DNA from: Gimesia maris
Lineage (GTDB): Bacteria > Planctomycetota > Planctomycetia > Planctomycetales > Planctomycetaceae
Length of the DNA: 64,000 nucleotides
Direction: 5' to 3'
Assembly (NCBI RefSeq): GCF_008298035.1
Contig: NZ_CP042910.1
Location: 4,727,001-4,791,000 of the forward strand
Numbering within the stretch: the first letter of the stretch is position 1; each line of letters begins with the position of its first letter. Both the position numbers and the translations under genes were made by a program. This document shows positions 1-64,000 of the stretch, piece by piece. The notes under the pieces were generated by a model. The model saw nothing but the letters and a program-made list of their open reading frames with translations. It did no database searches and was not told the origin of the DNA.

Positions 1-3000
1 TCATCACGATGCTTCTGGTAGAGTTCTACGCCTTCACTTCCCGAAAAAGCAGTCAGCACGGAAAAACCATACCGTTTCAATACTCGATTAACGACATTAC
101 ATACAGCACTGTCATCATCAATGACCAGAATGGAACCAGCTTCTACAGGTAAAATATTTTCGCCACTGCCCTCATCGTCAGCATCGGTAGAAGCTTCGGC
201 TGTCAGAGGTAAGATCACTCGGAAGCAGGAGCCTTGATCAATAATGGAGTTTACACGTAAACCTCCCTGATGTCCTCTGATAATTCCTGATACGCCCGCC
301 AGTCCGAGCCCACGACCGGTAAATTTGGTGGTAAAAAACGGGTCAAACATTTTGGACTGGCAGTCAATATCCATACCGTTCCCGTTATCTTCCACTTCGA
401 AATAGACAAACTTTCCGGGTGCCCCATTTTCACAGAAATAATATTCTGAAAATTCATTCTTCGCCAGTTGAGTGACGCCCGTGCGAATAGCGATTCTGCC
501 TGATTCTGCCTGGTTTTGAATCGCTTCAGATGCATTCGTCAGCAGATTCAGAACCACCTGTTCGATCTGCCCGACATCGCCATGAATCATTAATTCTTCA
601 TCAGACAGATCCAGCTCAATATACGCATTCGGAGAAACAATCGATTTCATGATCTCCACAGTTTCCTGGATCACTCGATTTAAATTAAACGTCATTGAGG
701 CGAAAGTACGTTGCCCGGAATAAGCCAGCAGCCGTTCGCAGATTTTTGCAGCATGACGCGCGGCCATTTCAATACTTTTCACATATGGATTCACTGGAGA
801 TTCTTCATCCAGTTCCATCAACACCAGATTCGTATTCCCCAGGATCGCCAGAAGCAGATTATTAAAGTCATGCGCGACTCCCCCTGCAAGGACTCCCAGG
901 CTCTCCAGTTTCTGGGAATGCAGCATCTGTGCGTGAAGATGGTCTTTTTCTTCTTCAATCTGAATACGATCGGTGATATCCCGGATCACTTTGATATACC
1001 CGGTAATCTGGTTATCAGATCGCCTTAACGGGGTGACAATCGTTTCCCCCTGAAAACAGGAACCGTCGGCACGCACATACTCAACGATAAACGGTTTTAA
1101 TACCCGGGTATTAGGAAACGACACCCGGTTGAATTGCTCTTCGTACTTACTGGAAGAAAAAATGAGTTCGCGCACCGGCCTGCCCAGTAGATCCGCCTCT
1201 TGACAACGAAAGTGGATCTGAATCGACTCATTACACATCACGATATGATGGCTGCGGTCCGTTACGATCATGGCATCGGTCACGGAATGGAAAATGGTCT
1301 GTAATAAAATCCGCTGCCGGTTCAACTGCTCAATTGTTTTCTTGCGAATCGTGACATCAATCGCCAGCCCGATACAACCAATAATTTCATCTTTTAAATT
1401 CCGTAAAGGCTCGATATGGATATCCAGGTAGGTATTTTCCAGCTGTTGTTCGAATCGAACTGATTCACCTTTCATGGTTCGCTGATGCATCGCGGCCATA
1501 TTCGCAGACACTTCCTGCGATTTATGGAAATTTGAGATGCCTTTCCCCACGGTCTCGGCCGGTTGAATCCCCAACTGGTTCAGGCCTGCTCCTACGATCG
1601 ATGTATATATATTATCCAGATCAGTCGTCCAGAGAATTGCGGGGATCTGGTCCATAATAATGCGGAGGCGGGCTTCACTCTCCAGGCGTATCTGCTGGGA
1701 ACGCTTCAGATCATCAATATCAATATGGGTACCAATCATCTGTAGAGGATCTTTTTGTGGGCTGTAAGCTGAGATTCTGCCCCGTGTAAATACCCATTTC
1801 CATGCACCGTCTTTTTTCCTGATGCGAACCTCGACGTCATAAGAGTTCGCTTTACCTGATATGTAATCGTTAAGGGCTTTCACTGAAGTCATATAGTCAT
1901 CAGGGTGAATCATTTGAGTCCACGCCTTATTGATTTCAGCCTCGATTTCTGCTGGATCCTTCAGATCCTGCAGTCTGGCAAACGAATCCGGAAATTCGCC
2001 GGGCTCATACCCCAGCATGGTATACCAGTGCTCATCGAAATGAACCTGGCCTGTCGTCAGATCGTATTCCCAGAAACCGATAGACGACCCCCGGGCTGCC
2101 ATCGTAATTCTCAGTTCGCTTTCCTGCAGTTTTTTTTCCGCCTGCGCACGACTGAATTCAGCAGCTGCCCGGTATGTATAATTTCTGATGACTGGAAGCT
2201 TGCATAGATCTTCATAAACAGGACGGTCTCCCAGCAGCATCAGATGCCCCTGAACCTCTCCATCTTTGTCGATCATCGGGAGACTGAAATACGATTCAAT
2301 TCCATTTATGACAAGAAATTCATCTTCAGGATACAGCCTGGTGATTCCTTCATGAATGGAATAGGGATCTCTTCCAAGAGCATGTTCACACGGAGTGCCA
2401 GCGACATCGTATTCAAAGTCAGGCCTTAACTCACCATCCAGATATATGCCAAAGGTTTTACACTTCGCACGCTGTTTATGGTGATGCTGAACCAGGCAGA
2501 CACATTTCATCTTTAAAGCGCGAGATAATTCCTGTACCAGACGTTTAAAAAATTCATCGCCGGTGACATCACTGGTCGCTTGAGTTAATATTTTCAGTAA
2601 TCGCTCATTTTGCCGTTGCGTAGAAATGCTGCTCAACAACCAGAGTTGTTGTTCCGGGTTATTCGGCAATTTGACTTCGCACAAATGCTGAACACCGTCA
2701 GGGTGTTGCAGCCAGATCTCGGACTGTCCGGATTCGCTGAAACCTGATTGAGGTTCCGCATTCGTCTCCTTCAGTTCAAACAGCCGCTCCAGATTCTGTT
2801 CGAACAATTCTGGATTTTCGTTCGAGTACCCTAATAACTCTTCGGAACGTTGATTAATGAAGAGCGTTTCTCCAGACCGATATACCACGCCCGCTGGAAT
2901 ACTTTCGATTATTAATTTAATAGATGCATTGTCAGAAACTTGCGGATAGGATTCATTTGTTGAATCCTGCGACTTTTGCGTAGTATCTATGCGGAACTGT

Positions 3001-3038
3001 TTAATATTCCCTCTCGTGGAAGCAAAGTGGTACTTCAT
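1..3038 (-). CDS. PAS/GAF hybrid sensor histidine kinase (3' end outside window)
   Basis: Signal-transducing kinase expected to autophosphorylate on His and pass phosphate to its own receiver domain. It reads from ATG at 3038 through the left edge: 1012 codons without a stop. Seen in order: PAS (about 40-150), GAF-like (165-300), three further PAS segments (315-430, 440-560, 570-690), a HisKA dimerisation domain with H-box GVAHDFNN (His723), an HATPase domain with the glycine-rich DNGNGMD motif, and the start of a receiver (VIDDDSAV near residue 969). The receiver is cut before its end. No transmembrane segment is evident, so it is probably cytoplasmic. The ligand is unknown. It is divergent from the dehydrogenase gene, with 203 bp between the start codons. 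Confidence 0.93.
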   Translation of the reverse strand, partial: MKYHFASTRGNIKQFRIDTTQKSQDSTNESYPQVSDNASIKLIIESIPAGVVYRSGETLFINQRSEELLGYSNENPELFEQNLERLFELKETNAEPQSGFSESGQSEIWLQHPDGVQHLCEVKLPNNPEQQLWLLSSISTQRQNERLLKILTQATSDVTGDEFFKRLVQELSRALKMKCVCLVQHHHKQRAKCKTFGIYLDGELRPDFEYDVAGTPCEHALGRDPYSIHEGITRLYPEDEFLVINGIESYFSLPMIDKDGEVQGHLMLLGDRPVYEDLCKLPVIRNYTYRAAAEFSRAQAEKKLQESELRITMAARGSSIGFWEYDLTTGQVHFDEHWYTMLGYEPGEFPDSFARLQDLKDPAEIEAEINKAWTQMIHPDDYMTSVKALNDYISGKANSYDVEVRIRKKDGAWKWVFTRGRISAYSPQKDPLQMIGTHIDIDDLKRSQQIRLESEARLRIIMDQIPAILWTTDLDNIYTSIVGAGLNQLGIQPAETVGKGISNFHKSQEVSANMAAMHQRTMKGESVRFEQQLENTYLDIHIEPLRNLKDEIIGCIGLAIDVTIRKKTIEQLNRQRILLQTIFHSVTDAMIVTDRSHHIVMCNESIQIHFRCQEADLLGRPVRELIFSSSKYEEQFNRVSFPNTRVLKPFIVEYVRADGSCFQGETIVTPLRRSDNQITGYIKVIRDITDRIQIEEEKDHLHAQMLHSQKLESLGVLAGGVAHDFNNLLLAILGNTNLVLMELDEESPVNPYVKSIEMAARHAAKICERLLAYSGQRTFASMTFNLNRVIQETVEIMKSIVSPNAYIELDLSDEELMIHGDVGQIEQVVLNLLTNASEAIQNQAESGRIAIRTGVTQLAKNEFSEYYFCENGAPGKFVYFEVEDNGNGMDIDCQSKMFDPFFTTKFTGRGLGLAGVSGIIRGHQGGLRVNSIIDQGSCFRVILPLTAEASTDADDEGSGENILPVEAGSILVIDDDSAVCNVVNRVLKRYGFSVLTAFSGSEGVELYQKHRD

Positions 3039-3241
3039 ACACTCAAATTCCCCGTAATCTACTGTTGCCCATAGTACCAGGTCATTTATTACAACCTCTT
3101 GCTTTGATTTGACATAGGTAGTCACATGCTACAAAATTAGAGTTTGGATCGATATACCAAAATTACAATCCCGAAAATTTGGTTCACAAAATTACCCTCA
3201 GGGTCTCCTGCCTTTTAAGTCCTAGAAGAAAGCCCACAACA

Positions 3242-5860
3242 GTGAAGATATCTATAAAAATTGCCCTGTGCCTGATCACAGCGTGCCTGGCGGCAGTATT
3301 ACCAGAACAGGTCATCGCAGCCGACCAGAAACTGGAGTTGAAACCACACGATCATATTGTATTGATCGGCAATACGTTTCCGGAGCGCATGCAGGACGCA
3401 GGCTATTTTGAAACCCTGCTCCACAGTCGCTTCCCTGACAAGGAACTGGTCGTACGAAACCTGGGCTGGTCGGCTGATGAACTCACACTGCGCCCCCGCT
3501 CCAAAGACTTTCAGGACCACGGCCATAACCTCGAAGATCACAAAGCAGATGTGATCATTGCCTGCTTCGGGTTCAATGAATCTTTCGGTGGAAAATCAGG
3601 TCTCCCCAAATTTGAAGAGGACCTGAAAAACTTCATCGATACAACACTGGCCGCCAAATACAACGGCAAATCTCACCCGCAGCTGGTTCTTTTTTCTCCC
3701 ATCGCCAATGAAAATCTGAATCGCCCCGGTCTGACGGATGGCAAGGAAAATAACGAACGCATCCAACTCTACACCGACGCGATGCGAAAAATCGCTAAAG
3801 AGAAAAATGTGATCTTTGTCGATCTTTTCACCCCCAGCAAAAAGCTGATGGAATCGGATGACCACCCTTTAACCTTCAATGGCATCCACCTGACTGATTA
3901 CGGTTACCAGCAACTTGCCCCCGTCATCGATGAAGCGCTGTTCGGACCACGTGATACATCAGGCTCAACAGTAGACATGAAAAAACTCCGCGCGGAAGTT
4001 CTGGAGAAAAATAAACAGTTCTGGTACGACTATCGCGCCGTCAATGGCTACTATATTTACGGCGGTCGCAAAGAACCATTTGGAGTAGTCAACTTCCCCG
4101 CCGAGTTTGCCAAGCTCCGTAAAATGATCGCCAATCGCGACAAACGCATCTGGGCAGTGGCACAAGGCAAAAACGTCCCTGTAAAAATTGATGACAGTAA
4201 CACGGGCGATTTCGCTGATATCAAAACCAATGTCAAAGATCCCGCGTCTATTAAAATCACGTCTCCGGAGGAATCGAAAAAACACTTTGAATTACCAGAA
4301 GGCTTCGAAATCAATCTGTTCGCTTCCGAAGTCGAGTTCCCCGATCTCAAAAACCCCGTGCAGTTCGCCTTCGACAGTAAAGGCCGCCTCTGGGTCTGCA
4401 CAATGGCTTCCTATCCGATGTACCTGCCAGGCAAAGAAGTCGATGACAAAATTCTGATCCTCGAAGACACGAACGGCGACGGACGTGCCGATAAACAGAC
4501 GATCTTCGCAGATGGCCTGCATCTGCCCACGGGAATTGAACTCGGAGATGGCGGAGTCTATGTCGCACAGCAACCAAACCTGGTCTTCCTGAAAGACACC
4601 GATGGCGATGATCACGCTGACTTTAAGGAAATCGTCCTGCATGGATTCGATTCCGCTGACTCCCATCACTCCATCAGCGCCTTTACCTGGGGTCCCGGTG
4701 GCGGACTTTACTTCCAGGAAGGAACGTTTCACCACAGTCAGGTCGAAACCCCCTATGGACCACAGCGAGTCAAGAATGCGGGTATCTTCCGCTATGAACC
4801 TCGAACCGAAAAAACGAGTATCTTTGTTTCATACAACTATGCCAATCCCTGGGGTCACGTCTTCGATCGCTGGGGACAGAACTTTGTCGCCGACGCGTCC
4901 GGCGGAGCCAATTACTTTGGAACCGCTTATTCAGGCGACGTGGATTACCCACGCAAGCATGCCGGCATGAAACACTTCCTGAAAAAACAATGGCGACCGA
5001 CCGCCGGTTGTGAATTCGTTTCCAGCCGCCAGTTTCCTGATGAACTCCAGGGAAATTATCTGCTGAATAACTGCATCGGCTTTCATGGGGTGCTCCAGTA
5101 CAAAATGAAAGAAGATGGTTCCGGCTTCGCCGCTGATCCGGTCGAACCACTGGTCAAATCGACCGACACCAACTTCCGACCTGTCGATCTGCAGTTCGGC
5201 CCCGATGGTGCATTATACCTGATTGACTGGTTCAACCCGCTCGTAGGGCACATGCAGCATTCCATCCGCGACCCCAACCGCGATGCACAACACGGACGTA
5301 TCTGGCGTGTCACCTATTCGAAAAAACCGTTATTGAAAGATCCGAATATCGCAGACGCTTCCGTCCCGGAATTGCTCGATCTGCTGAAAACCTACGAGGA
5401 CCAGGTTCGTTACCGGGTGCGTCGTGAACTACGTGTGCGTGACACCAATGAAGTCATCGCGGCACTCAATACATGGGTGGACAGCCTGGATCCCAAGGAC
5501 GAAAACTATCAGCACAACCTGCTGGAAGCGCTCTGGGTCCGTCAGAGCCTGGACGTAGTTGATGTCGAATTTCTGAAAAAGATGCTGCAGTCACCCGAAC
5601 CCAAAGCACGAGCCGCTGCCACGCGGGTCCTCTGTTACTGGCGCGATCGCGTTGATAACTCCCTGGACCTGCTGCAGGTTCAGATCAATGATGAAAACCC
5701 ACGGGTTCGGCTGGAAGCCATTCGTGCACTCAGCTTTTACCACGATCCCCGCGCACTTGAGATCGCTGTGGAATCGCTGATTCATCCGCAGGATTACTAC
5801 CTGGAGTACGCATTGAAAGAAACGATGGATACCCTCGAAAAACGTCTGGAAGCTAAATAG
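3242..5860 (+). CDS. PVC-type membrane-bound dehydrogenase with N-terminal SGNH-like domain and C-terminal HEAT repeats
   Basis: Exported protein of the planctomycete dehydrogenase family (Piru_Ver_Nterm/TIGR02604 type), expected to oxidise an unknown substrate in the periplasm. GTG at 3242 is chosen because it gives a clean 26-residue signal peptide ending VIAA and has a purine-rich AGAAGAAAG upstream. An in-frame TTG at 3179 would add 21 residues. Domains: SGNH/GDSL-like (about 25-245, ending in GIHLTDYGYQ), beta-propeller dehydrogenase (350-690), HEAT-like repeats (700-873). The usual C-terminal CxxCH haem domain is absent here and sits in the next gene. The SGNH block I reads IGNTF rather than GDS, so hydrolase activity is doubtful. 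Confidence 0.9.
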   Translation: MKISIKIALCLITACLAAVLPEQVIAADQKLELKPHDHIVLIGNTFPERMQDAGYFETLLHSRFPDKELVVRNLGWSADELTLRPRSKDFQDHGHNLEDHKADVIIACFGFNESFGGKSGLPKFEEDLKNFIDTTLAAKYNGKSHPQLVLFSPIANENLNRPGLTDGKENNERIQLYTDAMRKIAKEKNVIFVDLFTPSKKLMESDDHPLTFNGIHLTDYGYQQLAPVIDEALFGPRDTSGSTVDMKKLRAEVLEKNKQFWYDYRAVNGYYIYGGRKEPFGVVNFPAEFAKLRKMIANRDKRIWAVAQGKNVPVKIDDSNTGDFADIKTNVKDPASIKITSPEESKKHFELPEGFEINLFASEVEFPDLKNPVQFAFDSKGRLWVCTMASYPMYLPGKEVDDKILILEDTNGDGRADKQTIFADGLHLPTGIELGDGGVYVAQQPNLVFLKDTDGDDHADFKEIVLHGFDSADSHHSISAFTWGPGGGLYFQEGTFHHSQVETPYGPQRVKNAGIFRYEPRTEKTSIFVSYNYANPWGHVFDRWGQNFVADASGGANYFGTAYSGDVDYPRKHAGMKHFLKKQWRPTAGCEFVSSRQFPDELQGNYLLNNCIGFHGVLQYKMKEDGSGFAADPVEPLVKSTDTNFRPVDLQFGPDGALYLIDWFNPLVGHMQHSIRDPNRDAQHGRIWRVTYSKKPLLKDPNIADASVPELLDLLKTYEDQVRYRVRRELRVRDTNEVIAALNTWVDSLDPKDENYQHNLLEALWVRQSLDVVDVEFLKKMLQSPEPKARAAATRVLCYWRDRVDNSLDLLQVQINDENPRVRLEAIRALSFYHDPRALEIAVESLIHPQDYYLEYALKETMDTLEKRLEAK

Positions 5861-5889
5861 TTTTTCGAGTCACACCTGAAGGAATCAGC

Positions 5890-5925
5890 AACCATCCCGG
5901 AGTCAAAACGTGCTCCGGGATGGTT
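5890..5925 (+). terminator. Hairpin terminator candidate after the dehydrogenase gene
   Basis: Perfect 13-bp inverted repeat (arms 5890-5902 and 5913-5925) with a 10-nt loop, followed by TTCCCT. It lies 30 nt after the dehydrogenase stop. The T-tract is short, so termination may be partial and allow read-through into the cytochrome gene. Confidence 0.6.
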
Positions 5926-6006
5926 TCCCTCGCCTGAATTTCCTTTGATGCCAGGCCATCTGACAGCCTGTCATATTTTCACACTTTATGCAGAGTTAGT
6001 TACATA

Positions 6007-7782
6007 ATGAGAATTCGATCCCGTATTTTTTCCGCCTTGACCCTTTCAGTGATCACTTTGTTCCTGAACCTGGCTGTTCAAAGTCCAGCCACAGCCCAGA
6101 GCAGCGTCTCCCCTATGATGAAGCTCCTCAAGAGTGGCCGCGTCCCGGCATCTCGTCAGGGAACAATCATCGAACTGATCTGCCGCAAAGGAAATCCGGA
6201 AGAACTCGGCTTCATCTGGGAGCAGATCGTCAACGATAAGTTCCAGGGCGAAGTGAAAGAGAAATCGCTGATCGCTTTGAAAGAGGCGTTTCAGAATCGA
6301 AAAATCAAACCCACCGGTTCCCTGGCTGACATCAGCAAACTGATCGATGCCAAACCCCCGGTTAACCAGATCGCGATTGAACTGGCAGGTTTATGGAAAG
6401 TCTCCGGAGCAGCAGCCAAATTACAGGAACTGGCACTCTCTGCCAAAACCGATGAGAAATTAAGACTGGCCGCCATCGATGCACTTGTTTCCATCGGCGG
6501 ACCTGAGAGCATCAAAGCCATGCAGAAACTCACTCAGGAAAACTCCCCCGCCGACATCCGCTACCTGGGTGCAGCCGCCCTGGTCACCCTTGATCTCAAG
6601 CAGGCAATCACCGCAGGCATCAAAATCATGTCAACTTCCAAGGAAGGCGACCCAACCCCGTTCATTGAAGCAATCCTCGATACCCAGGGCGCCGCTGATC
6701 AACTCGCAGCCGCGCTTTCCACACAAAAAGTACCGGAAGATGTCGCCAAGAAAAAACTCCGTTACATGTACTCTGTAGGCCGTAGCGATAAAGCACTGAG
6801 CGATGCCCTCAGTAAAGCAGCCGGCATGTCAGGCGAAGATAAAAAACTCACCGAAGAAGAATTCAAACAACTCCTCACCGATGTCATCGCCAAAGGGAAT
6901 GCGGAACGAGGCGAGCAGATTTTCCGCCGCGCCGATTTGAGCTGCTTGAAATGCCACTCTGTCAGTAAAGCAGGAGGTGAAGTCGGCCCTGATCTCAGCC
7001 CCATCGGCGCCAGCTCCCCCGTCGATTACCTGGTTCGTTCCATTCTCTACCCCAACCAGGCAGTCAAAGAAGCGTACCAGACCTATGTGATCGTCACCAT
7101 CGAAGGTAAAATCATTCGCGGTATCATTGTCGATCGCAACGAGGAGCGTGTGATCCTCAAAGACGCCAATGGTAAAGAAATCGTCATTCCCGTTGTTGAC
7201 ATCGATGATGAAGCCGAAGGGGGCTCCCTCATGCCCCAGGGGCTCACCAAATTCCTGACACGCGATGAACTGCTTGATCTTGTCAAATACCTGTCCGTAC
7301 TGGGCAAACCGGGTCCGTATGCGATCCGTTCCAAACCGACTATTCAGCGCTGGCTGGCCATGCGGGAGATCCCCAACCTGTTACTGACCAATCAAAACCC
7401 GGACGAAGAACTGTTCGAAGAGCATATCCTGCGGGCACCGACCACTGCATTTGTTCCCCAGTATGCGATGGTGGCAGGTTTGCTTCCCTTCGAAGAACTC
7501 AAGAGTCTGAGCACCGACTCGCAGGTTCTGCTGCAGGCCGAACTGGATGTCACTGAGGCGGGTACCGTTGGCATTCGCGTCAATTCCGCTCAGGAAACGC
7601 GCATCTGGATCGATTCACAGCGTCTGAAATCACAGCCGGAAAATGAGGTGGAACTGTCGAAAGGCATCCATAAACTGACGCTGCTGATCGATCTTTCCAA
7701 CCGGAGTGAGCAAGGCGTGCAGGCTGAATTCTTCAAACCAGCCGGCTCGAAAGCATCATTCACCGTGGTTGGCGGAAAGTAA
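6007..7782 (+). CDS. Exported cytochrome c-type haem protein with HEAT-like repeats
   Basis: Probable periplasmic electron carrier or partner of the upstream dehydrogenase. The 591-residue product starts at ATG 6007 with a signal peptide ending PATA-Q. Alpha-helical HEAT-like repeats fill about 35-285. The single haem motif CLKCH is at residues 313-317, followed by EVGPDLSPIG and the SILYPNQAVKEAYQTY stretch typical of the planctomycete cytochrome c domain (TIGR02603). Residues about 500-590 look like a PA14-like beta domain. In most family members dehydrogenase, HEAT and CxxCH domains form one polypeptide; here the haem part is a separate gene 146 bp downstream. The substrate is unknown. Confidence 0.88.
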   Translation: MRIRSRIFSALTLSVITLFLNLAVQSPATAQSSVSPMMKLLKSGRVPASRQGTIIELICRKGNPEELGFIWEQIVNDKFQGEVKEKSLIALKEAFQNRKIKPTGSLADISKLIDAKPPVNQIAIELAGLWKVSGAAAKLQELALSAKTDEKLRLAAIDALVSIGGPESIKAMQKLTQENSPADIRYLGAAALVTLDLKQAITAGIKIMSTSKEGDPTPFIEAILDTQGAADQLAAALSTQKVPEDVAKKKLRYMYSVGRSDKALSDALSKAAGMSGEDKKLTEEEFKQLLTDVIAKGNAERGEQIFRRADLSCLKCHSVSKAGGEVGPDLSPIGASSPVDYLVRSILYPNQAVKEAYQTYVIVTIEGKIIRGIIVDRNEERVILKDANGKEIVIPVVDIDDEAEGGSLMPQGLTKFLTRDELLDLVKYLSVLGKPGPYAIRSKPTIQRWLAMREIPNLLLTNQNPDEELFEEHILRAPTTAFVPQYAMVAGLLPFEELKSLSTDSQVLLQAELDVTEAGTVGIRVNSAQETRIWIDSQRLKSQPENEVELSKGIHKLTLLIDLSNRSEQGVQAEFFKPAGSKASFTVVGGK

Positions 7783-7800
7783 TCGCGGTTCGCTATGCCC

Positions 7801-9075
7801 CTACAGCGTCGGCTTAGGGGCTTCAATCGCTTCGTCCTGTTCGGCAGTCGCATCCGGTACATATGGATGCGTCTTCTGCCATTCTTTCCAGAACGTGGCG
7901 GCATGCGTATTCCTCCACAGTGCCAGTGCATTGCCAACATGGCTGTAGAAAGTATATTTCTGCAGAATTTTTTCTTCTGTGTGCGAAGTGGTATTCTTAA
8001 TCACCCATTTGGCTGCTTTCACAATCTGCTCATGCGGAGGATGCAGTTCTTTCGGAGCGATCGCCAGCCATTCCAGATGATGACCCGTAGCAATCACATT
8101 TTTGTATTCGGGAATGACTTCTGTACTGGTCAATGCCGCCTTGCCTTCCATCCAGTTGGCAGGCCAGTGCCCATCTTCATGCTGACACACACTGATCAGG
8201 TCCCGCACCTGCTCCAGGTAGGCGTATGCTTCTGCTCGTGCAGCATCAGACAGAATATCGAACTCGTCATCCAGGCGAATCAGCAGCATCAGGGAGTAAA
8301 CCCGGTGGGTTCCCACACAAACGCCATACTTCTTATGTCCGCGAATCAGTCGTCGTGTCAGTTGGTCGAACGAAACAGTCCGACCATCGGTCGTCTGCCA
8401 CTCTTTGACAGGAGAAATCCACAAGCCAAACGCCATCGCCGACCATTCGATTTCCCGTTCATCCAGACGAAAGTCACGCAATGACTGTTGAATGACATCA
8501 TTGATATCCATATTACGTCGGGCCGGAGCAAATACGGGGGCATCCCGATGAATGCCTGCTTCCGTCAATGACGCCAGCCAGTGATCGTGGTGGACCGAGC
8601 CTCCTACCTGGCTGCCCCAACGAATCGAAATCCCATTGGGCTGATCAATCAGCAGCGGGGATGCTTCATCACCCCACGATGCCAGGTAGCGGCCATGATC
8701 GGTCAGGAAATCACACATTTCGGCTCCCGAGACGACACTCGGATCCTGAAACGTGGAATGAATACTCCAGGTACGTAAAGCATGTTCGACATGATTCGGC
8801 TTCAGATGTTTTCGTGGAAACTTGGGTCGAACCTGTTTCAGCACCGCCGCCAGTTCTTCATCGGTCACCACGGAGGGATCGTCATACAAAGGTGAAATCC
8901 GCAGAGGCACTTCCCGCTCGATTTTCACTTCCGGGTAATAAGTTTGATCCAGAAACGTACTGTTGAATGCCTGGCGGGTATCACGTGAGCCCAGTGTATA
9001 GGCTCCGCAAAAAGCGATAACCACCAGAACCTGAACTGCAATCATGGTTTTCGATGACAACTTGCGTGATTTCAT
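7801..9075 (-). CDS. Membrane-anchored protein of unknown function
   Basis: The 424-residue product has one N-terminal hydrophobic segment (about 11-30), probably an uncleaved anchor, and a long extracytoplasmic helical region. Stretches such as AYLEQVRDLISVCQHEDGHW and GHHLEWLAIAP resemble helical-barrel proteins, but I recognise no family signature or catalytic motif. ATG at 9075 has a weak GAGAT upstream. It lies 67 bp downstream of the GT-C-like membrane protein on the same strand and is probably cotranscribed, suggesting a shared envelope role. It converges with the cytochrome gene, 18 bp apart. Confidence 0.8.
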   Translation of the reverse strand: MKSRKLSSKTMIAVQVLVVIAFCGAYTLGSRDTRQAFNSTFLDQTYYPEVKIEREVPLRISPLYDDPSVVTDEELAAVLKQVRPKFPRKHLKPNHVEHALRTWSIHSTFQDPSVVSGAEMCDFLTDHGRYLASWGDEASPLLIDQPNGISIRWGSQVGGSVHHDHWLASLTEAGIHRDAPVFAPARRNMDINDVIQQSLRDFRLDEREIEWSAMAFGLWISPVKEWQTTDGRTVSFDQLTRRLIRGHKKYGVCVGTHRVYSLMLLIRLDDEFDILSDAARAEAYAYLEQVRDLISVCQHEDGHWPANWMEGKAALTSTEVIPEYKNVIATGHHLEWLAIAPKELHPPHEQIVKAAKWVIKNTTSHTEEKILQKYTFYSHVGNALALWRNTHAATFWKEWQKTHPYVPDATAEQDEAIEAPKPTL

Positions 9076-9142
9076 GACAGATCTCTATATAGATTGAAAT
9101 TTAGAACGATTTGATTTGTGTATAATTCTTTGTTGTCGTTTA

Positions 9143-10732
9143 TTAGATCGGTTTGTTTCGTATCAGTACGACACTACGATCATCTTTATACCCTACGCGC
9201 CACGCTCCCCCTCGTTCCAGACGACGCATCAGGGTATTTCGTCTGGGTAAATCAAGAACTACCGTATTCACTCCATAACGCTCCAGCAGTTCTTCCGCAT
9301 CACCCGATGAGTTCACGATTCTCAAGTAGTGTTCCCAGACTTCGCGAGGCAGCAGATGCACATGCGAGTCTGCAAAAACAGAGGCCTGCTCCGGGCCATC
9401 CCAGAGCAGGTAGTCTCCCAGTTCCATGGCATTAAACAGCTGGCCTTCAATTTTCTTTTCCTTGAGATAATCGGCAGCACCAATGGGAGTCGAAGCAGAG
9501 ACACTCTTTTCAAAGTCAACCTGTTTTCCGTGCAGAATCTGTGAACCAATCGGAGTAATCGCAAAACAGATCCAGACCATCCCCACAGAAACAACAGTCC
9601 ATTTCCCGGCACAATACACTCCTTCTGCCTCGGGATCAGCCAGTTGTTTGAGTTTCTGTCCCCAAATCGCAGCACCATGCAGCGCCAGGTAATAGGCGGC
9701 GATGGGAGCCCACCAGAGTAGCATCCGCGAACTCCACAAGGCGGCCACTCCCAGCCCCACCAGCAGCAGAACTTCTGCAGTACTAATGCGGCGTGGGGTA
9801 AATCGGCTGGCGATCACCAGCAGCAATGCCAGTACAGCCGCTGTTTTCCCCTGGAACATTCGCAGAGTCAGAGGATTCCATTCAATAAGGGCCTCCAGAT
9901 TGGGGTTGGAAGAAAAACTGAAGACTTCTGAATATAATTGAATACCGTAAGGATTAAACAGGACCGCTACGGCTGAGAGTTCCAGCAGCAGGAAATAACG
10001 ACGCGTAACACTGTCGCTGAACATCGCTTTCCAGGAACCGGCCTTCCGGCCTACATCGATTGCGCGCCCCACCAGCAGACAGCCAATCAAACCCAGTCCC
10101 ACCGGGAAGGATCCATGCAGATTCGCCCATAATGCAAATACCGCGGGAATCAAAAACCAGTAATACTTGCGCCATTGGCGGGCGTTCAATAATGTAAACA
10201 GCAGCACAAAGCAGAGCAGACCTGCCAGTTGAGGTCGTACGATCCCCAGTTGTTTCCAGTCGCTTATCAAAAAAGCAGATATGCAAACCAGCCCCCACCA
10301 GAAACTGGTGGTCCGCTTTTGCACGCGGAACAGCAACAGGCCCAGGCAGGCAGTAATCGCAGCGGCATACAACAGTTTAATTCCTGCAACACCGAAGATT
10401 TCAAATGTCTGAAAGGCAAAGATCTGCGACAGCCAGGCGGTATCAATAAACGGTACCCCTGACGACAATGGAACCAGCGGTTCCAGCGCAGGAATGCTGC
10501 CGGTCTCCCAGATCAGCTGACCATATGTCAAATGCCCCCAGATATCGGTATGCCAGAGCGGCATTGAACAGAACAACACAAAGGACAGGGAGAGTACACA
10601 GACCGTGAAGAACGTGAACCGCGAGACACGCAGTGCTTCTGGAAAGCGATCAACCAGGACCGCATCTTCAGTCTGCTCTTCGTCAGGATTCTGATTTTTG
10701 GAGTCGTTTTGGTTTTCCAAAGCTGTAGCCAT
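9143..10732 (-). CDS. Polytopic membrane protein, GT-C glycosyltransferase-like
   Basis: The 529-residue product has a charged N-terminus (1-38) and then about ten hydrophobic helices. An early loop with HTDIWGHLTYGQLIW and the later WANLHGSFPVGLG match the pattern of GT-C-fold lipid-linked sugar transferases, where an acidic loop after TM1 is catalytic. No specific family is recognised. The soluble C-terminus (about 425-529) is alpha/beta-like and ends in a short basic tail. Probably in an operon with the downstream anchored protein. Substrate unknown; the GT-C assignment is an inference from the motif. Confidence 0.8.
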   Translation of the reverse strand: MATALENQNDSKNQNPDEEQTEDAVLVDRFPEALRVSRFTFFTVCVLSLSFVLFCSMPLWHTDIWGHLTYGQLIWETGSIPALEPLVPLSSGVPFIDTAWLSQIFAFQTFEIFGVAGIKLLYAAAITACLGLLLFRVQKRTTSFWWGLVCISAFLISDWKQLGIVRPQLAGLLCFVLLFTLLNARQWRKYYWFLIPAVFALWANLHGSFPVGLGLIGCLLVGRAIDVGRKAGSWKAMFSDSVTRRYFLLLELSAVAVLFNPYGIQLYSEVFSFSSNPNLEALIEWNPLTLRMFQGKTAAVLALLLVIASRFTPRRISTAEVLLLVGLGVAALWSSRMLLWWAPIAAYYLALHGAAIWGQKLKQLADPEAEGVYCAGKWTVVSVGMVWICFAITPIGSQILHGKQVDFEKSVSASTPIGAADYLKEKKIEGQLFNAMELGDYLLWDGPEQASVFADSHVHLLPREVWEHYLRIVNSSGDAEELLERYGVNTVVLDLPRRNTLMRRLERGGAWRVGYKDDRSVVLIRNKPI

Positions 10733-11034
10733 AATAAACAGATCGATATGAAAGAGGGATTGTTTACATCATATGCTGTCCGGTAAGGCCAAACGAGAGA
10801 GATCAACAGATTCGTATTTCTCTCCGCGAAAAACCCTGTAGCGCAGCATCACAGCAGATTTGTTTACGTAAAGAGTAGGTCAGGTAAAGCAGTCGCGGAA
10901 AACTGTCTTGCGGGAATCAGGGATGTCGCTAAAAAACGACATCCAAAGTTGACCTTAACAGCAGATATACTGATTTTACCGATTTCAGGAGTTGCCCGGA
11001 TTAATTAATAAGATCAATTAAACGGTCCAGCTGG
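10733..11034. other. Non-coding stretch between the GT-C-like gene and the rhomboid gene
   Basis: No credible gene. It holds a short inverted repeat at 10921-10944 (8-bp arms, loop of 8 nt). The next 91 nt to the rhomboid stop codon are a dispersed repeat, annotated separately. Promoter elements for the minus-strand gene ending at 9143 should lie near 10733-10850, but none stands out. Confidence 0.6.
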
Positions 11035-11125
11035 AGTACATCACACTTAACTAGAGTGTCTGTCAAATTATTACACTCGGTCTAAATGATTCTTGTGACA
11101 CTACGGTAAAGCTGGAAACAGTCTA
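11035..11125 (-). repeat. Dispersed intergenic repeat, copy B
   Basis: About 91 nt aligning along its length with copies at 37978-38069 and 58771-58863. Shared blocks include CATCACA-TTAAC at one end and the core ACAGTCTA at the other. This is the most diverged copy and its internal stem is imperfect. Read on the minus strand, its first bases (TAGACTGTTTCCAG) contain the rhomboid TAG stop at 11125-11123. Confidence 0.7.
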
Positions 11126-12385
11126 AAGCGTCACTCCCTCCATCGCACTCTGAGGAGATCCGGGATCAACGGGAGGCGCAGACAGATCGCGTGGCTGGGG
11201 AGCCACACGGCGATCCGTTTCTCTCAGAAACAGAAACTCATTCCCGGATTGACCTGGCTTTGGTAAAGGCACATCAGCTGACGCCACTGCCGACTGATCC
11301 AGTTGGAACCGCTCCAGCCAGGCATCGGATTCATCGCCGAAAACATCTGTGACGATCGCGAGCGCTTTCTGCTTCTGCTGTTCCGAATTGAACTGTTTCC
11401 AGATCAATCGCGTAATCTCGACCCCTTTATCATAGGAACGATTGCGTTGCAGCGATCGCAGCATAATCTCCCACGAATGAAGCGGTACTTCTTCTGTTCG
11501 AAACAGACTGAGTGCCAGTTCTGCCCCGATTTTCGGTTCACCAGGAGACAGTTCCATCCCCTTCTTCAGATAGGCAATCTTCTGCTCGAGATCATTTTCA
11601 TGCCGCGCCAGGTACCAGTAATACTTACCATTCCAGAATGGATGAGATACCAGATAGGTACCGGGGATAATCAAAACCTGCGACAACACAAACAGAAATC
11701 GGAGTGTTCCTGCAAAGCGGGAGCGATTGATGAGAACAGCCCCTGCCAGGATTCCGTAGACAAATCCGGTAACGTGGGCGGCATTCGCAATATTCATAAT
11801 ACCGAAATGTGTTAAAATAAAACACAAAATCAGCCAGCCCAGTCCCCAGTTGATTTCACGCTCAGTAAATACTTCTGCGATTTCAGGGTGAATGCGGCGG
11901 AGCAGCATCAGCAACCCGAACATCGCGAAAGCGCCTCCCGATAAACCAACGGGATAATGTTCCAGAAAATATTCCGGCAGCAAGGAAACATAGGTCGCCA
12001 GTAACAGGAACGCAGCGTAAACCCAATGCTTCATCACAGGTTCAATCAGTCGGCCGAAAAATCCGATCGCTAGGCAGTTAAACAGCAGATGCAACACATC
12101 GCCATGATGAAAGCCGCTGATCAGAATGCGCCACCATTCTCCCGACCACAGATCGAAGGGCCCCCCGGTCGGATATTCTTTCTCTTCAACCAGGGGATGA
12201 TCGTATACAAAAACAAGGGGCTGGACAGCACCTAATTTCCACAGCGCATCGTCAAAACTCCCCTCATGGGAGATACCATGATCGACTCTGTAAATCTGTA
12301 CCGCCAGAAACAACCCGACTGCACAGGCAATATAAGCCGCAGTGACAGGATATTTTGAACAGGCTCTGAACAGGGAATGAAACAT
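11123..12385 (-). CDS. Rhomboid-family intramembrane serine protease
   Basis: Cleaves transmembrane substrates inside the membrane. The 420-residue product starts at ATG 12385. Seen: a first TM segment (about 15-30), a long periplasmic loop, the oxyanion-region motif HHGDVLHLLFNCLAIGFFG, catalytic Ser149 in GLSGG, and catalytic His204 in AHVTGFVYG, completing the Ser-His dyad. About six TM helices lie before residue 265. A C-terminal soluble region of roughly 150 residues, helical and TPR-like (KKGMELSPGEPKIGAELALS), follows, so this is longer than minimal rhomboids. The stop codon lies inside a dispersed repeat. It is divergent from the RodA/FtsW-like gene. Natural substrates are unknown. 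Confidence 0.92.
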   Translation of the reverse strand: MFHSLFRACSKYPVTAAYIACAVGLFLAVQIYRVDHGISHEGSFDDALWKLGAVQPLVFVYDHPLVEEKEYPTGGPFDLWSGEWWRILISGFHHGDVLHLLFNCLAIGFFGRLIEPVMKHWVYAAFLLLATYVSLLPEYFLEHYPVGLSGGAFAMFGLLMLLRRIHPEIAEVFTEREINWGLGWLILCFILTHFGIMNIANAAHVTGFVYGILAGAVLINRSRFAGTLRFLFVLSQVLIIPGTYLVSHPFWNGKYYWYLARHENDLEQKIAYLKKGMELSPGEPKIGAELALSLFRTEEVPLHSWEIMLRSLQRNRSYDKGVEITRLIWKQFNSEQQKQKALAIVTDVFGDESDAWLERFQLDQSAVASADVPLPKPGQSGNEFLFLRETDRRVAPQPRDLSAPPVDPGSPQSAMEGVTL

Positions 12386-12574
12386 GAAAAACGATTGATC
12401 ATGACGGGAAAATGAGTAACTGACACTGAAAGAATAGCTGATTTACAAAGCTTTGACACCCGTAATCCTATTCCACCCCGGCGAACTTCATCAAAAAAAG
12501 ATCCCTCTTTCCTGATCTGCCGATTTTCGCTAAAAAACGCCTGTTCGTTTCAATACCCGGTGCTTGAGCTCGCA

Positions 12575-13693
12575 ATGATCCATACTGGTATTCGTAGAAT
12601 TCCGTGGTCGATTCTCTGCTGCATCCTGATTCTGATGGGATGCGGTCTGGCAGGCATTGCGCGCGGAGATGAACTGGTCGGCCAGGGAAATTACTTCCAG
12701 AAACAGTGTATCTGGATCCTGATCTCGCTGACCGCCCTGTGTGGGACGATCCTGTTTCCTTACCGCAATCTGCGCGGCATCAGCTATCCTCTCTTTCTAG
12801 GTACGCTGCTCTTCCTGATCGCCGTCTTTTTTATTCCCGCGGTCAACGGATCCCGTCGCTGGATCCCACTCGGATTTTTCAAGTTCCAACCTTCCGAACT
12901 CGCGAAGATCACCTATATCCTCGCTCTCGCACATTACCTGATGTATCGCAAGAACTATCGACGGATTCCGGGACTGATTGTTCCCTTTATCCTGACCTGC
13001 GTTCCCGTATTTCTGATTCTGCGCGAACCAGACCTGGGAACATCGCTCCTCTTCTTTCCCATTCTGTTTGCCATGCTGTTTTCCGCGGGAGCACGTCCCC
13101 GACATCTGGTCACCATCGTGATCCTGGGAATCTGCACACTCCCCCTGCTCTGGCTGCAGATGAACCCGGAACAGAAATCACGTATCGTCGCGTTGTTCAC
13201 ACAACAGGATGGAGGCGAGTTACCCAAAGGTGACGGCTACCATCTCTACCAGTCCAAGCAGATGCTGGCACTGGGGGGTGTCTGGGGGAGTGAAATCGCC
13301 GGCATGCCTGTCGACGATCCCGCTGCGTACCACCTTCCCGCGGGACGAACCGATTTCATTTTCTGCCTGGTCGGCGAACGCTTCGGCATGATGGGCTGCC
13401 TGTTTACCGTCCTGGTCTTTGCTGCGCTCTATATTCGCGGTCTCCAGATCGCTACGGCGACCCGTGAACCATTCGGGCGTCTCGTCGCTGTCGGTATCGT
13501 GACACTCCTGGCTTCACAGACGATAATTAATACCGGCATGACCGTCGGACTGATGCCTATCACCGGGATGACGCTCCCCCTGATGAGTTACGGGGGGACC
13601 AGTATGCTCAGTACCTGCCTGGCGCTGGGACTGTTGATTAATATCTGCATGCACCCCGGTTACGAAATGAACGCCGAACCATTTCGCTTTTAG
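12575..13693 (+). CDS. RodA/FtsW-family peptidoglycan glycosyltransferase
   Basis: SEDS-family integral membrane enzyme expected to polymerise lipid II into glycan strands. ATG at 12575 is preferred over GTG at 12560 (five residues longer). The 373-residue product shows the family landmarks: FQPSELAKI, REPDLGTSL, GDGYHLYQSKQMLALGG, LPAGRTDFIF, GERFG, and MPITGMTLPLMSYGGTS near the end, with about ten TM helices. The TDFIF block and the absence of neighbouring dcw genes lean to RodA rather than FtsW, but the sequence alone does not settle it. All conserved blocks are intact, so it is probably active. Confidence 0.9.
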   Translation: MIHTGIRRIPWSILCCILILMGCGLAGIARGDELVGQGNYFQKQCIWILISLTALCGTILFPYRNLRGISYPLFLGTLLFLIAVFFIPAVNGSRRWIPLGFFKFQPSELAKITYILALAHYLMYRKNYRRIPGLIVPFILTCVPVFLILREPDLGTSLLFFPILFAMLFSAGARPRHLVTIVILGICTLPLLWLQMNPEQKSRIVALFTQQDGGELPKGDGYHLYQSKQMLALGGVWGSEIAGMPVDDPAAYHLPAGRTDFIFCLVGERFGMMGCLFTVLVFAALYIRGLQIATATREPFGRLVAVGIVTLLASQTIINTGMTVGLMPITGMTLPLMSYGGTSMLSTCLALGLLINICMHPGYEMNAEPFRF

Positions 13694-13796
13694 AACTCTC
13701 TTCTGTATGACTGCTTCTGCAGATCTGCTCGGAACAGTTCGATTTCGTTTTGTACACATTCCCGCACGCTGAGAAACAGCTACAATATTCACTCAA

Positions 13797-13820
13797 GTAC
13801 GCTGATTTTTTTCAGCGTAC
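13797..13820. promoter_or_regulatory. 9-bp perfect hairpin upstream of the PLP decarboxylase
   Basis: Inverted repeat with arms 13797-13805 and 13812-13820 around a six-T loop, 32 nt before the decarboxylase ATG. It is not followed by a T-tract, so it is more likely an operator or leader structure than a standard terminator of the upstream gene. Confidence 0.4.
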
Positions 13821-13851
13821 GATCTGAATTTGTAATCAGTAAGAAACACGC

Positions 13852-15420
13852 ATGACCAAAGCAGCCCCCGATTTATCCGCGGCCCGAACCCGAATCCAGG
13901 CGATTTATTCCCCTGAGTTACTGGAGACGGCCAGCCAGACTTTAAGTGAATTACTCACAAACCATGCCCGTTCCCTGCAACTTGAGACAACAAACGTTCT
14001 CAACTGGGCGCACCCTGTCGACAACTTCAAAGCAGCACTGCAGCAACTCAACCAGGCCCCTGGGAAGAATGCGGGGGAATTGGATATCCCTCAGTCTGTC
14101 GCCGCTTTTCGTCAACTCGCTCAGACCATGCTGGACCGGGGACATAACCTGCAGAATCCCCGTTATATCGGTCATCAGGTCCCCGCTTCTCTCCCCCTCG
14201 CTGGTCTGTTCGAAGCCATTGTCTCCGTGACCAATCAGGTGATGGCCGTCTATGAAATGGGGCCCTGGGCCACTGCCGTCGAACTGGCTCTGATTGAATC
14301 ACTGGGACGTGAAATCGGTTTCACCCCAGGTACATTCGCCGGCCTGGTGACTCATGGAGGTTCGCTGGCAAATCTGACAGGACTACTGGCAGCCCGCAAT
14401 CTGAAATGCCCTGAGCTCTGGTCACAGGGACCGCAGGCAAAACTGGATGCAGCCCCCGTGATCCTGGTCTCCAGCGATGCACACTACAGCGTCACCCGGT
14501 CCGCAGGCATACTAGGCATCGGAGCAGACAATATTATCAAGGTCCCCCTGGATGAACGGCGGAAAATGAATCCTGCTGCGCTCCAGCAACTGATTCTCAC
14601 CTGCCAGGCAGAAAACAAAACCATCATCGCCGTCGTCGCCTGTGCCTGTGCCACGCCGATTGGTGCATTTGATCCTTTGAATGAAATCGCTGATCTGTGT
14701 GAACAGCATGATCTCTGGCTGCACGTCGACGCCGCGCATGGCGGCCCTACCTGTTTCTCACAGCAGCATCAACATTTAACTGCCGGTCTGCACCGGGCTG
14801 ACAGCGTAGTCTTCGATGCCCACAAGATGATGTTCATGCCCGCCCTCAGCGCATTTCTGTTTTACAAAAATAAAGCGTATCAGTTCTCAGCCTTCCAGCA
14901 GCAGGCCGCTTACCTGTTCGATCCCTCTGCCCCTGAAATCGCGGAATACGATATCGGCCTGCGGACCATCGAATGTACCAAGCGTGCCAACAGCTACGCA
15001 CTCTGGGGGATCTGGTCACTGTTTGGCAAAAATCTGTTTGCTGATCTCGTCGATATCACCTTTGCCACCACCCGGACATTTTATGATTTGCTCCAGCAGG
15101 CATCCGATTTTACACCGCTTCACGAACCGGAATGCAACATCGTCGTCTTCCGCTATCAGTCCGACTGGCTCAATGCCCTGTCGAGGGAACAGCAGAACCT
15201 GTTCCATTTCAAGCTGAGACGGCAGTTGATTGAATCCGGAGAATTTTATATTGTGCATTCCGTGATTAATGAACAGGCGGCATTCCGAATCACTGTCATG
15301 AATCCCCTGACAACAGAAGTGCAGTTGAATCAGTTATTAAACACGATTCGACACCGGGCGGATGAACTGCAAAAGACGTTTGACGCCCCGCCACTGGTCG
15401 ATCATTGTGAACAGACTTGA
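13852..15420 (+). CDS. Group II PLP-dependent decarboxylase / aspartate aminotransferase-fold protein
   Basis: Cytosolic fold-type I PLP enzyme that probably decarboxylates an amino acid. The 522-residue product has the family pattern: an N-terminal arm with NPRYIGHQVP, a glycine-rich phosphate site THGGSLANLTGL, the cofactor block HVDAAHGGP, and the Schiff-base Lys325 in VFDAHKMM. Overall layout is closest to L-2,4-diaminobutyrate or glutamate/tyrosine-type decarboxylases, but substrate cannot be read from sequence. ATG at 13852 is the only good start. Not obviously cotranscribed with its neighbours. Confidence 0.88.
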   Translation: MTKAAPDLSAARTRIQAIYSPELLETASQTLSELLTNHARSLQLETTNVLNWAHPVDNFKAALQQLNQAPGKNAGELDIPQSVAAFRQLAQTMLDRGHNLQNPRYIGHQVPASLPLAGLFEAIVSVTNQVMAVYEMGPWATAVELALIESLGREIGFTPGTFAGLVTHGGSLANLTGLLAARNLKCPELWSQGPQAKLDAAPVILVSSDAHYSVTRSAGILGIGADNIIKVPLDERRKMNPAALQQLILTCQAENKTIIAVVACACATPIGAFDPLNEIADLCEQHDLWLHVDAAHGGPTCFSQQHQHLTAGLHRADSVVFDAHKMMFMPALSAFLFYKNKAYQFSAFQQQAAYLFDPSAPEIAEYDIGLRTIECTKRANSYALWGIWSLFGKNLFADLVDITFATTRTFYDLLQQASDFTPLHEPECNIVVFRYQSDWLNALSREQQNLFHFKLRRQLIESGEFYIVHSVINEQAAFRITVMNPLTTEVQLNQLLNTIRHRADELQKTFDAPPLVDHCEQT

Positions 15421-15457
15421 CAATTCAGAGTCAGATCGAAAGAATCACCGCTCAGAA

Positions 15458-15486
15458 AAGACAAGACCACCAACTCTTGTTATAAT
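15458..15486 (+). promoter_or_regulatory. Sigma-70-type promoter candidate for the histone-like gene
   Basis: A perfect -10 hexamer TATAAT at 15481-15486 with AAGACA (four of six matches to TTGACA) at 15458-15463 and a 17-nt spacer. It lies 82 nt before the histone-like start codon, just after the decarboxylase stop. Confidence 0.5.
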
Positions 15487-15568
15487 ATGATCACTAACCT
15501 TTGACGAAATGTGTTGCGTTTGAAATAGCCAGTTGGCGAATTCAGATTCGAAATGGAGAAGCGAGATT

Positions 15569-15811
15569 ATGAGCGGCCCGATTGTTCGAACAGGTACCAC
15601 TCCCAAGTTCTGGGAAAATTACGACAAGATCTTCGGCGATCCAGCCAAAAAAGGCACCAAAAAGAAAGCAGCTGCCAAAAAAAGTACAAAGAAAAAAGCG
15701 GCTAAAAAAACCGCAGGAAAAGCTACCGCTGCAAAAACTTCTGCCAAAAAAGTAGCCGCTCCCAAAGCGGCGGCCAAAAAAACAGCAAAGAAGAAAACGA
15801 AGAAAAAATAA
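15569..15811 (+). CDS. Histone H1-like Lys/Ala-rich protein
   Basis: Probable nucleoid-binding protein. The 80-residue product has a short ordered N-terminus (SGPIVRTGTTPKFWENY, about 1-25) and then an almost pure K/A/T tail with KKAAAKK and PKAAAKK-type repeats like the C-terminal domain of eukaryotic H1 and bacterial Hc1-type proteins. ATG at 15569 is chosen because GGAGA precedes it by 9 nt; the in-frame upstream start at 15533 lacks this. A well-formed promoter lies just upstream, suggesting a single-gene, well-expressed unit. DNA binding is inferred from charge and composition only. Confidence 0.85.
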   Translation: MSGPIVRTGTTPKFWENYDKIFGDPAKKGTKKKAAAKKSTKKKAAKKTAGKATAAKTSAKKVAAPKAAAKKTAKKKTKKK

Positions 15812-15899
15812 ACTGGATTCCGGAACAGACTACCAGATACTGATCCGGCAGGCGCTATTCCGGTTAACGTCTGATGGCTAAACAAGGTGCTCAAGTTCA

Positions 15900-17492
15900 G
15901 TGACCTCTGAATCCACAGCGACGAAGATACCGGCTCCAGCCATACTCATGATAATATTAATCGGCGGATCGTTTGCCGCCGATTCTTTCATGCGGTTCCC
16001 GGTTCCCGGCACGAATGAACCGCACTACCTCACGAAGGCACGTCATTACTGGAATCCACAGTGGTGCGCCGATGACTTCTTTCTTGAATCATCCAACGCG
16101 CATCTCTTTTTATTCCAGACTGTCGGCGCGGTCACACAGGTTCTGTCGTTTCCGTTGACAGCAGTGCTGGGCAGAATTGCAGGGTTCCTGCTGCTGGCAA
16201 TTGGCTGGTATCGTCTGATCAACATTTTGTGTCCCGGGTTCTGGGCCCCTTTAATCACGGCCTGGTTCTATCTCGCGCTCGCAGCGATCGGGAACTTCTC
16301 CGGGGAATGGATCATTGGCGGAATTGAATCGAAAGTCTTCGCATATGGTTTCCTTTTTCTGGCACTTGCGAATGCCTGTGAGCAAAACTGGAACCGTGCC
16401 GGAATCTATGCCGGACTGACCATCACCTGGCATCCAGTCGTTGGAGTCTGGTCACTGGCCTGCAGTCTGTTTGCACTGGCCTGCCTGGCTTTTTTCAACA
16501 GAAAGAACCTGGATCGCAAAACACTGGTCCATTCACTCAAAGCCGCGATACCTGCCTTAGGTTGCCTCCTGCTCTGTTCGCTGCCCGGGCTGGTCCCCTC
16601 CCTGGCGTTACTGATGCAAGGGGACCCCAAAGACAGTTTCGCTGCCAATTATATCCAGGTATTTTATCGACTGAAGCACCACCTTGATCCCATGGATTTC
16701 AATCTCTTCAGCTACCTGATGTATGCGGTTCTGCTGGTGACCTGGCTGTTTCTGGCGCGTAAGGAAAGCCCGTCGTTTACCAGTCGCTTCTTTCAGTTTT
16801 TTATCATCGGCACTGTAGGACTGGCGTGCATCGGAATTCTGCTGGGTGCCGGCCCCCGACCTGCCAGCGAAATGCCCTATTATGCATTTCGCATGTCGCT
16901 GCTCAAATTCTATCCCTTTCGTCTGTTCGACGCCTTACTCCCGCTGGCATTCTCCGTGGCCATATTTCATCTGATCCAGCAATATTTGAACGTTGATTCA
17001 GAACAGAAAACCACACCAGCCTGGCTGCCTCCAGCTTTACGTAAAACGATTCTGGCAGTTCTCTGCCTGGGAATCTTTTCAGGCACACTTTATTCCGCCT
17101 GGAACCACCCGCCGATTCACAAGATGACTCCCGCGCAGCGGGCTGACTGGATCGACGCCTGTGAATGGATTCGAGATCATACGCCGGAAGAATCACTCTT
17201 TCTAACCCCGGCACATGCAACCGATTTTAAATGGTATGCCCAGCGTCCCGAATATGTGACCTATAAAGACTGCCCCCAGGACGCGAGCGGCATTGTAGAA
17301 TGGAATCGACGCCTTAAATACCTACGAAAATGGGGCCAGGAATACTATAATGAGGGCTTCGATGATCGTGCCTTACAGGCATTGCAGCAGAAGACCGGCA
17401 TTACGTATCTGCTGGTAAAACGTCTGGGCCCCTTTACAACCATCGACCCGATCTATCAGAATCGTACTTATAAAGTCTACCAACTTCCCTGA
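15900..17492 (+). CDS. Polytopic membrane protein, GT-C-like (DUF6798-type)
   Basis: The 530-residue product begins at GTG 15900. About nine to eleven hydrophobic helices follow a first TM (about 12-30). The first loop carries NEPHYLTKARHYWNPQW, a pattern of planctomycete membrane proteins that resemble GT-C transferases. The C-terminal 100 residues are soluble (DACEWIRDHTPEESLFLTPA). The downstream propeller gene starts about 25 bp later on the same strand and may be cotranscribed. Start choice is uncertain because no strong ribosome-binding site is visible. Function is not established. Confidence 0.75.
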   Translation: MTSESTATKIPAPAILMIILIGGSFAADSFMRFPVPGTNEPHYLTKARHYWNPQWCADDFFLESSNAHLFLFQTVGAVTQVLSFPLTAVLGRIAGFLLLAIGWYRLINILCPGFWAPLITAWFYLALAAIGNFSGEWIIGGIESKVFAYGFLFLALANACEQNWNRAGIYAGLTITWHPVVGVWSLACSLFALACLAFFNRKNLDRKTLVHSLKAAIPALGCLLLCSLPGLVPSLALLMQGDPKDSFAANYIQVFYRLKHHLDPMDFNLFSYLMYAVLLVTWLFLARKESPSFTSRFFQFFIIGTVGLACIGILLGAGPRPASEMPYYAFRMSLLKFYPFRLFDALLPLAFSVAIFHLIQQYLNVDSEQKTTPAWLPPALRKTILAVLCLGIFSGTLYSAWNHPPIHKMTPAQRADWIDACEWIRDHTPEESLFLTPAHATDFKWYAQRPEYVTYKDCPQDASGIVEWNRRLKYLRKWGQEYYNEGFDDRALQALQQKTGITYLLVKRLGPFTTIDPIYQNRTYKVYQLP

Positions 17493-17517
17493 CCTCCTGC
17501 CTTTGACTGGTTTACTG

Positions 17518-19047
17518 ATGAAAGCAATAGACTCACTCATGAATCATCTCAACCGAAAAACCTGTATCCGCGTCTGCCTGGGAATGGTGTTGCTGCTGAA
17601 CCTGTCTTTACCCACGCCTCAAACTGGCCAGCCAACGGCGTCGCTTCTGGCACAACCACCGGCTGTCAAAACGGGAGACTGGCCTTACTTTCTCGGTCCA
17701 GAGCAGACAGGCATCTCAGCAGAGACAGGCCTGATCGACAGTTTCCCCCAGTCAGGGCCTCCCCTGCTCTGGGAAAAAAGTATTGGCACTGGTTACAGCG
17801 CCCCCTCTGTTCTGGGGAATCGCCTGGTGATCCACCATCGTCCGGAAAAAGGGGACGATGAGGGCAAGGAAGTTATTCAATGTCTGGCGGCAGATACAGG
17901 CAAAGAACTCTGGAAGTACGCCTACGACTCTGATTTCCGCGACCCCTATGGATACAACAATGGCCCCCGCTGTTCGCCGCTGTTGACAGAACAGTATTGC
18001 TACACCTTCGGAGCACAGGGAAAACTATACTGCCTCAACATCAAAGACGGCACCCTGGTCTGGCATCGCGACTGCCTGCAGGAGTTCGACGTGCCTCCCG
18101 GGTTCTTCGGCGTTGGTGCCACGCCCATTCTTGAAGGCAGTAAGCTCATCGTGATGGTCGGCGGGAAACCAGATTCCGGCATGGTCGCCTTTGATGCGAA
18201 GACAGGCAAAACACTCTGGCACAATGTCGGCAAAGATGTCTGGAACGGCACTTCAACTGGCTGGGAGAGAATGCCTGTTTACAAATGGCGCGGCAATGAG
18301 AAAATATCCAGCTATTCCTCTCCCCTCGTCGTCACCATTCACGGGAAGCGGCACCTGCTCTGCCTGATGCGCCAGGGGCTGGTCTCCCTCAATCCGGAAG
18401 ATGGTTCGCTGAACTTCAAATACTGGTTCCGATCCATGATCAACGATTCCGTCAACGCCGCCCGACCGGTGGTCATCGATGATAAAATATTTCTCTCCGC
18501 CGCCTATCAGGTGGGCTCGGCGTTATTGCAGGTAGAACCGAACGGCAACAGCTATAAAGAACTCTGGCGTAACCCCACTAATATGATGACCCACTGGTCA
18601 ACGACCATTCATCACGATGGATACCTGTATGGTTTCAGCGGTCGCCATGAGCGTGGCGCGACAATGCGCTGCGTGCGTCTGTCTGACGGCAAAGTAATGT
18701 GGGAGACCGACGGTGCTGCGGCTGTCATCGACAAAATCCAACGCAACACACTCACCGGTCAGTTCCTGTGGATCGATTCCGGTAAAACTGCCCCCTGGCC
18801 TTTATATGGACGCGGCTCTGCGATTCTGGCGGACAACAAGTTCATCGTCCTGGGAGAAAAAGGAACTCTGGCGATCGTCAAAGTAGATCCCAAAGAATTT
18901 CATGAAGTCTGCCGTACGTCATTTCCACAAATCAAATACCCGGCCTGGGCTGCCCCGGTACTCGCTCACAAAAAGCTGTACCTCAGAAGTGAATCACATC
19001 TGATCTGCCTCGACTTTGCCAAACAGCAGTCCAAAAAGAAAGAATAG
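17518..19047 (+). CDS. Exported PQQ-type beta-propeller protein (BamB-like fold)
   Basis: The 509-residue product has an N-terminal hydrophobic signal (about 20-37) and then repeated propeller blades with the typical motif of a hydrophobic strand plus DxxTGKxLW, for example AFDAKTGKTLWH and LAADTGKELWKY. This is the fold of quinoprotein dehydrogenases and of the BamB scaffold. I see no clear PQQ-liganding or disulfide motif, so a scaffold or binding role is as likely as an enzyme. ATG 17518 is used; ATG 17539 and TTG 17503 are alternatives, none with a clear ribosome-binding site. It ends 33 bp from the convergent murA. Confidence 0.82.
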   Translation: MKAIDSLMNHLNRKTCIRVCLGMVLLLNLSLPTPQTGQPTASLLAQPPAVKTGDWPYFLGPEQTGISAETGLIDSFPQSGPPLLWEKSIGTGYSAPSVLGNRLVIHHRPEKGDDEGKEVIQCLAADTGKELWKYAYDSDFRDPYGYNNGPRCSPLLTEQYCYTFGAQGKLYCLNIKDGTLVWHRDCLQEFDVPPGFFGVGATPILEGSKLIVMVGGKPDSGMVAFDAKTGKTLWHNVGKDVWNGTSTGWERMPVYKWRGNEKISSYSSPLVVTIHGKRHLLCLMRQGLVSLNPEDGSLNFKYWFRSMINDSVNAARPVVIDDKIFLSAAYQVGSALLQVEPNGNSYKELWRNPTNMMTHWSTTIHHDGYLYGFSGRHERGATMRCVRLSDGKVMWETDGAAAVIDKIQRNTLTGQFLWIDSGKTAPWPLYGRGSAILADNKFIVLGEKGTLAIVKVDPKEFHEVCRTSFPQIKYPAWAAPVLAHKKLYLRSESHLICLDFAKQQSKKKE

Positions 19048-19080
19048 GCGTTTAATCTGATTTCTCCGGCGTTAGCGACT

Positions 19081-20529
19081 TCAGTCTTCGTCTGCGGGAT
19101 CCTGAGATGCCGTTACGCTCTCAGTGTTCTGCTGACTGACACTCTGATTCCAATGCGGACCCGTTAAAGCATCGAGTAGCTCAGAATAACTGGGACGACT
19201 TTCCCCATCTGTCAGTTTCAGACTGTCCGGCATGTTTTGGGGTTCGTCTCTGACGCGTTCGACATGCGCGCCCAGTGAAATCAGTTTCTCTTCGAGACGT
19301 TCATAACCGCGATCCAGATGATAAATCCGGCGAATAACGGTCTCCCCTTCCGCGGCGAGGCCAGCCAAAACCAGCGCGGCACTCGCACGTAAATCAGAGG
19401 CCATCACACAGGCACCACTTAAACGAGACACCCCATTCAAAATCGCACTGGCCGATTCCCTGCGGATATTTACCCCCATGCGTGCCAGCTCCGAGGCATG
19501 CATGAATCGATCCGGAAAGACCTTGTCAGTGACAATACTGATTCCAGGGACACACGCCAGCAATGACATCAATTGCGCCTGCACGTCTGTCGGAATGCCG
19601 GGATACGGAAGTGCTATGCAGTCAACCGACCGAAGTGGCTGCGTCACCCGCACCGTGACAGACTGTTTTTTTGCCGGCTGATCGGGAAACGCGAGTTGTA
19701 CTGTCACGCCGATTTCCCTGAGTTTTTCAATCACAGCTGTAATATGATCGGGTCTGACCTCTTTCAAGCAGACATCGCCTCCCGTAATGGCAGCGGCAAT
19801 CATTAACGTGGCTGCTTCAATGCGGTCCGGAATGACTTCATGTTTCACACCATTGAGTTGCTCCACACCCTCGATGGTCAGAAACGGTGTTCCCAGACCA
19901 TCGATTTTTGCTCCCGCTGCATTCAGGAAATTACCGACGTCGACCACTTCCGGTTCGCAGGCCGACGATTCAATAGTGGTCGTCCCTTTTGCCAGGGCAG
20001 CCGCAACCATCACGTTACAGGTCCCCGTGACGGTACTCCCGAAGGCCCCCCCCAGGAAAATATTCGCGCCGCGCAACCGATCCGCCCGCGCGATGACATA
20101 ACCACGGTCCACGCGGATTTGTGCCCCCAGCGCGGAGAGTCCTTTCAGATGTAAGTCAATCGGCCGGTCTCCGATATTGCATCCGCCCGGCAGTGAGACA
20201 CAGGCCATACGACGTTTGGCCAGCAGAGGTCCCAGCACACAGACACTGGCCCGCATGCGTCGTACCAGTTCATAATCGGCGATACAGGATGTCTCATCCA
20301 CAGTTTTAAGACGCAATGCACCATCCGGATCGCGGTTCACATCCATACCCAGGGAACCCAGAACCTGGGACTGTGTTTTGACGTCGACCAGGTCGGGGAT
20401 AGAGTACAGGGTAGTTTCGCCTTCGCAGGCCATTGCCGCTGCCATCAGTGGTAACGCGGAATTTTTCGCACCACTGACAGAAACGCTACCCGAAAGCCGC
20501 TCGCCTCCGCGAACGATAAACATATCCAT
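19081..20529 (-). CDS. murA: UDP-N-acetylglucosamine 1-carboxyvinyltransferase
   Basis: First committed step of peptidoglycan synthesis: transfers enolpyruvate from PEP to UDP-GlcNAc in the cytosol. The 482-residue product has the N-terminal [13 protein letters not shown] block with the conserved Lys and Asn. The catalytic, fosfomycin-target Cys117 is in [16 protein letters not shown]. The two-domain inside-out barrel is complete. It is longer than usual MurA (about 420) by a 55-residue polar C-terminal tail. ATG 20529 has AGGAG 8 nt upstream. Last gene of the rpmE-prfA-prmC-murA row. Together with uppP and the SEDS protein it supports a peptidoglycan pathway in this planctomycete. Confidence 0.96.
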
Positions 20530-20588
20530 CCCTGGATCTCCTGTTGTAGATTAAACGTCGATTTGCTGACGCAGTATAGAAAATCCGT

Positions 20589-21518
20589 TCATTTTAAGAT
20601 AGGCAATTTTTGCCCGATTATCACCCGGGCCCGCCCTGCCAGGTCCGCTTTCACCCTCACATTTGTGTATTCACCAGTCGCTTTAAACAGAGCCAGTAAA
20701 TCAGCTTCCTGTTCCGGTGAGAACTCGAGCATCAATAACCCCTGGTCTTTTAAATAGCGTCCCGCCTCTTGAATGATCTTACGATAAAAATCCAGACCAT
20801 CTTTCCCCCCTGACAAAGCCAGACGTGGTTCATGCTGCCTGACATCTTTTTCAAGCTGCTCGATTTCTGCATCCGGAATATAAGGTGGATTACTCACGAT
20901 GATATCGAATAAGGTCCCAGGCGGAATCTGTTCGAAACAGTCACTGAGCAGGAACTGAATCTGGTTTGATAACTCATTGGAAGCGGCATTTTTCTGGGCG
21001 ATTGCCAGCGCCGGTTCACTGATATCAGTTGCCTGGAATTTTGCATTGTGACAATTCGCAGCTGCTGAAATCGCGATGCAACCACTCCCGGTGCACAAAT
21101 CCAGAATAAAAGGATTCGTGAGTTTCTGTGCCTCATCGACCAGTTCGATGACCAGCGTTTCGGTATCGGGCCGGGGAACAAGCACATTCTTATCGACATA
21201 AAAATCGAGTCCGAAAAATTCGCGATTCCCCACCAGGTAAGCCACCGGTTCAGAATTCGCGCGTCTCTGTACCAGTTGTCTCATCAGAGCGCGTTCCTGT
21301 TCTGTGACGACGTCTTCGTAATTCGTGTAGAGGCGAATCCGCTCACAGTTTCTTGCGTGAGCCAGCAGAACTTCGGTATCCAGACGCGGGGAATCGCTAC
21401 CGTGTTTCTCTAAATGGGCAGTCGTCCAGTCCAGAATCCGACGAACTGTCCATGGTTCCGATGCAGCATCAGAAGTGCGATCCGGTGATGGTGAGTTCTC
21501 ATTCACGGCACGATCCAT
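20589..21518 (-). CDS. prmC: Peptide chain release factor N5-glutamine methyltransferase
   Basis: Methylates the glutamine of the GGQ motif of release factors using SAM. The 309-residue product has an N-terminal helical domain for factor recognition (about 25-100), the SAM-binding motif ILDLCTGSGCIAI, and the diagnostic SNPPYIP motif that holds the target glutamine. Its natural substrate, release factor 1, is the next gene upstream, 39 bp away on the same strand, so the two are almost certainly cotranscribed. Confidence 0.96.
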   Translation of the reverse strand: MDRAVNENSPSPDRTSDAASEPWTVRRILDWTTAHLEKHGSDSPRLDTEVLLAHARNCERIRLYTNYEDVVTEQERALMRQLVQRRANSEPVAYLVGNREFFGLDFYVDKNVLVPRPDTETLVIELVDEAQKLTNPFILDLCTGSGCIAISAAANCHNAKFQATDISEPALAIAQKNAASNELSNQIQFLLSDCFEQIPPGTLFDIIVSNPPYIPDAEIEQLEKDVRQHEPRLALSGGKDGLDFYRKIIQEAGRYLKDQGLLMLEFSPEQEADLLALFKATGEYTNVRVKADLAGRARVIIGQKLPILK

Positions 21519-21557
21519 CGTAGTGACAGCTAACCGATAATCGGTAGAAAGTCGAAT

Positions 21558-22640
21558 TTATTTTTGTGAGCCGTCGCCCAGTAAACGCTCTTCTCGGTCA
21601 AACTGTAGCAGGGCACTGATGAGATCATTCAGGTCGCCCTGCATGATCTGATCAATTTTGTAAAGGGAAAGGTTGATGCGGTGGTCCGTCACGCGGCCTT
21701 GCGGAAAATTGTATGTTCGTATGCGCTGGCTGCGGTCACCCGAGCCAATTAACGTCCGACGCTGGTCAGCTCGTTCATCGGCTGCCTTCTGCTGCATCTG
21801 TTCCAGCACGCGACTTCGCAGCACGCGCATGGCCTTGGCTTTATTTTTGTGTTGACTTTTTTCATCCTGGCACTGCACCACGGTGCCTGTCGGCAAGTGA
21901 GTGATCCGCACGGCGCTTTCCGTTTTATTCACTTTCTGTCCGCCAGGACCACTCGCGTGGAACGTATCGAGGCGAATATCATCCGGCTTGATATCAACTT
22001 CCACTTCACTGGCTTCAGGAAGTACGGCCACCGTAGCAGCACTGGTATGCACGCGGCCCTGTGTCTCTGTCTCGGGAACACGCTGCACGCGGTGTCCTCC
22101 ACTTTCAAACTGCAAGCGGTGATAGGCACCTTCACCGGCAATCGAAAACGTGACTTCCTTCAAACCACCCAACTCGGTGGCGCTCATGTTTAACACTTCT
22201 GTTTTCCAGCCCTTTTGCGCTTCCACAAAGTGCATATACATGTCGAAGAGTTCGCGTGCAAACAGAGCCGCTTCATCGCCGCCGGCTCCAGCTCGAATTT
22301 CCATGATCAAGCCGCCACGCGTGATAGAATCGCCGGCTACCACCAGGTCTTCCAGTTCTTTAATATGCTTCTCGTGCTCTTCACAGAGTTCGTCCAGTTC
22401 TTTCTGGGCGTATTCTCTGGCAGCAGGATCAGTCTCTTCTTCCAGCATCTCCCGGGCAACCTCAATGTCTTCGGCACGGGTATTAAACTCGCGGACTGCT
22501 AACGCAACCTTCGCCAGGCCGCCGTACTCTCGCTGGATTTCAACCAGCTTACTCGTATTAGCCAGAACTTCCGGATCCTGGAGTTCTTTTTCCAACTCCT
22601 CATAACGATCCAGTTTGACCTGCAGGGTGGGAAACTTCAT
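21558..22640 (-). CDS. prfA: Peptide chain release factor 1
   Basis: Recognises UAA/UAG stop codons in the ribosome and triggers peptide release. The 360-residue product has the usual length and both functional sites: the RF1-type anticodon region [18 protein letters not shown] (PxT tripeptide as P-E-T) and the catalytic GGQ loop in [20 protein letters not shown]1 identity follows from the PxT motif instead of the SPF of RF2. No frameshift site is present, as expected for RF1. Between rpmE and prmC on the minus strand. Confidence 0.97.
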
Positions 22641-22752
22641 TTACCCAAATCCACGTAAAAGACTGTCTGTGGTGTTTGGTTTGACTTTCAACTCTCTGTT
22701 GAAATACAAACCCAGACATTAAAAATAGAAAAGCGACGACCATGCATTAAAC

Positions 22753-22782
22753 GAGGCTCATACGGATCATCCGTAGAGCCTC
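22753..22782 (-). terminator. Hairpin terminator candidate after rpmE
   Basis: Inverted repeat with arms of about 14 bp and one bulge (GAGGCTC...GAGCCTC), 25 nt past the rpmE stop on the minus strand, followed there by GTTTAATG. The weak T-tract suggests partial termination between rpmE and prfA. Confidence 0.5.
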
Positions 22783-22806
22783 AGTTTTAGACAATAGATA
22801 ATTGTG

Positions 22807-23094
22807 CTACTTGTCTTCTTTTTTGTCGCCTTCTTCTGCACCTTTGCGTTTGTCCCAGTTGTATTTCTTCTGGAATTTTTCCACACGACCAGCACTGTCA
22901 ACAAACTTCATCTTACCGGTGTAGTAAGGATGAGATTTGGAACTGATTTCCACTGCCACCAAAGGGTAAGTGTTACCATCTTCCCATTCCACTGTAGTTT
23001 TAGAAGTGGCTGTTGACTGGATGAGGAATGAATCACCTGTTGAAGTATCCTTAAATACAACAGGATGATAGTCGGGATGAATGTCTTTTTTCAT
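22807..23094 (-). CDS. rpmE2: 50S ribosomal protein L31, type B
   Basis: Large-subunit ribosomal protein. The 95-residue product starts [16 protein letters not shown] and contains [23 protein letters not shown], the conserved type B core. It lacks the CxxC zinc-ligand cysteines of type A L31, which marks it as the zinc-independent paralogue. The charged tail ([12 protein letters not shown]) is a short extension. First gene of the rpmE-prfA-prmC-murA row, an order seen in many bacteria. Confidence 0.95.
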
Positions 23095-23714
23095 TTTCTC
23101 AGCTTCTTTATTACCTGAAAACCTTAATCGATTTCACAGACTGTCCGCTGCCAGTCTTGTGGATCGGGACTCCGAAAGCACTTCTTGCCGTGTGCTGTCC
23201 CTGACTCTGCTTTATTACCGATGCCAACCATCGAACTGCTTTGCCGGAATGATCCCTCAAACGAAACCGTCTGAGTCCTCAGATTCCTAAAATTAGAAAA
23301 CAAAACAGCTTATAGAAATATCTGCTTCATGAAACATCACAGTTTACGTTCCTCTGCACGAATGAGCAAGCGCAAAGGCCCCCGGCCATAAAATCCCGCA
23401 ACTCGTTTAATAAACATAACATACAGCTATCCCAGACCTTCTGATTTTTAACAATTCGCGCAATTTTTCATTTTTTCCTGACCTGGACTCTCATCTGCAG
23501 GCTCTCATTTGAAATCATCTCAAGAAGAACGGTCCATTACAGGAGACTTGTCCGGTCACACTGTTCCCTTTTCAGCAGTTGGGCTCAGGACTCTGTATCT
23601 GTTTTGAAAATCAAATGTTAAGTAACTTGGCCTGCCGCAGTTGACTGTTTAGAGTTAGATAAAAACAAGGGCTGTCGTCCCCAGTTACATATCAATTCGC
23701 TCAGGAACAACATT
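23095..23714. other. 620-bp divergent intergenic region (rpmE / IlvD-family gene)
   Basis: No credible coding sequence; the short frame at 23081-23290 overlaps the rpmE start and has no codon or motif support. The region must hold the divergent promoters of rpmE and the dehydratase. I see no convincing paired -35/-10 and no riboswitch-like fold that I recognise. A T-rich block lies at about 23455-23480. Confidence 0.6.
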
Positions 23715-25406
23715 ATGGATCATCCTTTAAACTGGAATAGTCAAAACCTGACACATGGCTGGCAACGGGGAGTCACCGCTTTTTATTACGGGTTAGGCTT
23801 TTCGGATCAGGATTTCGACAAGGCCCAGATCGGGATTGGCGTGCCACTCTTGGATGGCAACCTCTGTAATGTGCATGCTTACGATCTTGCGAAAGTAATT
23901 GCACAGGGATGTCAATCCGCTGACATGATCGGTCTTCCTTTTGGAGTTCCCGCCGTCAGTGACAACATCACCCAGGGACAGGAAGGAGGCAACGCCAGTC
24001 TCCCCTCTCGGAATATGATCGCCAACGCGGCCGAATGCGTCGTGAGTGCTCATTCGTATGATGCCCTGATTGGCCTGCATAATTGCGATAAAAACGGACC
24101 GGGCTTCGCCATGGCATTGGCACGACTCAACTATCCGGGACTGGTCGTCAGTGGTGGCAGTATCATGCCCGGCTGCCACAAAGGACAGGACATTTCGATC
24201 CTCGACGTCTACGATTCCCAGGCAGCTGCAGCAGTCGGCGCGATGGAAGAAGAAGAAGCGGACCAGATTCTGAAAACCGCCTGCCCGGGCCCGGGGGGAT
24301 GTGGTATCGCCGCTTCTTTCAATACCTGGGGCATCGCGCTCGAAGCCATCGGCCTTATGCTCCCGTTCAGCAGTTCCACGCCGGCCATTGATAATGCAAA
24401 AAAAACAGAATGCCTCAATGTCGCCTCTGCCGTGCGAAATCTCCTGCAGAAAAATATCCGGCCGCGCGACATCCTGACCCGCAAAGCATTTGAAAATGCA
24501 GCCGCCACCATCGCGGCCGTCGGCGGCTCCACGAATGGAATCCTGCATCTGCTCGCGCTGGCACGAGAAGCGGAAGTCGAATTTTACCTGCAGGACATTC
24601 AGGAAATTCTTCGAAAAACGCCCGTGTATTGCAGTTTTGCACCACGCGGCAAAAAAACCATGGTCGACCTGCATCACCTGGGTGGCACACCGGTCCTCAT
24701 GAAACACCTGCTCAAAGCAGGCATCATCGATGGCAGTTGCCTGACTGTAACCGGCAGAACCCTGGCGGAAAACCTGGCAGAAATCGGCGATGTCCCCACG
24801 AACCAGGAACTGATCGCTTCGCTCGATCAACCGTATAAAACTTACGCCGACATGCAGATCTGCTTTGGCAATCTGGCACCGGGAGGCATTGTCTTTAAAG
24901 TTTCCAGCATGCAGGAATCACATTTCACGGGAACCGCCTGCTGCTTCGATGAAGCGAAAGGCGTAGTCGATGCCGTCGAAGCAGGTAAGATCAAACCCGG
25001 CAGTGTCATCGTACTACGAAACCTGGGTCCGGTCGCATCAGGCATGCCTGAAGTACTTGTCGCGACTGCCGCTCTGACGGTACCGGAACTGGATGGCAAA
25101 GTGGCATTCATTTCGGACACACGTGTCTCCGGTGTTTCACACGGTGCCATCGGCGTGCATTGTTCTCCCGAAGCGGCAGTCGGAGGTCCGATTGGTCTGA
25201 TTCAGGATGGTGACCAGATCTCGTTCGATCTGCTTAAAGGAGAAATCAGCGTTGATGTCTCCGACCAGGAATTTCAGCAACGCCGAGTGAAAAAACCACT
25301 TCAACCCGTCAGACATTCCCGCGGCTATCTGGCTGATTTTTCAGCCACCACCTCACAGGCACATCATGGCTGTGTGAGTAAAGCCCTGCTGCCGGACTGC
25401 GAATAA
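23715..25406 (+). CDS. IlvD/Edd-family Fe-S dehydratase
   Basis: Dehydrates a dihydroxy-acid, either branched-chain precursors (IlvD) or sugar acids (Edd and related). The 563-residue length fits IlvD. The three iron-sulfur cysteines of the family are present: C51 (GNLCNVHA), C124 (HNCDKNGPG) and C196 (PGPGGCG). [12 protein letters not shown] and [20 protein letters not shown] are further family marks. The strongly conserved GGMYTANTM block of true IlvD is replaced by [11 protein letters not shown], so the substrate may differ from 2,3-dihydroxyisovalerate. ATG 23715. The pyrophosphorylase gene follows 39 bp later. Confidence 0.9.
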
Positions 25407-25445
25407 CCCCGGAACCCCAACTTAAATACAAGGGAACCAGAAATC

Positions 25446-26867
25446 ATGTCAGCCCCCGATTCCTTTCCAGAGGATCTTTACCAGACATTATCTGACTTTC
25501 AGCAAACCCATCTATTGACCTGGTGGAACGACCTGAGTCAACAGGAACAAGCCAGTCTCTCAGCACAGATCCAGGCGATTAATTTCAAGCAGATCCAGCG
25601 GTTGTATGCCCCTGAAGAGACAACTCAAAAGGCAGAATCGCCGGCACAGAAAGCGGAACGCGCCACGCGTCCGGCGACTGTAGTCCGACTGGAAGATCGC
25701 TGTTCGTCTCCCTCTGAATCGGAAGAGGCAACGAAACGTGGCCAGAAACTGCTGGCAGCAGGCAAAGTCGGGGCGATCCTGGTTGCAGGCGGTCAGGGTT
25801 CCCGTCTGGGCTTCAGCCATCCGAAAGGCATGTTTCCCATCGGGCCCGTCAAACAGACTTCCCTGTTTCAGATTCTGGTGGAACAGTTGCGTGCCCGCGC
25901 ACGACAGGCAGGAAAGCCGATCTGCTATTTCATCATGACCAGCGATGCCACTCATGATGAAACCGTGGAATATTTTCAGCAGCATCAGAATTTTGGTCTG
26001 GCGGATGGCGAACTCTACTTCTTCAAACAGGGTACGATGCCCGCTGTCGATGCGGATTCCGGGCAAATTCTCCTGGAAGAAAAACACCGCATTGCCGTCA
26101 GCCCGGACGGACATGGGGGCATGCTCGCAGCCCTCAAGAACAACGGTATGTTTGACGTGATGCGGGAAAAAGGAATCGACACACTCTATTACCATCAGGT
26201 CGACAACCCGACTGCCATCGTCTGCGACCCCGAGTTCCTGGGTTATCATCAGACGGCAAATGCAGACGTATCAGTCAAAGTGGTGTCAAAACGCGCACCC
26301 GATGAAAAAATGGGGATCGTCTGCGATGTGGACCAAAAAACCCAAATCATCGAATACAGCGATCTGCCCGACCATATCTCTGAACAAACGGATGATGACG
26401 GCAAGCTGCTGCACTGGGCAGGCAGCACGGCAATTCATATCTTCAACCGGGATTTTCTGGAGCAGATCGCCAACGACGATGCACGCCTTCCGTTTCATCA
26501 GGCGAATAAAAAAGTGCCGTACATTGATGCGTCGGGGACCCAGGTCGCTCCTGCAGAGCCCAACGCCATTAAGTTTGAACGGTTTATCTTTGATGTGCTG
26601 CCTGAAGCAGAGACCGTACTGGTCTATGAAATCGATCGACAACGAGAATTTAATCCCGTTAAAAATGCGGAAGGCCAGGATTCTCCCCAGACAGCCCATG
26701 CAGCGCTCAATCGTATCTTTTCCAGTTGGCTGACCTCCTGTGGCGTGACGCTCCCCGCAGAAGCGACTGTTGAGATCAGTCCCTTATTTGCGGTCGATGA
26801 AACAGAGTTAAAACAAAAAATCTCAACCGATGCGCAATTTACATCTCCCGTGTATCTGGGAGAATAG
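25446..26867 (+). CDS. UDPGP-family nucleotidyltransferase (UDP-N-acetylhexosamine pyrophosphorylase-like)
   Basis: Makes a UDP-sugar from UTP and a sugar 1-phosphate in the cytosol. The 473-residue product has an N-terminal helical segment, the nucleotide-binding loop VAGGQGSRLGFSHPKGMFP, and SPDGHGGMLAAL in place of the usual NGNGG sugar-binding motif. The arrangement is that of eukaryotic-type UAP1 and its bacterial relatives, not of GlmU. UDP-GlcNAc/GalNAc is the best guess; UDP-glucose is possible. It lies between the IlvD-family gene and a GDP-mannose synthesis gene, which suits a nucleotide-sugar operon. Confidence 0.88.
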   Translation: MSAPDSFPEDLYQTLSDFQQTHLLTWWNDLSQQEQASLSAQIQAINFKQIQRLYAPEETTQKAESPAQKAERATRPATVVRLEDRCSSPSESEEATKRGQKLLAAGKVGAILVAGGQGSRLGFSHPKGMFPIGPVKQTSLFQILVEQLRARARQAGKPICYFIMTSDATHDETVEYFQQHQNFGLADGELYFFKQGTMPAVDADSGQILLEEKHRIAVSPDGHGGMLAALKNNGMFDVMREKGIDTLYYHQVDNPTAIVCDPEFLGYHQTANADVSVKVVSKRAPDEKMGIVCDVDQKTQIIEYSDLPDHISEQTDDDGKLLHWAGSTAIHIFNRDFLEQIANDDARLPFHQANKKVPYIDASGTQVAPAEPNAIKFERFIFDVLPEAETVLVYEIDRQREFNPVKNAEGQDSPQTAHAALNRIFSSWLTSCGVTLPAEATVEISPLFAVDETELKQKISTDAQFTSPVYLGE

Positions 26868-26947
26868 AATTCGGCAGTTAAGCTGCCAGAATCAACTCCC
26901 ACTTTCATTCACGCGAACAACATTTCCCTTTCGGAGAAACAGGCTTC

Positions 26948-28024
26948 ATGCTTCACACAGTTGTCATGGCAGGTGGCAGCGGAACACGCTTCTGGCCGCA
27001 AAGCCGCAAAGCGATTCCCAAACAACTGCTGAAACTCGTGGGCCAACAAACCATGATTCAGGAGACGGTGGCGCGCTGTCGTGAACTTTCACATGAACAA
27101 CATGTCTGGATTGCCACTAACAGTACACTTTCACCTGAAATCAAGCGGCAACTGCCGCAGTTGAATCCGGAACACATTCTCGTCGAACCAGCAGCGCGTA
27201 ATACCGCTCCCTGTATTGGACTGGCGGCAATTCACCTGCTCCACGTCGATTCCGAAGCCATCATGCTCGTGCTCTCGTCCGATCATGCAATCCAGCCGGA
27301 GTCGGGTTTTGTGAATACTGTCAATCAGGCGGTAAAACTGATTGAAGCCGAGCCGGAAACTCTTGCGCTCATCGGCGTACCACCAGCTTACCCTGCGACG
27401 GGTTACGGCTATATCCAGACAGGATCTGCCATCGCAGCAGACCTGCCAGGTTTAAGTGTCAAAGAGTTCAAGGAAAAACCTGATCCGGAAACTGCGCAGC
27501 AGTATTGTGACAGCGGCGACTATCTCTGGAACTGCGGGATTTTTGCCTGGAAAGCCAATCGAATTCTGATGGCTTTGAAAAAATGGGAACCGGAAATGTA
27601 CGCCGCCTTGAATCGGATCAGTGCTGCCATCGGAACCTCGGAATATGAAAGAGTCCTCGCAGCAGAATTCACTACGATGAAATCCATTTCGATCGATTAT
27701 GCGGTCTTTGAACACTCGAGAGAGTACCTGGCAGTGATCCCCGCTGAGTTTGAATGGGACGACGTCGGCAACTGGAATACATTGCAGAAATATTTTCCGA
27801 CCGATGACGATGGCAACACCGTGCTCGGACTGCACTGCGGTCTGGAAACATCCAACAGTATCATTCGCACCACAGATGATCACCTGATTGCCACATTCGG
27901 TGTGGAAAACTGCCTGATCGTGCACACTCCCGATGCAACGTTAATCGCACCCAAAGATGATGAATCCGCCATCAAAAAACTGGTGACCCTGATCGAGGAG
28001 CGTGGCTATGACCAATACCTCTGA
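26948..28024 (+). CDS. manC: Mannose-1-phosphate guanylyltransferase
   Basis: Makes GDP-mannose from GTP and mannose 1-phosphate for glycan synthesis. The 358-residue product starts with the pyrophosphorylase signature MAGGSGTRFWPQSR followed by PKQLLKL, then ILVEPAARNTAPCIGLAA and FKEKPDPETAQQY, the standard order of the type II enzymes. It lacks the C-terminal phosphomannose isomerase domain of bifunctional ManC (about 470 residues), so it is the monofunctional form. Its last 17 nt overlap ruvX. Confidence 0.92.
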   Translation: MLHTVVMAGGSGTRFWPQSRKAIPKQLLKLVGQQTMIQETVARCRELSHEQHVWIATNSTLSPEIKRQLPQLNPEHILVEPAARNTAPCIGLAAIHLLHVDSEAIMLVLSSDHAIQPESGFVNTVNQAVKLIEAEPETLALIGVPPAYPATGYGYIQTGSAIAADLPGLSVKEFKEKPDPETAQQYCDSGDYLWNCGIFAWKANRILMALKKWEPEMYAALNRISAAIGTSEYERVLAAEFTTMKSISIDYAVFEHSREYLAVIPAEFEWDDVGNWNTLQKYFPTDDDGNTVLGLHCGLETSNSIIRTTDDHLIATFGVENCLIVHTPDATLIAPKDDESAIKKLVTLIEERGYDQYL

Positions 28025-28496
28025 AAACGGGCAGCCTTTTGAAGCGGAATTCCCTGCGGAGGGGCGGCTGCTGGGACTCGATTACGGCACCAAACGCGTC
28101 GGCATTGCGATTTCCACCTTTGAACAGAATATCGCCAGTCCACTTGATAACTATAACCGACAAAGCCTGCCGCAGGACCAGAAACATCTCTTAAGTATTA
28201 TCACAGAGTATCGATGTAAAGGACTGGTCGTCGGACTTCCCGTCCATATGAGTGGCGATGAAGGACAGAAAGCCAAAGAGGCCCGCCAGTTCGGCAACTG
28301 GGTCAGTCAGTTTGCAGAAATCCCCGTCCGTTACTGGGACGAACGTTATTCTTCCGCGACCGCTGAAGAAATTCTGGTCAACCTGAATATGAGTCGCAAC
28401 AAACGGAAAGCCTATCTGGATAAACTTGCGGCCCAGATAATTTTGCAGTCATTTCTCGACAGTCCGAACCGTAACCAGATTCCCGAATCTTTTTGA
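28008..28496 (+). CDS. ruvX: Holliday junction resolvase-like RuvX/YqgF
   Basis: RNase H-fold nuclease linked to pre-16S rRNA 5' processing and to Holliday-junction resolution. ATG 28008 is chosen because GAGGAG lies 7 nt upstream inside manC; the GTG at 28002 sits too close to it. The product (162 residues) has the catalytic Asp in LGLDYGTKRVGIAIS, the second acidic site in DERYSSATAEEIL, and YLDKLAAQIILQSFLD. Overlap with manC implies translational coupling. Confidence 0.94.
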   Translation: MTNTSENGQPFEAEFPAEGRLLGLDYGTKRVGIAISTFEQNIASPLDNYNRQSLPQDQKHLLSIITEYRCKGLVVGLPVHMSGDEGQKAKEARQFGNWVSQFAEIPVRYWDERYSSATAEEILVNLNMSRNKRKAYLDKLAAQIILQSFLDSPNRNQIPESF

Positions 28497-28524
28497 ATCG
28501 TTTTTGCCTCGGATGTTGTATAAT
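28493..28524 (+). promoter_or_regulatory. Possible promoter for the 287-residue unknown protein
   Basis: A perfect TATAAT lies at 28519-28524, 65 nt before the next start codon. The best -35 (TTGAAT, 28493-28498) is 20 nt away, which is longer than ideal, so only the -10 is convincing. Confidence 0.35.
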
Positions 28525-28588
28525 GAGAACAGTGAGGCAGTTAGACTTGCCCTGATTTTCCAGACTCTAAGATCTCGAACTCAACTCA

Positions 28589-29452
28589 ATGCCACAGCCC
28601 CCTCTGGACCGTGAAGAATATATCGAGCAGACTTACTTCTTTCGCAACTACCGCGAGAGACTGGAAGATGCCATCCCCTCGCAGGTTGTTCTGGCAACGA
28701 TCTACGAAGAGGTCCTGGCCACGACCAAACTCCCAATGGCCATCGACTTCCTCAAAGGCGAATTAATGCTGACTGGTCGGATCTCCGACGGCATGCAAAA
28801 GCTCTCGCACTATTTCACGCCCTTCCAGACTTACATCATGAAAAATGCGGAAGATGATAAGTCCAAATTTGACCAGAAAATCGCGTTGAAAATCCTGGAA
28901 CGCGAAGCAAAATATCGTACCGAAAACCCCAGCAGCGCAGGTATGTTCATATATCAGTTCGAATGCATTTCACGCAACCGCCTGGGCTATCATCATGGAC
29001 TCGAAGCCATCTCCCAGGATACGCAATATAATGCCGACTGGTCAGAATGGATCCGCAAACTGAAACAACAACTGGGGTCGGTTGATTTCGCAGACCTGAT
29101 CTATCTGCGTTCTCAACATTTTGTCGATGAACAGCGCAGACGGCCCGGAAATGCCGACTTTCAGCCTCGTTACCCGGTTTTATTCAGCAGCCAGGACGGG
29201 CGCATCGCCAAAGCCAATCACAATCGTGATCCCCTTTACATGTTTGGCGCCTTGCAACGTCAACTGGGATATCCAGAAGTCCCCCGCAATATGCCTCAAA
29301 CGGGTAAATCGGTGTTCCACCCTGCTCTGGAAGCCCGATTACATAAGATTGAAGCTCGACTACAGTTAATTGACTCGGAACTGAAAGGAAATTTAGATTT
29401 GAATCAGTTTATGGTCAAAGACGTTAAGCTTGAGGACCTCGACCAGAAATAG
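28589..29452 (+). CDS. Conserved-looking protein of unknown function
   Basis: The 287-residue soluble protein has no signal peptide or TM segment and no motif I recognise. The N-terminal half is helical (REEYIEQTYFFRNYRERLED), the middle contains FIYQFECISRNRLGYHHGLE, and the C-terminus is a coiled-coil-like stretch (HPALEARLHKIEARLQLIDS). A candidate -10 box just upstream suggests separate transcription from ruvX. The coding frame is well supported by length and codon pattern. Function not assigned. Confidence 0.82.
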   Translation: MPQPPLDREEYIEQTYFFRNYRERLEDAIPSQVVLATIYEEVLATTKLPMAIDFLKGELMLTGRISDGMQKLSHYFTPFQTYIMKNAEDDKSKFDQKIALKILEREAKYRTENPSSAGMFIYQFECISRNRLGYHHGLEAISQDTQYNADWSEWIRKLKQQLGSVDFADLIYLRSQHFVDEQRRRPGNADFQPRYPVLFSSQDGRIAKANHNRDPLYMFGALQRQLGYPEVPRNMPQTGKSVFHPALEARLHKIEARLQLIDSELKGNLDLNQFMVKDVKLEDLDQK

Positions 29453-29755
29453 TGTTCTCCTGTATCATTTTTGGCGAATTCAGAAAATCAGGCTTGTCAA
29501 TCACACAGCCAATCTCCTAACATATAGTAAGCAAGTGCCTGTAAATAACGGGCAAGAATCAACCAGCCTTTTTATCCAGAAAAGTTCGTTGGTTCATGAA
29601 AAGTTAACCTGTTGTCTATGTTAAATTCAAACTCAGGAGGTAACATTCCCACCGGTTAAGTTTTAAGTCCCCGCCTTACTATTGAGATGAAACGCCTTAA
29701 TATCCCACCCCTGTCCTGCACCCACCTTAAGTAGGAACTACAGAAAGGCTCAAAG
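29453..29755. other. 303-bp gap before the single-TM protein
   Basis: No gene supported. A strong AGGAGGT (29636-29642) has no start codon at working distance, and a 15-codon frame at 29688 (MKRLNIPP...) is too short to claim. Confidence 0.5.
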
Positions 29756-30217
29756 ATGTCCACAATTACTATCGAAGCGCCCGAATCGCGCTCAAATGAT
29801 CCTTCCTCACTCACTGTCGAATCATTTATACAATCCGCAATTAAAGTCTTGTCCTGGACCTTGGGTACAATTGTGTTTTGCCTGGCGATGATTGACTTTT
29901 ACGCCCAGACGTATGCCCACGAGACCGAACTTGCTTTACAGCTTGCCCAGACAGAAATGCTCGAGCAGAACAAAGATCTACGGATGTCTGAAGTGAACCA
30001 GTACATTGCAGGTACTCCCAGTGTTGTGACAAGGCCTGCAGACAACCATACCCAGATGTGCAAAAAAATGAAGCAGTATACCTGGAAAGGTTTCTTCAAA
30101 GACTACACGATTACCGTCTACGTCGGACTGGGAGAAAACCCCTCTATTGATTTTGTCCATGGACCAGGCGAGATGGTTGAAGACATTCCGACTCATACAC
30201 TGGGAAAAGCCCTGTAA
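29756..30217 (+). CDS. Single-TM membrane protein of unknown function
   Basis: The 153-residue product has a polar N-terminus, one hydrophobic helix (about 31-48, VLSWTLGTIVFCLAMIDFYA) and a soluble C-terminus. No family motif is recognised. AAAGG lies upstream of ATG 29756. A strong Rho-independent terminator follows, so it appears to be the last gene of its unit. Confidence 0.78.
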   Translation: MSTITIEAPESRSNDPSSLTVESFIQSAIKVLSWTLGTIVFCLAMIDFYAQTYAHETELALQLAQTEMLEQNKDLRMSEVNQYIAGTPSVVTRPADNHTQMCKKMKQYTWKGFFKDYTITVYVGLGENPSIDFVHGPGEMVEDIPTHTLGKAL

Positions 30218-30260
30218 CGGATCAGCGTAAACCAGATTCTTTTGCCACTGGTTGAACATC

Positions 30261-30299
30261 AGCCTTAAGCAGACTATAACTTCTGCTTAAGGCTTTTTT
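30261..30299 (+). terminator. Rho-independent terminator
   Basis: Perfect 13-bp stem (30261-30273 with 30282-30294), 8-nt loop, then a T-run through 30299. It lies 44 nt after the single-TM protein gene. Confidence 0.9.
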
Positions 30300-30358
30300 C
30301 ATTGATATCACGCATGTCATAATCCAGAGCATAATACGTACCTCGGCAAGAAAGAATT

Positions 30359-31138
30359 ATGGAAACGATCAAAGGGCATCTCTACGACTATCCCAAATAT
30401 TACGATCTCATTTTTGGTGATGACTGGAAAGCCGAGTTTGACTTTCTGCAAAGCTGCTTTGAGAAGCACGCTACCCGTAAAGTGAAAAAACTGTTTGAGC
30501 CAGCCTGTGGGACGGGTCGCCTGCTGATCAAACTGGCCCAGGCGGGTTACCAGGTCTCAGGTAACGATCTCAACCAGCACGCCATCAACTACTGTAATGA
30601 CCGGCTCGAACGTTTTGGTTTCCCCCGCTCTGCAGTCCTGGGAGACATGTCTGACTTCAAACTGAAAAAGCCTGTCGACGCCGCTTTCAATACCATCAAC
30701 AGTTTTCGTCACCTGCCTTCTGAAACCGCTGCAAAAAACCACTTGAAATGTGTGGCCGATGCGCTGGCCCCCGGCGGGTTGTACATTTTGGGACTGCACC
30801 TGACTCCCACTGTTGGTGAGCCGATGCAGAGTGAAAGCTGGTCGGCCAGGCGAGGCAACCTGCAGATTAACTCGCATATGCAGTCGATTTCAACAGATCT
30901 GAAGAAACGCAACGAACATCTGGAAATGACGTTTGATGTCTATACTCCGTCCCGTCAGTTTCAGCTGTTCGATACGATGGACTACCGTACTTATACCGCG
31001 CCCCAATTTAAGGCATTGCTGAAAAAAGTCCCTGAACTCGAAGTCGTTGAATTATACGACTTCATGTATGAAATGGACTTTACCATCGAGCTCGATGCGC
31101 AGACCGAAGATGTTGTCTTCATTCTTCGCAAGAAATAA
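30359..31138 (+). CDS. Class I SAM-dependent methyltransferase
   Basis: The 259-residue soluble protein has the SAM-binding glycine-rich loop LFEPACGTGRLLIKLAQ, then VSGNDLNQHAINYC (acidic ribose contact) and DAAFNTINSFRHL, with ALAPGGLYILGLHL as the post-strand motif. The fold is clear; the methyl acceptor is not. It sits alone between a terminator upstream and convergent pyrH, 16 bp from the pyrH stop, and is probably monocistronic. Confidence 0.9.
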   Translation: METIKGHLYDYPKYYDLIFGDDWKAEFDFLQSCFEKHATRKVKKLFEPACGTGRLLIKLAQAGYQVSGNDLNQHAINYCNDRLERFGFPRSAVLGDMSDFKLKKPVDAAFNTINSFRHLPSETAAKNHLKCVADALAPGGLYILGLHLTPTVGEPMQSESWSARRGNLQINSHMQSISTDLKKRNEHLEMTFDVYTPSRQFQLFDTMDYRTYTAPQFKALLKKVPELEVVELYDFMYEMDFTIELDAQTEDVVFILRKK

Positions 31139-31154
31139 CTGGCAGCAGATCTGC

Positions 31155-31922
31155 TTAACCGTCGGTACGCGATTCGACGGTTGGCAGGACGCGAGTACCA
31201 ATGTTTTCACCAGCCACTGCCTTTTCGATATTTCCTGTTTTGCGGAAATTGAAAACCAGGATCGGAATTCCATGTTCCATACAATGATGCAATGCCTGGG
31301 CATCCATGACCTGCAGGTTCTTATGCAGGACATCCTGATAGCTGATCTCTGAGAAACGGACCGCGTGCGGATTTTTCTCTGGATCATCAGAATAGATACC
31401 GTCAACCTTGGTCGCTTTGAGCAGGATATCCGCATCAATTTCACGCGAACGCAAAGCCGCAGCGGTGTCCGTCGTCACAAAGGGACTCCCGGTTCCGGCA
31501 GCCAGAATGACCACACGTCCCTTCTCCAGATGACGAACACAGCGCCGACGTATAAAAGGCTCAGCCACTCCTTCCATACGAATTGCCGTCTGCAGGCGAG
31601 TTGGCACACCCGCATTTTCCAAGGCATCCTGTAAAGCCAGACCATTGATGACGGTTGCCAGCATCCCCATATAATGGGCGGTCGCCGGATTGATGGATCC
31701 ACTGGAAGAGGAGAACTGTTTCCCTCGCAGAATATTACCGCCACCACAGACGATGGCCAGTTGAACTCCGGAATCAACCAGTCGCTTGATCTGAGCAGAA
31801 ATCGATACCAGCTCAGACATGCTGATGCCACCTTCACCATCGCGACAGAAAACTTCGCCACTTAATTTGAGTAAAACACGCTCATAAGCAGGCTGAAGCA
31901 AAGGGGCAGGAGAATCGGTCAT
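31155..31922 (-). CDS. pyrH: UMP kinase
   Basis: Phosphorylates UMP to UDP in pyrimidine nucleotide synthesis. ATG 31922 is used: the apparent start at 31937 is a TTG inside the GAGGA ribosome-binding site. The product (255 residues) has the amino-acid-kinase fold marks [32 protein letters not shown] and [15 protein letters not shown]. It follows rpsB and tsf, the usual rpsB-tsf-pyrH order, but frr is not next and a strong terminator separates it from tsf. Confidence 0.96.
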
Positions 31923-31986
31923 CCGTGGTATCCTCAATAGTCGGTCAGATGTTGGTATAAAAACAGAGCACTCAGAGTCGATATAG

Positions 31987-32023
31987 AAAAAAACGCACGC
32001 GCACTGAATCAGTACGCATGCGT
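31987..32023 (-). terminator. Rho-independent terminator between tsf and pyrH
   Basis: On the minus strand a 15-bp inverted repeat (31993-32023, two G-U pairs, very small loop) is followed by seven T (complement of 31987-31993). It lies just past the tsf stop, so pyrH needs read-through or its own promoter in the remaining 60 bp. Confidence 0.78.
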
Positions 32024-32039
32024 CACAGTATTCAAATAC

Positions 32040-32876
32040 TTAACCGCCAATTGCACAACGGGTAAACGAAACTGCTTCCAGGCCTTTTTCGGCTAAAGCC
32101 TGGCTGACAGTTTTGGAATCATCAACCGCATAAGGCTGGTAATTCAGGACTCCCTGTTCCACAAAAAATGTTTTCATGCGGCCATCTACAATTTTTTCAA
32201 TAATATTATCTGGCTTGCCTGTCGCTTTGGCTTCCGCAATCAGTCGATCACGTTCTTCCTGAACAACAGCAGGGTCCAGATCTGATTCATTGACGGCAAC
32301 CGGTTTCAAAGCAGCGATGTGCATTGCCACGCCACGAAGCAGTTCGGCATCTGCCGTTTCACCTTTTGCCTGCAGCAGCACGCCGGTTTTGCCATCATGG
32401 TGCACGTAGCTGCCTGTTGGTCCCTGTGACCGGGCAATTCGGGTAACAACGATTTTCTCACGGATCTTGTTTAACATATCCATGAAGTCATCATTCAGAG
32501 TTTTTCCCGGTGTCTTTTCGGATGGCAGTGCCAGCAGACCCTCGACCGTATCGACTTCCGGATTTGCAATCAGCTGTGCGACACAGGCGTTGGAAAAGTT
32601 AACCAGATCTTCTCCACTGGCAACGGGAGCAGATTCACAGGCCACTTCCAGCATCACTGTCTCTGAACCATCTTCGCTGGAAAGAACAGTGATTCGACCT
32701 TCTGAAGTCGCATTATCACTCCGCTTCAACTGGATTTTGCCAGCTTCTTCCCGCAGAATTTCGATTGCCTTTTCCTGATCCCCGTCTGCTTCCTGTAATG
32801 CTTTTTTACAGGCCATCATGGGCAGGTCGGTAATTTCACGTAATGCTTTCACGGCTGCTGCTGTGATTTCAGCCAT
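32040..32876 (-). CDS. tsf: Translation elongation factor Ts
   Basis: Nucleotide-exchange factor for EF-Tu. ATG 32876 is chosen because AAGGAG lies 9 nt upstream; the longer frame to 32912 has no such site. The 278-residue product has the N-terminal UBA-like domain with ITDLPMMACKKALQEADGD and the dimerisation region. The usual T-D-F-V motif that contacts EF-Tu (D80-F81 in E. coli) reads S82-A-P-V85 here. Second gene after rpsB. Confidence 0.95.
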   Translation of the reverse strand: MAEITAAAVKALREITDLPMMACKKALQEADGDQEKAIEILREEAGKIQLKRSDNATSEGRITVLSSEDGSETVMLEVACESAPVASGEDLVNFSNACVAQLIANPEVDTVEGLLALPSEKTPGKTLNDDFMDMLNKIREKIVVTRIARSQGPTGSYVHHDGKTGVLLQAKGETADAELLRGVAMHIAALKPVAVNESDLDPAVVQEERDRLIAEAKATGKPDNIIEKIVDGRMKTFFVEQGVLNYQPYAVDDSKTVSQALAEKGLEAVSFTRCAIGG

Positions 32877-32957
32877 CTCAGTAATCTCCTTCGAAAGCAA
32901 CTGCTTCATCAATTGCTTTAATTTGATATTCCGATTTATGTGTGTTTTGAAGTGACT

Positions 32958-32987
32958 CCGCTGACTGGCTGATTTGCCAGTCGGCGG
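32958..32987 (-). promoter_or_regulatory. Hairpin in the rpsB-tsf intergenic region
   Basis: 12-bp stem (32958-32969 with 32976-32987, one wobble pair) and a 6-nt loop, not followed by a T-tract. In other bacteria this spacer holds an attenuator or processing site, which is a plausible role here. Confidence 0.5.
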
Positions 32988-33023
32988 GAGACACTGTCGC
33001 CATCTCGATTTGCCATGTATTGC

Positions 33024-33782
33024 TTACAGCGAAGGAACAGGCTTGAATTCTTCTTCAGCACCTGCATCACCACTGTCATCTTTTTTACCGGTATCAGGCA
33101 GTTTGCCTTTACCTTCCATGATGGAAGAAGCCAGTTGATTCATCACCAGGCGGATCGAACGAATGCTGTCATCATTACCGGGGATCGGCAGATCGACTTC
33201 ATCAGGATCCGAGTCGGTATCAATCAGACCAACCACTTTGATTCCCAGAATGTGTGCTTCGTGAACCGCATTCTTTTCCTTGGTTGGGTCAACCACAACC
33301 AGTGCTTCGGGCAGACGGTTCATCGTCCGGATGCCGTTCAGGTTACGGAAGACTTTTCGCTTTTCACGCAGCAGTGTGGACTGCATCTTCTTGGAGTAAG
33401 AATGAATTTCACCAGTTTCATCAAATGATTCCAGCTCTTCCAGACGTTTCAGGCGGTTACGTACGGTGCGGAAGTTGGTTAATGCACCACCCAGCCAGCG
33501 TTCTGTCACATAAGGCATACCGCATGCAGTCGCTGCATCGCGAATCGGGCCTTGTGCCTGCTTCTTGGTACCTACAAACAGGATCAGACTTCCCTGTGAG
33601 GCAACCCGTTCCAGATAACGTTTTCCACGAATAATACCGCGGACAGTTTCTTTCAGGTCGATAATATGAATCTGGTTACGGCGACCGTAAATATAAGGTC
33701 GCATTTTGGGGTTCCAGCGGCTCGTCTTGTGACCGTAGTGAACACCCGCTTCAAGAATATCCTTGACGACTAAATCCGACAT
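33024..33782 (-). CDS. rpsB: 30S ribosomal protein S2
   Basis: Small-subunit ribosomal protein. ATG 33782 is chosen because GAGGAG lies 6 nt upstream; the frame up to 33812 includes that site. The 252-residue product begins [20 protein letters not shown] and continues with [20 protein letters not shown], then [15 protein letters not shown] and [11 protein letters not shown]-like blocks, as in S2 generally. An acidic C-terminal tail of about 25 residues extends beyond the core. First gene of rpsB-tsf. Confidence 0.97.
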
Positions 33783-34144
33783 CTTCAGCTCCTCTTTTGT
33801 TAATGGGCACATGACCTGCCAGGGGCCACGTTCTTAAAGAATTACAATCAATAGACTTAGCTATTGAAGGCGTCAAACAGCATTTACAAATTCTCTTTGC
33901 GCAATTTGAGCTGAGAACACTGCAAAGTGCGGCTGGGTGGATCCTATCTGAGTTATTTGCGCCCGTCAAACCTTGCGACCGTTAATTCAGGGAATTGGAT
34001 CGAATTTGAAGTGACTGAGCTTCAATTTGGGGTCATCCTGTAATCCTGAAATCGATATACTCAAACATTACCATTCATCACAAGAATGAACTCTGACAGA
34101 CGAATGACAGACTGAAACACAATCCCCCTGAGCTCAATTGTCCT
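33783..34144. other. 362-bp divergent region between rpsB and the GTPase pair
   Basis: No gene seen. It must carry the rpsB promoter and leader (minus) and the promoter of the GTPase pair (plus). I see no structured S2-binding leader that I can name. Confidence 0.5.
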
Positions 34145-36049
34145 ATGTCCACCACGCTTGACAAATTTTCGAACACGATCCACCAGCTGCAAAATCATCT
34201 GCAGGCACTGGAAGCAGAGTCCAGCCAACTGGAGATCCCCAGGCTCAGTGGCCGCGAATGGTTTGATATACTGGAACGTAAGTTGATCCCCCAATTGACT
34301 AACCAGATGTATCTGGTCGTCGCAGTGGTGGGCGGAACCAATATCGGCAAAAGTGTGATCTTCAATCACCTGGTGGATCAACAGACCAGCGCCATCAGCC
34401 CGCTTGCCTCCCAGACACGCCATCCGGTTTGCCTCGTGCCCCAGCACTTTGAGCAGCAGCACGATTTACGGGAAGTCTTCCAGGGATTCCAGTTGGTGCC
34501 CTGGTCATCTGCTGAAGATCCCCTCAAACAGGATGAAGCGCATCTGCTCTTCTGGAAAAACTGTGATACCCTGGCTTCGAACCTCCTCGTACTGGATACC
34601 CCCGATATCGACAGCGATGCCGAAGTCAACTGGGAACGTGCAGAACGGATCAGGCAATGCGCAGACGTGCTGGTCACCGTGCTCACTCAGCAGAAATATA
34701 ATGACGCCGCGGTGAAAAAGTTTTTCCGGGAAGCCGCCCGGGAAGACAAGGTCATCCTCACCGTCTTCAATCAATGCCAGCTACCCGACGATGAAGCATA
34801 CTGGCCTTTGTGGTTAAACACATTCTGCCAGGAAACCGGAGCGCATCCGGAACTGGTTTTTATCGCTCCGAATGACCGACGTGCGGCAACCAACCTGGAA
34901 CTCCCTTTTTATCCTCGTCAGTTTGAACCAGCTGCGACAGATGCCCCCTCCGAGATTAATGCCGACACTCCACAGTCAGACTCACCTGTAAACCTGATGG
35001 AAGTCCTGTCACAAATGCAATTCGGCGAGATCAAAATTCAGACACTGCGTGGTGCATTGAAGTATCTCATCCAGCAGGATACAGGGGTCCCTTCTTATCT
35101 GAGGGAAATCAAATCCCGCAGTCAGGAATTCCGTTCTGCAGCAGAGTTGCTTTCAGAGCATGAACTGGCCGAGATCGAAAACTGGCCGCTGGTTCCCAAC
35201 TCCGTGATCGTTGCCGCCGTCCGTAAATGGTGGCAGGAACAGCGGGAAGGCTGGTCCGCCCACGTGCACGGTTTCTACAATTCACTGGGCAAAGGAGTCC
35301 TCTGGCCGGTTCGTTACCTGCATGCACTCACTACAGAAGAAAAACGGCCTCCGATGGAAGTTTATCGTGACCAGGAGTGGTCTGTGGTACTGCAGACAGT
35401 GGAGGGCATCTATGATCGCCTGACACTCGTCAGTGAACTGGGTAATGCCCTGCTGACCAGTCGTCTGAAATCGTTGTTAAGCGGGACCTCACGCGAAGCA
35501 CTTCTGAAGACATTGCATTCAGAGCATTCACAGTTTGACTTCACGACTCAATTTGAAGAGCTGGTCGATCGAGAGATGACCAGTTTCAAATCGGAAAGCC
35601 CGCAGTATTATTCGTTGATCAAACAGATCGACCGAGCCGCTGCCGTGGGACGCCCGGTCCTCAGTGTCGGATTATTCTTTGTCGGCTTCGGCGCCGTCGG
35701 TGATGTGGGAACCCAAATCGTCACCGATACTATGATTCAGTCGGTTGTCAATGTCGCCGGTGATGTGGCCGGCGGCGCTGCAGCCACGACAGTTGGAGAA
35801 ACAGCCGTCAGCAGTTCGGCTGCTTCAGGCATGGGATACCTGGAAGCAAAAATCAGACGATTTCACGCTGTCTTTGCACAGAAACGGACCGAGTGGCTGG
35901 CAAATGCCGTTCGAACCCATTTACTCAAAACCCTTCCTGAAGAACTGAAGTCTGCCGTCGCCTTGCCAGACTCCAAACATTACCATGCAGTTCAACAGAC
36001 CGTCAACGAACTGGAACAACAGCTGAATCAACTGCAGATCACGCTTTAG
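34145..36049 (+). CDS. Dynamin-like/TRAFAC-type GTPase, first of a pair
   Basis: Large P-loop protein of 634 residues. Walker A is G63-GTNIGK-S70. The G3 position reads D151-T-P-D154 rather than DTPG, and the G4 position reads N209-Q-C-Q rather than NKxD. Between them lies VLTQQKYNDAAV. A long helical middle follows, then an Ala/Gly-rich hydrophobic segment at about 500-562 that could insert into a membrane, and a helical C-terminus with a Gln-rich coiled coil. This order suits a dynamin-like membrane GTPase, but the assignment is inferred. The second GTPase follows 50 bp later and shares its odd motifs. Confidence 0.85.
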   Translation: MSTTLDKFSNTIHQLQNHLQALEAESSQLEIPRLSGREWFDILERKLIPQLTNQMYLVVAVVGGTNIGKSVIFNHLVDQQTSAISPLASQTRHPVCLVPQHFEQQHDLREVFQGFQLVPWSSAEDPLKQDEAHLLFWKNCDTLASNLLVLDTPDIDSDAEVNWERAERIRQCADVLVTVLTQQKYNDAAVKKFFREAAREDKVILTVFNQCQLPDDEAYWPLWLNTFCQETGAHPELVFIAPNDRRAATNLELPFYPRQFEPAATDAPSEINADTPQSDSPVNLMEVLSQMQFGEIKIQTLRGALKYLIQQDTGVPSYLREIKSRSQEFRSAAELLSEHELAEIENWPLVPNSVIVAAVRKWWQEQREGWSAHVHGFYNSLGKGVLWPVRYLHALTTEEKRPPMEVYRDQEWSVVLQTVEGIYDRLTLVSELGNALLTSRLKSLLSGTSREALLKTLHSEHSQFDFTTQFEELVDREMTSFKSESPQYYSLIKQIDRAAAVGRPVLSVGLFFVGFGAVGDVGTQIVTDTMIQSVVNVAGDVAGGAAATTVGETAVSSSAASGMGYLEAKIRRFHAVFAQKRTEWLANAVRTHLLKTLPEELKSAVALPDSKHYHAVQQTVNELEQQLNQLQITL

Positions 36050-36099
36050 AATTGAGCCTCCACTTTGAATTTGGAAACCGCTTCAACTTTATCTGAGAC

Positions 36100-37962
36100 A
36101 TGAGATCACAAACAAAGACAGAAACCATGCCTACATCAGAATTAGCACAAATTGAAATGCTGGCAGCTGTGGACAACCTGATCCATCAGCTCAAACAATG
36201 GAGTGAGCAGCAGACGCATTGGAAAACCGCACAACAATGCCAGGCAGTGATCCAGCAACTCCTGCCCCGCCTGGGAATGCTCCGCGTTCGACTGGAATCT
36301 CCCCTGGTCATCGCCACCTTTGGCGGAACGGGAACAGGAAAAAGCAGCCTGGTCAATGCACTGATCGGATCGTACTGCACGTCATCCGGACGCCAGCGAC
36401 CAACAACAACAAAACCGGTCCTGATCGCGCATCCGGAAACAGACCTTGATCGTCTGGGGCTGGACCTGAGCCAGTTTCAAGTCGAACAGAAAAAACTGGA
36501 TCAGTTGCAGAACATCATTCTGATCGACTGCCCGGACCCGGATACATCTGAATCTAACTTCGAAGAAAACAACCTGACCCGACTGCAACACATTATTCCG
36601 CTGTGTGACATTTTACTTTACACCTCAACACAGCAGAAATATCGCTCCGCGCGGGTCTCTGAAGAGCTGATCGAAGCAGCCATCGGTCGGCGACTGATTT
36701 TCGTGCAGACACACGCCGGACTGGATGAGGACATTCGCGAAGACTGGAAACAGCAGCTTTCACAGCAGTTTGAAGTACCGGAAATCTTCTTTGTCGATTC
36801 GGTCAAAGCACTGGAAGATCAACTGGCAGACCGAACCCCCGATCCGGATTTCGCTGCATTACAGAACATTTTAAGTTCTCAGCTCGGCAAGTCGGAACGA
36901 CTTCAGGTTCGGCGCGCCAACCTGCTGGAATTAATGCAGAATGCTATCGACCACTGTGCAGGTAAAATCAAAAACGCACTGCCGGCAGTACAGGAACTCG
37001 AGTCATTCCTGAAGCAACAGCAGGCTGTTCTCACGCAACAAATGTCACAGGAACTGCGTACGGAACTACTTGTCAGCCGCAACCTCTGGGAACGTAGACT
37101 CCTTTCCTGCGTCTCGGATTCCTGGGGCTCAAGCCCTTTTTCCCTGATGCTCCGTCTATACAATGGACTAGGAAATCTGGTCGCTTCAGCCAGCCTGTTC
37201 CGTGCCAGAAATTCGGCACAGGTCGCTTTGATCGGTGCCCTGCAGGGTGCTCGTTGGCTGGGAAATCGGCAACAGGAACAAGCGGCGGATGACCGCTTGA
37301 AACGGATTGGTTCATTCGGACTGGATGATAATAAACTACGCGAATCACAGTTGCTGATCGACGGATATACCCAGGCGGCAGGCCTTAACCCTCCCGAAGG
37401 ACACCAGATCGGCTCACTGGAATCCCTGCAGACCGAAGCCGCGCATGTCGAAGAACAGTTCCTGAATGACGCCGGCACCAAAATCGACAGCATTATTACC
37501 CGACTGACGCATAAAAACTCAGGCTGGTTTACCCGTTGTGTGTATGAAACCCTGTTTCTGGCACTGGTCGTCTATGCACTCGCGCGCATCGGAAAAAACT
37601 TTTTCTACGACTCGTTCCTCGACGAATCGAATATCCTGGCAATTGACTTCTACGTCACCGCGGGAGTCATTTTCCTGATCTGGACCGGGTTTCTGGTCAT
37701 GATGTTTACCCGCAAACTGAAACGGGGGCTGGAACAGGAAATCAATCAACTGGCAGACCATCTAGCCAAAACCAGATTGTCACACGGCCTGTTCCCCCAC
37801 CTGGAACGCGAGTGCCGTCAGATCTACTCTCAACAGCATTCACTGGAACGCATGCAGGGAGAAGTACATCAGCTTCGCTCTGAAATCGCATCTTCCAGAA
37901 TCTTAGGTTCCTGGAAAGTAAACGAGCCGATTAAGCACATCGGCTCTCAAGCAACTCACTAA
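36100..37962 (+). CDS. Membrane-anchored GTPase, second of a pair
   Basis: A 620-residue P-loop protein. Walker A is G75-GTGTGK-S82, followed by conserved-looking TTTKPVL (possible switch I). The G3 position is D143-C-P-D146, matching the D-x-P-D of its neighbour, and YTSTQQKYRSARV matches the neighbour's TQQKY motif. The G4 equivalent is VQTHAGLDED. A long helical region with Gln-rich coiled coil (290-330) leads to two TM helices (about 480-500 and 517-538) and a short coiled-coil tail. It starts at ATG 36100; ATG 36127 is an alternative. The two genes look like a functional pair acting at a membrane. Confidence 0.87.
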   Translation: MRSQTKTETMPTSELAQIEMLAAVDNLIHQLKQWSEQQTHWKTAQQCQAVIQQLLPRLGMLRVRLESPLVIATFGGTGTGKSSLVNALIGSYCTSSGRQRPTTTKPVLIAHPETDLDRLGLDLSQFQVEQKKLDQLQNIILIDCPDPDTSESNFEENNLTRLQHIIPLCDILLYTSTQQKYRSARVSEELIEAAIGRRLIFVQTHAGLDEDIREDWKQQLSQQFEVPEIFFVDSVKALEDQLADRTPDPDFAALQNILSSQLGKSERLQVRRANLLELMQNAIDHCAGKIKNALPAVQELESFLKQQQAVLTQQMSQELRTELLVSRNLWERRLLSCVSDSWGSSPFSLMLRLYNGLGNLVASASLFRARNSAQVALIGALQGARWLGNRQQEQAADDRLKRIGSFGLDDNKLRESQLLIDGYTQAAGLNPPEGHQIGSLESLQTEAAHVEEQFLNDAGTKIDSIITRLTHKNSGWFTRCVYETLFLALVVYALARIGKNFFYDSFLDESNILAIDFYVTAGVIFLIWTGFLVMMFTRKLKRGLEQEINQLADHLAKTRLSHGLFPHLERECRQIYSQQHSLERMQGEVHQLRSEIASSRILGSWKVNEPIKHIGSQATH

Positions 37963-37977
37963 ACCTGAATGCTGTCC

Positions 37978-38069
37978 AGAGCGCGTCACCTTTAACCATA
38001 GCGTCTCTCCATCAATGATACTCGATCAACTGGTCCTGGAGTCGCTACAGCTATACTCGAAACAGTCTA
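37978..38069 (-). repeat. Dispersed intergenic repeat, copy C
   Basis: 92 nt, roughly three-quarters identical by eye to 58771-58863 and clearly related to 11035-11125. It contains TAGCGTCTC and, 47 nt later, GAGTCGCTA, which pair as a stem with one mismatch. On the minus strand its first bases are TAGACTGTTTCGAG, and the TAG is the stop codon of the thioredoxin-like gene (38069-38067). Confidence 0.75.
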
Positions 38070-38468
38070 TTTGCGATTATAGAACATCTCAGCGATGCGG
38101 TAGGCATTCAATGAACCGGAACGACTGACTTCTTTCCCATCGACAATCAGAATCAACGTCGGCAGTGACTGCACATTATACTTATCAGTCAAATCTGCGT
38201 GCTGGTCGACATCAATCACGCGGATATGGCTTGATTTCGCTTCACTGATTTCCCAGTTCTGTTTTCTGAGCGCGGGAAATTCATTGTTCTTCATCTGCAC
38301 GCAGGCAGGACACCAGCTTGCGGTAAACAGTAACAGCTGATGGCGGGAGACATCTTCTTCCATTTTAAAAAGTTGAATGACGTTGTCAGGTAACGCAGGG
38401 ACTTCCACTGACTGAGCTGGTGCTAATGAAAGAGATAACACCAGTGTTGCTGGGATGAGTGTATTCAT
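38067..38468 (-). CDS. Exported thioredoxin-fold protein
   Basis: The 133-residue product has a short signal peptide (about 1-19, ending PAQS) and a thioredoxin domain with the CPAC active site in FTASWCPACVQMK, then IDVDQHADLTDKYNVQSLPT with the conserved cis-proline. It is probably periplasmic and acts on disulfides. A partner cannot be read from context. Its stop codon lies inside a dispersed repeat. Confidence 0.9.
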   Translation of the reverse strand: MNTLIPATLVLSLSLAPAQSVEVPALPDNVIQLFKMEEDVSRHQLLLFTASWCPACVQMKNNEFPALRKQNWEISEAKSSHIRVIDVDQHADLTDKYNVQSLPTLILIVDGKEVSRSGSLNAYRIAEMFYNRK

Positions 38469-38796
38469 TGTGATCCATTACAATTAAAGACTTTTGAAAC
38501 CTCATTTACAGTAGGCAACCACAATAGCGACTCAATCTAACCCGTTCAACCGTTAAACTCGACTCAAATTGACAAGATTCCGATTCCTCGTTATAGAGTC
38601 TCTGCAATAGACTCCCACGATTTTCATTTAGAATCAACAACCTTCACATTCTGTATTCCTTATCTATATAAATACTTACATCACTTCAAACTCCAGGGCA
38701 TCGTGACATTATAATGCCTTTGGGATCAATCAACGCTGATCAGTCTCAAGACTGGTCGATGCCAATCTCTTCCTGTTTCCTTGAAAAGACACCATC
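38469..38796. other. 328-bp divergent region upstream of uppP
   Basis: No gene. A TATAAT at 38710-38715 with TTCAAA 19 nt upstream could be the uppP promoter. An inverted repeat around GATCAGTCT-CA-AGACTGGTC (about 38740-38760) lies 40 nt before the uppP start and could be an operator. Confidence 0.4.
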
Positions 38797-39564
38797 ATGA
38801 CCTGGTTAAAAATGATACTGCTGTCCATCATCCAGGGAATCAGCGAGTTCCTGCCCATCAGCTCTTCCGGGCACCTGGTGATCGTGGAGAGCCTGCTGGA
38901 GATCCAGGCAGATCAGACTGATGTGAATATCGTGCTTCACGCAGGAACGCTGCTCTCAATCCTGATCTTTTATCACAAAACGATCTTCCGGCTCGTAAGT
39001 CAGGACCTACGCGTCATTCCGCTGTTGCTCGTGGGCACACTGCCTGTCGTTGTCATTGGCTTGACTGCCAAAAAATATGCAGAGCATTTTCTGGAGAGCC
39101 CCCTGCTGGCTGGCTGCATGCTGCCTGTGACCGGCCTGATCCTGTTGCTGATCCCTCGCATCCCTCAGAACGATCAAAGTTACACAAAAATCACCTACAA
39201 GCAGGCGCTGCTGATAGGACTGGCGCAGGCGATCGCCATTCTGCCGGGAATCTCACGCAGCGGGAGCACCATCGTTGCTGGACTGTTCACAGGGATGTCG
39301 AGGCAGTCCGCTGCCACCTTCTCTTTTCTACTTGCGATCCCGGCGATTTCCGGTGCCACTATTCTGGAGACGGCGGAAATCATTTCGAACCAGCACCTCA
39401 GCACACCACTGAACCTCTTACTCTCCGGCGCACTGATCGCAGCAGTGGTGGGAGTCGTGGCCCTCTGGTTGCTGGTGCGCTGGCTGGAAAAAGGCAAGCT
39501 GCACTACTTCGCGTACTGGTGCATTCCCCTGGGAATCCTCATCGTAATCATGCAGTTGATCTGA
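38797..39564 (+). CDS. uppP: Undecaprenyl-diphosphatase
   Basis: Integral membrane enzyme that recycles undecaprenyl pyrophosphate, the lipid carrier of peptidoglycan and other glycans. The 255-residue product has the two family motifs: ISEFLPISSSGHLV near the N-terminus (catalytic Glu and Ser) and LPGISRSGSTIVAG in the second half, with about eight TM helices. Convergent with glgX, 11 bp apart. Confidence 0.95.
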   Translation: MTWLKMILLSIIQGISEFLPISSSGHLVIVESLLEIQADQTDVNIVLHAGTLLSILIFYHKTIFRLVSQDLRVIPLLLVGTLPVVVIGLTAKKYAEHFLESPLLAGCMLPVTGLILLLIPRIPQNDQSYTKITYKQALLIGLAQAIAILPGISRSGSTIVAGLFTGMSRQSAATFSFLLAIPAISGATILETAEIISNQHLSTPLNLLLSGALIAAVVGVVALWLLVRWLEKGKLHYFAYWCIPLGILIVIMQLI

Positions 39565-39575
39565 CCATCAACGGT

Positions 39576-41672
39576 TTATTTACGACCACCCCGACGTACA
39601 TAGCAACGCAGTGAGCGTGGCGGCAGTACGGCAACACGGGGATACAGCGTCGCTCCATCCCGCTTGGGGTAAATATCCAGCGGAGAACGGGCCGACGTAT
39701 CAATCGTCAGGTTCCACTCCTTAGGCTTGATCCCCACAGGCAATTCAAATGCCTGTGGATCGGGTGAGGAATTCACCAGAATCATCAAGTCAGAACCATC
39801 GCGTACCCGTCTTGAGGAATGCCTTGCCCCCAGAATACATAACAGGCAGTGCTTATCATGACTCCAGTCGACAGACTGGCCCATGACATTATACCAGCTG
39901 ATATCAGGCAGTTTTTCAACACCATCTGATTGACCGGTAAGGAAGTTTTTCTGCCTCAGAGTCGGCTCACACAGCCGGAAATGAATCAGTTCCTTACAGA
40001 ACCGATACAGGCCTTTGTACTTGTTGACCAGTGACCAGTCAAACCATGAGATGGCGTTGTCCTGACAGTAGGTATTGTTATTCCCACGCTGAGTTCGGCG
40101 GCATTCATCACCGGAGAGCAGCATCGGGACTCCCTGGCTCAGAAAGAGCGTCGCCAGCATGTTCTTTATCTGACGCTCACGCATTCCGATAATCGCAGGA
40201 TCATCAGTCGGCCCTTCGACGCCGAAATTCATGCTGATGTTATTGTTTTCGCCATCCTGATTATCTTCGCGGTTGGCATAATTGTGCTTGTGTTCGTAGC
40301 TCACCAGGTCATTCAGCGTGAAGCCATCGTGTGCGGTAATAAAGTTGACGCCATGAAAGGGTTCGCGCCCCGTCTCCTGATAGAGATCGCTCGATCCCGA
40401 AATACGCGTGGCATAATCTCCCAGCGTGGGAACATCACCTCTCCAGAATCGACGGATATCATCCCGGTAACGACCGTTCCACTCCGCCCAGCGGATGTGG
40501 GAAAATGATCCGACCTGATAAGCACCGGCAGCATCCCAGGCTTCGGCAATCAGCTTGGTATCGGCAAGCAATGGATCTTCTGCAATCGCTTCCACCAGCG
40601 GAGGACTGGGAACGAGATGACCGCTACGGTCTCGGCTCAAAATCGATGCCAGGTCAAAACGGAATCCGTCAATATGATAGTTACACGTCCAGTGCCGCAG
40701 ACAATGGAAGATCATTTCCCGCACTACCGGATGGTTTCCGTTGATTGCGTTTCCACAACCGGAATAGTTTTTATAGTACTTCCCACCCTGATCCAGGTGG
40801 TAATAAACCTGGTTCTCCAATCCACGGAATGAGAGAGTCGGGCCGTTTTCATTGCCTTCTGCAGTATGATTGAATACCACATCCAGAATGACTTCGATGC
40901 CGGCTTTATGCAGCGCCCGCACCATCTCTTTGAATTCTCGTACCTGCCCCCCCGGTTCTGAATTCGTCGCAAAACCACGGTGTGGCGCAAAGAACGCCAG
41001 AGTTTCATAGCCCCAATAGTTCTGATGGTCTGTGAATGTACCATCAGCCTCATTCATCGGGAATTCGTGAATCGGCATTAACTCGACCGCGGTGACCCCC
41101 AGATCAATCAGATACGGGATCTTCTCGATAACACCCAGGTAAGTGCCGGGATGCTCTACTCCGCTCGAAGGCGAATTGGTAAAACCACGAACATGCATTT
41201 CATAAATCACCGTGTCTGCCAGGTGGTGACGGACATGCCGGTCTCCCTGCCAGTCAAACTGATCATCGACGACCACACATTTGGGAGGCCTTACGATACC
41301 ATCTAATGAGGGTTGAAAATTACCCGCAAGCGCTTTTGCATAGGGGTCAATCAGTCGTGCCCGTTTATCAAACCGCTGACCGATTTCCGGTTGAAAGGGA
41401 CCATCCGCCTGGAAGTGATAAAGTTGACCTGGACCAATGCCGGATATGAATGCAGTCCAGATATCTCCGAGACGCCCATATTCCTGATTGAAACGGATGA
41501 CTTCCGAAGGCTCTGTATCATCAACATGATTGTACAGCAGAAGCCACATGGATGTAGCTGATCGACTGTAAACAGAAAAAAGCACCCCGTTGTCCTGCGG
41601 CACCGCGCCGTAGGAAAATGTATGCATGGAATGAATCGGGGAGCTGAGAGAGTGTACCAATTCGCGACCCAT
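39576..41672 (-). CDS. glgX: Glycogen debranching enzyme GlgX (isoamylase-type)
   Basis: GH13 enzyme that removes alpha-1,6 branches from glycogen or limit dextrins. ATG 41672 is chosen because AGGA lies 5 nt upstream; GTG 41690 has no such site. The 698-residue product has an N-terminal CBM48-like domain and a TIM barrel with the four GH13 regions: DVVFNHTAEG, GFRFDLASIL (nucleophile Asp), LIAEAWDA (acid/base Glu) and FITAHDGFTLND (third Asp). Full length, apparently active. Monocistronic. Confidence 0.95.
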   Translation of the reverse strand: MGRELVHSLSSPIHSMHTFSYGAVPQDNGVLFSVYSRSATSMWLLLYNHVDDTEPSEVIRFNQEYGRLGDIWTAFISGIGPGQLYHFQADGPFQPEIGQRFDKRARLIDPYAKALAGNFQPSLDGIVRPPKCVVVDDQFDWQGDRHVRHHLADTVIYEMHVRGFTNSPSSGVEHPGTYLGVIEKIPYLIDLGVTAVELMPIHEFPMNEADGTFTDHQNYWGYETLAFFAPHRGFATNSEPGGQVREFKEMVRALHKAGIEVILDVVFNHTAEGNENGPTLSFRGLENQVYYHLDQGGKYYKNYSGCGNAINGNHPVVREMIFHCLRHWTCNYHIDGFRFDLASILSRDRSGHLVPSPPLVEAIAEDPLLADTKLIAEAWDAAGAYQVGSFSHIRWAEWNGRYRDDIRRFWRGDVPTLGDYATRISGSSDLYQETGREPFHGVNFITAHDGFTLNDLVSYEHKHNYANREDNQDGENNNISMNFGVEGPTDDPAIIGMRERQIKNMLATLFLSQGVPMLLSGDECRRTQRGNNNTYCQDNAISWFDWSLVNKYKGLYRFCKELIHFRLCEPTLRQKNFLTGQSDGVEKLPDISWYNVMGQSVDWSHDKHCLLCILGARHSSRRVRDGSDLMILVNSSPDPQAFELPVGIKPKEWNLTIDTSARSPLDIYPKRDGATLYPRVAVLPPRSLRCYVRRGGRK

Positions 41673-42080
41673 TACTGTCCTGTTCCTCACAATGACTGCA
41701 TCAAACGTTTAATTTGAAAATTAAGGAATCTTCTCCTGAGCACCAAAAAAAGAAATCAGAACTTTCCGTCCGATACAGCTACATGTCTTTAATATTCCCA
41801 AACAGCTGTCACCTCATGTCATCGGACAGAAGCAACCGCCATTAAATTTTAACCATTATCCCTAATTCTATACTTCGACGTCCCTGCCTGTAGTTGATCA
41901 TTCTTTTTTATACTGAAATCGAGAACCTCAAAATCTGTAATTGGATGAAGCTATGATCGAGAGAAAGATCGTTTTGCACTTTATTCAACCAATAGTCAGT
42001 TTATACATAAATTAACTGACACCTGTAGTTAGTTTAACAAGTAAAACAACTTTACCCAGAGTAATTTTCCAAAAATGACA
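41673..42080. other. Non-coding stretch upstream of glgX
   Basis: No gene supported. It is AT-rich with several TTTAA/TATA tracts and presumably contains the glgX promoter, but no pair of hexamers stands out. Confidence 0.5.
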
Positions 42081-42112
42081 ACTGAGCTGCTGGAACAGTC
42101 CAGCAGCTCAGT
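42081..42112 (-). terminator. Hairpin terminator of the Cys-motif exported protein gene
   Basis: Perfect 14-bp stem (42081-42094 with 42099-42112) and a 4-nt loop. On the minus strand it is followed by TGTCATTTTTGG and lies 65 nt past the stop of the gene ending at 42177. Confidence 0.75.
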
Positions 42113-42176
42113 GTTTGCATAACCACATTATTCATCCTGTAGTTTTGAACCAGTTTTTGTGAGAATCACACTTGAA

Positions 42177-42719
42177 TTAAGGGAAAAATGGATCATTTCG
42201 GATAGAATTAGTAGACGTCGGCACAGAGGTCCGGTACACAGGCTGGGCTACGGGACGATAGGCAGGGTATTGCTGCATATTATTCAGACCTGTTCCACGA
42301 TACCCACTGTAACTCTGCGTAGGATAACGGTATTGAGTCAAGTTACAGTTTCCTCCAGGGCAGCTAACATTATTGTAACCAGTCCCACAGTTACCACCGG
42401 GACATGCCATTCCTGTCCCGCAGTTACCAGAAGCGCAAGGACTACTGTAACTGGAGTAATTACTGGTGGGATAACAGACCCCATTCACACAATTCGTACT
42501 GCCATAAGAGGCCTGGCCGTAATAGGGGCGATAGGTTTGCTGTGCAGTCCGGTAACTGACCGGTTGTGTTAATGCACGAAATGGCGAGGTAATCACGTCA
42601 ACCACACCACCGGGACGAGGTTGAAAAAAAGCAGTCTGAGTTTCAGCGGCCTGAGAATCGCCAGACAGCATCACAACTGCCGCGGTACAAATTGCCAAAG
42701 CTGTAAGTAAACGTTTCAT
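42177..42719 (-). CDS. Exported Tyr/Ser/Gly-rich protein with four CxxGxC motifs
   Basis: The 180-residue product starts at ATG 42719 (GGAG 8 nt upstream; the frame extends to 42761 but without support). The signal peptide is about 1-24 (SQAAE). The mature part has four short Cys pairs: CVNGVC, CASGNC, CPGGNC and CPGGNC, spaced by Tyr/Ser/Gly-rich linkers, and ends in a Pro/Arg/Tyr-rich tail. The regular spacing suggests disulfide or metal-binding loops in a surface protein. No family is recognised. Its leader is unusually C-poor. Confidence 0.82.
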   Translation of the reverse strand: MKRLLTALAICTAAVVMLSGDSQAAETQTAFFQPRPGGVVDVITSPFRALTQPVSYRTAQQTYRPYYGQASYGSTNCVNGVCYPTSNYSSYSSPCASGNCGTGMACPGGNCGTGYNNVSCPGGNCNLTQYRYPTQSYSGYRGTGLNNMQQYPAYRPVAQPVYRTSVPTSTNSIRNDPFFP

Positions 42720-43202
42720 TGAGATTTCTCCACTTTTGAAAAGACAAGTTTCTGTTATCATTTAAACCACATCGTGGTATTCAGAAACTTATGCACTCGC
42801 CGTGCCAAAACAACCCCCAAAACAGAACTTACCTCACTTATCACGTTACAATAATACAACTTACAAAAACCGCGTCACAAGTACCAGAATCATATCCGCA
42901 ACACAATCCATCAACTTTTGTAACAATTACGACATCATTTCTACAAACACACCTCACTTTGAGACACATTCAATAACACAGGTTAAATATCCGGAGAATC
43001 TATACGGATCAGCTAATCTGAAACAGCGTTTACATGGATTCTGACCGCTCCATTCTGTCATCATATTGATTGGTCTCTTTTTTCTGCGACCAGGCTGGTC
43101 CGGTTATTCTGAATAGACGCTCTTGCCGATATCCAATATAAACCTTCGCCCCAGCTGACGTTTTCATTGGGATGTATTTCGCACCCATCCCCATTTCCAG
43201 TG
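42720..43202. other. Divergent 483-bp region with strong strand asymmetry
   Basis: No gene. From about 42800 to 42980 the plus strand has very few G (about 12 in 170) but many C and A, so the minus-strand leader of the Cys-motif gene is G/T-rich and C-poor. Confidence 0.55.
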
Positions 43203-44105
43203 ATGAGAACCATGAATCGGTATATCAAAAAAGTAGACCAGTTTGCAGCAGCCCCCATGTTCTGCTGCTCCATTCTGTTTCTTGTATTTTTTGCAGGCAC
43301 GCTACATCTCATTAATCTGGAATCACCGGGAATCGCATTGAATATCTGCAACTGGTGCCTGTTCCTGCTATACCCCTGCTTTGTCGTTGAAGCGGTCACG
43401 CATATTGCACTGGGAAGTCCCCGCTGGAAATTTAACCTGCTCTATTGCCTGGCGCCCCCTCTCAGAATTTGCGCACGAGATCAAATGACAGGGCGGGCCA
43501 TCTGGTTTCCCCTTCTGGCGTGGCGAGAAGTGAATCAGGCATTTCTGGAACGGGTGAGAAAATCCTTTTCCGTCCCGATGCTGGTGATAGCCTTGCTCGT
43601 GCTACCTCTGTTTGCTGTGGAGAATTACTGGCAGAAGCAGATTGAAGCCAGCCCCCTTCTGGCGGATATCACTGCACTCGCGACCGGGTTCATCTGGTTT
43701 GCATTCACTCTCGAATTCATCGTGATGATTTCAATCGAAAAGAAACGTATCGAATACTGCCGCAAACACTGGATCGATCTGGCCGTCATCTGCCTGCCGA
43801 TGATTGCCTTCCTGCGGGCGTTTCGTATGGCCGGACTTCTGAAGTCGGCACGAATGTTTCGCTTAAAGAGCCTGGTCATGAAGCTCTACCGGGCTGCTCT
43901 CATGCTGGATGTCATCAACCGACTCCTGCAACGCAATCCGGAAAAAAGGATCACACGTCTGGAATCCATCCTGCTGGAAAAAGAACGCGAAATCAATGCA
44001 ATTAAGACTGAAATCGCGATACTGTCAGACAGAATTGCCTCGAATCCCCTGTCCGTGTGCGAGAATACCTGTCAGGATGACACTCCTTCGCAAAAAGCAG
44101 CCTGA
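43203..44105 (+). CDS. Voltage-sensor-like membrane protein without a pore domain
   Basis: The 300-residue product has two N-terminal TM helices (16-36, 43-66), then four that look like S1-S4 of voltage-gated channels: about 122-142, 154-176 (WFAFTLEFIVMI, as in S2), 190-203 (HWIDLAVICLP, as in S3) and an S4-like helix with R205, R208, K214, R217 and R220 in register every third residue (G211 fills one position). There is no pore helix or TVGYG-type filter. A coiled coil follows (about 240-282). Ion-channel ancestry is inferred; function unknown. ATG 43203 is preferred to TTG 43167. Confidence 0.82.
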   Translation: MRTMNRYIKKVDQFAAAPMFCCSILFLVFFAGTLHLINLESPGIALNICNWCLFLLYPCFVVEAVTHIALGSPRWKFNLLYCLAPPLRICARDQMTGRAIWFPLLAWREVNQAFLERVRKSFSVPMLVIALLVLPLFAVENYWQKQIEASPLLADITALATGFIWFAFTLEFIVMISIEKKRIEYCRKHWIDLAVICLPMIAFLRAFRMAGLLKSARMFRLKSLVMKLYRAALMLDVINRLLQRNPEKRITRLESILLEKEREINAIKTEIAILSDRIASNPLSVCENTCQDDTPSQKAA

Positions 44106-44138
44106 CAGTCATTGCCCCCTCAAATCACGGTGGTGAGT

Positions 44139-45110
44139 TTATTCATCCCGGTCATAGCGGGGACGACGATCAGACCACTCACCCTGCAGCTTTTTCAGAT
44201 GCTTATCCAGAAACTTTAAGATATCCACTTCGAGTCCCAAACGCTTTCCAAGCATATCAGTGCCTCGCAACTTGCCTGGATATTCCTTGAAGTACATCCG
44301 CTCGCTCGAATCCTGTGAAGAAGACAATTGCGTAAACAGCTTCTTGGCAGCACCACGATCCAGGGAGTCGCTGGCCCCCGTACACACGAAAAAACCCATC
44401 CCTAATATTGGGTCCTTGACTTTTACTGCGGCAAGCGCTCCAGAGACTCCAGGCACACTGGTATCAGGCGAAATCAGCACCAGTGCTCTTACCGTCTGGC
44501 CTTTAGGAGTTTTAGCTGCCAGCACAGGAGCATCGTCATAGGGAATTTTACTCCAGTCATACAGTGCATAATTCAAGACAATCGGCACACTCATATCAGC
44601 AGCAATGATTGCCGTCTTCTGCATGTTTAAGTGTTTTTTCTGATGCTCGTCGTAAAGAAACTTCCAGACAGCTTCCATATCCAGGGCCAACATCCCCCTG
44701 TAATCCAGAGCGGTCAGCTTATCCCGGGAATTCCCTTTCTGATTCTGATTGCCTCCTGCATCGGCGGCATTCAACTTACTTTTTCCATGCTTTCGTAAAT
44801 CCACAGAAACAACTGCATAACCATTTTGCTGCAGGATAGATGCAAACTGCTGATCCCATACCCGTTTGCTTCCCCCTTTACCATGCAGCAATACAACTAC
44901 CGGGGAATCAGAGGCATTACTGGATTCATAGTAGGTAATCGCAATCGGCCACCCCCCCTGTGCCGTTAATGTCATTTCCTGAGGTTTTGGCGGACCTTTA
45001 GTATCAGACTGCGCACAGACCACGCCATTACTCATCAGCGAAATGGAAAGCAACGTGAAGACCGAACAGATCAAATGTGTGTGTTTCATACAATGTAAAA
45101 GATTTCGCAC
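44139..45110 (-). CDS. Exported alpha/beta-hydrolase-fold protein, probably degenerate
   Basis: The 323-residue product has a signal peptide (about 8-33, VCAQ) and an alpha/beta-hydrolase core: oxyanion-loop VVVLLHGKGGSKRVW and GYAVVSVDLRKHGKS. The nucleophile elbow reads IIAADMSVP, with Asp in place of Ser. The segment where the catalytic His is expected reads KLRGTDML. Both changes suggest loss of classical esterase activity or a different chemistry. GTG 45110 has AGGGGG 4 nt upstream; ATG 45089 is the alternative. Confidence 0.83.
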   Translation of the reverse strand: MRNLLHCMKHTHLICSVFTLLSISLMSNGVVCAQSDTKGPPKPQEMTLTAQGGWPIAITYYESSNASDSPVVVLLHGKGGSKRVWDQQFASILQQNGYAVVSVDLRKHGKSKLNAADAGGNQNQKGNSRDKLTALDYRGMLALDMEAVWKFLYDEHQKKHLNMQKTAIIAADMSVPIVLNYALYDWSKIPYDDAPVLAAKTPKGQTVRALVLISPDTSVPGVSGALAAVKVKDPILGMGFFVCTGASDSLDRGAAKKLFTQLSSSQDSSERMYFKEYPGKLRGTDMLGKRLGLEVDILKFLDKHLKKLQGEWSDRRPRYDRDE

Positions 45111-45326
45111 GGAACCCCCTCAACGTTGGAATAAATTCTCTGTGGTTGTAAGCTTGTTGATACAATCTGAACTGGATAGGCAATAATTCTGTTGAACTAT
45201 ACTTTTATTCTATGGGTTATTCTCAGTGAGGTCAAATAGTGTCCTCGCTTTTCAAGACCTTTCCTTTCCGGACACGGTATTTCTCAGTACTTTTTCATCA
45301 CTCTTCAACGCGAGAACAGACCGCCG

Positions 45327-45731
45327 ATGCAGGAGCAGGAAACCAACGAACCCCCATCACGCCCTTTCCTCGGCCTGAAAAGGGATGACCAGTATTTTTT
45401 AGGAATCCTGTTCGTCGCAATCCTTGTAGCTGCAATGATTCACTTGATCCAGATGTCACATTGGGGAACAGAAGCGGTTGAAATCGGGCGGTTGCCCCAT
45501 CTCCCGTACGAGTATCAGGTTGATATCAATCAGGCAACCTGGGTGGAGTTTGCACAACTTGAGGGTATCGGCACTTCACTGGGAAAACGAATTGTGGCCC
45601 ACCGGGAAGCAAATGGTCCATTCGCTTCCATCAATGACTTGCTGAACGTCAAAGGCATCGGAGAAAAGAAACTGAATGCCAATCGTAAGCATCTGGCTTT
45701 GAATTCCTCTTCGAAAACTCCCAGTGACTGA
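45327..45731 (+). CDS. Membrane-anchored ComEA-like helix-hairpin-helix protein
   Basis: The 134-residue product has one TM helix (about 25-43) and a C-terminal HhH pair: INQATWVEFAQLEGIGTSLGKRI and FASINDLLNVKGIGEKKL. This is the ComEA-type DNA-binding domain of DNA-uptake proteins; small HhH proteins of this kind also occur outside competence systems. No competence genes are nearby, so the role is open. Confidence 0.88.
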   Translation: MQEQETNEPPSRPFLGLKRDDQYFLGILFVAILVAAMIHLIQMSHWGTEAVEIGRLPHLPYEYQVDINQATWVEFAQLEGIGTSLGKRIVAHREANGPFASINDLLNVKGIGEKKLNANRKHLALNSSSKTPSD

Positions 45732-45950
45732 ATCTGATTTTGTTCAGGCTTGTACAGCGTCTGAAAGAGGAAGTCCGCTGATTCCCTGTCTAAAAGAGCC
45801 GTTTTTCAATATCTTTGCTGCTCCCGTTCTGAAGTCAGTTGATTCCACACCCGAATCACGGTTGAATAGTCATTTCAATCATTTATCCAGATTCAGCCTT
45901 TCTGGCTGATCTTGCCCGAAATAGCGTTTCATCTAAAGGGTTTACTTCTT

Positions 45951-46256
45951 ATGGCAGGTTTTGATCATGGCTCCAACGAGCCAGATGAAAAAGAGAGCCT
46001 CGAGACCATTTCGCGAAACACGCGACTGGGTCTCAAACTCTTCATGGTTTATCTGGTGTTGTACGGCGGATTTGTTTTTCTGAATACATTCTCGCCTGCC
46101 CGGATGGAATTAGTGGTTTTTGCCGGCTTGAACCTGGCCATCGTGTATGGCTTTACCCTGATCATCGCCGCGTTTCTGCTGGCCATGATATATGGCTGGA
46201 TGTGCCGTAATGAAATTGACTCCCCGACAGCAGAGAACGGGGAGGCAAAATCATGA
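45951..46256 (+). CDS. DUF485-family small membrane protein
   Basis: The 101-residue product has two TM helices (about 29-51 and 63-87) and an amphipathic N-terminus, typical of DUF485/YjcH, which is encoded with ActP-type acetate symporters. ATG 45951 has AAAGGG upstream; the TTG at 45912 is unlikely. Its stop overlaps the symporter start by 4 nt (ATGA), so the two are translationally coupled. Confidence 0.9.
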   Translation: MAGFDHGSNEPDEKESLETISRNTRLGLKLFMVYLVLYGGFVFLNTFSPARMELVVFAGLNLAIVYGFTLIIAAFLLAMIYGWMCRNEIDSPTAENGEAKS

Positions 46257-48208
46257 TTTATGAACCCTCTCTGATGGCCGTCTTAATCTTCGGCGCCATC
46301 GTTGCCGTGACCCTCGGGCTCAGTTTCTGGCTGGGAGCCAAAGCCAAATCAGCGAAAGGTTATTTCGCTGCCGGCGGTGGCATCCACTGGTTTGTGAATG
46401 GGGTGGCCTTCGCAGGAGACTACCTGTCAGCCGCTTCCTTCCTCGGTATCTGTGGCATGATTGCCTTTTATGGATACGATGGGTTTCTGTACTCCATTGG
46501 GTACCTGGCAGGCTGGATCGTCGCATTGTTCGTTATTGCAGAACCACTGAAACGCATGGGGCGTTTTACCTTCGCCGATGCGCTCGACAGTAAATTCCAG
46601 TCACGAGGTATCAAACTTGCCGCCGCCATCAGTACGCTGGCTGTCAGTATCTTTTACCTGATCCCCCAGATGGTTGGTGCCGGCGCACTGATCACTCCCC
46701 TGCTCGGCTTTCCACACTATGTTGGCGTGTTGATGGTCGGAACGATTGTCATCCTGATTGTGGTCACAGCAGGGATGGTCAGTACAACTTATGTGCAGTT
46801 TCTCAAAGGCTCTCTGCTCGTCATCTTCAGCACGATTCTCACAGTCCTGATTCTACAGCGTGGACTTTCCACCGAACCGGTCAACGACGGCAAGAGCACA
46901 CACCAGTTCCAGATCCTCGGGCCTGTTGCAGAGAATGATCTTAAGCAATGGAGATCAGAACTCAAGCTGACCGATCAGGACAAACTGACTTCTCTCGATC
47001 AGGGTGCATGGGCAGAAAAAGGATTCCTGCAACTGACACAGGACGGTAAGAACTCTTACTGGAAAATTTCCGAAAATGAAGAACAACAGTATTTTCTTTC
47101 CGAAACCCAATACAAACTGACCACTTCCCAGGGTGCGGTCATTATCAATGGATTGCCGCAGGGGACTGGCGAGGGAGAAACTGATTTTTATCCTGTCGGT
47201 CGGATCAGCAAACTACCCGGTGACAAAACCGAAACTGGTCCACTGGGACTGACCGGTTTTTTAAGTACCATTCGGGAAAGTGAAATCATTCTCTGGGGTT
47301 CTGAATCCATTAAAGAAGAAGACGGTTCAGCGCTGACGATTTATTTCCCTAAACCGACTTCAGGGGAAAAAGTCCTCAGTCCCGGCAACCATCCCAAGTT
47401 TGCCGGTATTCGTGGGGATAAATTTTATGAAAAACTCAACTTCCTCTCATTGATGCTGGCGCTCTTCTGCGGAACCGCATCACTGCCACACATCCTGATT
47501 CGTTACTACACTGTGAAGGATCAGGCCAGTGCCCGTAAAAGTACGATTGTCGGGATCGGCAGTATTGGTTACTTCTATATCTTGACCCTGTTCATGGGGC
47601 TGGGAGCCATGACCAGTGGCGCGATGGATGTCACTAACTCCAATATGGCTGCCCCCCTACTGGCAAAAAGTATCGGCGACTGGCTGTTTGCGATTATCTC
47701 TGCGATTGCTTTCACCACGGTACTCGGAACGGTCAGCGGTTTGATTATCGCATCCAGCGGTGCAGTAGTGCACGACCTGATGTCGAGCTTTCTGAAAATT
47801 GAAATGAATGACTTCGCCAAAGTCCGCATCGCCAAAATCGCGTCGGTTGTAGTCGGAGTAATTGCCATTATCCTGGGCATTCTGTTTGAAAAATTCAACG
47901 TGAACTATCTGGTTGGATGGGCCTTCAGTGTGGCGGCGTCGGCGAATCTGCCGGCTCTGGTGATGCTGCTCTTCTGGCCTAAAACCACGAAGCAGGGAAT
48001 TACCGTCGCCATCTTTACCGGCATGATCACTTCACTGGGCTGGATTCTGCTGAGTGCCGACTCCTACAAAGGTATCTATGGATGGGATCCTGAAACAGCC
48101 ATTGTTCCCTTCAGTCAACCAGGACTCGTCACCATCCCGCTGGGCTTCATTGTCCTGATTGTCGTCTCGTTATTGACACAGCCCAAAACAGAGGAGTCGG
48201 TCAATTGA
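46253..48208 (+). CDS. actP: Sodium:solute (acetate-type) symporter
   Basis: SSS-family transporter, likely for acetate or another short monocarboxylate with Na+. The 651-residue product has about 13 TM helices with SFWLGAKAKSAKGYFAAGGG near the N-terminus and ATTY-like blocks later. It is some 100 residues longer than E. coli ActP (549) because of a soluble insert at about 208-395 between two TM helices. Coupled by 4-nt overlaps to DUF485 upstream and a DUF695 protein downstream. The exact substrate is inferred from family and neighbour. Confidence 0.9.
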   Translation: MIYEPSLMAVLIFGAIVAVTLGLSFWLGAKAKSAKGYFAAGGGIHWFVNGVAFAGDYLSAASFLGICGMIAFYGYDGFLYSIGYLAGWIVALFVIAEPLKRMGRFTFADALDSKFQSRGIKLAAAISTLAVSIFYLIPQMVGAGALITPLLGFPHYVGVLMVGTIVILIVVTAGMVSTTYVQFLKGSLLVIFSTILTVLILQRGLSTEPVNDGKSTHQFQILGPVAENDLKQWRSELKLTDQDKLTSLDQGAWAEKGFLQLTQDGKNSYWKISENEEQQYFLSETQYKLTTSQGAVIINGLPQGTGEGETDFYPVGRISKLPGDKTETGPLGLTGFLSTIRESEIILWGSESIKEEDGSALTIYFPKPTSGEKVLSPGNHPKFAGIRGDKFYEKLNFLSLMLALFCGTASLPHILIRYYTVKDQASARKSTIVGIGSIGYFYILTLFMGLGAMTSGAMDVTNSNMAAPLLAKSIGDWLFAIISAIAFTTVLGTVSGLIIASSGAVVHDLMSSFLKIEMNDFAKVRIAKIASVVVGVIAIILGILFEKFNVNYLVGWAFSVAASANLPALVMLLFWPKTTKQGITVAIFTGMITSLGWILLSADSYKGIYGWDPETAIVPFSQPGLVTIPLGFIVLIVVSLLTQPKTEESVN

Positions 48209-48642
48209 CAGATCAACCACATGAACAGGAATGGCTCACGGCAACCGCGATGGAGGATGAGTTCACCGTCCTGTTTCGCCTCCTGCCGGCAATCCCACAG
48301 GACCTCGGTACGTCTGATTTTCCCGCCCGGGTAGAAATCATCTGGTCGTATACTTCGCCCAACGAAACTGGCATGCCCGGTCCGGAAGATCAGGAGCAGA
48401 TGAACCAGTTTGAAGAACTACTGGTCGAGATCTGGCTGAAAGCAGGCCTGGGACACCTGACCATGTTGATCACCGGTAACCAGATCTGTGAGTGGCAATG
48501 GTACCTGCGTGATGCAGACCAGGCATTGCAGGTATTGAACGAAACGCTAGCTGAGGCAGCACCTCTTCCGATCGAGTTCCATACAGAAGCCGATCCCGAC
48601 TGGTACGCCTATACCAACTTCATGGAACAGGTCACGGAATAG
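48205..48642 (+). CDS. DUF695-like protein coupled to the symporter
   Basis: The 145-residue soluble protein starts at TTG 48205, which overlaps the symporter stop; GAGGAG lies 8 nt upstream inside the symporter gene, so the rare start is well supported. Blocks IIWSYTSPNETGMPGPED and GNQICEWQWYLRD match the pattern of DUF695 proteins. Function unknown; translational coupling implies a link to the transporter. Confidence 0.82.
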   Translation: MTDQPHEQEWLTATAMEDEFTVLFRLLPAIPQDLGTSDFPARVEIIWSYTSPNETGMPGPEDQEQMNQFEELLVEIWLKAGLGHLTMLITGNQICEWQWYLRDADQALQVLNETLAEAAPLPIEFHTEADPDWYAYTNFMEQVTE

Positions 48643-48650
48643 GCCGAGAC

Positions 48651-49568
48651 TCAGGTGGGGTTATCTGTCTGTTTACCGAAGCGATCCAGAATCTCATTCA
48701 CCGTGGATCGAATCGTAATACACAGACCATCCAGGTCGAGGTCGTCTTCGTCCAGACCAAATGGTTCTTCCACGGAGTGTGCAATGACTTCAATCCCGAT
48801 CATGAAATAAGCCATGATGACCGTCAGTGGTACCGTCCACAGTGCGAAGTCTTCTACCAGTCCCCAGGGAAGCGTACACAGGTAAAGCGTAATACAGTGG
48901 CGCACGAACAGCCGATAGGAAGGCGAAAGCCGCGTTCGGCGAATCCGCTCGCAACCGCCGCAGATCTCCATCAGTTCGCGAACCTCGGTATCGATGATTC
49001 GCAATTCATCACCGTCAATCAGCCCGGAACGTTTCCAGCCTATCACGCGACGGTAGATCAGGTCTGCAATATAAGCTGGAATATGACGTGGTGGAGGATC
49101 GATCTGTTCGAGTTCCGGAAACATGTCAAAGTCATCATCTTCACGCAGGTGATCGCGTAGCGCTTCGGGAAACGCGACAATAATTCCCGCCAGTTCCCGC
49201 AGTTCATCGCGGTTGAAGTTGGTGAACTCGCGAAATTTGATCGCCATGTTCCGGGTCACATTCACCAGGCGGCCCCACAGCTTACGGGCTTCCCACCAGC
49301 GGGAGTAAGAACTGTTCGTTCGAAACACCAGCAACAGGCCCAGCACCAGCCCCAGAATTCCATGCAGACTGGAAGACAGATCTCCGAACTGTTCGATTTC
49401 ATCACTTAGTGTTTCAGATAAACCCAGGTCGTGAAGCCAACCTGGGTTTTCTTTGACCACAGGTATCAGGCTGTAAGCCCCGACCAGCCCTGCATAAAGT
49501 GAAATACGTCCGAGCGTACCTAATTTCTTCTCGATAAACGAGAGATTCAATTCTGCATCAGCTGCCAT
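48651..49568 (-). CDS. Bestrophin-family anion channel protein
   Basis: Homopentameric ion channel of the bestrophin/UPF0187 family. The 305-residue product has the signature FRTNSSYSRWWEARKLWG in the second TM-loop region, four TM segments in total, and conserved acidic residues in FGLDEDDLDLDGL near the C-terminus. Bacterial members conduct cations or anions; selectivity cannot be read here. Convergent with the DUF695 gene, 8 bp apart. Confidence 0.9.
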   Translation of the reverse strand: MAADAELNLSFIEKKLGTLGRISLYAGLVGAYSLIPVVKENPGWLHDLGLSETLSDEIEQFGDLSSSLHGILGLVLGLLLVFRTNSSYSRWWEARKLWGRLVNVTRNMAIKFREFTNFNRDELRELAGIIVAFPEALRDHLREDDDFDMFPELEQIDPPPRHIPAYIADLIYRRVIGWKRSGLIDGDELRIIDTEVRELMEICGGCERIRRTRLSPSYRLFVRHCITLYLCTLPWGLVEDFALWTVPLTVIMAYFMIGIEVIAHSVEEPFGLDEDDLDLDGLCITIRSTVNEILDRFGKQTDNPT

Positions 49569-49638
49569 AAAACCGAAAACCCTGCATTAAACCAGACAAA
49601 CTTATCCGTTCAGTTCGTTTCAAATTAATACAGGAACT

Positions 49639-50832
49639 CTAGTTTTTTCGCTCTAATAATACAACTGATGTATCATCGTGCCTGCCAGATCCGTCTGTAA
49701 AAGCATTGGAATCCCGAAACAGGTTTTCAAGTGATTCTTCCAGATTCTGGCTCCGCGATGACTGTAATGACTGCATGATTCCGGGTATTCCAAATTCGCC
49801 GAATGTCTCTTTCTCTCCGGGAAATGCTTCCGCCAGACCATCTGTAAAAATCAGCAGGCGACTGTCAGGTGGAACTACGGAGGTGTGAATATCATATTCT
49901 GCACCTGGTACAATCCCCAGGGGCAGCCCCCCATCATCGAGTGTCCCCAGTTCGCGCACCTGATTGGTTTCCAGTTCCTGAATCATTGGAATTGGTGCAC
50001 CCGCGGACGTCCATTGAAATTCATTTGTTTTGGAATTCAGGATTCCATAGAGCAGCGTGATAAAACCCCCATCATCATTTACGATCGCCTGGTCACACAG
50101 TCGATTATTCACATCTTTCACGAAGGCAGCCGTATCCAGATATTTGTTGGAACGAATCATTCCCACCAGCGTATGCATGGTCATGATCGACATGCAGGCT
50201 TTCATGCCGTGCCCCGAAGCATCGCCGACCAGTAACACCAGATTATCATCATCCAGCATAAAGACATCGTAATAATCCCCTCCCGCCAGCGTGACCGGCT
50301 GACCACCGAACACGCGAATCTGTGAAGATTCATACCGCGCAGTAACATCAAACCGGTCGGGGGAAATCAGGTTGGTCGGGATGATTGATTCCTGCAGCTT
50401 GCGCACAGACTCCACTTCCTCCCGCAGACGCTCCGCCACAAAACGTTCGCGCTCGGCGCGGACAGAATCCACGACGCTCTGTAATGTGGTTTCCAGCAGA
50501 AACATGAAGTCCCCGCCTTCATCGCGGATAATGTAAGCCCGCATGCCGGCCGTTAAGAAGCGGGCGACATGAAAGGTCCCCTGGGTCGGACAGGCTCCCA
50601 CGATGGGCGTATCCAGGTGCTTCTTTTGTATCTGCTCAAAGTGATCAAAGGCGGTTTGCGGATCAGGAGACATGATCGACATCAGTATGATGTCCCAGTC
50701 ATGCTGTTCCTGTACCTGTGACATGAAGTCTTCGGGTGTCGCACAGATTACCAGTTCATTCTCACTCACTCCCAGATACAGAGACATGAGTTCGCATTCA
50801 TCGGGATTATCCCACCCAATCAGAATTCGCAT
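49639..50832 (-). CDS. SpoIIE/PP2C-type phosphatase with N-terminal degenerate receiver
   Basis: Ser/Thr phosphatase that probably acts on an anti-sigma-antagonist-type protein. The product has about 397 residues. N-terminal domain (1-125) has a receiver-like fold (RILIGWDNPDEC), but the phosphoacceptor position is Ser52 (IILMSIMSPD) and the switch Lys is replaced in YIIRDE. A coiled-coil linker follows (130-160). The catalytic domain has GGDYYDVFMLDD, LLVGDASGHGMKA, FTDGLAEAF and HDDTSVVLL, the metal-binding Asp set. ATG 50844 would add four residues. Monocistronic. Confidence 0.9.
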   Translation of the reverse strand: MRILIGWDNPDECELMSLYLGVSENELVICATPEDFMSQVQEQHDWDIILMSIMSPDPQTAFDHFEQIQKKHLDTPIVGACPTQGTFHVARFLTAGMRAYIIRDEGGDFMFLLETTLQSVVDSVRAERERFVAERLREEVESVRKLQESIIPTNLISPDRFDVTARYESSQIRVFGGQPVTLAGGDYYDVFMLDDDNLVLLVGDASGHGMKACMSIMTMHTLVGMIRSNKYLDTAAFVKDVNNRLCDQAIVNDDGGFITLLYGILNSKTNEFQWTSAGAPIPMIQELETNQVRELGTLDDGGLPLGIVPGAEYDIHTSVVPPDSRLLIFTDGLAEAFPGEKETFGEFGIPGIMQSLQSSRSQNLEESLENLFRDSNAFTDGSGRHDDTSVVLLERKN

Positions 50833-51391
50833 ATGTGGCCCCATTAAAATCGAATTCAGAATAAATTAACTGTTCCATCATATAAAATTAATCTTCCAAT
50901 ATCGACATAAATTACCGGCAACAGTGCATTTAGGAAGAGATTACTCATTCAAATCAACAGTTATGTACATTCTCATCGCAATCAGAGTTTGATCGTATTC
51001 TGGTCCATTGGGCGCTGAATAATCGACATTTGACAGCCTCATGCGTTTGACAAAAGGACGCGGTCATAAACTGATGAATCAAAAAAGATGAAAAGAAGTC
51101 TGTTCCCGCTTCGAGCCTGATGCGATTGCATTTCACGCTTGCGTCGCTCTGACCTGAATCCCGACAGCCAGAGAATCTCCGGAATTGTAGAGCAACCGAA
51201 ACTGCCTGCCAGAAGCAGAATTCAGACGAAGGGGGAAGGATAAATCAGGTTAATTAAAGATCCTGGAATATCTTGAAAAGACAGTTCGCTCATTGACTCT
51301 CTCCAAACCCGGAAGTGATAATTGATAACAGGGAGTCTGCCAGAGTATTTCTCGCATCTATACTCCGTTCGAGGCACTTTTCGAAGAGATT
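50833..51391. other. Non-coding 559-bp stretch
   Basis: No coding sequence supported on either strand. It separates the phosphatase gene from the sigma-region-4-like frame. I looked for an upstream sigma region 2 in all three plus frames and saw none. Confidence 0.55.
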
Positions 51392-51619
51392 GTGTTCCAC
51401 GAAGTCAATCATCAGGTCAGACTCGAACTTGAGGAAGCATCACAACGACTGGACCTGGAGTGTCAGACCATTGTTTCGATGAAACTGGCCGGCATGACCA
51501 ACGCGGAGATCTCCAAAGCCTTGAACTGCAGTATCCGTCGAATCGAACGCAAAAACAACCTGATCCGAAAATCGTTCTCTGATCCAGATGAAACGGCACT
51601 GGTTCCACCAGAGAGTTGA
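51392..51619 (+). pseudogene. Sigma-70 region 4-like HTH fragment, probable ECF sigma remnant
   Basis: The 75-residue frame from GTG 51392 carries RLDLECQTIVSMKLAGMTN and AEISKALNCSIRRIERKN, a helix-turn-helix matching region 4 of planctomycete ECF sigma factors. Region 2, which binds -10 DNA and core polymerase, is absent. The frame opens at 51329 with no clear start or ribosome-binding site. It is either a decayed sigma gene or a small stand-alone HTH protein. Confidence 0.55.
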
Positions 51620-51695
51620 CGAACAGAATTCACATCAGGAAAATACAATACGTTTCTGAATCAGCTACAATTTAATTGACACAAAACAGTTTCGA

Positions 51696-53366
51696 ATGCG
51701 GACGCTCACGCAAAGGACCAACAGAAACATCATGCACCAGAATCGAAACTCACAGTATGTATTCTGCCAACTGAACTTTCCTGTTTTGCTGCTTCTGCTC
51801 TGCCCGCTTCTATCCGCTATTCCAACAATCCCCTGTCAGGCAAAGTCTCCTAATATCATCCTGATCATGGCCGACGATCTGGGGTTTTCCGACCTGGGTT
51901 GTTACGGCTCGGAAATCCAGACTCCCCATCTCGATCAACTGGCGAAAGACGGGCTCCGGTTCTCACAGTTTTATAATGCCGGTCGCTGCTGCCCGACGCG
52001 TGCCTCTCTCATGACCGGCCTGTATCCGCATCAGGCGGGTATCGGCTGGATGAACCGGAACGACAAACTGCCCGCCTATCAAGGAGAACTCAACCAGCAC
52101 TGTGTCAGCATTCCCCAGGTCCTTTCGCCGGCAGGCTATCAATGTTATCACGTCGGCAAATGGCATCTGACTTACCGGATGCGGGAAGCGAATGAAAACT
52201 GGCCCCTGGGACGAGGCTTCTTACGCGCCTATGGTACCGGGGGAGGTGGTAACTATTTTGCCCCCCGACCACTCTACGAAGACAATCAACATATTCAACC
52301 TCCGCAGCAGGATTATTACGTCACCGATGCCTTCAGCCAGCGGGCTGTCGAGTACCTGAAAGACCATGCACAGAATCAACCGCAGCAACCCTTCTTTATG
52401 TACCTCGCTTATACGGCGCCTCATTTCCCTCTGCATGCCTGGCCGAAAGACATTGCCCGCTATCGAGGAAAATATCTGAAAGGCTGGGATCAGTTCCGCA
52501 AACAACGCCATCAGAAAATGCAGAACCTGGGACTGATCAACAGCCCGCTCTCCCCGCGCGACCCCGATGCCAAATCCTGGGAATCACTTACGGAAACAGA
52601 ACAGCAGGAATGGGATCTGCGGATGTCCGTCTACGCCGCCATGATCACCAGCATGGACCGAGGCATCGGCCAGGTACTTCAACAACTCGACGAAATGAAA
52701 GCCACTGACAATACCCTGGTCCTCTTTTTATCCGACAATGGTGCCAGTGCCGAATACATCGACCGTGGACACCAGCCTGGCGCAGTCACAGGCACTCGCG
52801 AATCCTTTCGCTGTGCTGAAGTAGGCTGGGCCAATACCAGCAACACGCCGTTTCGCTTTCATAAGATGTGGATGCATGAAGGGGGCATATCGACGCCCCT
52901 GATTGCCCGCTGGCCGGAACAGATCAAACAGACCGGCGACTGGACACAACAGACGGGGCACGTCGTTGACCTGCTGGCCACGTTTGTTGACATAACAAAA
53001 GCGGAATATCCCAAAACTCGAAACGGAAAACAGATCACCCCGCTTGCCGGCATCAGCCTCTTGCCGACTTTTCACCATCCAGAACAGACCAAACCGCGCA
53101 CACTCTTCTGGGAACATGAAGGCAACAAAGCCATTCACGAGGGAAACTGGAAACTGGTCAAAGAAGATCAGCACGACTGGGAACTGTACGACCTGAGTCA
53201 GGATCGTAGTGAATTAAATGATCTGGCAAAATCACAACCGGAGCGATCTGCCGCGCTCGCAGATGTCTGGCAGGCCTGGGCAGAGAAAGTGGGAGTCGTC
53301 CCCTGGGAGCAACTGCCTCCCCCTGGATATCGCAGCAAGGGTCCCGATTTTTATCGTAAAAAGTAA
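51696..53366 (+). CDS. Exported sulfatase (formylglycine type)
   Basis: Alkaline-phosphatase-superfamily sulfate ester hydrolase. The 556-residue product has a signal segment (about 28-48, ending PCQA), metal site IILIMADDLGFSDLGCYG, and the active-site CxPxR as C98-C-P-T-R, where Cys98 would become formylglycine. VGKWHLT and FLSDNGASAEY complete the active site. Substrate unknown. Followed 34 bp later by a second sulfatase, probably cotranscribed. ATG 51696 is used; ATG 51732 is the alternative. Confidence 0.92.
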   Translation: MRTLTQRTNRNIMHQNRNSQYVFCQLNFPVLLLLLCPLLSAIPTIPCQAKSPNIILIMADDLGFSDLGCYGSEIQTPHLDQLAKDGLRFSQFYNAGRCCPTRASLMTGLYPHQAGIGWMNRNDKLPAYQGELNQHCVSIPQVLSPAGYQCYHVGKWHLTYRMREANENWPLGRGFLRAYGTGGGGNYFAPRPLYEDNQHIQPPQQDYYVTDAFSQRAVEYLKDHAQNQPQQPFFMYLAYTAPHFPLHAWPKDIARYRGKYLKGWDQFRKQRHQKMQNLGLINSPLSPRDPDAKSWESLTETEQQEWDLRMSVYAAMITSMDRGIGQVLQQLDEMKATDNTLVLFLSDNGASAEYIDRGHQPGAVTGTRESFRCAEVGWANTSNTPFRFHKMWMHEGGISTPLIARWPEQIKQTGDWTQQTGHVVDLLATFVDITKAEYPKTRNGKQITPLAGISLLPTFHHPEQTKPRTLFWEHEGNKAIHEGNWKLVKEDQHDWELYDLSQDRSELNDLAKSQPERSAALADVWQAWAEKVGVVPWEQLPPPGYRSKGPDFYRKK

Positions 53367-53400
53367 ACCACGCATCTCTTCTCTTAAAGGGGATCTCGAC

Positions 53401-54873
53401 ATGAACCTGAAATCACTTCATCAGAGCCTGTTATTCGCCGTGTGTTTACTGCTGATTTCAGTTACAGCGTTACACGCAGAGCAGAAGATCTCCGCTGACC
53501 GACCCAATATCGTTTTCATATTGATTGACGATATGGGCTGGCCCGATCCTGTCAGCTACGGAAATCAGTTTCACGACACACCCCATATCGATCAACTGGC
53601 CAGCGACGGCGTGCGCTTCACTGATTTTTATGCTGCCTGCCCGGTCTGCTCTCCCACGCGCGCCAGTATTCAGGCAGGCCAATACCAGGCGCGACTGCAT
53701 CTGACCGACTTCATCCCCGGCCACTGGCGTCCGTTCGAAAAACTGATCGTCCCTGAAAACGCTCCCCATCTGCCACTGGAAATCGTCACGCCAGGTGAAC
53801 TCCTGCAATCTGCAAATTACAACACTGCCTATTTTGGCAAATGGCACCTGGGACCGGAATCACATAATCCGGACCAGCAGGGATACCAGACTTCGCTGGT
53901 TACAGGCGGTCGGCATTTTGCCCCCCGCTTTCGCACGACCCCTTCGACTAGGATTCCCAACAAGGCTTATCTTGCCGATTTCCTGACTGATAAAACGATT
54001 GAGTTTATCAGACAGAACAAATCAAAACCCTTCTTCGTCCAGCTTTCGCATTATGCCGTTCATATTCCGCTGGAAGCCAAACAACAGATGATCCGGAAAT
54101 ATCAGCAGAAACCCAAACCGGCTTACGGAATCAATAATCCCGTATACGCTGCGATGGTGGCACACGTGGACGACAGTGTGGGCCGCATCGTGGCTGCTCT
54201 GGAGGAATTGAAGCTGACTGAGAATACCGTGGTAATTTTCACTTCAGACAATGGTGGTCTGCGACAAAGTTTTTCAGGCGGAGACATTGTTTCCACAAAC
54301 GCTCCCCTTAGAGATGAGAAAGGCTCACTCTATGAAGGAGGCATTCGAGTTCCACTGATCATCAAATGGCCCGGTGTCGCTGCCGCCGGTAAAACATGCG
54401 CTGAGCCAACTATCAGCATCGATTTCTGGCCAACCTTCGCCGAGATCGCACACACTACTCTGCAGGAACATCAGACCATCGATGGCTTAAGCCTGCTTCC
54501 ACTCTTAAAAGATCCTTCCAGCCATCTCAACCGCGAGGAGATCTATTTTCATTACCCGCATTACCATCACTCGACCCCGGCCAGTGCCATTCGCGCAGGA
54601 GACTGGAAGCTGATTGAATTCTTCGCAGATGGAAACCTGGAACTATATAATCTCCAACAGGATCTTTCAGAAACCACTAATCTGGCAGCGAAGAATCCAG
54701 AAAAGGCGGTGGAACTGCAGCAGAAACTGGCAGACTGGAGAACCCGAACAGGAGCCGCCCTGCCCGTCAAAAACCCGAAATACGATCCCGCACGGGCCTC
54801 TGAGTTCTGGAATCGCCGCACAAATCAACCGGTACCTGAACGAAGAAAGACACGCATTGATCAGACAAACTGA
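53401..54873 (+). CDS. Exported sulfatase (formylglycine type)
   Basis: ATG 53401 is chosen because AAAGGGG lies upstream and a signal peptide (about 1-24, ALHAE) follows; the frame is open back to 53218 inside the preceding sulfatase, but that part is out of character. The 490-residue product has NIVFILIDDMGWPDP, the active-site C83-S-P-T-R, YFGKWHLG and FTSDNGG. It is distinct from its neighbour and probably has a different sulfated glycan substrate. Likely cotranscribed with the first sulfatase. Confidence 0.92.
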   Translation: MNLKSLHQSLLFAVCLLLISVTALHAEQKISADRPNIVFILIDDMGWPDPVSYGNQFHDTPHIDQLASDGVRFTDFYAACPVCSPTRASIQAGQYQARLHLTDFIPGHWRPFEKLIVPENAPHLPLEIVTPGELLQSANYNTAYFGKWHLGPESHNPDQQGYQTSLVTGGRHFAPRFRTTPSTRIPNKAYLADFLTDKTIEFIRQNKSKPFFVQLSHYAVHIPLEAKQQMIRKYQQKPKPAYGINNPVYAAMVAHVDDSVGRIVAALEELKLTENTVVIFTSDNGGLRQSFSGGDIVSTNAPLRDEKGSLYEGGIRVPLIIKWPGVAAAGKTCAEPTISIDFWPTFAEIAHTTLQEHQTIDGLSLLPLLKDPSSHLNREEIYFHYPHYHHSTPASAIRAGDWKLIEFFADGNLELYNLQQDLSETTNLAAKNPEKAVELQQKLADWRTRTGAALPVKNPKYDPARASEFWNRRTNQPVPERRKTRIDQTN

Positions 54874-55034
54874 CCGTTGTGCTATCCATCCCTTGATTCT
54901 GCAGTCGCAAATCGAGATATTCTATTATATATATCTATAGTCTGTGCCCTTTGGGGTTCAGCAGAAAGCACTCGGTGCGTCATCTGAGTCAGCTGTAGTA
55001 CTTCTTTATTTCTCATTTAGATCGTTAATTGAAC

Positions 55035-56591
55035 ATGTCTGCCGTCGCCCACTCCCCCCTGTTAAAATTACATCCCGAAGACAATATCGCCATCGCCCGC
55101 AATTCGGTCGGCGAGAATCAGGAATGTGAATTAACCGAAACAGAAAGTGTGACAACCCGGGAAGACATTGATCTGGGACATAAAGTCGCGATTAAACAAA
55201 TCAACAAAGGGGAACCGGTCCGGAAATTCGGGCAGGTGATCGGCTTTGCCACCTGTGATATTGAACCCGGCGACTGGATTCACAGCCATAACCTGGCAGC
55301 AGGCGAACTAAGCCTGGATTACGCTTACTCGACTGATGTTCCTGCGCCTCCCGAGCCGATTACGGGCCGCACCTTTATGGGTTATCGGCGTCCCAATGGC
55401 AAAGCGGGCACCCGAAACTATCTGGCAATCGTCAGCACGGTGAACTGCTCTGCGACCGCATCCAAGTACATCGCCCGGGAACTGGCTCAAACCTCGCTCA
55501 AAGACTTCCCTAATATTGATGGAATCATCCCACTGGTTCACAAGGGGGGATGTGCAATGCAGTACGACGGAGAAGACCATCATCAACTGATGCGTACTCT
55601 GGGTGGCTTTGCGAAACATCCCAACATAGGCGCTTACGTCATTCTGGGACTGGGCTGTGAAACAGGACAAGGTGCTTTTCTTTCCGATTCAGAAGGTCTC
55701 GTGCAGCTTCCCAACCTGAAAGAGCAACCTGTAAACGCACCTCTGGTACTCAACATTCAGGATATCGGTGGAATTGCCAAAACAGTGAAGCAGGTTTCAG
55801 CTCTGCTGAAAGAATATCTGCCCCAGGTTAATGATGTCACCCGTGTACCGATTCCCGTCTCTGAACTGATTCTGGGTACTGAATGCGGCGGCAGTGATGG
55901 TAACAGTGGTGTAACCGCCAATCCTGCGCTCGGCATTGCCAGTGATCTGCTGGTCGCCCACGGTGCCACTTCGATTTTGGGGGAAACTTCCGAAATCTAT
56001 GGCGGCGAACACCTTCTGACGAGACGGGCCATCACTCCGGAAATCGGAAAAAAACTCATCGAACGTATTCGCTGGTGGGAAGAATACACCGGAAAATTTG
56101 GTGTCGTCATTGATAACAACCCCTCTCCGGGTAACAAAAGAGGAGGCCTCACCACAATTTACGAAAAATCATTGGGAGCCATTGCCAAAGGAGGCAGCAC
56201 CGCGTTACGGGAAGTCTATCGCTTTGCTGAACCTGTCACTGAAAAAGGCTTTGTGATTATGGATACGCCCGGTTATGACCCGGCCTCTGTTACCGGCATG
56301 GTCGCCGGCGGTGCGAATGTGGTCGCCTTCACTACCGGACGGGGTAGTTGCTTTGGCTGCAAACCGGTTCCCAGTATCAAAATTTCGACTAATACCCCCA
56401 TGTTCGAACGCATGGAAGATGATATGGATCTGGATGCGGGCCGCATCCTGCATGGTACTTCTGTTGAACAGGTGGGACGGGAAATCTTTGAGTTGATCAT
56501 TGAAGTTGCCAGTGGTAAAAAAACCAAAAGCGAGGTCCAGGGAATCGGAGATGAGGAGTTTTGCCCCTGGAGTATCGGCCCGGTCCTCTAA
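55035..56591 (+). CDS. UxaA-family altronate/galactarate dehydratase
   Basis: Dehydrates a sugar acid such as altronate to a 2-keto-3-deoxy acid. ATG 55035 is used (a TTG lies two codons upstream). The 519-residue product has an N-terminal SAF-like domain (about 15-100) and a catalytic C-terminal part (110-515) with GYRRPNGKAGTRNYLAIV, VHKGGCAMQY, LGLGCETGQ and TECGGSDGNSG. Full length for the fused UxaA form. Beside sulfatases it suits uronate-containing polysaccharide breakdown; substrate not settled. Confidence 0.9.
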   Translation: MSAVAHSPLLKLHPEDNIAIARNSVGENQECELTETESVTTREDIDLGHKVAIKQINKGEPVRKFGQVIGFATCDIEPGDWIHSHNLAAGELSLDYAYSTDVPAPPEPITGRTFMGYRRPNGKAGTRNYLAIVSTVNCSATASKYIARELAQTSLKDFPNIDGIIPLVHKGGCAMQYDGEDHHQLMRTLGGFAKHPNIGAYVILGLGCETGQGAFLSDSEGLVQLPNLKEQPVNAPLVLNIQDIGGIAKTVKQVSALLKEYLPQVNDVTRVPIPVSELILGTECGGSDGNSGVTANPALGIASDLLVAHGATSILGETSEIYGGEHLLTRRAITPEIGKKLIERIRWWEEYTGKFGVVIDNNPSPGNKRGGLTTIYEKSLGAIAKGGSTALREVYRFAEPVTEKGFVIMDTPGYDPASVTGMVAGGANVVAFTTGRGSCFGCKPVPSIKISTNTPMFERMEDDMDLDAGRILHGTSVEQVGREIFELIIEVASGKKTKSEVQGIGDEEFCPWSIGPVL

Positions 56592-56972
56592 TTTTGTCGT
56601 AATTACACAGAATCGGATCTGCGGACTTCTGATAAGTCAGCACTCTTTTACTGTTTCATTTCCCTAACCTTCGTCTTCATACACATCTCTTTATCTATCA
56701 ATAGTTTACGACTACGCTCTACCGATTCAAACAAAATCGAGCGGAGTCTGTCTCAGGGAATCACACGCCTGGACAGTACACATGCGTCACCATAATAACT
56801 GTGCCCGTAAATCCGTCAGGACTATTGAAACAGGAAAATTCGGCATCTTCCGAATAATCGCTACAGTTTACCAGAAGCACTGTCCGATATAACCAGCAAC
56901 AGACTCCGCGCTTTTCCGTATTAGACCGCGCGGATTGTTATCAAAGTTTCCGCTGTTTGTAAGGACGTATAG
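56592..56972. other. 381-bp gap before the BBP7 gene
   Basis: No gene. A small inverted repeat GACTT-CTGAT-AAGTC (about 56625-56640) with AGCACTCTTTT after it could be a weak terminator of the dehydratase gene. The BBP7 promoter is expected in the last 150 bp. Confidence 0.45.
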
Positions 56973-58772
56973 ATGCGGCTTCTTCATTGGCTAGCACCGG
57001 TATTGAGCATCGTTCTCATCTCGCATGCACACTCAACAGTACATGCGCAGGGATATCCGCCCTCATACCAGGGAGCCGGGATGGTACAACCTGTATCATA
57101 CGACCCCGGAAATCTTCCATATGCACGAACCATGGTACCACCACCGCCTGGATACTTTCAGCCGCCAGCCGGACCCTACGGGGCTCCGACTGCACCGGGA
57201 GTACCCATGAACGCTGGTCCCCAGGCACCCGTCAGTGCGTTTCCGCAAATAACTCCCTTCGAAAAGATGTTCCAACAACATCGCGTCGAGAGTGACGGGC
57301 TTTGGATGTACAATTCCAGTAATCATGGAAAACGACATTTCTTCAGCATGGAAGCTCTGTTCGGTCGCTATCGTCGACCAGGCAGCATGCGACTGGGTAA
57401 CGACGGATCGATCTCCTACCTGGGCCTGGTAGAAGATGAACTGATTGATGCCACCGATGAAGAATTCTATGATCAATTCAGTGAAAACGAAGGTTTTAAC
57501 TACTTCGATCAGACAACCTATGATGTCATACCAAATCTGAATGCACCTGGTGCCCGACTGCGTTGGGGCTGGACGAACGACGATGAAAGTGGATTTGAAA
57601 TCGTGGGCTGGTGGTTGACACAGGCTGACACTTCATGGTCTGCGATTGAAGATTCTACCCATCAGCCAAATCCAGCGAATCAGGCGATTATGGATATTCT
57701 GCTGTCACCGCCTAATTATATTGATCCTTCCGGGACGGGAGTAGTCTCTTCCATCCCCGGCGTCACTACTGCCGAAATCAATACGGTTCTCCAGAATGAA
57801 CTGATGAACCTGAGAGGCTTGCCTCTGGATGATGGTAGCGTGAATGGTGTCACAGTCCCTTATGACCTGGACTTCAACATTAAGGTTGTCAGTCAGGCAT
57901 GGGGTACCAACGCCACCTGGATGTCCACTCCGTTTGTGGATAAGAAAGCCCTGAAGATCCGCGGACTCGCAGGAGCCCGATACATGCACGTCAGAGAAGC
58001 TTTCAGTTTTGTTGGTCGCGACAGTGGGCTGCTTTACAGTGATGCTACCAATATTGCCGGGATTCGTCCGGACCTGAAACTGTTCTCGCTTCCTTCAGGA
58101 ACCGATGAAAACCAGGACGGAATCGTTGATAATGCGGGGGTAGTCGAAGATGACAGTACCGGAGGAGGTAGCACTGGTACTTCAACGGCTTTCTTTGTTG
58201 CTCCCCTGGATCCGGTAACTGGATTGCCAGTCACTCCCACTACGACTTATGTTAACAACGTAGTGCGAACCAATCTGGCTGGTCCGGAAATTGGTTTTCA
58301 GTTTGACCTGGGTGGCGAAAAATTCAAACTCTGGGGACAGACCAAGTTTGGCTTGATGGCAAACCAGGAAAAGATTCAGCTGAAAGGGGATAATGTCGGT
58401 ATGATTATCCGGGCTGATCCCAATGATGTGGATCGTCCCAAAGCGTTGATTGATCCGACAGCAACTGATCCAAACCCGAACGCATTCACAGACACACAAA
58501 GTCACACACACGTTTCACCTCTCTTTGAACAATCGATCTTTGCAGAAATGGCACTCTTTGACAAAGTCCCTGTGCTCAAACGTATGAAACTGCTCGAAGA
58601 AGCGAAGCTGAAAGTTGGCTACACCTACATCGTGGCCGGAGATATCGCCAGACCTTATGAAAGCATTCTCTGGCAAGGGATGCCAACCAGAGGACTCTTC
58701 CCTTCGATCGACTTGAAACGCGAGACCTGGAGTGTCGGGACCTGGAGTGTCGGTCTGGACTGGAACTACTAG
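56973..58772 (+). CDS. BBP7-family outer-membrane beta-barrel protein
   Basis: Surface or outer-membrane protein of a family largely confined to planctomycetes. The 599-residue product has a signal peptide (about 1-25, VHAQ), a Pro/Tyr/Gly-rich N-terminal linker (26-90), and a barrel-like part with alternating strands starting HFFSMEALFGRYRRPG and ending in an aromatic terminal strand (SVGTWSVGLDWNY), as expected for barrel insertion. AAGGA precedes ATG 56973. It may be a porin-like or adhesive protein. Confidence 0.9.
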   Translation: MRLLHWLAPVLSIVLISHAHSTVHAQGYPPSYQGAGMVQPVSYDPGNLPYARTMVPPPPGYFQPPAGPYGAPTAPGVPMNAGPQAPVSAFPQITPFEKMFQQHRVESDGLWMYNSSNHGKRHFFSMEALFGRYRRPGSMRLGNDGSISYLGLVEDELIDATDEEFYDQFSENEGFNYFDQTTYDVIPNLNAPGARLRWGWTNDDESGFEIVGWWLTQADTSWSAIEDSTHQPNPANQAIMDILLSPPNYIDPSGTGVVSSIPGVTTAEINTVLQNELMNLRGLPLDDGSVNGVTVPYDLDFNIKVVSQAWGTNATWMSTPFVDKKALKIRGLAGARYMHVREAFSFVGRDSGLLYSDATNIAGIRPDLKLFSLPSGTDENQDGIVDNAGVVEDDSTGGGSTGTSTAFFVAPLDPVTGLPVTPTTTYVNNVVRTNLAGPEIGFQFDLGGEKFKLWGQTKFGLMANQEKIQLKGDNVGMIIRADPNDVDRPKALIDPTATDPNPNAFTDTQSHTHVSPLFEQSIFAEMALFDKVPVLKRMKLLEEAKLKVGYTYIVAGDIARPYESILWQGMPTRGLFPSIDLKRETWSVGTWSVGLDWNY

Positions 58773-58863
58773 AACGCATCACAATTAACCATAGCGTCTC
58801 TCTATCGAATATACTCAGTCCAACTGGCCCTGGAGACGCTAAAGTAAAACTGGACACAGTCTA
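58771..58863. repeat. Dispersed intergenic repeat, copy A
   Basis: 93 nt that start at the BBP7 stop codon (TAG 58770-58772) and end in ACAGTCTA. The best-preserved copy: TAGCGTCTC (58792-58800) pairs perfectly with GAGACGCTA (58833-58841), 9 bp. Related to 37978-38069 and 11035-11125. Lies between convergent genes. Confidence 0.78.
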
Positions 58864-58894
58864 GAGTATTCCACTGACAAAATGAAACAACATC

Positions 58895-58929
58895 ACCGGC
58901 CGGGAATCAGACTTCCCTGCCGGTTTTTT
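58895..58929 (+). terminator. Rho-independent terminator of the BBP7 gene
   Basis: Stem ACCGGC-C-GGGAA paired with TTCCC-T-GCCGGT (one internal mismatch), then a T-run to 58929. It overlaps the stop of the convergent sulfatase and may end both transcripts. Confidence 0.8.
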
Positions 58930-60652
58930 ATTTAATCCGGGTCAGGACTACATCACCCAGCGAACTATTATCACCAGGGTAGACCCGGTCTTCTCCTTCT
59001 GCCTGAAACCAGATATCAAGTAACCCGGTCCCGGCTTTCAGTTCGAACTCGGCCGCAGATTCCCCGGGTGACAGGAAATCATGCAAAGTCCTGCCCTGCC
59101 AGTTCACAGACAGCCTGCCAGGCTTCGCTGTTTTTCGATTGATCTTGATTCGATATAACCCGGATCGGACGATTTTCACCATCCAGCCTTCTGACACCCC
59201 CTTTTGGAATGAGCCATCCTGATAACGGCACAGGATGCTGGGATTCTCCTGCTCCCGATCAATCACGATCAGACCCGGTTCAAAATTTCTTGTTGCTTTC
59301 ATTTCTGAAAACCAGTCCTCATATTGCTTAAGTAAAGCCTTTACCGTCTCAGGATGCGAATGCAGCACGTTCTTCTGCTCCCCTGGATCTGTCGAAAGAT
59401 CATAGAATTCCAGAACAGGTTCTGCCTGCAGTAGTAGATTTTCGGTTCCAAAAGTACCAGGGTAACCTGCCAGTTTGAATCGTTCCGTCACCACGGCATA
59501 ATTCTGATAGCGTTGTGGCGTCAAACCTCGGTGCACCTGGAAAAACAGACTTCGTGCCGGCAACTTCTCTTTTCTGCCTGTCAACAGTGGTGACAGATCG
59601 ACTCCATCCAACTTAAGAGATTCGGGACAACGTGTCTCCGTCAGTGCCAGTAACGTTGGCATCAGATCGATATGCGCAGCGATCTGATCTATTTTCTCTC
59701 CTTCCCGAAAATGACCAGGCCATTGCGCCAGACAGGGAACCCGGATCCCCCCTTCATAAGTCCAGGATTTCCGCCCGCGCAGACCTCCGGTATACCTCTT
59801 CTGCTGTGGACCGTTATCCCCCAGAAACAGAACCACTGTCTTCTCTGCCAGAGCAGATCGTTCAAGATGCGACAACAGCTTCCCGATGTTTTCATCCAGA
59901 TTCGTAATCATTCCATAAACACGGGCGGTTGTTTCATCAAGTCCCTGCCGTTGATAAGGTTTCCAGTAAGATTCAGCAATTTCCAGAGGCGTATGGGGAG
60001 CATTCGTTGCCAGATAGACAAAAAACGGTTTTTCTGTTTTTGTCTGCCGATCGATAAAGTCCAGAGCTGCATCAAAAAACACGTCCGTACAATATCCAGT
60101 TGACTGAAACGCGACTCCATTCTTCCACAGCTTTGGATGAAAATAACTGTTGGGTTGGTCGGGACTCTGACCAATTCCCCCACTCTTATGAATCAGCGAT
60201 TCCGCAAACCCCTGATCCTGCGGCCGCATCGGATAATTATCTCCCAGATGCCATTTCCCGAAAATCCCGGTCTGATAACCCGCCTGCTGCAGCAGCTCAG
60301 CAACCGTGACTTCTTCCCCCTGCATTTTTGCTCCGCCACGCGAAGTATGAATGACTCCCGTGCGATAATAGTTACGTCCTGTTAACAGGCTGGCGCGCGT
60401 TGGTGCACAGACAGGACTGCAATAGAAGCGGGTCAACTCTATACTCTTTTCCGCCATCCGATCCAGATGCGGCGTATTGATTTTCAAATTCCCGCGAAAC
60501 CCCACATCCCCATACCCCTGGTCGTCCGTCAGAATGACGATCACGTTGGGACGGCTCTCAGCGCATAAAGTTCCCTCGCAGCCGAACGAGTATGACACCA
60601 GTAACAGAAAGCCTGCAAACCACTTTACGGTAGAGATAGTAAACTGATTCAT
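58928..60652 (-). CDS. Exported sulfatase with C-terminal beta domain
   Basis: The 574-residue product has a signal peptide (about 1-31, TLCAE), metal site VIVILTDDQGYGDVGF, active-site C82-A-P-T-R (formylglycine), IFGKWHLGDNYP and LFLGDNGPQQ. Residues from about 450 form an extra beta-rich domain (SGLYRIKINRKTAKPGRLS) not found in minimal sulfatases, perhaps for glycan binding. Third sulfatase of the region; convergent with BBP7. Confidence 0.92.
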   Translation of the reverse strand: MNQFTISTVKWFAGFLLLVSYSFGCEGTLCAESRPNVIVILTDDQGYGDVGFRGNLKINTPHLDRMAEKSIELTRFYCSPVCAPTRASLLTGRNYYRTGVIHTSRGGAKMQGEEVTVAELLQQAGYQTGIFGKWHLGDNYPMRPQDQGFAESLIHKSGGIGQSPDQPNSYFHPKLWKNGVAFQSTGYCTDVFFDAALDFIDRQTKTEKPFFVYLATNAPHTPLEIAESYWKPYQRQGLDETTARVYGMITNLDENIGKLLSHLERSALAEKTVVLFLGDNGPQQKRYTGGLRGRKSWTYEGGIRVPCLAQWPGHFREGEKIDQIAAHIDLMPTLLALTETRCPESLKLDGVDLSPLLTGRKEKLPARSLFFQVHRGLTPQRYQNYAVVTERFKLAGYPGTFGTENLLLQAEPVLEFYDLSTDPGEQKNVLHSHPETVKALLKQYEDWFSEMKATRNFEPGLIVIDREQENPSILCRYQDGSFQKGVSEGWMVKIVRSGLYRIKINRKTAKPGRLSVNWQGRTLHDFLSPGESAAEFELKAGTGLLDIWFQAEGEDRVYPGDNSSLGDVVLTRIK

Positions 60653-60806
60653 TATTACTCCGGGTAATGTATGAGGACGTTGTTACATAAAAATAAGCCT
60701 ACATCATACTCTGTTCCGGGTTTCATCCGAAAAAAAGGTTGTCGAGCTATGACTGATGCTTTACGATACATCTAATAACCGCGTTCTCCAGGCGGAGTCT
60801 CCTGTC

Positions 60807-61454
60807 ATGAAACTCATAATTACCGGCTGCAGTATGATTATCTGTCTGATGGCAGTTCATATCGAAACTGCTGAAGCGCAGGCCGTTAGAATCCAGCAAC
60901 CCATCGTACAACAATTTTCAATGGGAACAACACTCACTGTTCCTGATCGAGGGTCAGCTTTGCTGGGAGGGATTCGATCAGGGGCCATTCATTCCAGACA
61001 GAGTGGTCCGTTTCGCAGCGGTTCCCGCTACGGTCACTCTTTTCAGAGTTCGACCAGCAGTGTCGGTGTCTACATCCACGATTTTGAAGCCATGGACCAG
61101 ATGCTGCTCAATTCTGCTCCCCGCATCTTACGCAACTCCCGGAATGTTCCTTCAGCGCACCATCACTGGCGAAACCAGCTACTGAATCAGACGGCTTCCA
61201 GTCACCCAGCAGGCAGATCACTTTCGTCTTCGGAAACAAATTCAAATGCCAGTGAAATCAGACAGTCGAAAGCAGAGCGTTTTTATCAATTGGGACAACT
61301 GGCGGAGAAAAAACACTCCACGCCTGCGATTGCGATCCTGCATTATCGGAATGCGGAAAAGTATGGCAGCACCAGAGCGGCAGTTCGTTTGCAGGAACTG
61401 ACGACCACCAGCGCAGAACGGATCTTGGACGGGAAGCGAAACGACGCAGAATAA
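60807..61454 (+). CDS. Exported protein of unknown function
   Basis: ATG 60807 is chosen for the signal peptide (about 1-25, AEAQ) and GGAG 9 nt upstream; the frame opens at 60756. The 215-residue product is Ser/Arg/His-rich in the middle and has a Sel1/TPR-like helical segment near the end (QLGQLAEKKHSTPAIAILHY). No family recognised. Confidence 0.75.
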   Translation: MKLIITGCSMIICLMAVHIETAEAQAVRIQQPIVQQFSMGTTLTVPDRGSALLGGIRSGAIHSRQSGPFRSGSRYGHSFQSSTSSVGVYIHDFEAMDQMLLNSAPRILRNSRNVPSAHHHWRNQLLNQTASSHPAGRSLSSSETNSNASEIRQSKAERFYQLGQLAEKKHSTPAIAILHYRNAEKYGSTRAAVRLQELTTTSAERILDGKRNDAE

Positions 61455-61462
61455 ACCAGCGG

Positions 61463-61762
61463 TCAGGCAGCTTCTTCTTCAGCCATAAAGATTCGATTGG
61501 GAAGATGCACCTTGGCATAGCGTTCACCACGTGCGTCATAAAAGTAGACCATATTAGAATCAGATGCCCAGATAGCTCCCAGTCGTACGCTTCGCGGGCC
61601 ATTGATTGAGAACTGCAGCCCACAACTGCGTCCACGCCGTATCAGAGACATCTCTGTCATCGAGAACTGCTCTTCCAGCAGATTCTCTTTTTCACACAGC
61701 GTTTTATGAATAAATTGTCGCAGTTCGTTAAGTGACTGGATGTTATCTACACTGAAACTCAT
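61463..61762 (-). CDS. Small soluble protein of unknown function
   Basis: The 99-residue product has a helical first half (SLNELRQFIHKTLCEKENLL) and a beta-rich second half (GLQFSINGPRSVRLGAIWAS), without signal peptide. No motif recognised. It ends 9 bp from the convergent exported protein. Confidence 0.72.
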   Translation of the reverse strand: MSFSVDNIQSLNELRQFIHKTLCEKENLLEEQFSMTEMSLIRRGRSCGLQFSINGPRSVRLGAIWASDSNMVYFYDARGERYAKVHLPNRIFMAEEEAA

Positions 61763-62204
61763 TCACTATCCCTCTCGCAATAATTCTCGTTCACCTGTTT
61801 TTTCAGTGAAGTGAGCGGCCCGCTCACTATTTGTCTAATCCCAAATCAGCAGGTTGACCTGACGAGTATCGTCCAGCCAGACTGGCATCTGTCAGAAGAG
61901 TTGAGATGCCCGTCTCTTTGTTAAAATTTGAGCAGATGATGAATTTTCTGTATTCGTTACAAGAGAGAACAATTTCCCGGAATTCCATCAAATTCAAAAA
62001 ACCGGACTGAAGACCAGCACAGTAACAGGGTCTGACTTTCTGAAGTACAGTCCCTCACCGGTCCGGATTCTTTTATCTAATCAGAACAGCTGCTTCACTT
62101 TACTGTCCGGGAGATCCAAAGATCCCTGCTCAACGGATCGTTTTTTCTGAACAACAGGGAAAATCCTGATATCCCTTAAATTTACCGAATATAAAATAGT
62201 TTGT
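61763..62204. other. 442-bp divergent region upstream of the Ldh-family gene
   Basis: No gene. It contains a perfect palindrome with 9-bp arms at 61810-61828, 48 bp upstream of the small minus-strand gene, and a nested inverted repeat at 62002-62066 (CCGGACT with GGTCCGG, inner AGGGTCTG with CAGTCCCT) about 140 nt before the Ldh start. Confidence 0.5.
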
Positions 62205-63350
62205 ATGATAGAAACTGATGCAAACTGCAATTCAACTTATTGTCCAGAATTGGCTCAACCAAATTACTTCTCTGAAGGACTTCCTGAAGTGCCCGTTATC
62301 TCAGCTCAGTCTCTGCAAAACTTTACCGAATCTCTCCTGCTCAAGGGAGGCGCGAACGAAGAAGAAGCGCGGATCGTCTCCCATAGTCTGGTCGACGCCA
62401 ATCTGCTGGGTCACGACTCCCACGGCGTGATGCGTCTTCCCTTTTATCTGGGACGCGTGAAAGAAGGAATCCTGAAAGCAGGTGAGAAACTGCAGATTCT
62501 CAACGAAACTCCCGCAGCGATTACCGGTGACGGCTGCTGGGGATTTGGTCAGACCGTCATGCACGATCTGATGAATCGTTTGATTGAAAAAGCGGGAACA
62601 CTGGGCGTTTCCTGTGGCACACTGAAACGTGCTTCACACATCGGTCGCCTGGGAGAATATGCAGAAATGGCTGCCGCCAAAGGGATGGCATCCATCATCT
62701 GCGCTAATACACACGGCTCTGCCCCCCGCGTTGCTCCGGTAGGGGGAAAGCGACCTCGACTGGGTACCAACCCCATCTGTATCGGCATGCCCGGCGGTGC
62801 AGAAGGTCCTTTCGTACTTGACTTCGGTACATCAGCCACTGCAGAAGGTAAAGTTCGCATCAAAAAGATTGCAGGTGAACAGGTTCCTCCCGGACTGATT
62901 CTGGACCCCGATGGAAATCCAACAACTGACCCCAACATGCTCTACGGTGATCCTCCAGGCACGATTCTCCCTATGGGCGGAGACCAGGCATATAAAGGCT
63001 TCGGACTCTCTTTCATGGTAGAAATGCTCTGCGGTGCGCTCTCAGGCGGACAATGTGCCTTTCCTGACCCGCCACCACCACAGGGAAACTGTGTGTTCGT
63101 TGTGGTCATCGATCCCGGCCACCTGGGAGGCCAGAACCATCTGATGAACGAAATTAGCAATCTGGAGAAATACGTCAGAAGCGTCCCTCTCAAAGAGGGA
63201 ATCAGTGAGGTCTTCCTGCCAGGCGATCCGGAAAAGAAAACCGCGGCCACACGCAAAACATCAGGGATCTCTCTGGACAAAGGAAACTGGGAAGCCTTAT
63301 CCAATCTTGCTGCCGAACTGGGTGTTCCTGTACCAGAAGTCCAGGGATAG
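62205..63350 (+). CDS. Ldh-family (malate/L-lactate/sulfolactate-type) NAD(P)-dependent oxidoreductase
   Basis: Oxidises a 2-hydroxy acid. The 381-residue product has the family blocks LLGHDSHGVMRLPFYLGRV, TLKRASHIGRLGEYAEMA (catalytic His), RLGTNPICIGMPGG and FVLDFGTSATAEGKVRI, then DQAYKGFGLSFMVEMLCG. Rossmann signature GxGxxG is not used in this family. Substrate uncertain; proximity to sulfatases and a sugar-acid dehydratase suggests sugar-acid or sulfolactate metabolism. ATG 62205. Confidence 0.92.
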   Translation: MIETDANCNSTYCPELAQPNYFSEGLPEVPVISAQSLQNFTESLLLKGGANEEEARIVSHSLVDANLLGHDSHGVMRLPFYLGRVKEGILKAGEKLQILNETPAAITGDGCWGFGQTVMHDLMNRLIEKAGTLGVSCGTLKRASHIGRLGEYAEMAAAKGMASIICANTHGSAPRVAPVGGKRPRLGTNPICIGMPGGAEGPFVLDFGTSATAEGKVRIKKIAGEQVPPGLILDPDGNPTTDPNMLYGDPPGTILPMGGDQAYKGFGLSFMVEMLCGALSGGQCAFPDPPPPQGNCVFVVVIDPGHLGGQNHLMNEISNLEKYVRSVPLKEGISEVFLPGDPEKKTAATRKTSGISLDKGNWEALSNLAAELGVPVPEVQG

Positions 63351-63363
63351 TCTGTATTCAAAA

Positions 63364-63630
63364 ATGGAAAACGAAACGGATCAGAATCAGAACCCCGACG
63401 CGCGGTTGTATGTTCCCGTCAATGAGACAGACAACATCAACCTCATCGTGAAACGCTCGTCTTCCAAAGAATACTGCTTTTCCAAATCTCCCGGGCAGGA
63501 CCACTTCCACCTGTTAATGCATGGTGAAATCGTGGTGACAAACGGCCACGAACTCTACTGCGTCGACTGTGCCATCAGGCATGGTTTCCTGACCCGGGAC
63601 CGTTTGAACTGGCAGCATCGGAAAACATAA
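63364..63630 (+). CDS. Small protein of unknown function with CxxC
   Basis: ATG 63364, 14 nt after the Ldh gene stop and probably cotranscribed. The 88-residue product has a polar N-terminus and a compact C-terminal part with YCVDCAIRHGF, a possible metal or redox site. The frame is open back to 63205 inside the Ldh gene, but that part is a shadow. Not assigned to a family. Confidence 0.65.
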   Translation: MENETDQNQNPDARLYVPVNETDNINLIVKRSSSKEYCFSKSPGQDHFHLLMHGEIVVTNGHELYCVDCAIRHGFLTRDRLNWQHRKT

Positions 63631-63664
63631 ACCCCCACGTAAAACTCAGAGAATCGGTGGGGGT
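63631..63664. terminator. Hairpin between convergent genes
   Basis: 8-bp stem ACCCCCAC with GTGGGGGT and an 18-nt loop between the small CxxC gene and the kinase stop. On the minus strand it is followed by TTATGTTTTCC. Possible bidirectional terminator, but the long loop lowers confidence. Confidence 0.45.
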
Positions 63665-64000
63665 CAGGCATTCACAGGCAGAATCGTTGTGGCTTTCATG
63701 TAGTCCGAGGCGTACTCCACATCCGGTTCCAGTTGTACCAGATGCTCTGCTTCAGACCACCATTCAATGGCCTGCTCCTGGGTCCAATCATCAACTGGCA
63801 AGGTTTTCAATGCCGCGCTCAGTTCTTCAGCACTCTGGTATCGATCCTCTGGTTTTTTCTCCAGACATTTCAAGATGAATGCTTCCAGTTCTTCCGGGAT
63901 CTGCGGATTAATTGAAGTGGGAGGAATCACTACCTGACTCGCATGGGCAAAGATGACCTTCAACGCATTTTCGCCATCGAAAACGGGTTTACCCGTCAAC
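63664..64000 (-). CDS. Serine/threonine protein kinase, C-terminal end (5' part outside window)
   Basis: About 111 codons, open at the right edge. LTGKPVFDGENALKVIFAHA and ILKCLEKKPEDRYQSAEEL match the C-lobe of bacterial Hanks-type kinases, including the conserved Arg that pairs with the activation-segment Glu. After the kinase domain there is only a short tail of about 45 residues and no TM or sensor domain in view. The catalytic core is outside the window. Confidence 0.85.
   Translation of the reverse strand, partial: LTGKPVFDGENALKVIFAHASQVVIPPTSINPQIPEELEAFILKCLEKKPEDRYQSAEELSAALKTLPVDDWTQEQAIEWWSEAEHLVQLEPDVEYASDYMKATTILPVNA

Follow-up and report, generated by a model that had tools for sequence, protein, structure and literature searches.

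The window analysed here, a stretch of 64,000 nucleotides of the Gimesia maris genome, contains three copies of a repeat of around 90 bp, and the question it raises is what this repeat is and why its copies stand where they do. An earlier note on this DNA had offered three interpretations, namely a structured 3'-UTR element, a terminator or a small non-autonomous mobile element. Of these, the last is upheld by our analyses, on the grounds of empty orthologous sites, a TA duplication and an insertion sequence (IS) with matching ends, while the other two were not borne out. The repeat is very probably a non-autonomous MITE of the IS630/Tc1-mariner type.

The three copies, here named A, B and C in order of position, are located where the earlier note had placed them and align end to end, with copies A and C agreeing at 67 of 97 positions. 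A single covariance model of the repeat, built from 32 copies with all three window copies among them, matches each of them over its full length (Table 1). The internal stem described previously does exist, but it had been assigned to the wrong copies: the perfect TAGCGTCTC/GAGACGCTA pairing is found in the copy at 58771, the stem with one mismatch in the copy at 37978, and a diverged form of it in the copy at 11035. All three copies are indeed situated at gene 3' ends, B and C being flanked by convergent genes and A by co-directional ones. A 15-base direct repeat (GACCTGGAGTGTCGG twice, window 58724-58753) is located at the 3' end of the gene that precedes copy C, and is similar in relatives.

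Table 1. Positions in the window of the three repeat copies, the stop codons at their ends and a neighbouring hairpin (G numbers denote related genomes).
Feature	Position	Strand	Remarks
Copy A of the MITE	11032..11125	-	Left TA decayed to TG (11032-11033), core 11034-11123, TA 11124-11125; full-length model match 11030-11126, 87.6 bits
TAG stop of gene 11123-12385	11123..11125	-	In the end of copy A; element-free genomes have TAA (G006), TAG (G009) or TGA (G013)
Copy B of the MITE	37977..38069	-	Left TA decayed to CA (37977-37978), core 37979-38067, TA 38068-38069; full-length model match 37975-38070, 87.8 bits
TAG stop of gene 38067-38468	38067..38069	-	In the end of copy B; six relatives end at that codon, with TAA or TAG in five and TGA in G011
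Copy C of the MITE	58770..58863	-	TA 58770-58771, core 58772-58861, TA 58862-58863; full-length model match 58768-58864, 112.8 bits; empty site in G006, G014 and G011
TAG stop of gene ending at 58772	58770..58772	+	TA duplicate plus the first G of the element; relatives with an empty site have, at the same codon, TAA (G006, G014) or TAG (G011)
Terminator-like hairpin with T-tract	58895..58930	+	-19 kcal/mol, z -4.9; outside the element; kept in G006, G014 and G011, which lack the element

We searched the 7,816,689-bp genome containing the window (one contig) with copy C and retrieved 40 BLAST-scored copies, drawn from 193 first-look candidates, with identities of 83–100% and copy C itself included. 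All 150 candidates scored with the covariance model, a subset of 2116 first-look candidates, passed (E<=1.6e-8, lowest score 58 bits), and two extra copies outside these 150 were met in flanking sequences (L099 and L137; 66 and 62 bits). The family has at least 152 copies in the 7.8 Mb of this genome, a number far beyond chance; the earlier note had named fewer than about five copies as an outcome that would speak against its proposal. Among 40 genomes searched, a match to the model was present in all 17 members of the genus, the window genome included, and in none of the 23 genomes from other genera of the family or class. Matches per genus member ranged from one (G001, G005, G008 and G012) to at least 104 (the window genome, G011 and G014), high counts being lower bounds, as the tallies are of 40, 104 or 150 matches listed per genome. 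A shared ancestral source locus was considered for the single-match genomes and rejected, the copies of G001 and G012 being located elsewhere than the copy shared by G005 and G008. The latter (L040 and L042) occupies the same orthologous site in both, near an ORF resembling leucyl-tRNA synthetase. Three of the four single-match genomes (G005, G008 and G012) also have a truncated older copy, and an old truncated left half of the element, at position 1501 of L323, L324 and L326, is common to the same three; in L324 it provides the TAG end of an ORF.

The anatomy of the element was examined in a sample of 98 copies from the window genome, consisting of the 30 best, 60 drawn from ranks 31 to 150 by taking every other one, the window copies and the neighbours that came with them. 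On the model strand, which is the minus strand in the window, the layout is Y-TA-GACTG ... CTC-TA-G, where each letter is that of the majority and some copies have decayed. The boundaries (TA-G...C-TA) are sharp, and the termini are imperfect inverted repeats of ~30 bp, which agree with one another at 17 of 27 positions and whose inner 9 bp (TAGCGTCTC/GAGACGCTA) are perfect in the consensus. As in a MITE, there is no coding capacity, the ~90-bp core being too short for a transposase, and copies are many. In G014, the best-scoring 40 of at least 104 matches, hence the youngest, match their consensus at 93–99% identity; 38 of these 40 have C or T immediately ahead of the first TA, and 39 have G directly behind the second. 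The same genome holds three head-to-tail copies with a 92-bp period and CTAG common at the joints (L031 1501-1781, G014:C1:5078039-5078319), as expected from insertion of new copies into the terminal TA of existing ones, or from tandem duplication.

Comparison with related genomes provided evidence that the element has moved. At the locus of copy C, the element is missing from three relatives and the flanks are 0–4 bases apart. Aligned by eye with G014, with no further length change, the empty site reads AACTATTAAAACATTCC and the filled site AACTAC-TA-[element]-TA-GAGTATTCC. This comparison, together with the TA found at both ends of most copies, shows a TA target duplication, for which it cannot be told whether the width is TA or up to CTA/TAG, the letters of element and target coinciding there. 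The site of copy A is empty in G006, G013 and G009. Because G011 has a decayed full copy and G014 half a copy, copy A was probably inserted before these lineages split, and its lower identity to the consensus (70/90, against 82/90 for copy C) fits this. For copy B, the element was not seen in G009, G012 and G013, and in G014, G011 and G006 the spacer consists of unrelated or decayed sequence; since the spacer has diverged in the nearest relatives, this insertion cannot be dated.

The DDE_3 domain (PF13358) had matches in 9 of the 17 members of the genus and none in the window genome itself. Among the 26 DDE_3 loci, there are two (L147 in G016 and L148 in G001) whose transposase is flanked by inverted matches to the right-end profile of the element, with scores of 29–34 bits at both ends (maximum 55), while five others have one right-end-like end each, at ~20 bits. 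The IS at these two loci, complete in both sister genomes, is 1,027 bp long, counted from CTAG to CTAG, and contains two ORFs (111 and 213 aa) that overlap and that a frameshift would join. In the G001 copy, the 111-aa ORF gave IS630-type helix-turn-helix matches, and the 213-aa ORF matched DDE_3 (E 5e-33) as well as the NCBIfam IS630 model (143 bits, cut-off 100). This copy (L148 1000-2026) appears by eye to be at the in-frame TAG end of another transposase-like ORF.

The right end of the MITE agrees with the two IS ends at 25 and 25 of 27 positions in L148 and at 24 and 24 of 27 in L147. Its left end agrees with them at just 16–18 of 27, yet is well conserved within the MITE family, and no IS with an end matching it was found among the 26 DDE_3 loci at the threshold used. 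Left-end pattern matches that stood apart from model hits in G005, G008 and G012 were considered as IS ends and proved, as far as seen, to be truncated copies. Searches with the 213-aa protein retrieved matches in 5 of the 17 genomes. In the window genome, a complete partner IS was not found, and the protein search met only a 30-residue piece with a stop, which is part of a 101-bp relic of the right end of the IS (L177 1479-1579; G000:C1, near 2647113), 88% identical and with the end included. G014, which has the young copies, gave no match in the partner protein search, and its single DDE_3 hit is without matching ends. Contigs of Gimesia sp. SAT87 encode a protein related to the partner transposase, with 89% identity to it over residues 4-134.

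These findings also bear on a different kind of mobile repeat. REP and REPIN elements have a RAYT, a Y1 HUH transposase, as their partner and are not known to duplicate their target. It is extremely unlikely that the present family is of this type and is moved by a RAYT: it is small, palindromic, intergenic and of high copy number, as such elements are, and REP families have been reported in Planctomycetes (PMC3733652), but the TA duplication in the filled and empty comparisons and the match to IS630 ends argue against it. At the level of sequence, the features are those of an IS630-derived MITE.

The hairpin and the location of the copies suggested another explanation, in which the repeat is a structured RNA element of mRNA 3' ends, acting as a stabiliser, processing site or terminator, with its hairpin under selection. 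We regard this as very unlikely, even though several observations besides the 3'-end position agree with it. For copy C, the minus strand reaches -34.3 kcal/mol and beats shuffled sequences (z -4.0; plus strand -20.6 kcal/mol, z -2.4), folding is likewise better on the minus (model) strand in 30 of 32 copies, and 7 of the 34 pairs of the consensus stem are G-U. The plus-strand consensus fold is weak. Across those 32 copies, pairs are kept at 90.8% compared with 90.6% in shuffles, and changes on both sides of a pair are slightly in excess (6 versus 3.1, a value of 6 being reached by 12 of 500 shuffles). However, this excess was not borne out in the larger set of 79 ungapped copies, obtained by excluding the 19 of 98 with indels. 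Here, paired cells amounted to 2158 of 2528 compared with a shuffled mean of 2163, with 427 of 500 shuffles reaching 2158, the pair was kept in 16 of 39 double changes, and no single pair covaried at p<0.05. One-sided transitions at Watson-Crick pairs broke pairing in 134 cases and kept it in 83, counts that are uncorrected for the shared ancestry of the copies. There is no strand bias relative to co-directional genes (27 copies in the same and 27 in the opposite orientation), and an Rfam covariance-model search of the window returned 0 matches at the gathering score. The empty orthologous sites likewise argue against an RNA role. As for covariation, whose absence, together with that of a conserved position relative to genes, the earlier note had counted as evidence against its proposal, the 79 copies show none that is clear.

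A role in termination, which the earlier note had also put forward, found no more support. In an intrinsic terminator the hairpin is followed directly by a T-tract, while the element lacks a T-tract and ends in CTCTAG on the model strand. A terminator-like hairpin does occur close to copy C, but it is located beyond the element and persists in relatives where the element is absent (Table 1). A terminator scan of 58700-59000 listed none, although it missed this hairpin too. The hairpin of the element itself is most readily understood as a by-product of having inverted repeats, as a MITE does, rather than as a selected RNA.

We then analyzed the genomic placement of the 98 copies, with genes called by a crude script that uses ORFs and codon usage and was trained on 35 long ORFs of the window. 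With this gene caller, 0 of the 98 copies were intragenic. The gene context could be classified for 90 copies, with 8 left unclassed: convergent genes flank 18, co-directional genes 54 and divergent genes 18, compared with 7, 47 and 36 expected by intergenic length (p 2e-6). When expectation is based on the number of intergenic gaps, the context does not depart from it (p 0.60). A stop codon falls exactly on the TA in 24 of the 98 copies (22 TAG and 2 TAA), compared with 36 of 651 non-coding YTAR sites (p 3e-8). The excess over YTAR sites was repeated in the 40 copies of G014 (8/40 versus 15/223, p 0.012) and in G016 (7/21 versus 9/117, p 0.003), where 21 of 25 matches were used and the four weakest left out.

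Such an excess could mean that the transposase of the MITE, or an accompanying factor, actively targets stop codons, so that site choice rather than tolerance is at work. This is unlikely. It would agree with the position of L148, one of the two complete partner IS copies, which is also at a stop, and with an excess that holds against any TA <=30 bases after stops (101 versus 180 sites, OR 2.4, p 0.011). Once the flank preference is considered, however, stops do not stand out significantly from the 30 bases that follow them: compared with YTAR sites in this range (28 at stops, 33 near them), 24 copies are at a stop and 18 near one (OR 1.57, p 0.32), and a stricter target gives 12 versus 12 (p 0.62). 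With a baseline of CTAG sites only (3 stop and 22 intergenic, i.e. 3/25), the difference is also not significant (p 0.28). Tolerance of gene 3' ends, combined with the frequent occurrence of YTAR in stop codons, suffices for the stop-codon excess. The association with gene 3' ends seen in the earlier note is real, but it is accounted for by tolerance and the TA target. It can also be imagined that the ends of the element are kept so that TA and the terminal G always rebuild TAG, with stop codons as its true niche, many genes of the genus having a mobile, hairpin-forming 3' segment, and a second, putative transposase that reads the distinct left end as the mover; we find this combination quite improbable. 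At A, B and C, the stop reads TAG because both ends of the element begin with G beside the TA, and the proteins are not shortened, since a native stop occupies that very codon in relatives.

As a MITE of the IS630 type, the ~90-bp element would depend on an IS630-family transposase that acts in trans to excise and insert it. Its target would be Y-TA-R, with the TA, seen at empty sites and in the flanks, being duplicated, and a cut-and-paste mode would be expected from the family. The likely source is the transposase of the 1,027-bp IS630-type IS, the ends of which resemble the right end of the element. Because no more of this IS than a 101-bp end fragment was found in the window genome, the elements there are probably stranded. 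Copies would accumulate in the places where they do least harm, consistent with the lack of intragenic copies in the sample, the divergent gaps filled below their length expectation and the many copies at gene 3' ends. Roughly one copy in four has a TA that belongs to a stop codon; there, the stop would read TAG and the protein would be unchanged, as checked for the three window copies.

The closest kind of known system is RUP with IS630-Spn1. RUP is 107 bp long, has 108 copies, is associated with TA and has ends like those of an IS630 element (PMC2229807), and it is in excess between convergent genes (PMC3049150). It has in common with the present family a length of ~100 bp, ~100 copies, an intergenic location, TA duplication, IS630-like ends and the convergent excess, the likeness being one of description. 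The two differ in phylum, and here only one of the two ends closely matches the IS, of which a relic alone was found in the window genome. Correia/NEMIS and ERIC, again compared by description, are likewise MITE-type repeats with inverted repeats and TA at their termini (table in PMC2229807). According to the same review, IS-like ends had either not been sought in the other bacterial repeats or had been sought without success, RUP being the exception. In pneumococcus, BOX likewise supplies stop codons (36 CDSs), with no strong sign that the proteins are truncated, and its ends have been likened to ISSpn2 rather than IS630 (PMC3049150). Duplication of TA by an IS630-family transposase has been shown for ISY100 (PMC2170065), and a preference of IS630 for the TA in CTAG is stated in a title in the reference list of that paper. 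IS630 and ISY100, as IS of the Tc1-mariner family, insert into and duplicate TA in the same manner, but, unlike the MITE, they carry their own transposase.

Among the papers on Gimesia or planctomycetes listed in our searches, none is, judged by title, about such a family, and by term counts the main text of a review of prokaryotic MITEs (PMC10969869) mentions neither IS630 nor planctomycetes. The present family provides a planctomycete genus with a MITE for which a likely partner IS and both filled and empty orthologous sites are available. Since sister species differ in copy number, from 1 to at least 104, the loss of a partner and the stranding of its dependants can be studied directly, and the family offers a simple route by which a mobile element can enter a stop codon without damage.

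Two further placements were observed. At L105 (374-1596), a cluster within 1.2 kb consists of two good copies along with a weak match (34 bits). At L008 (1498-1594; G000:C1:2256033-2256129), a copy is found within an array of 13 tRNA genes, where it separates tRNA-Lys from tRNA-Thr and ends ~2 bases before the latter.
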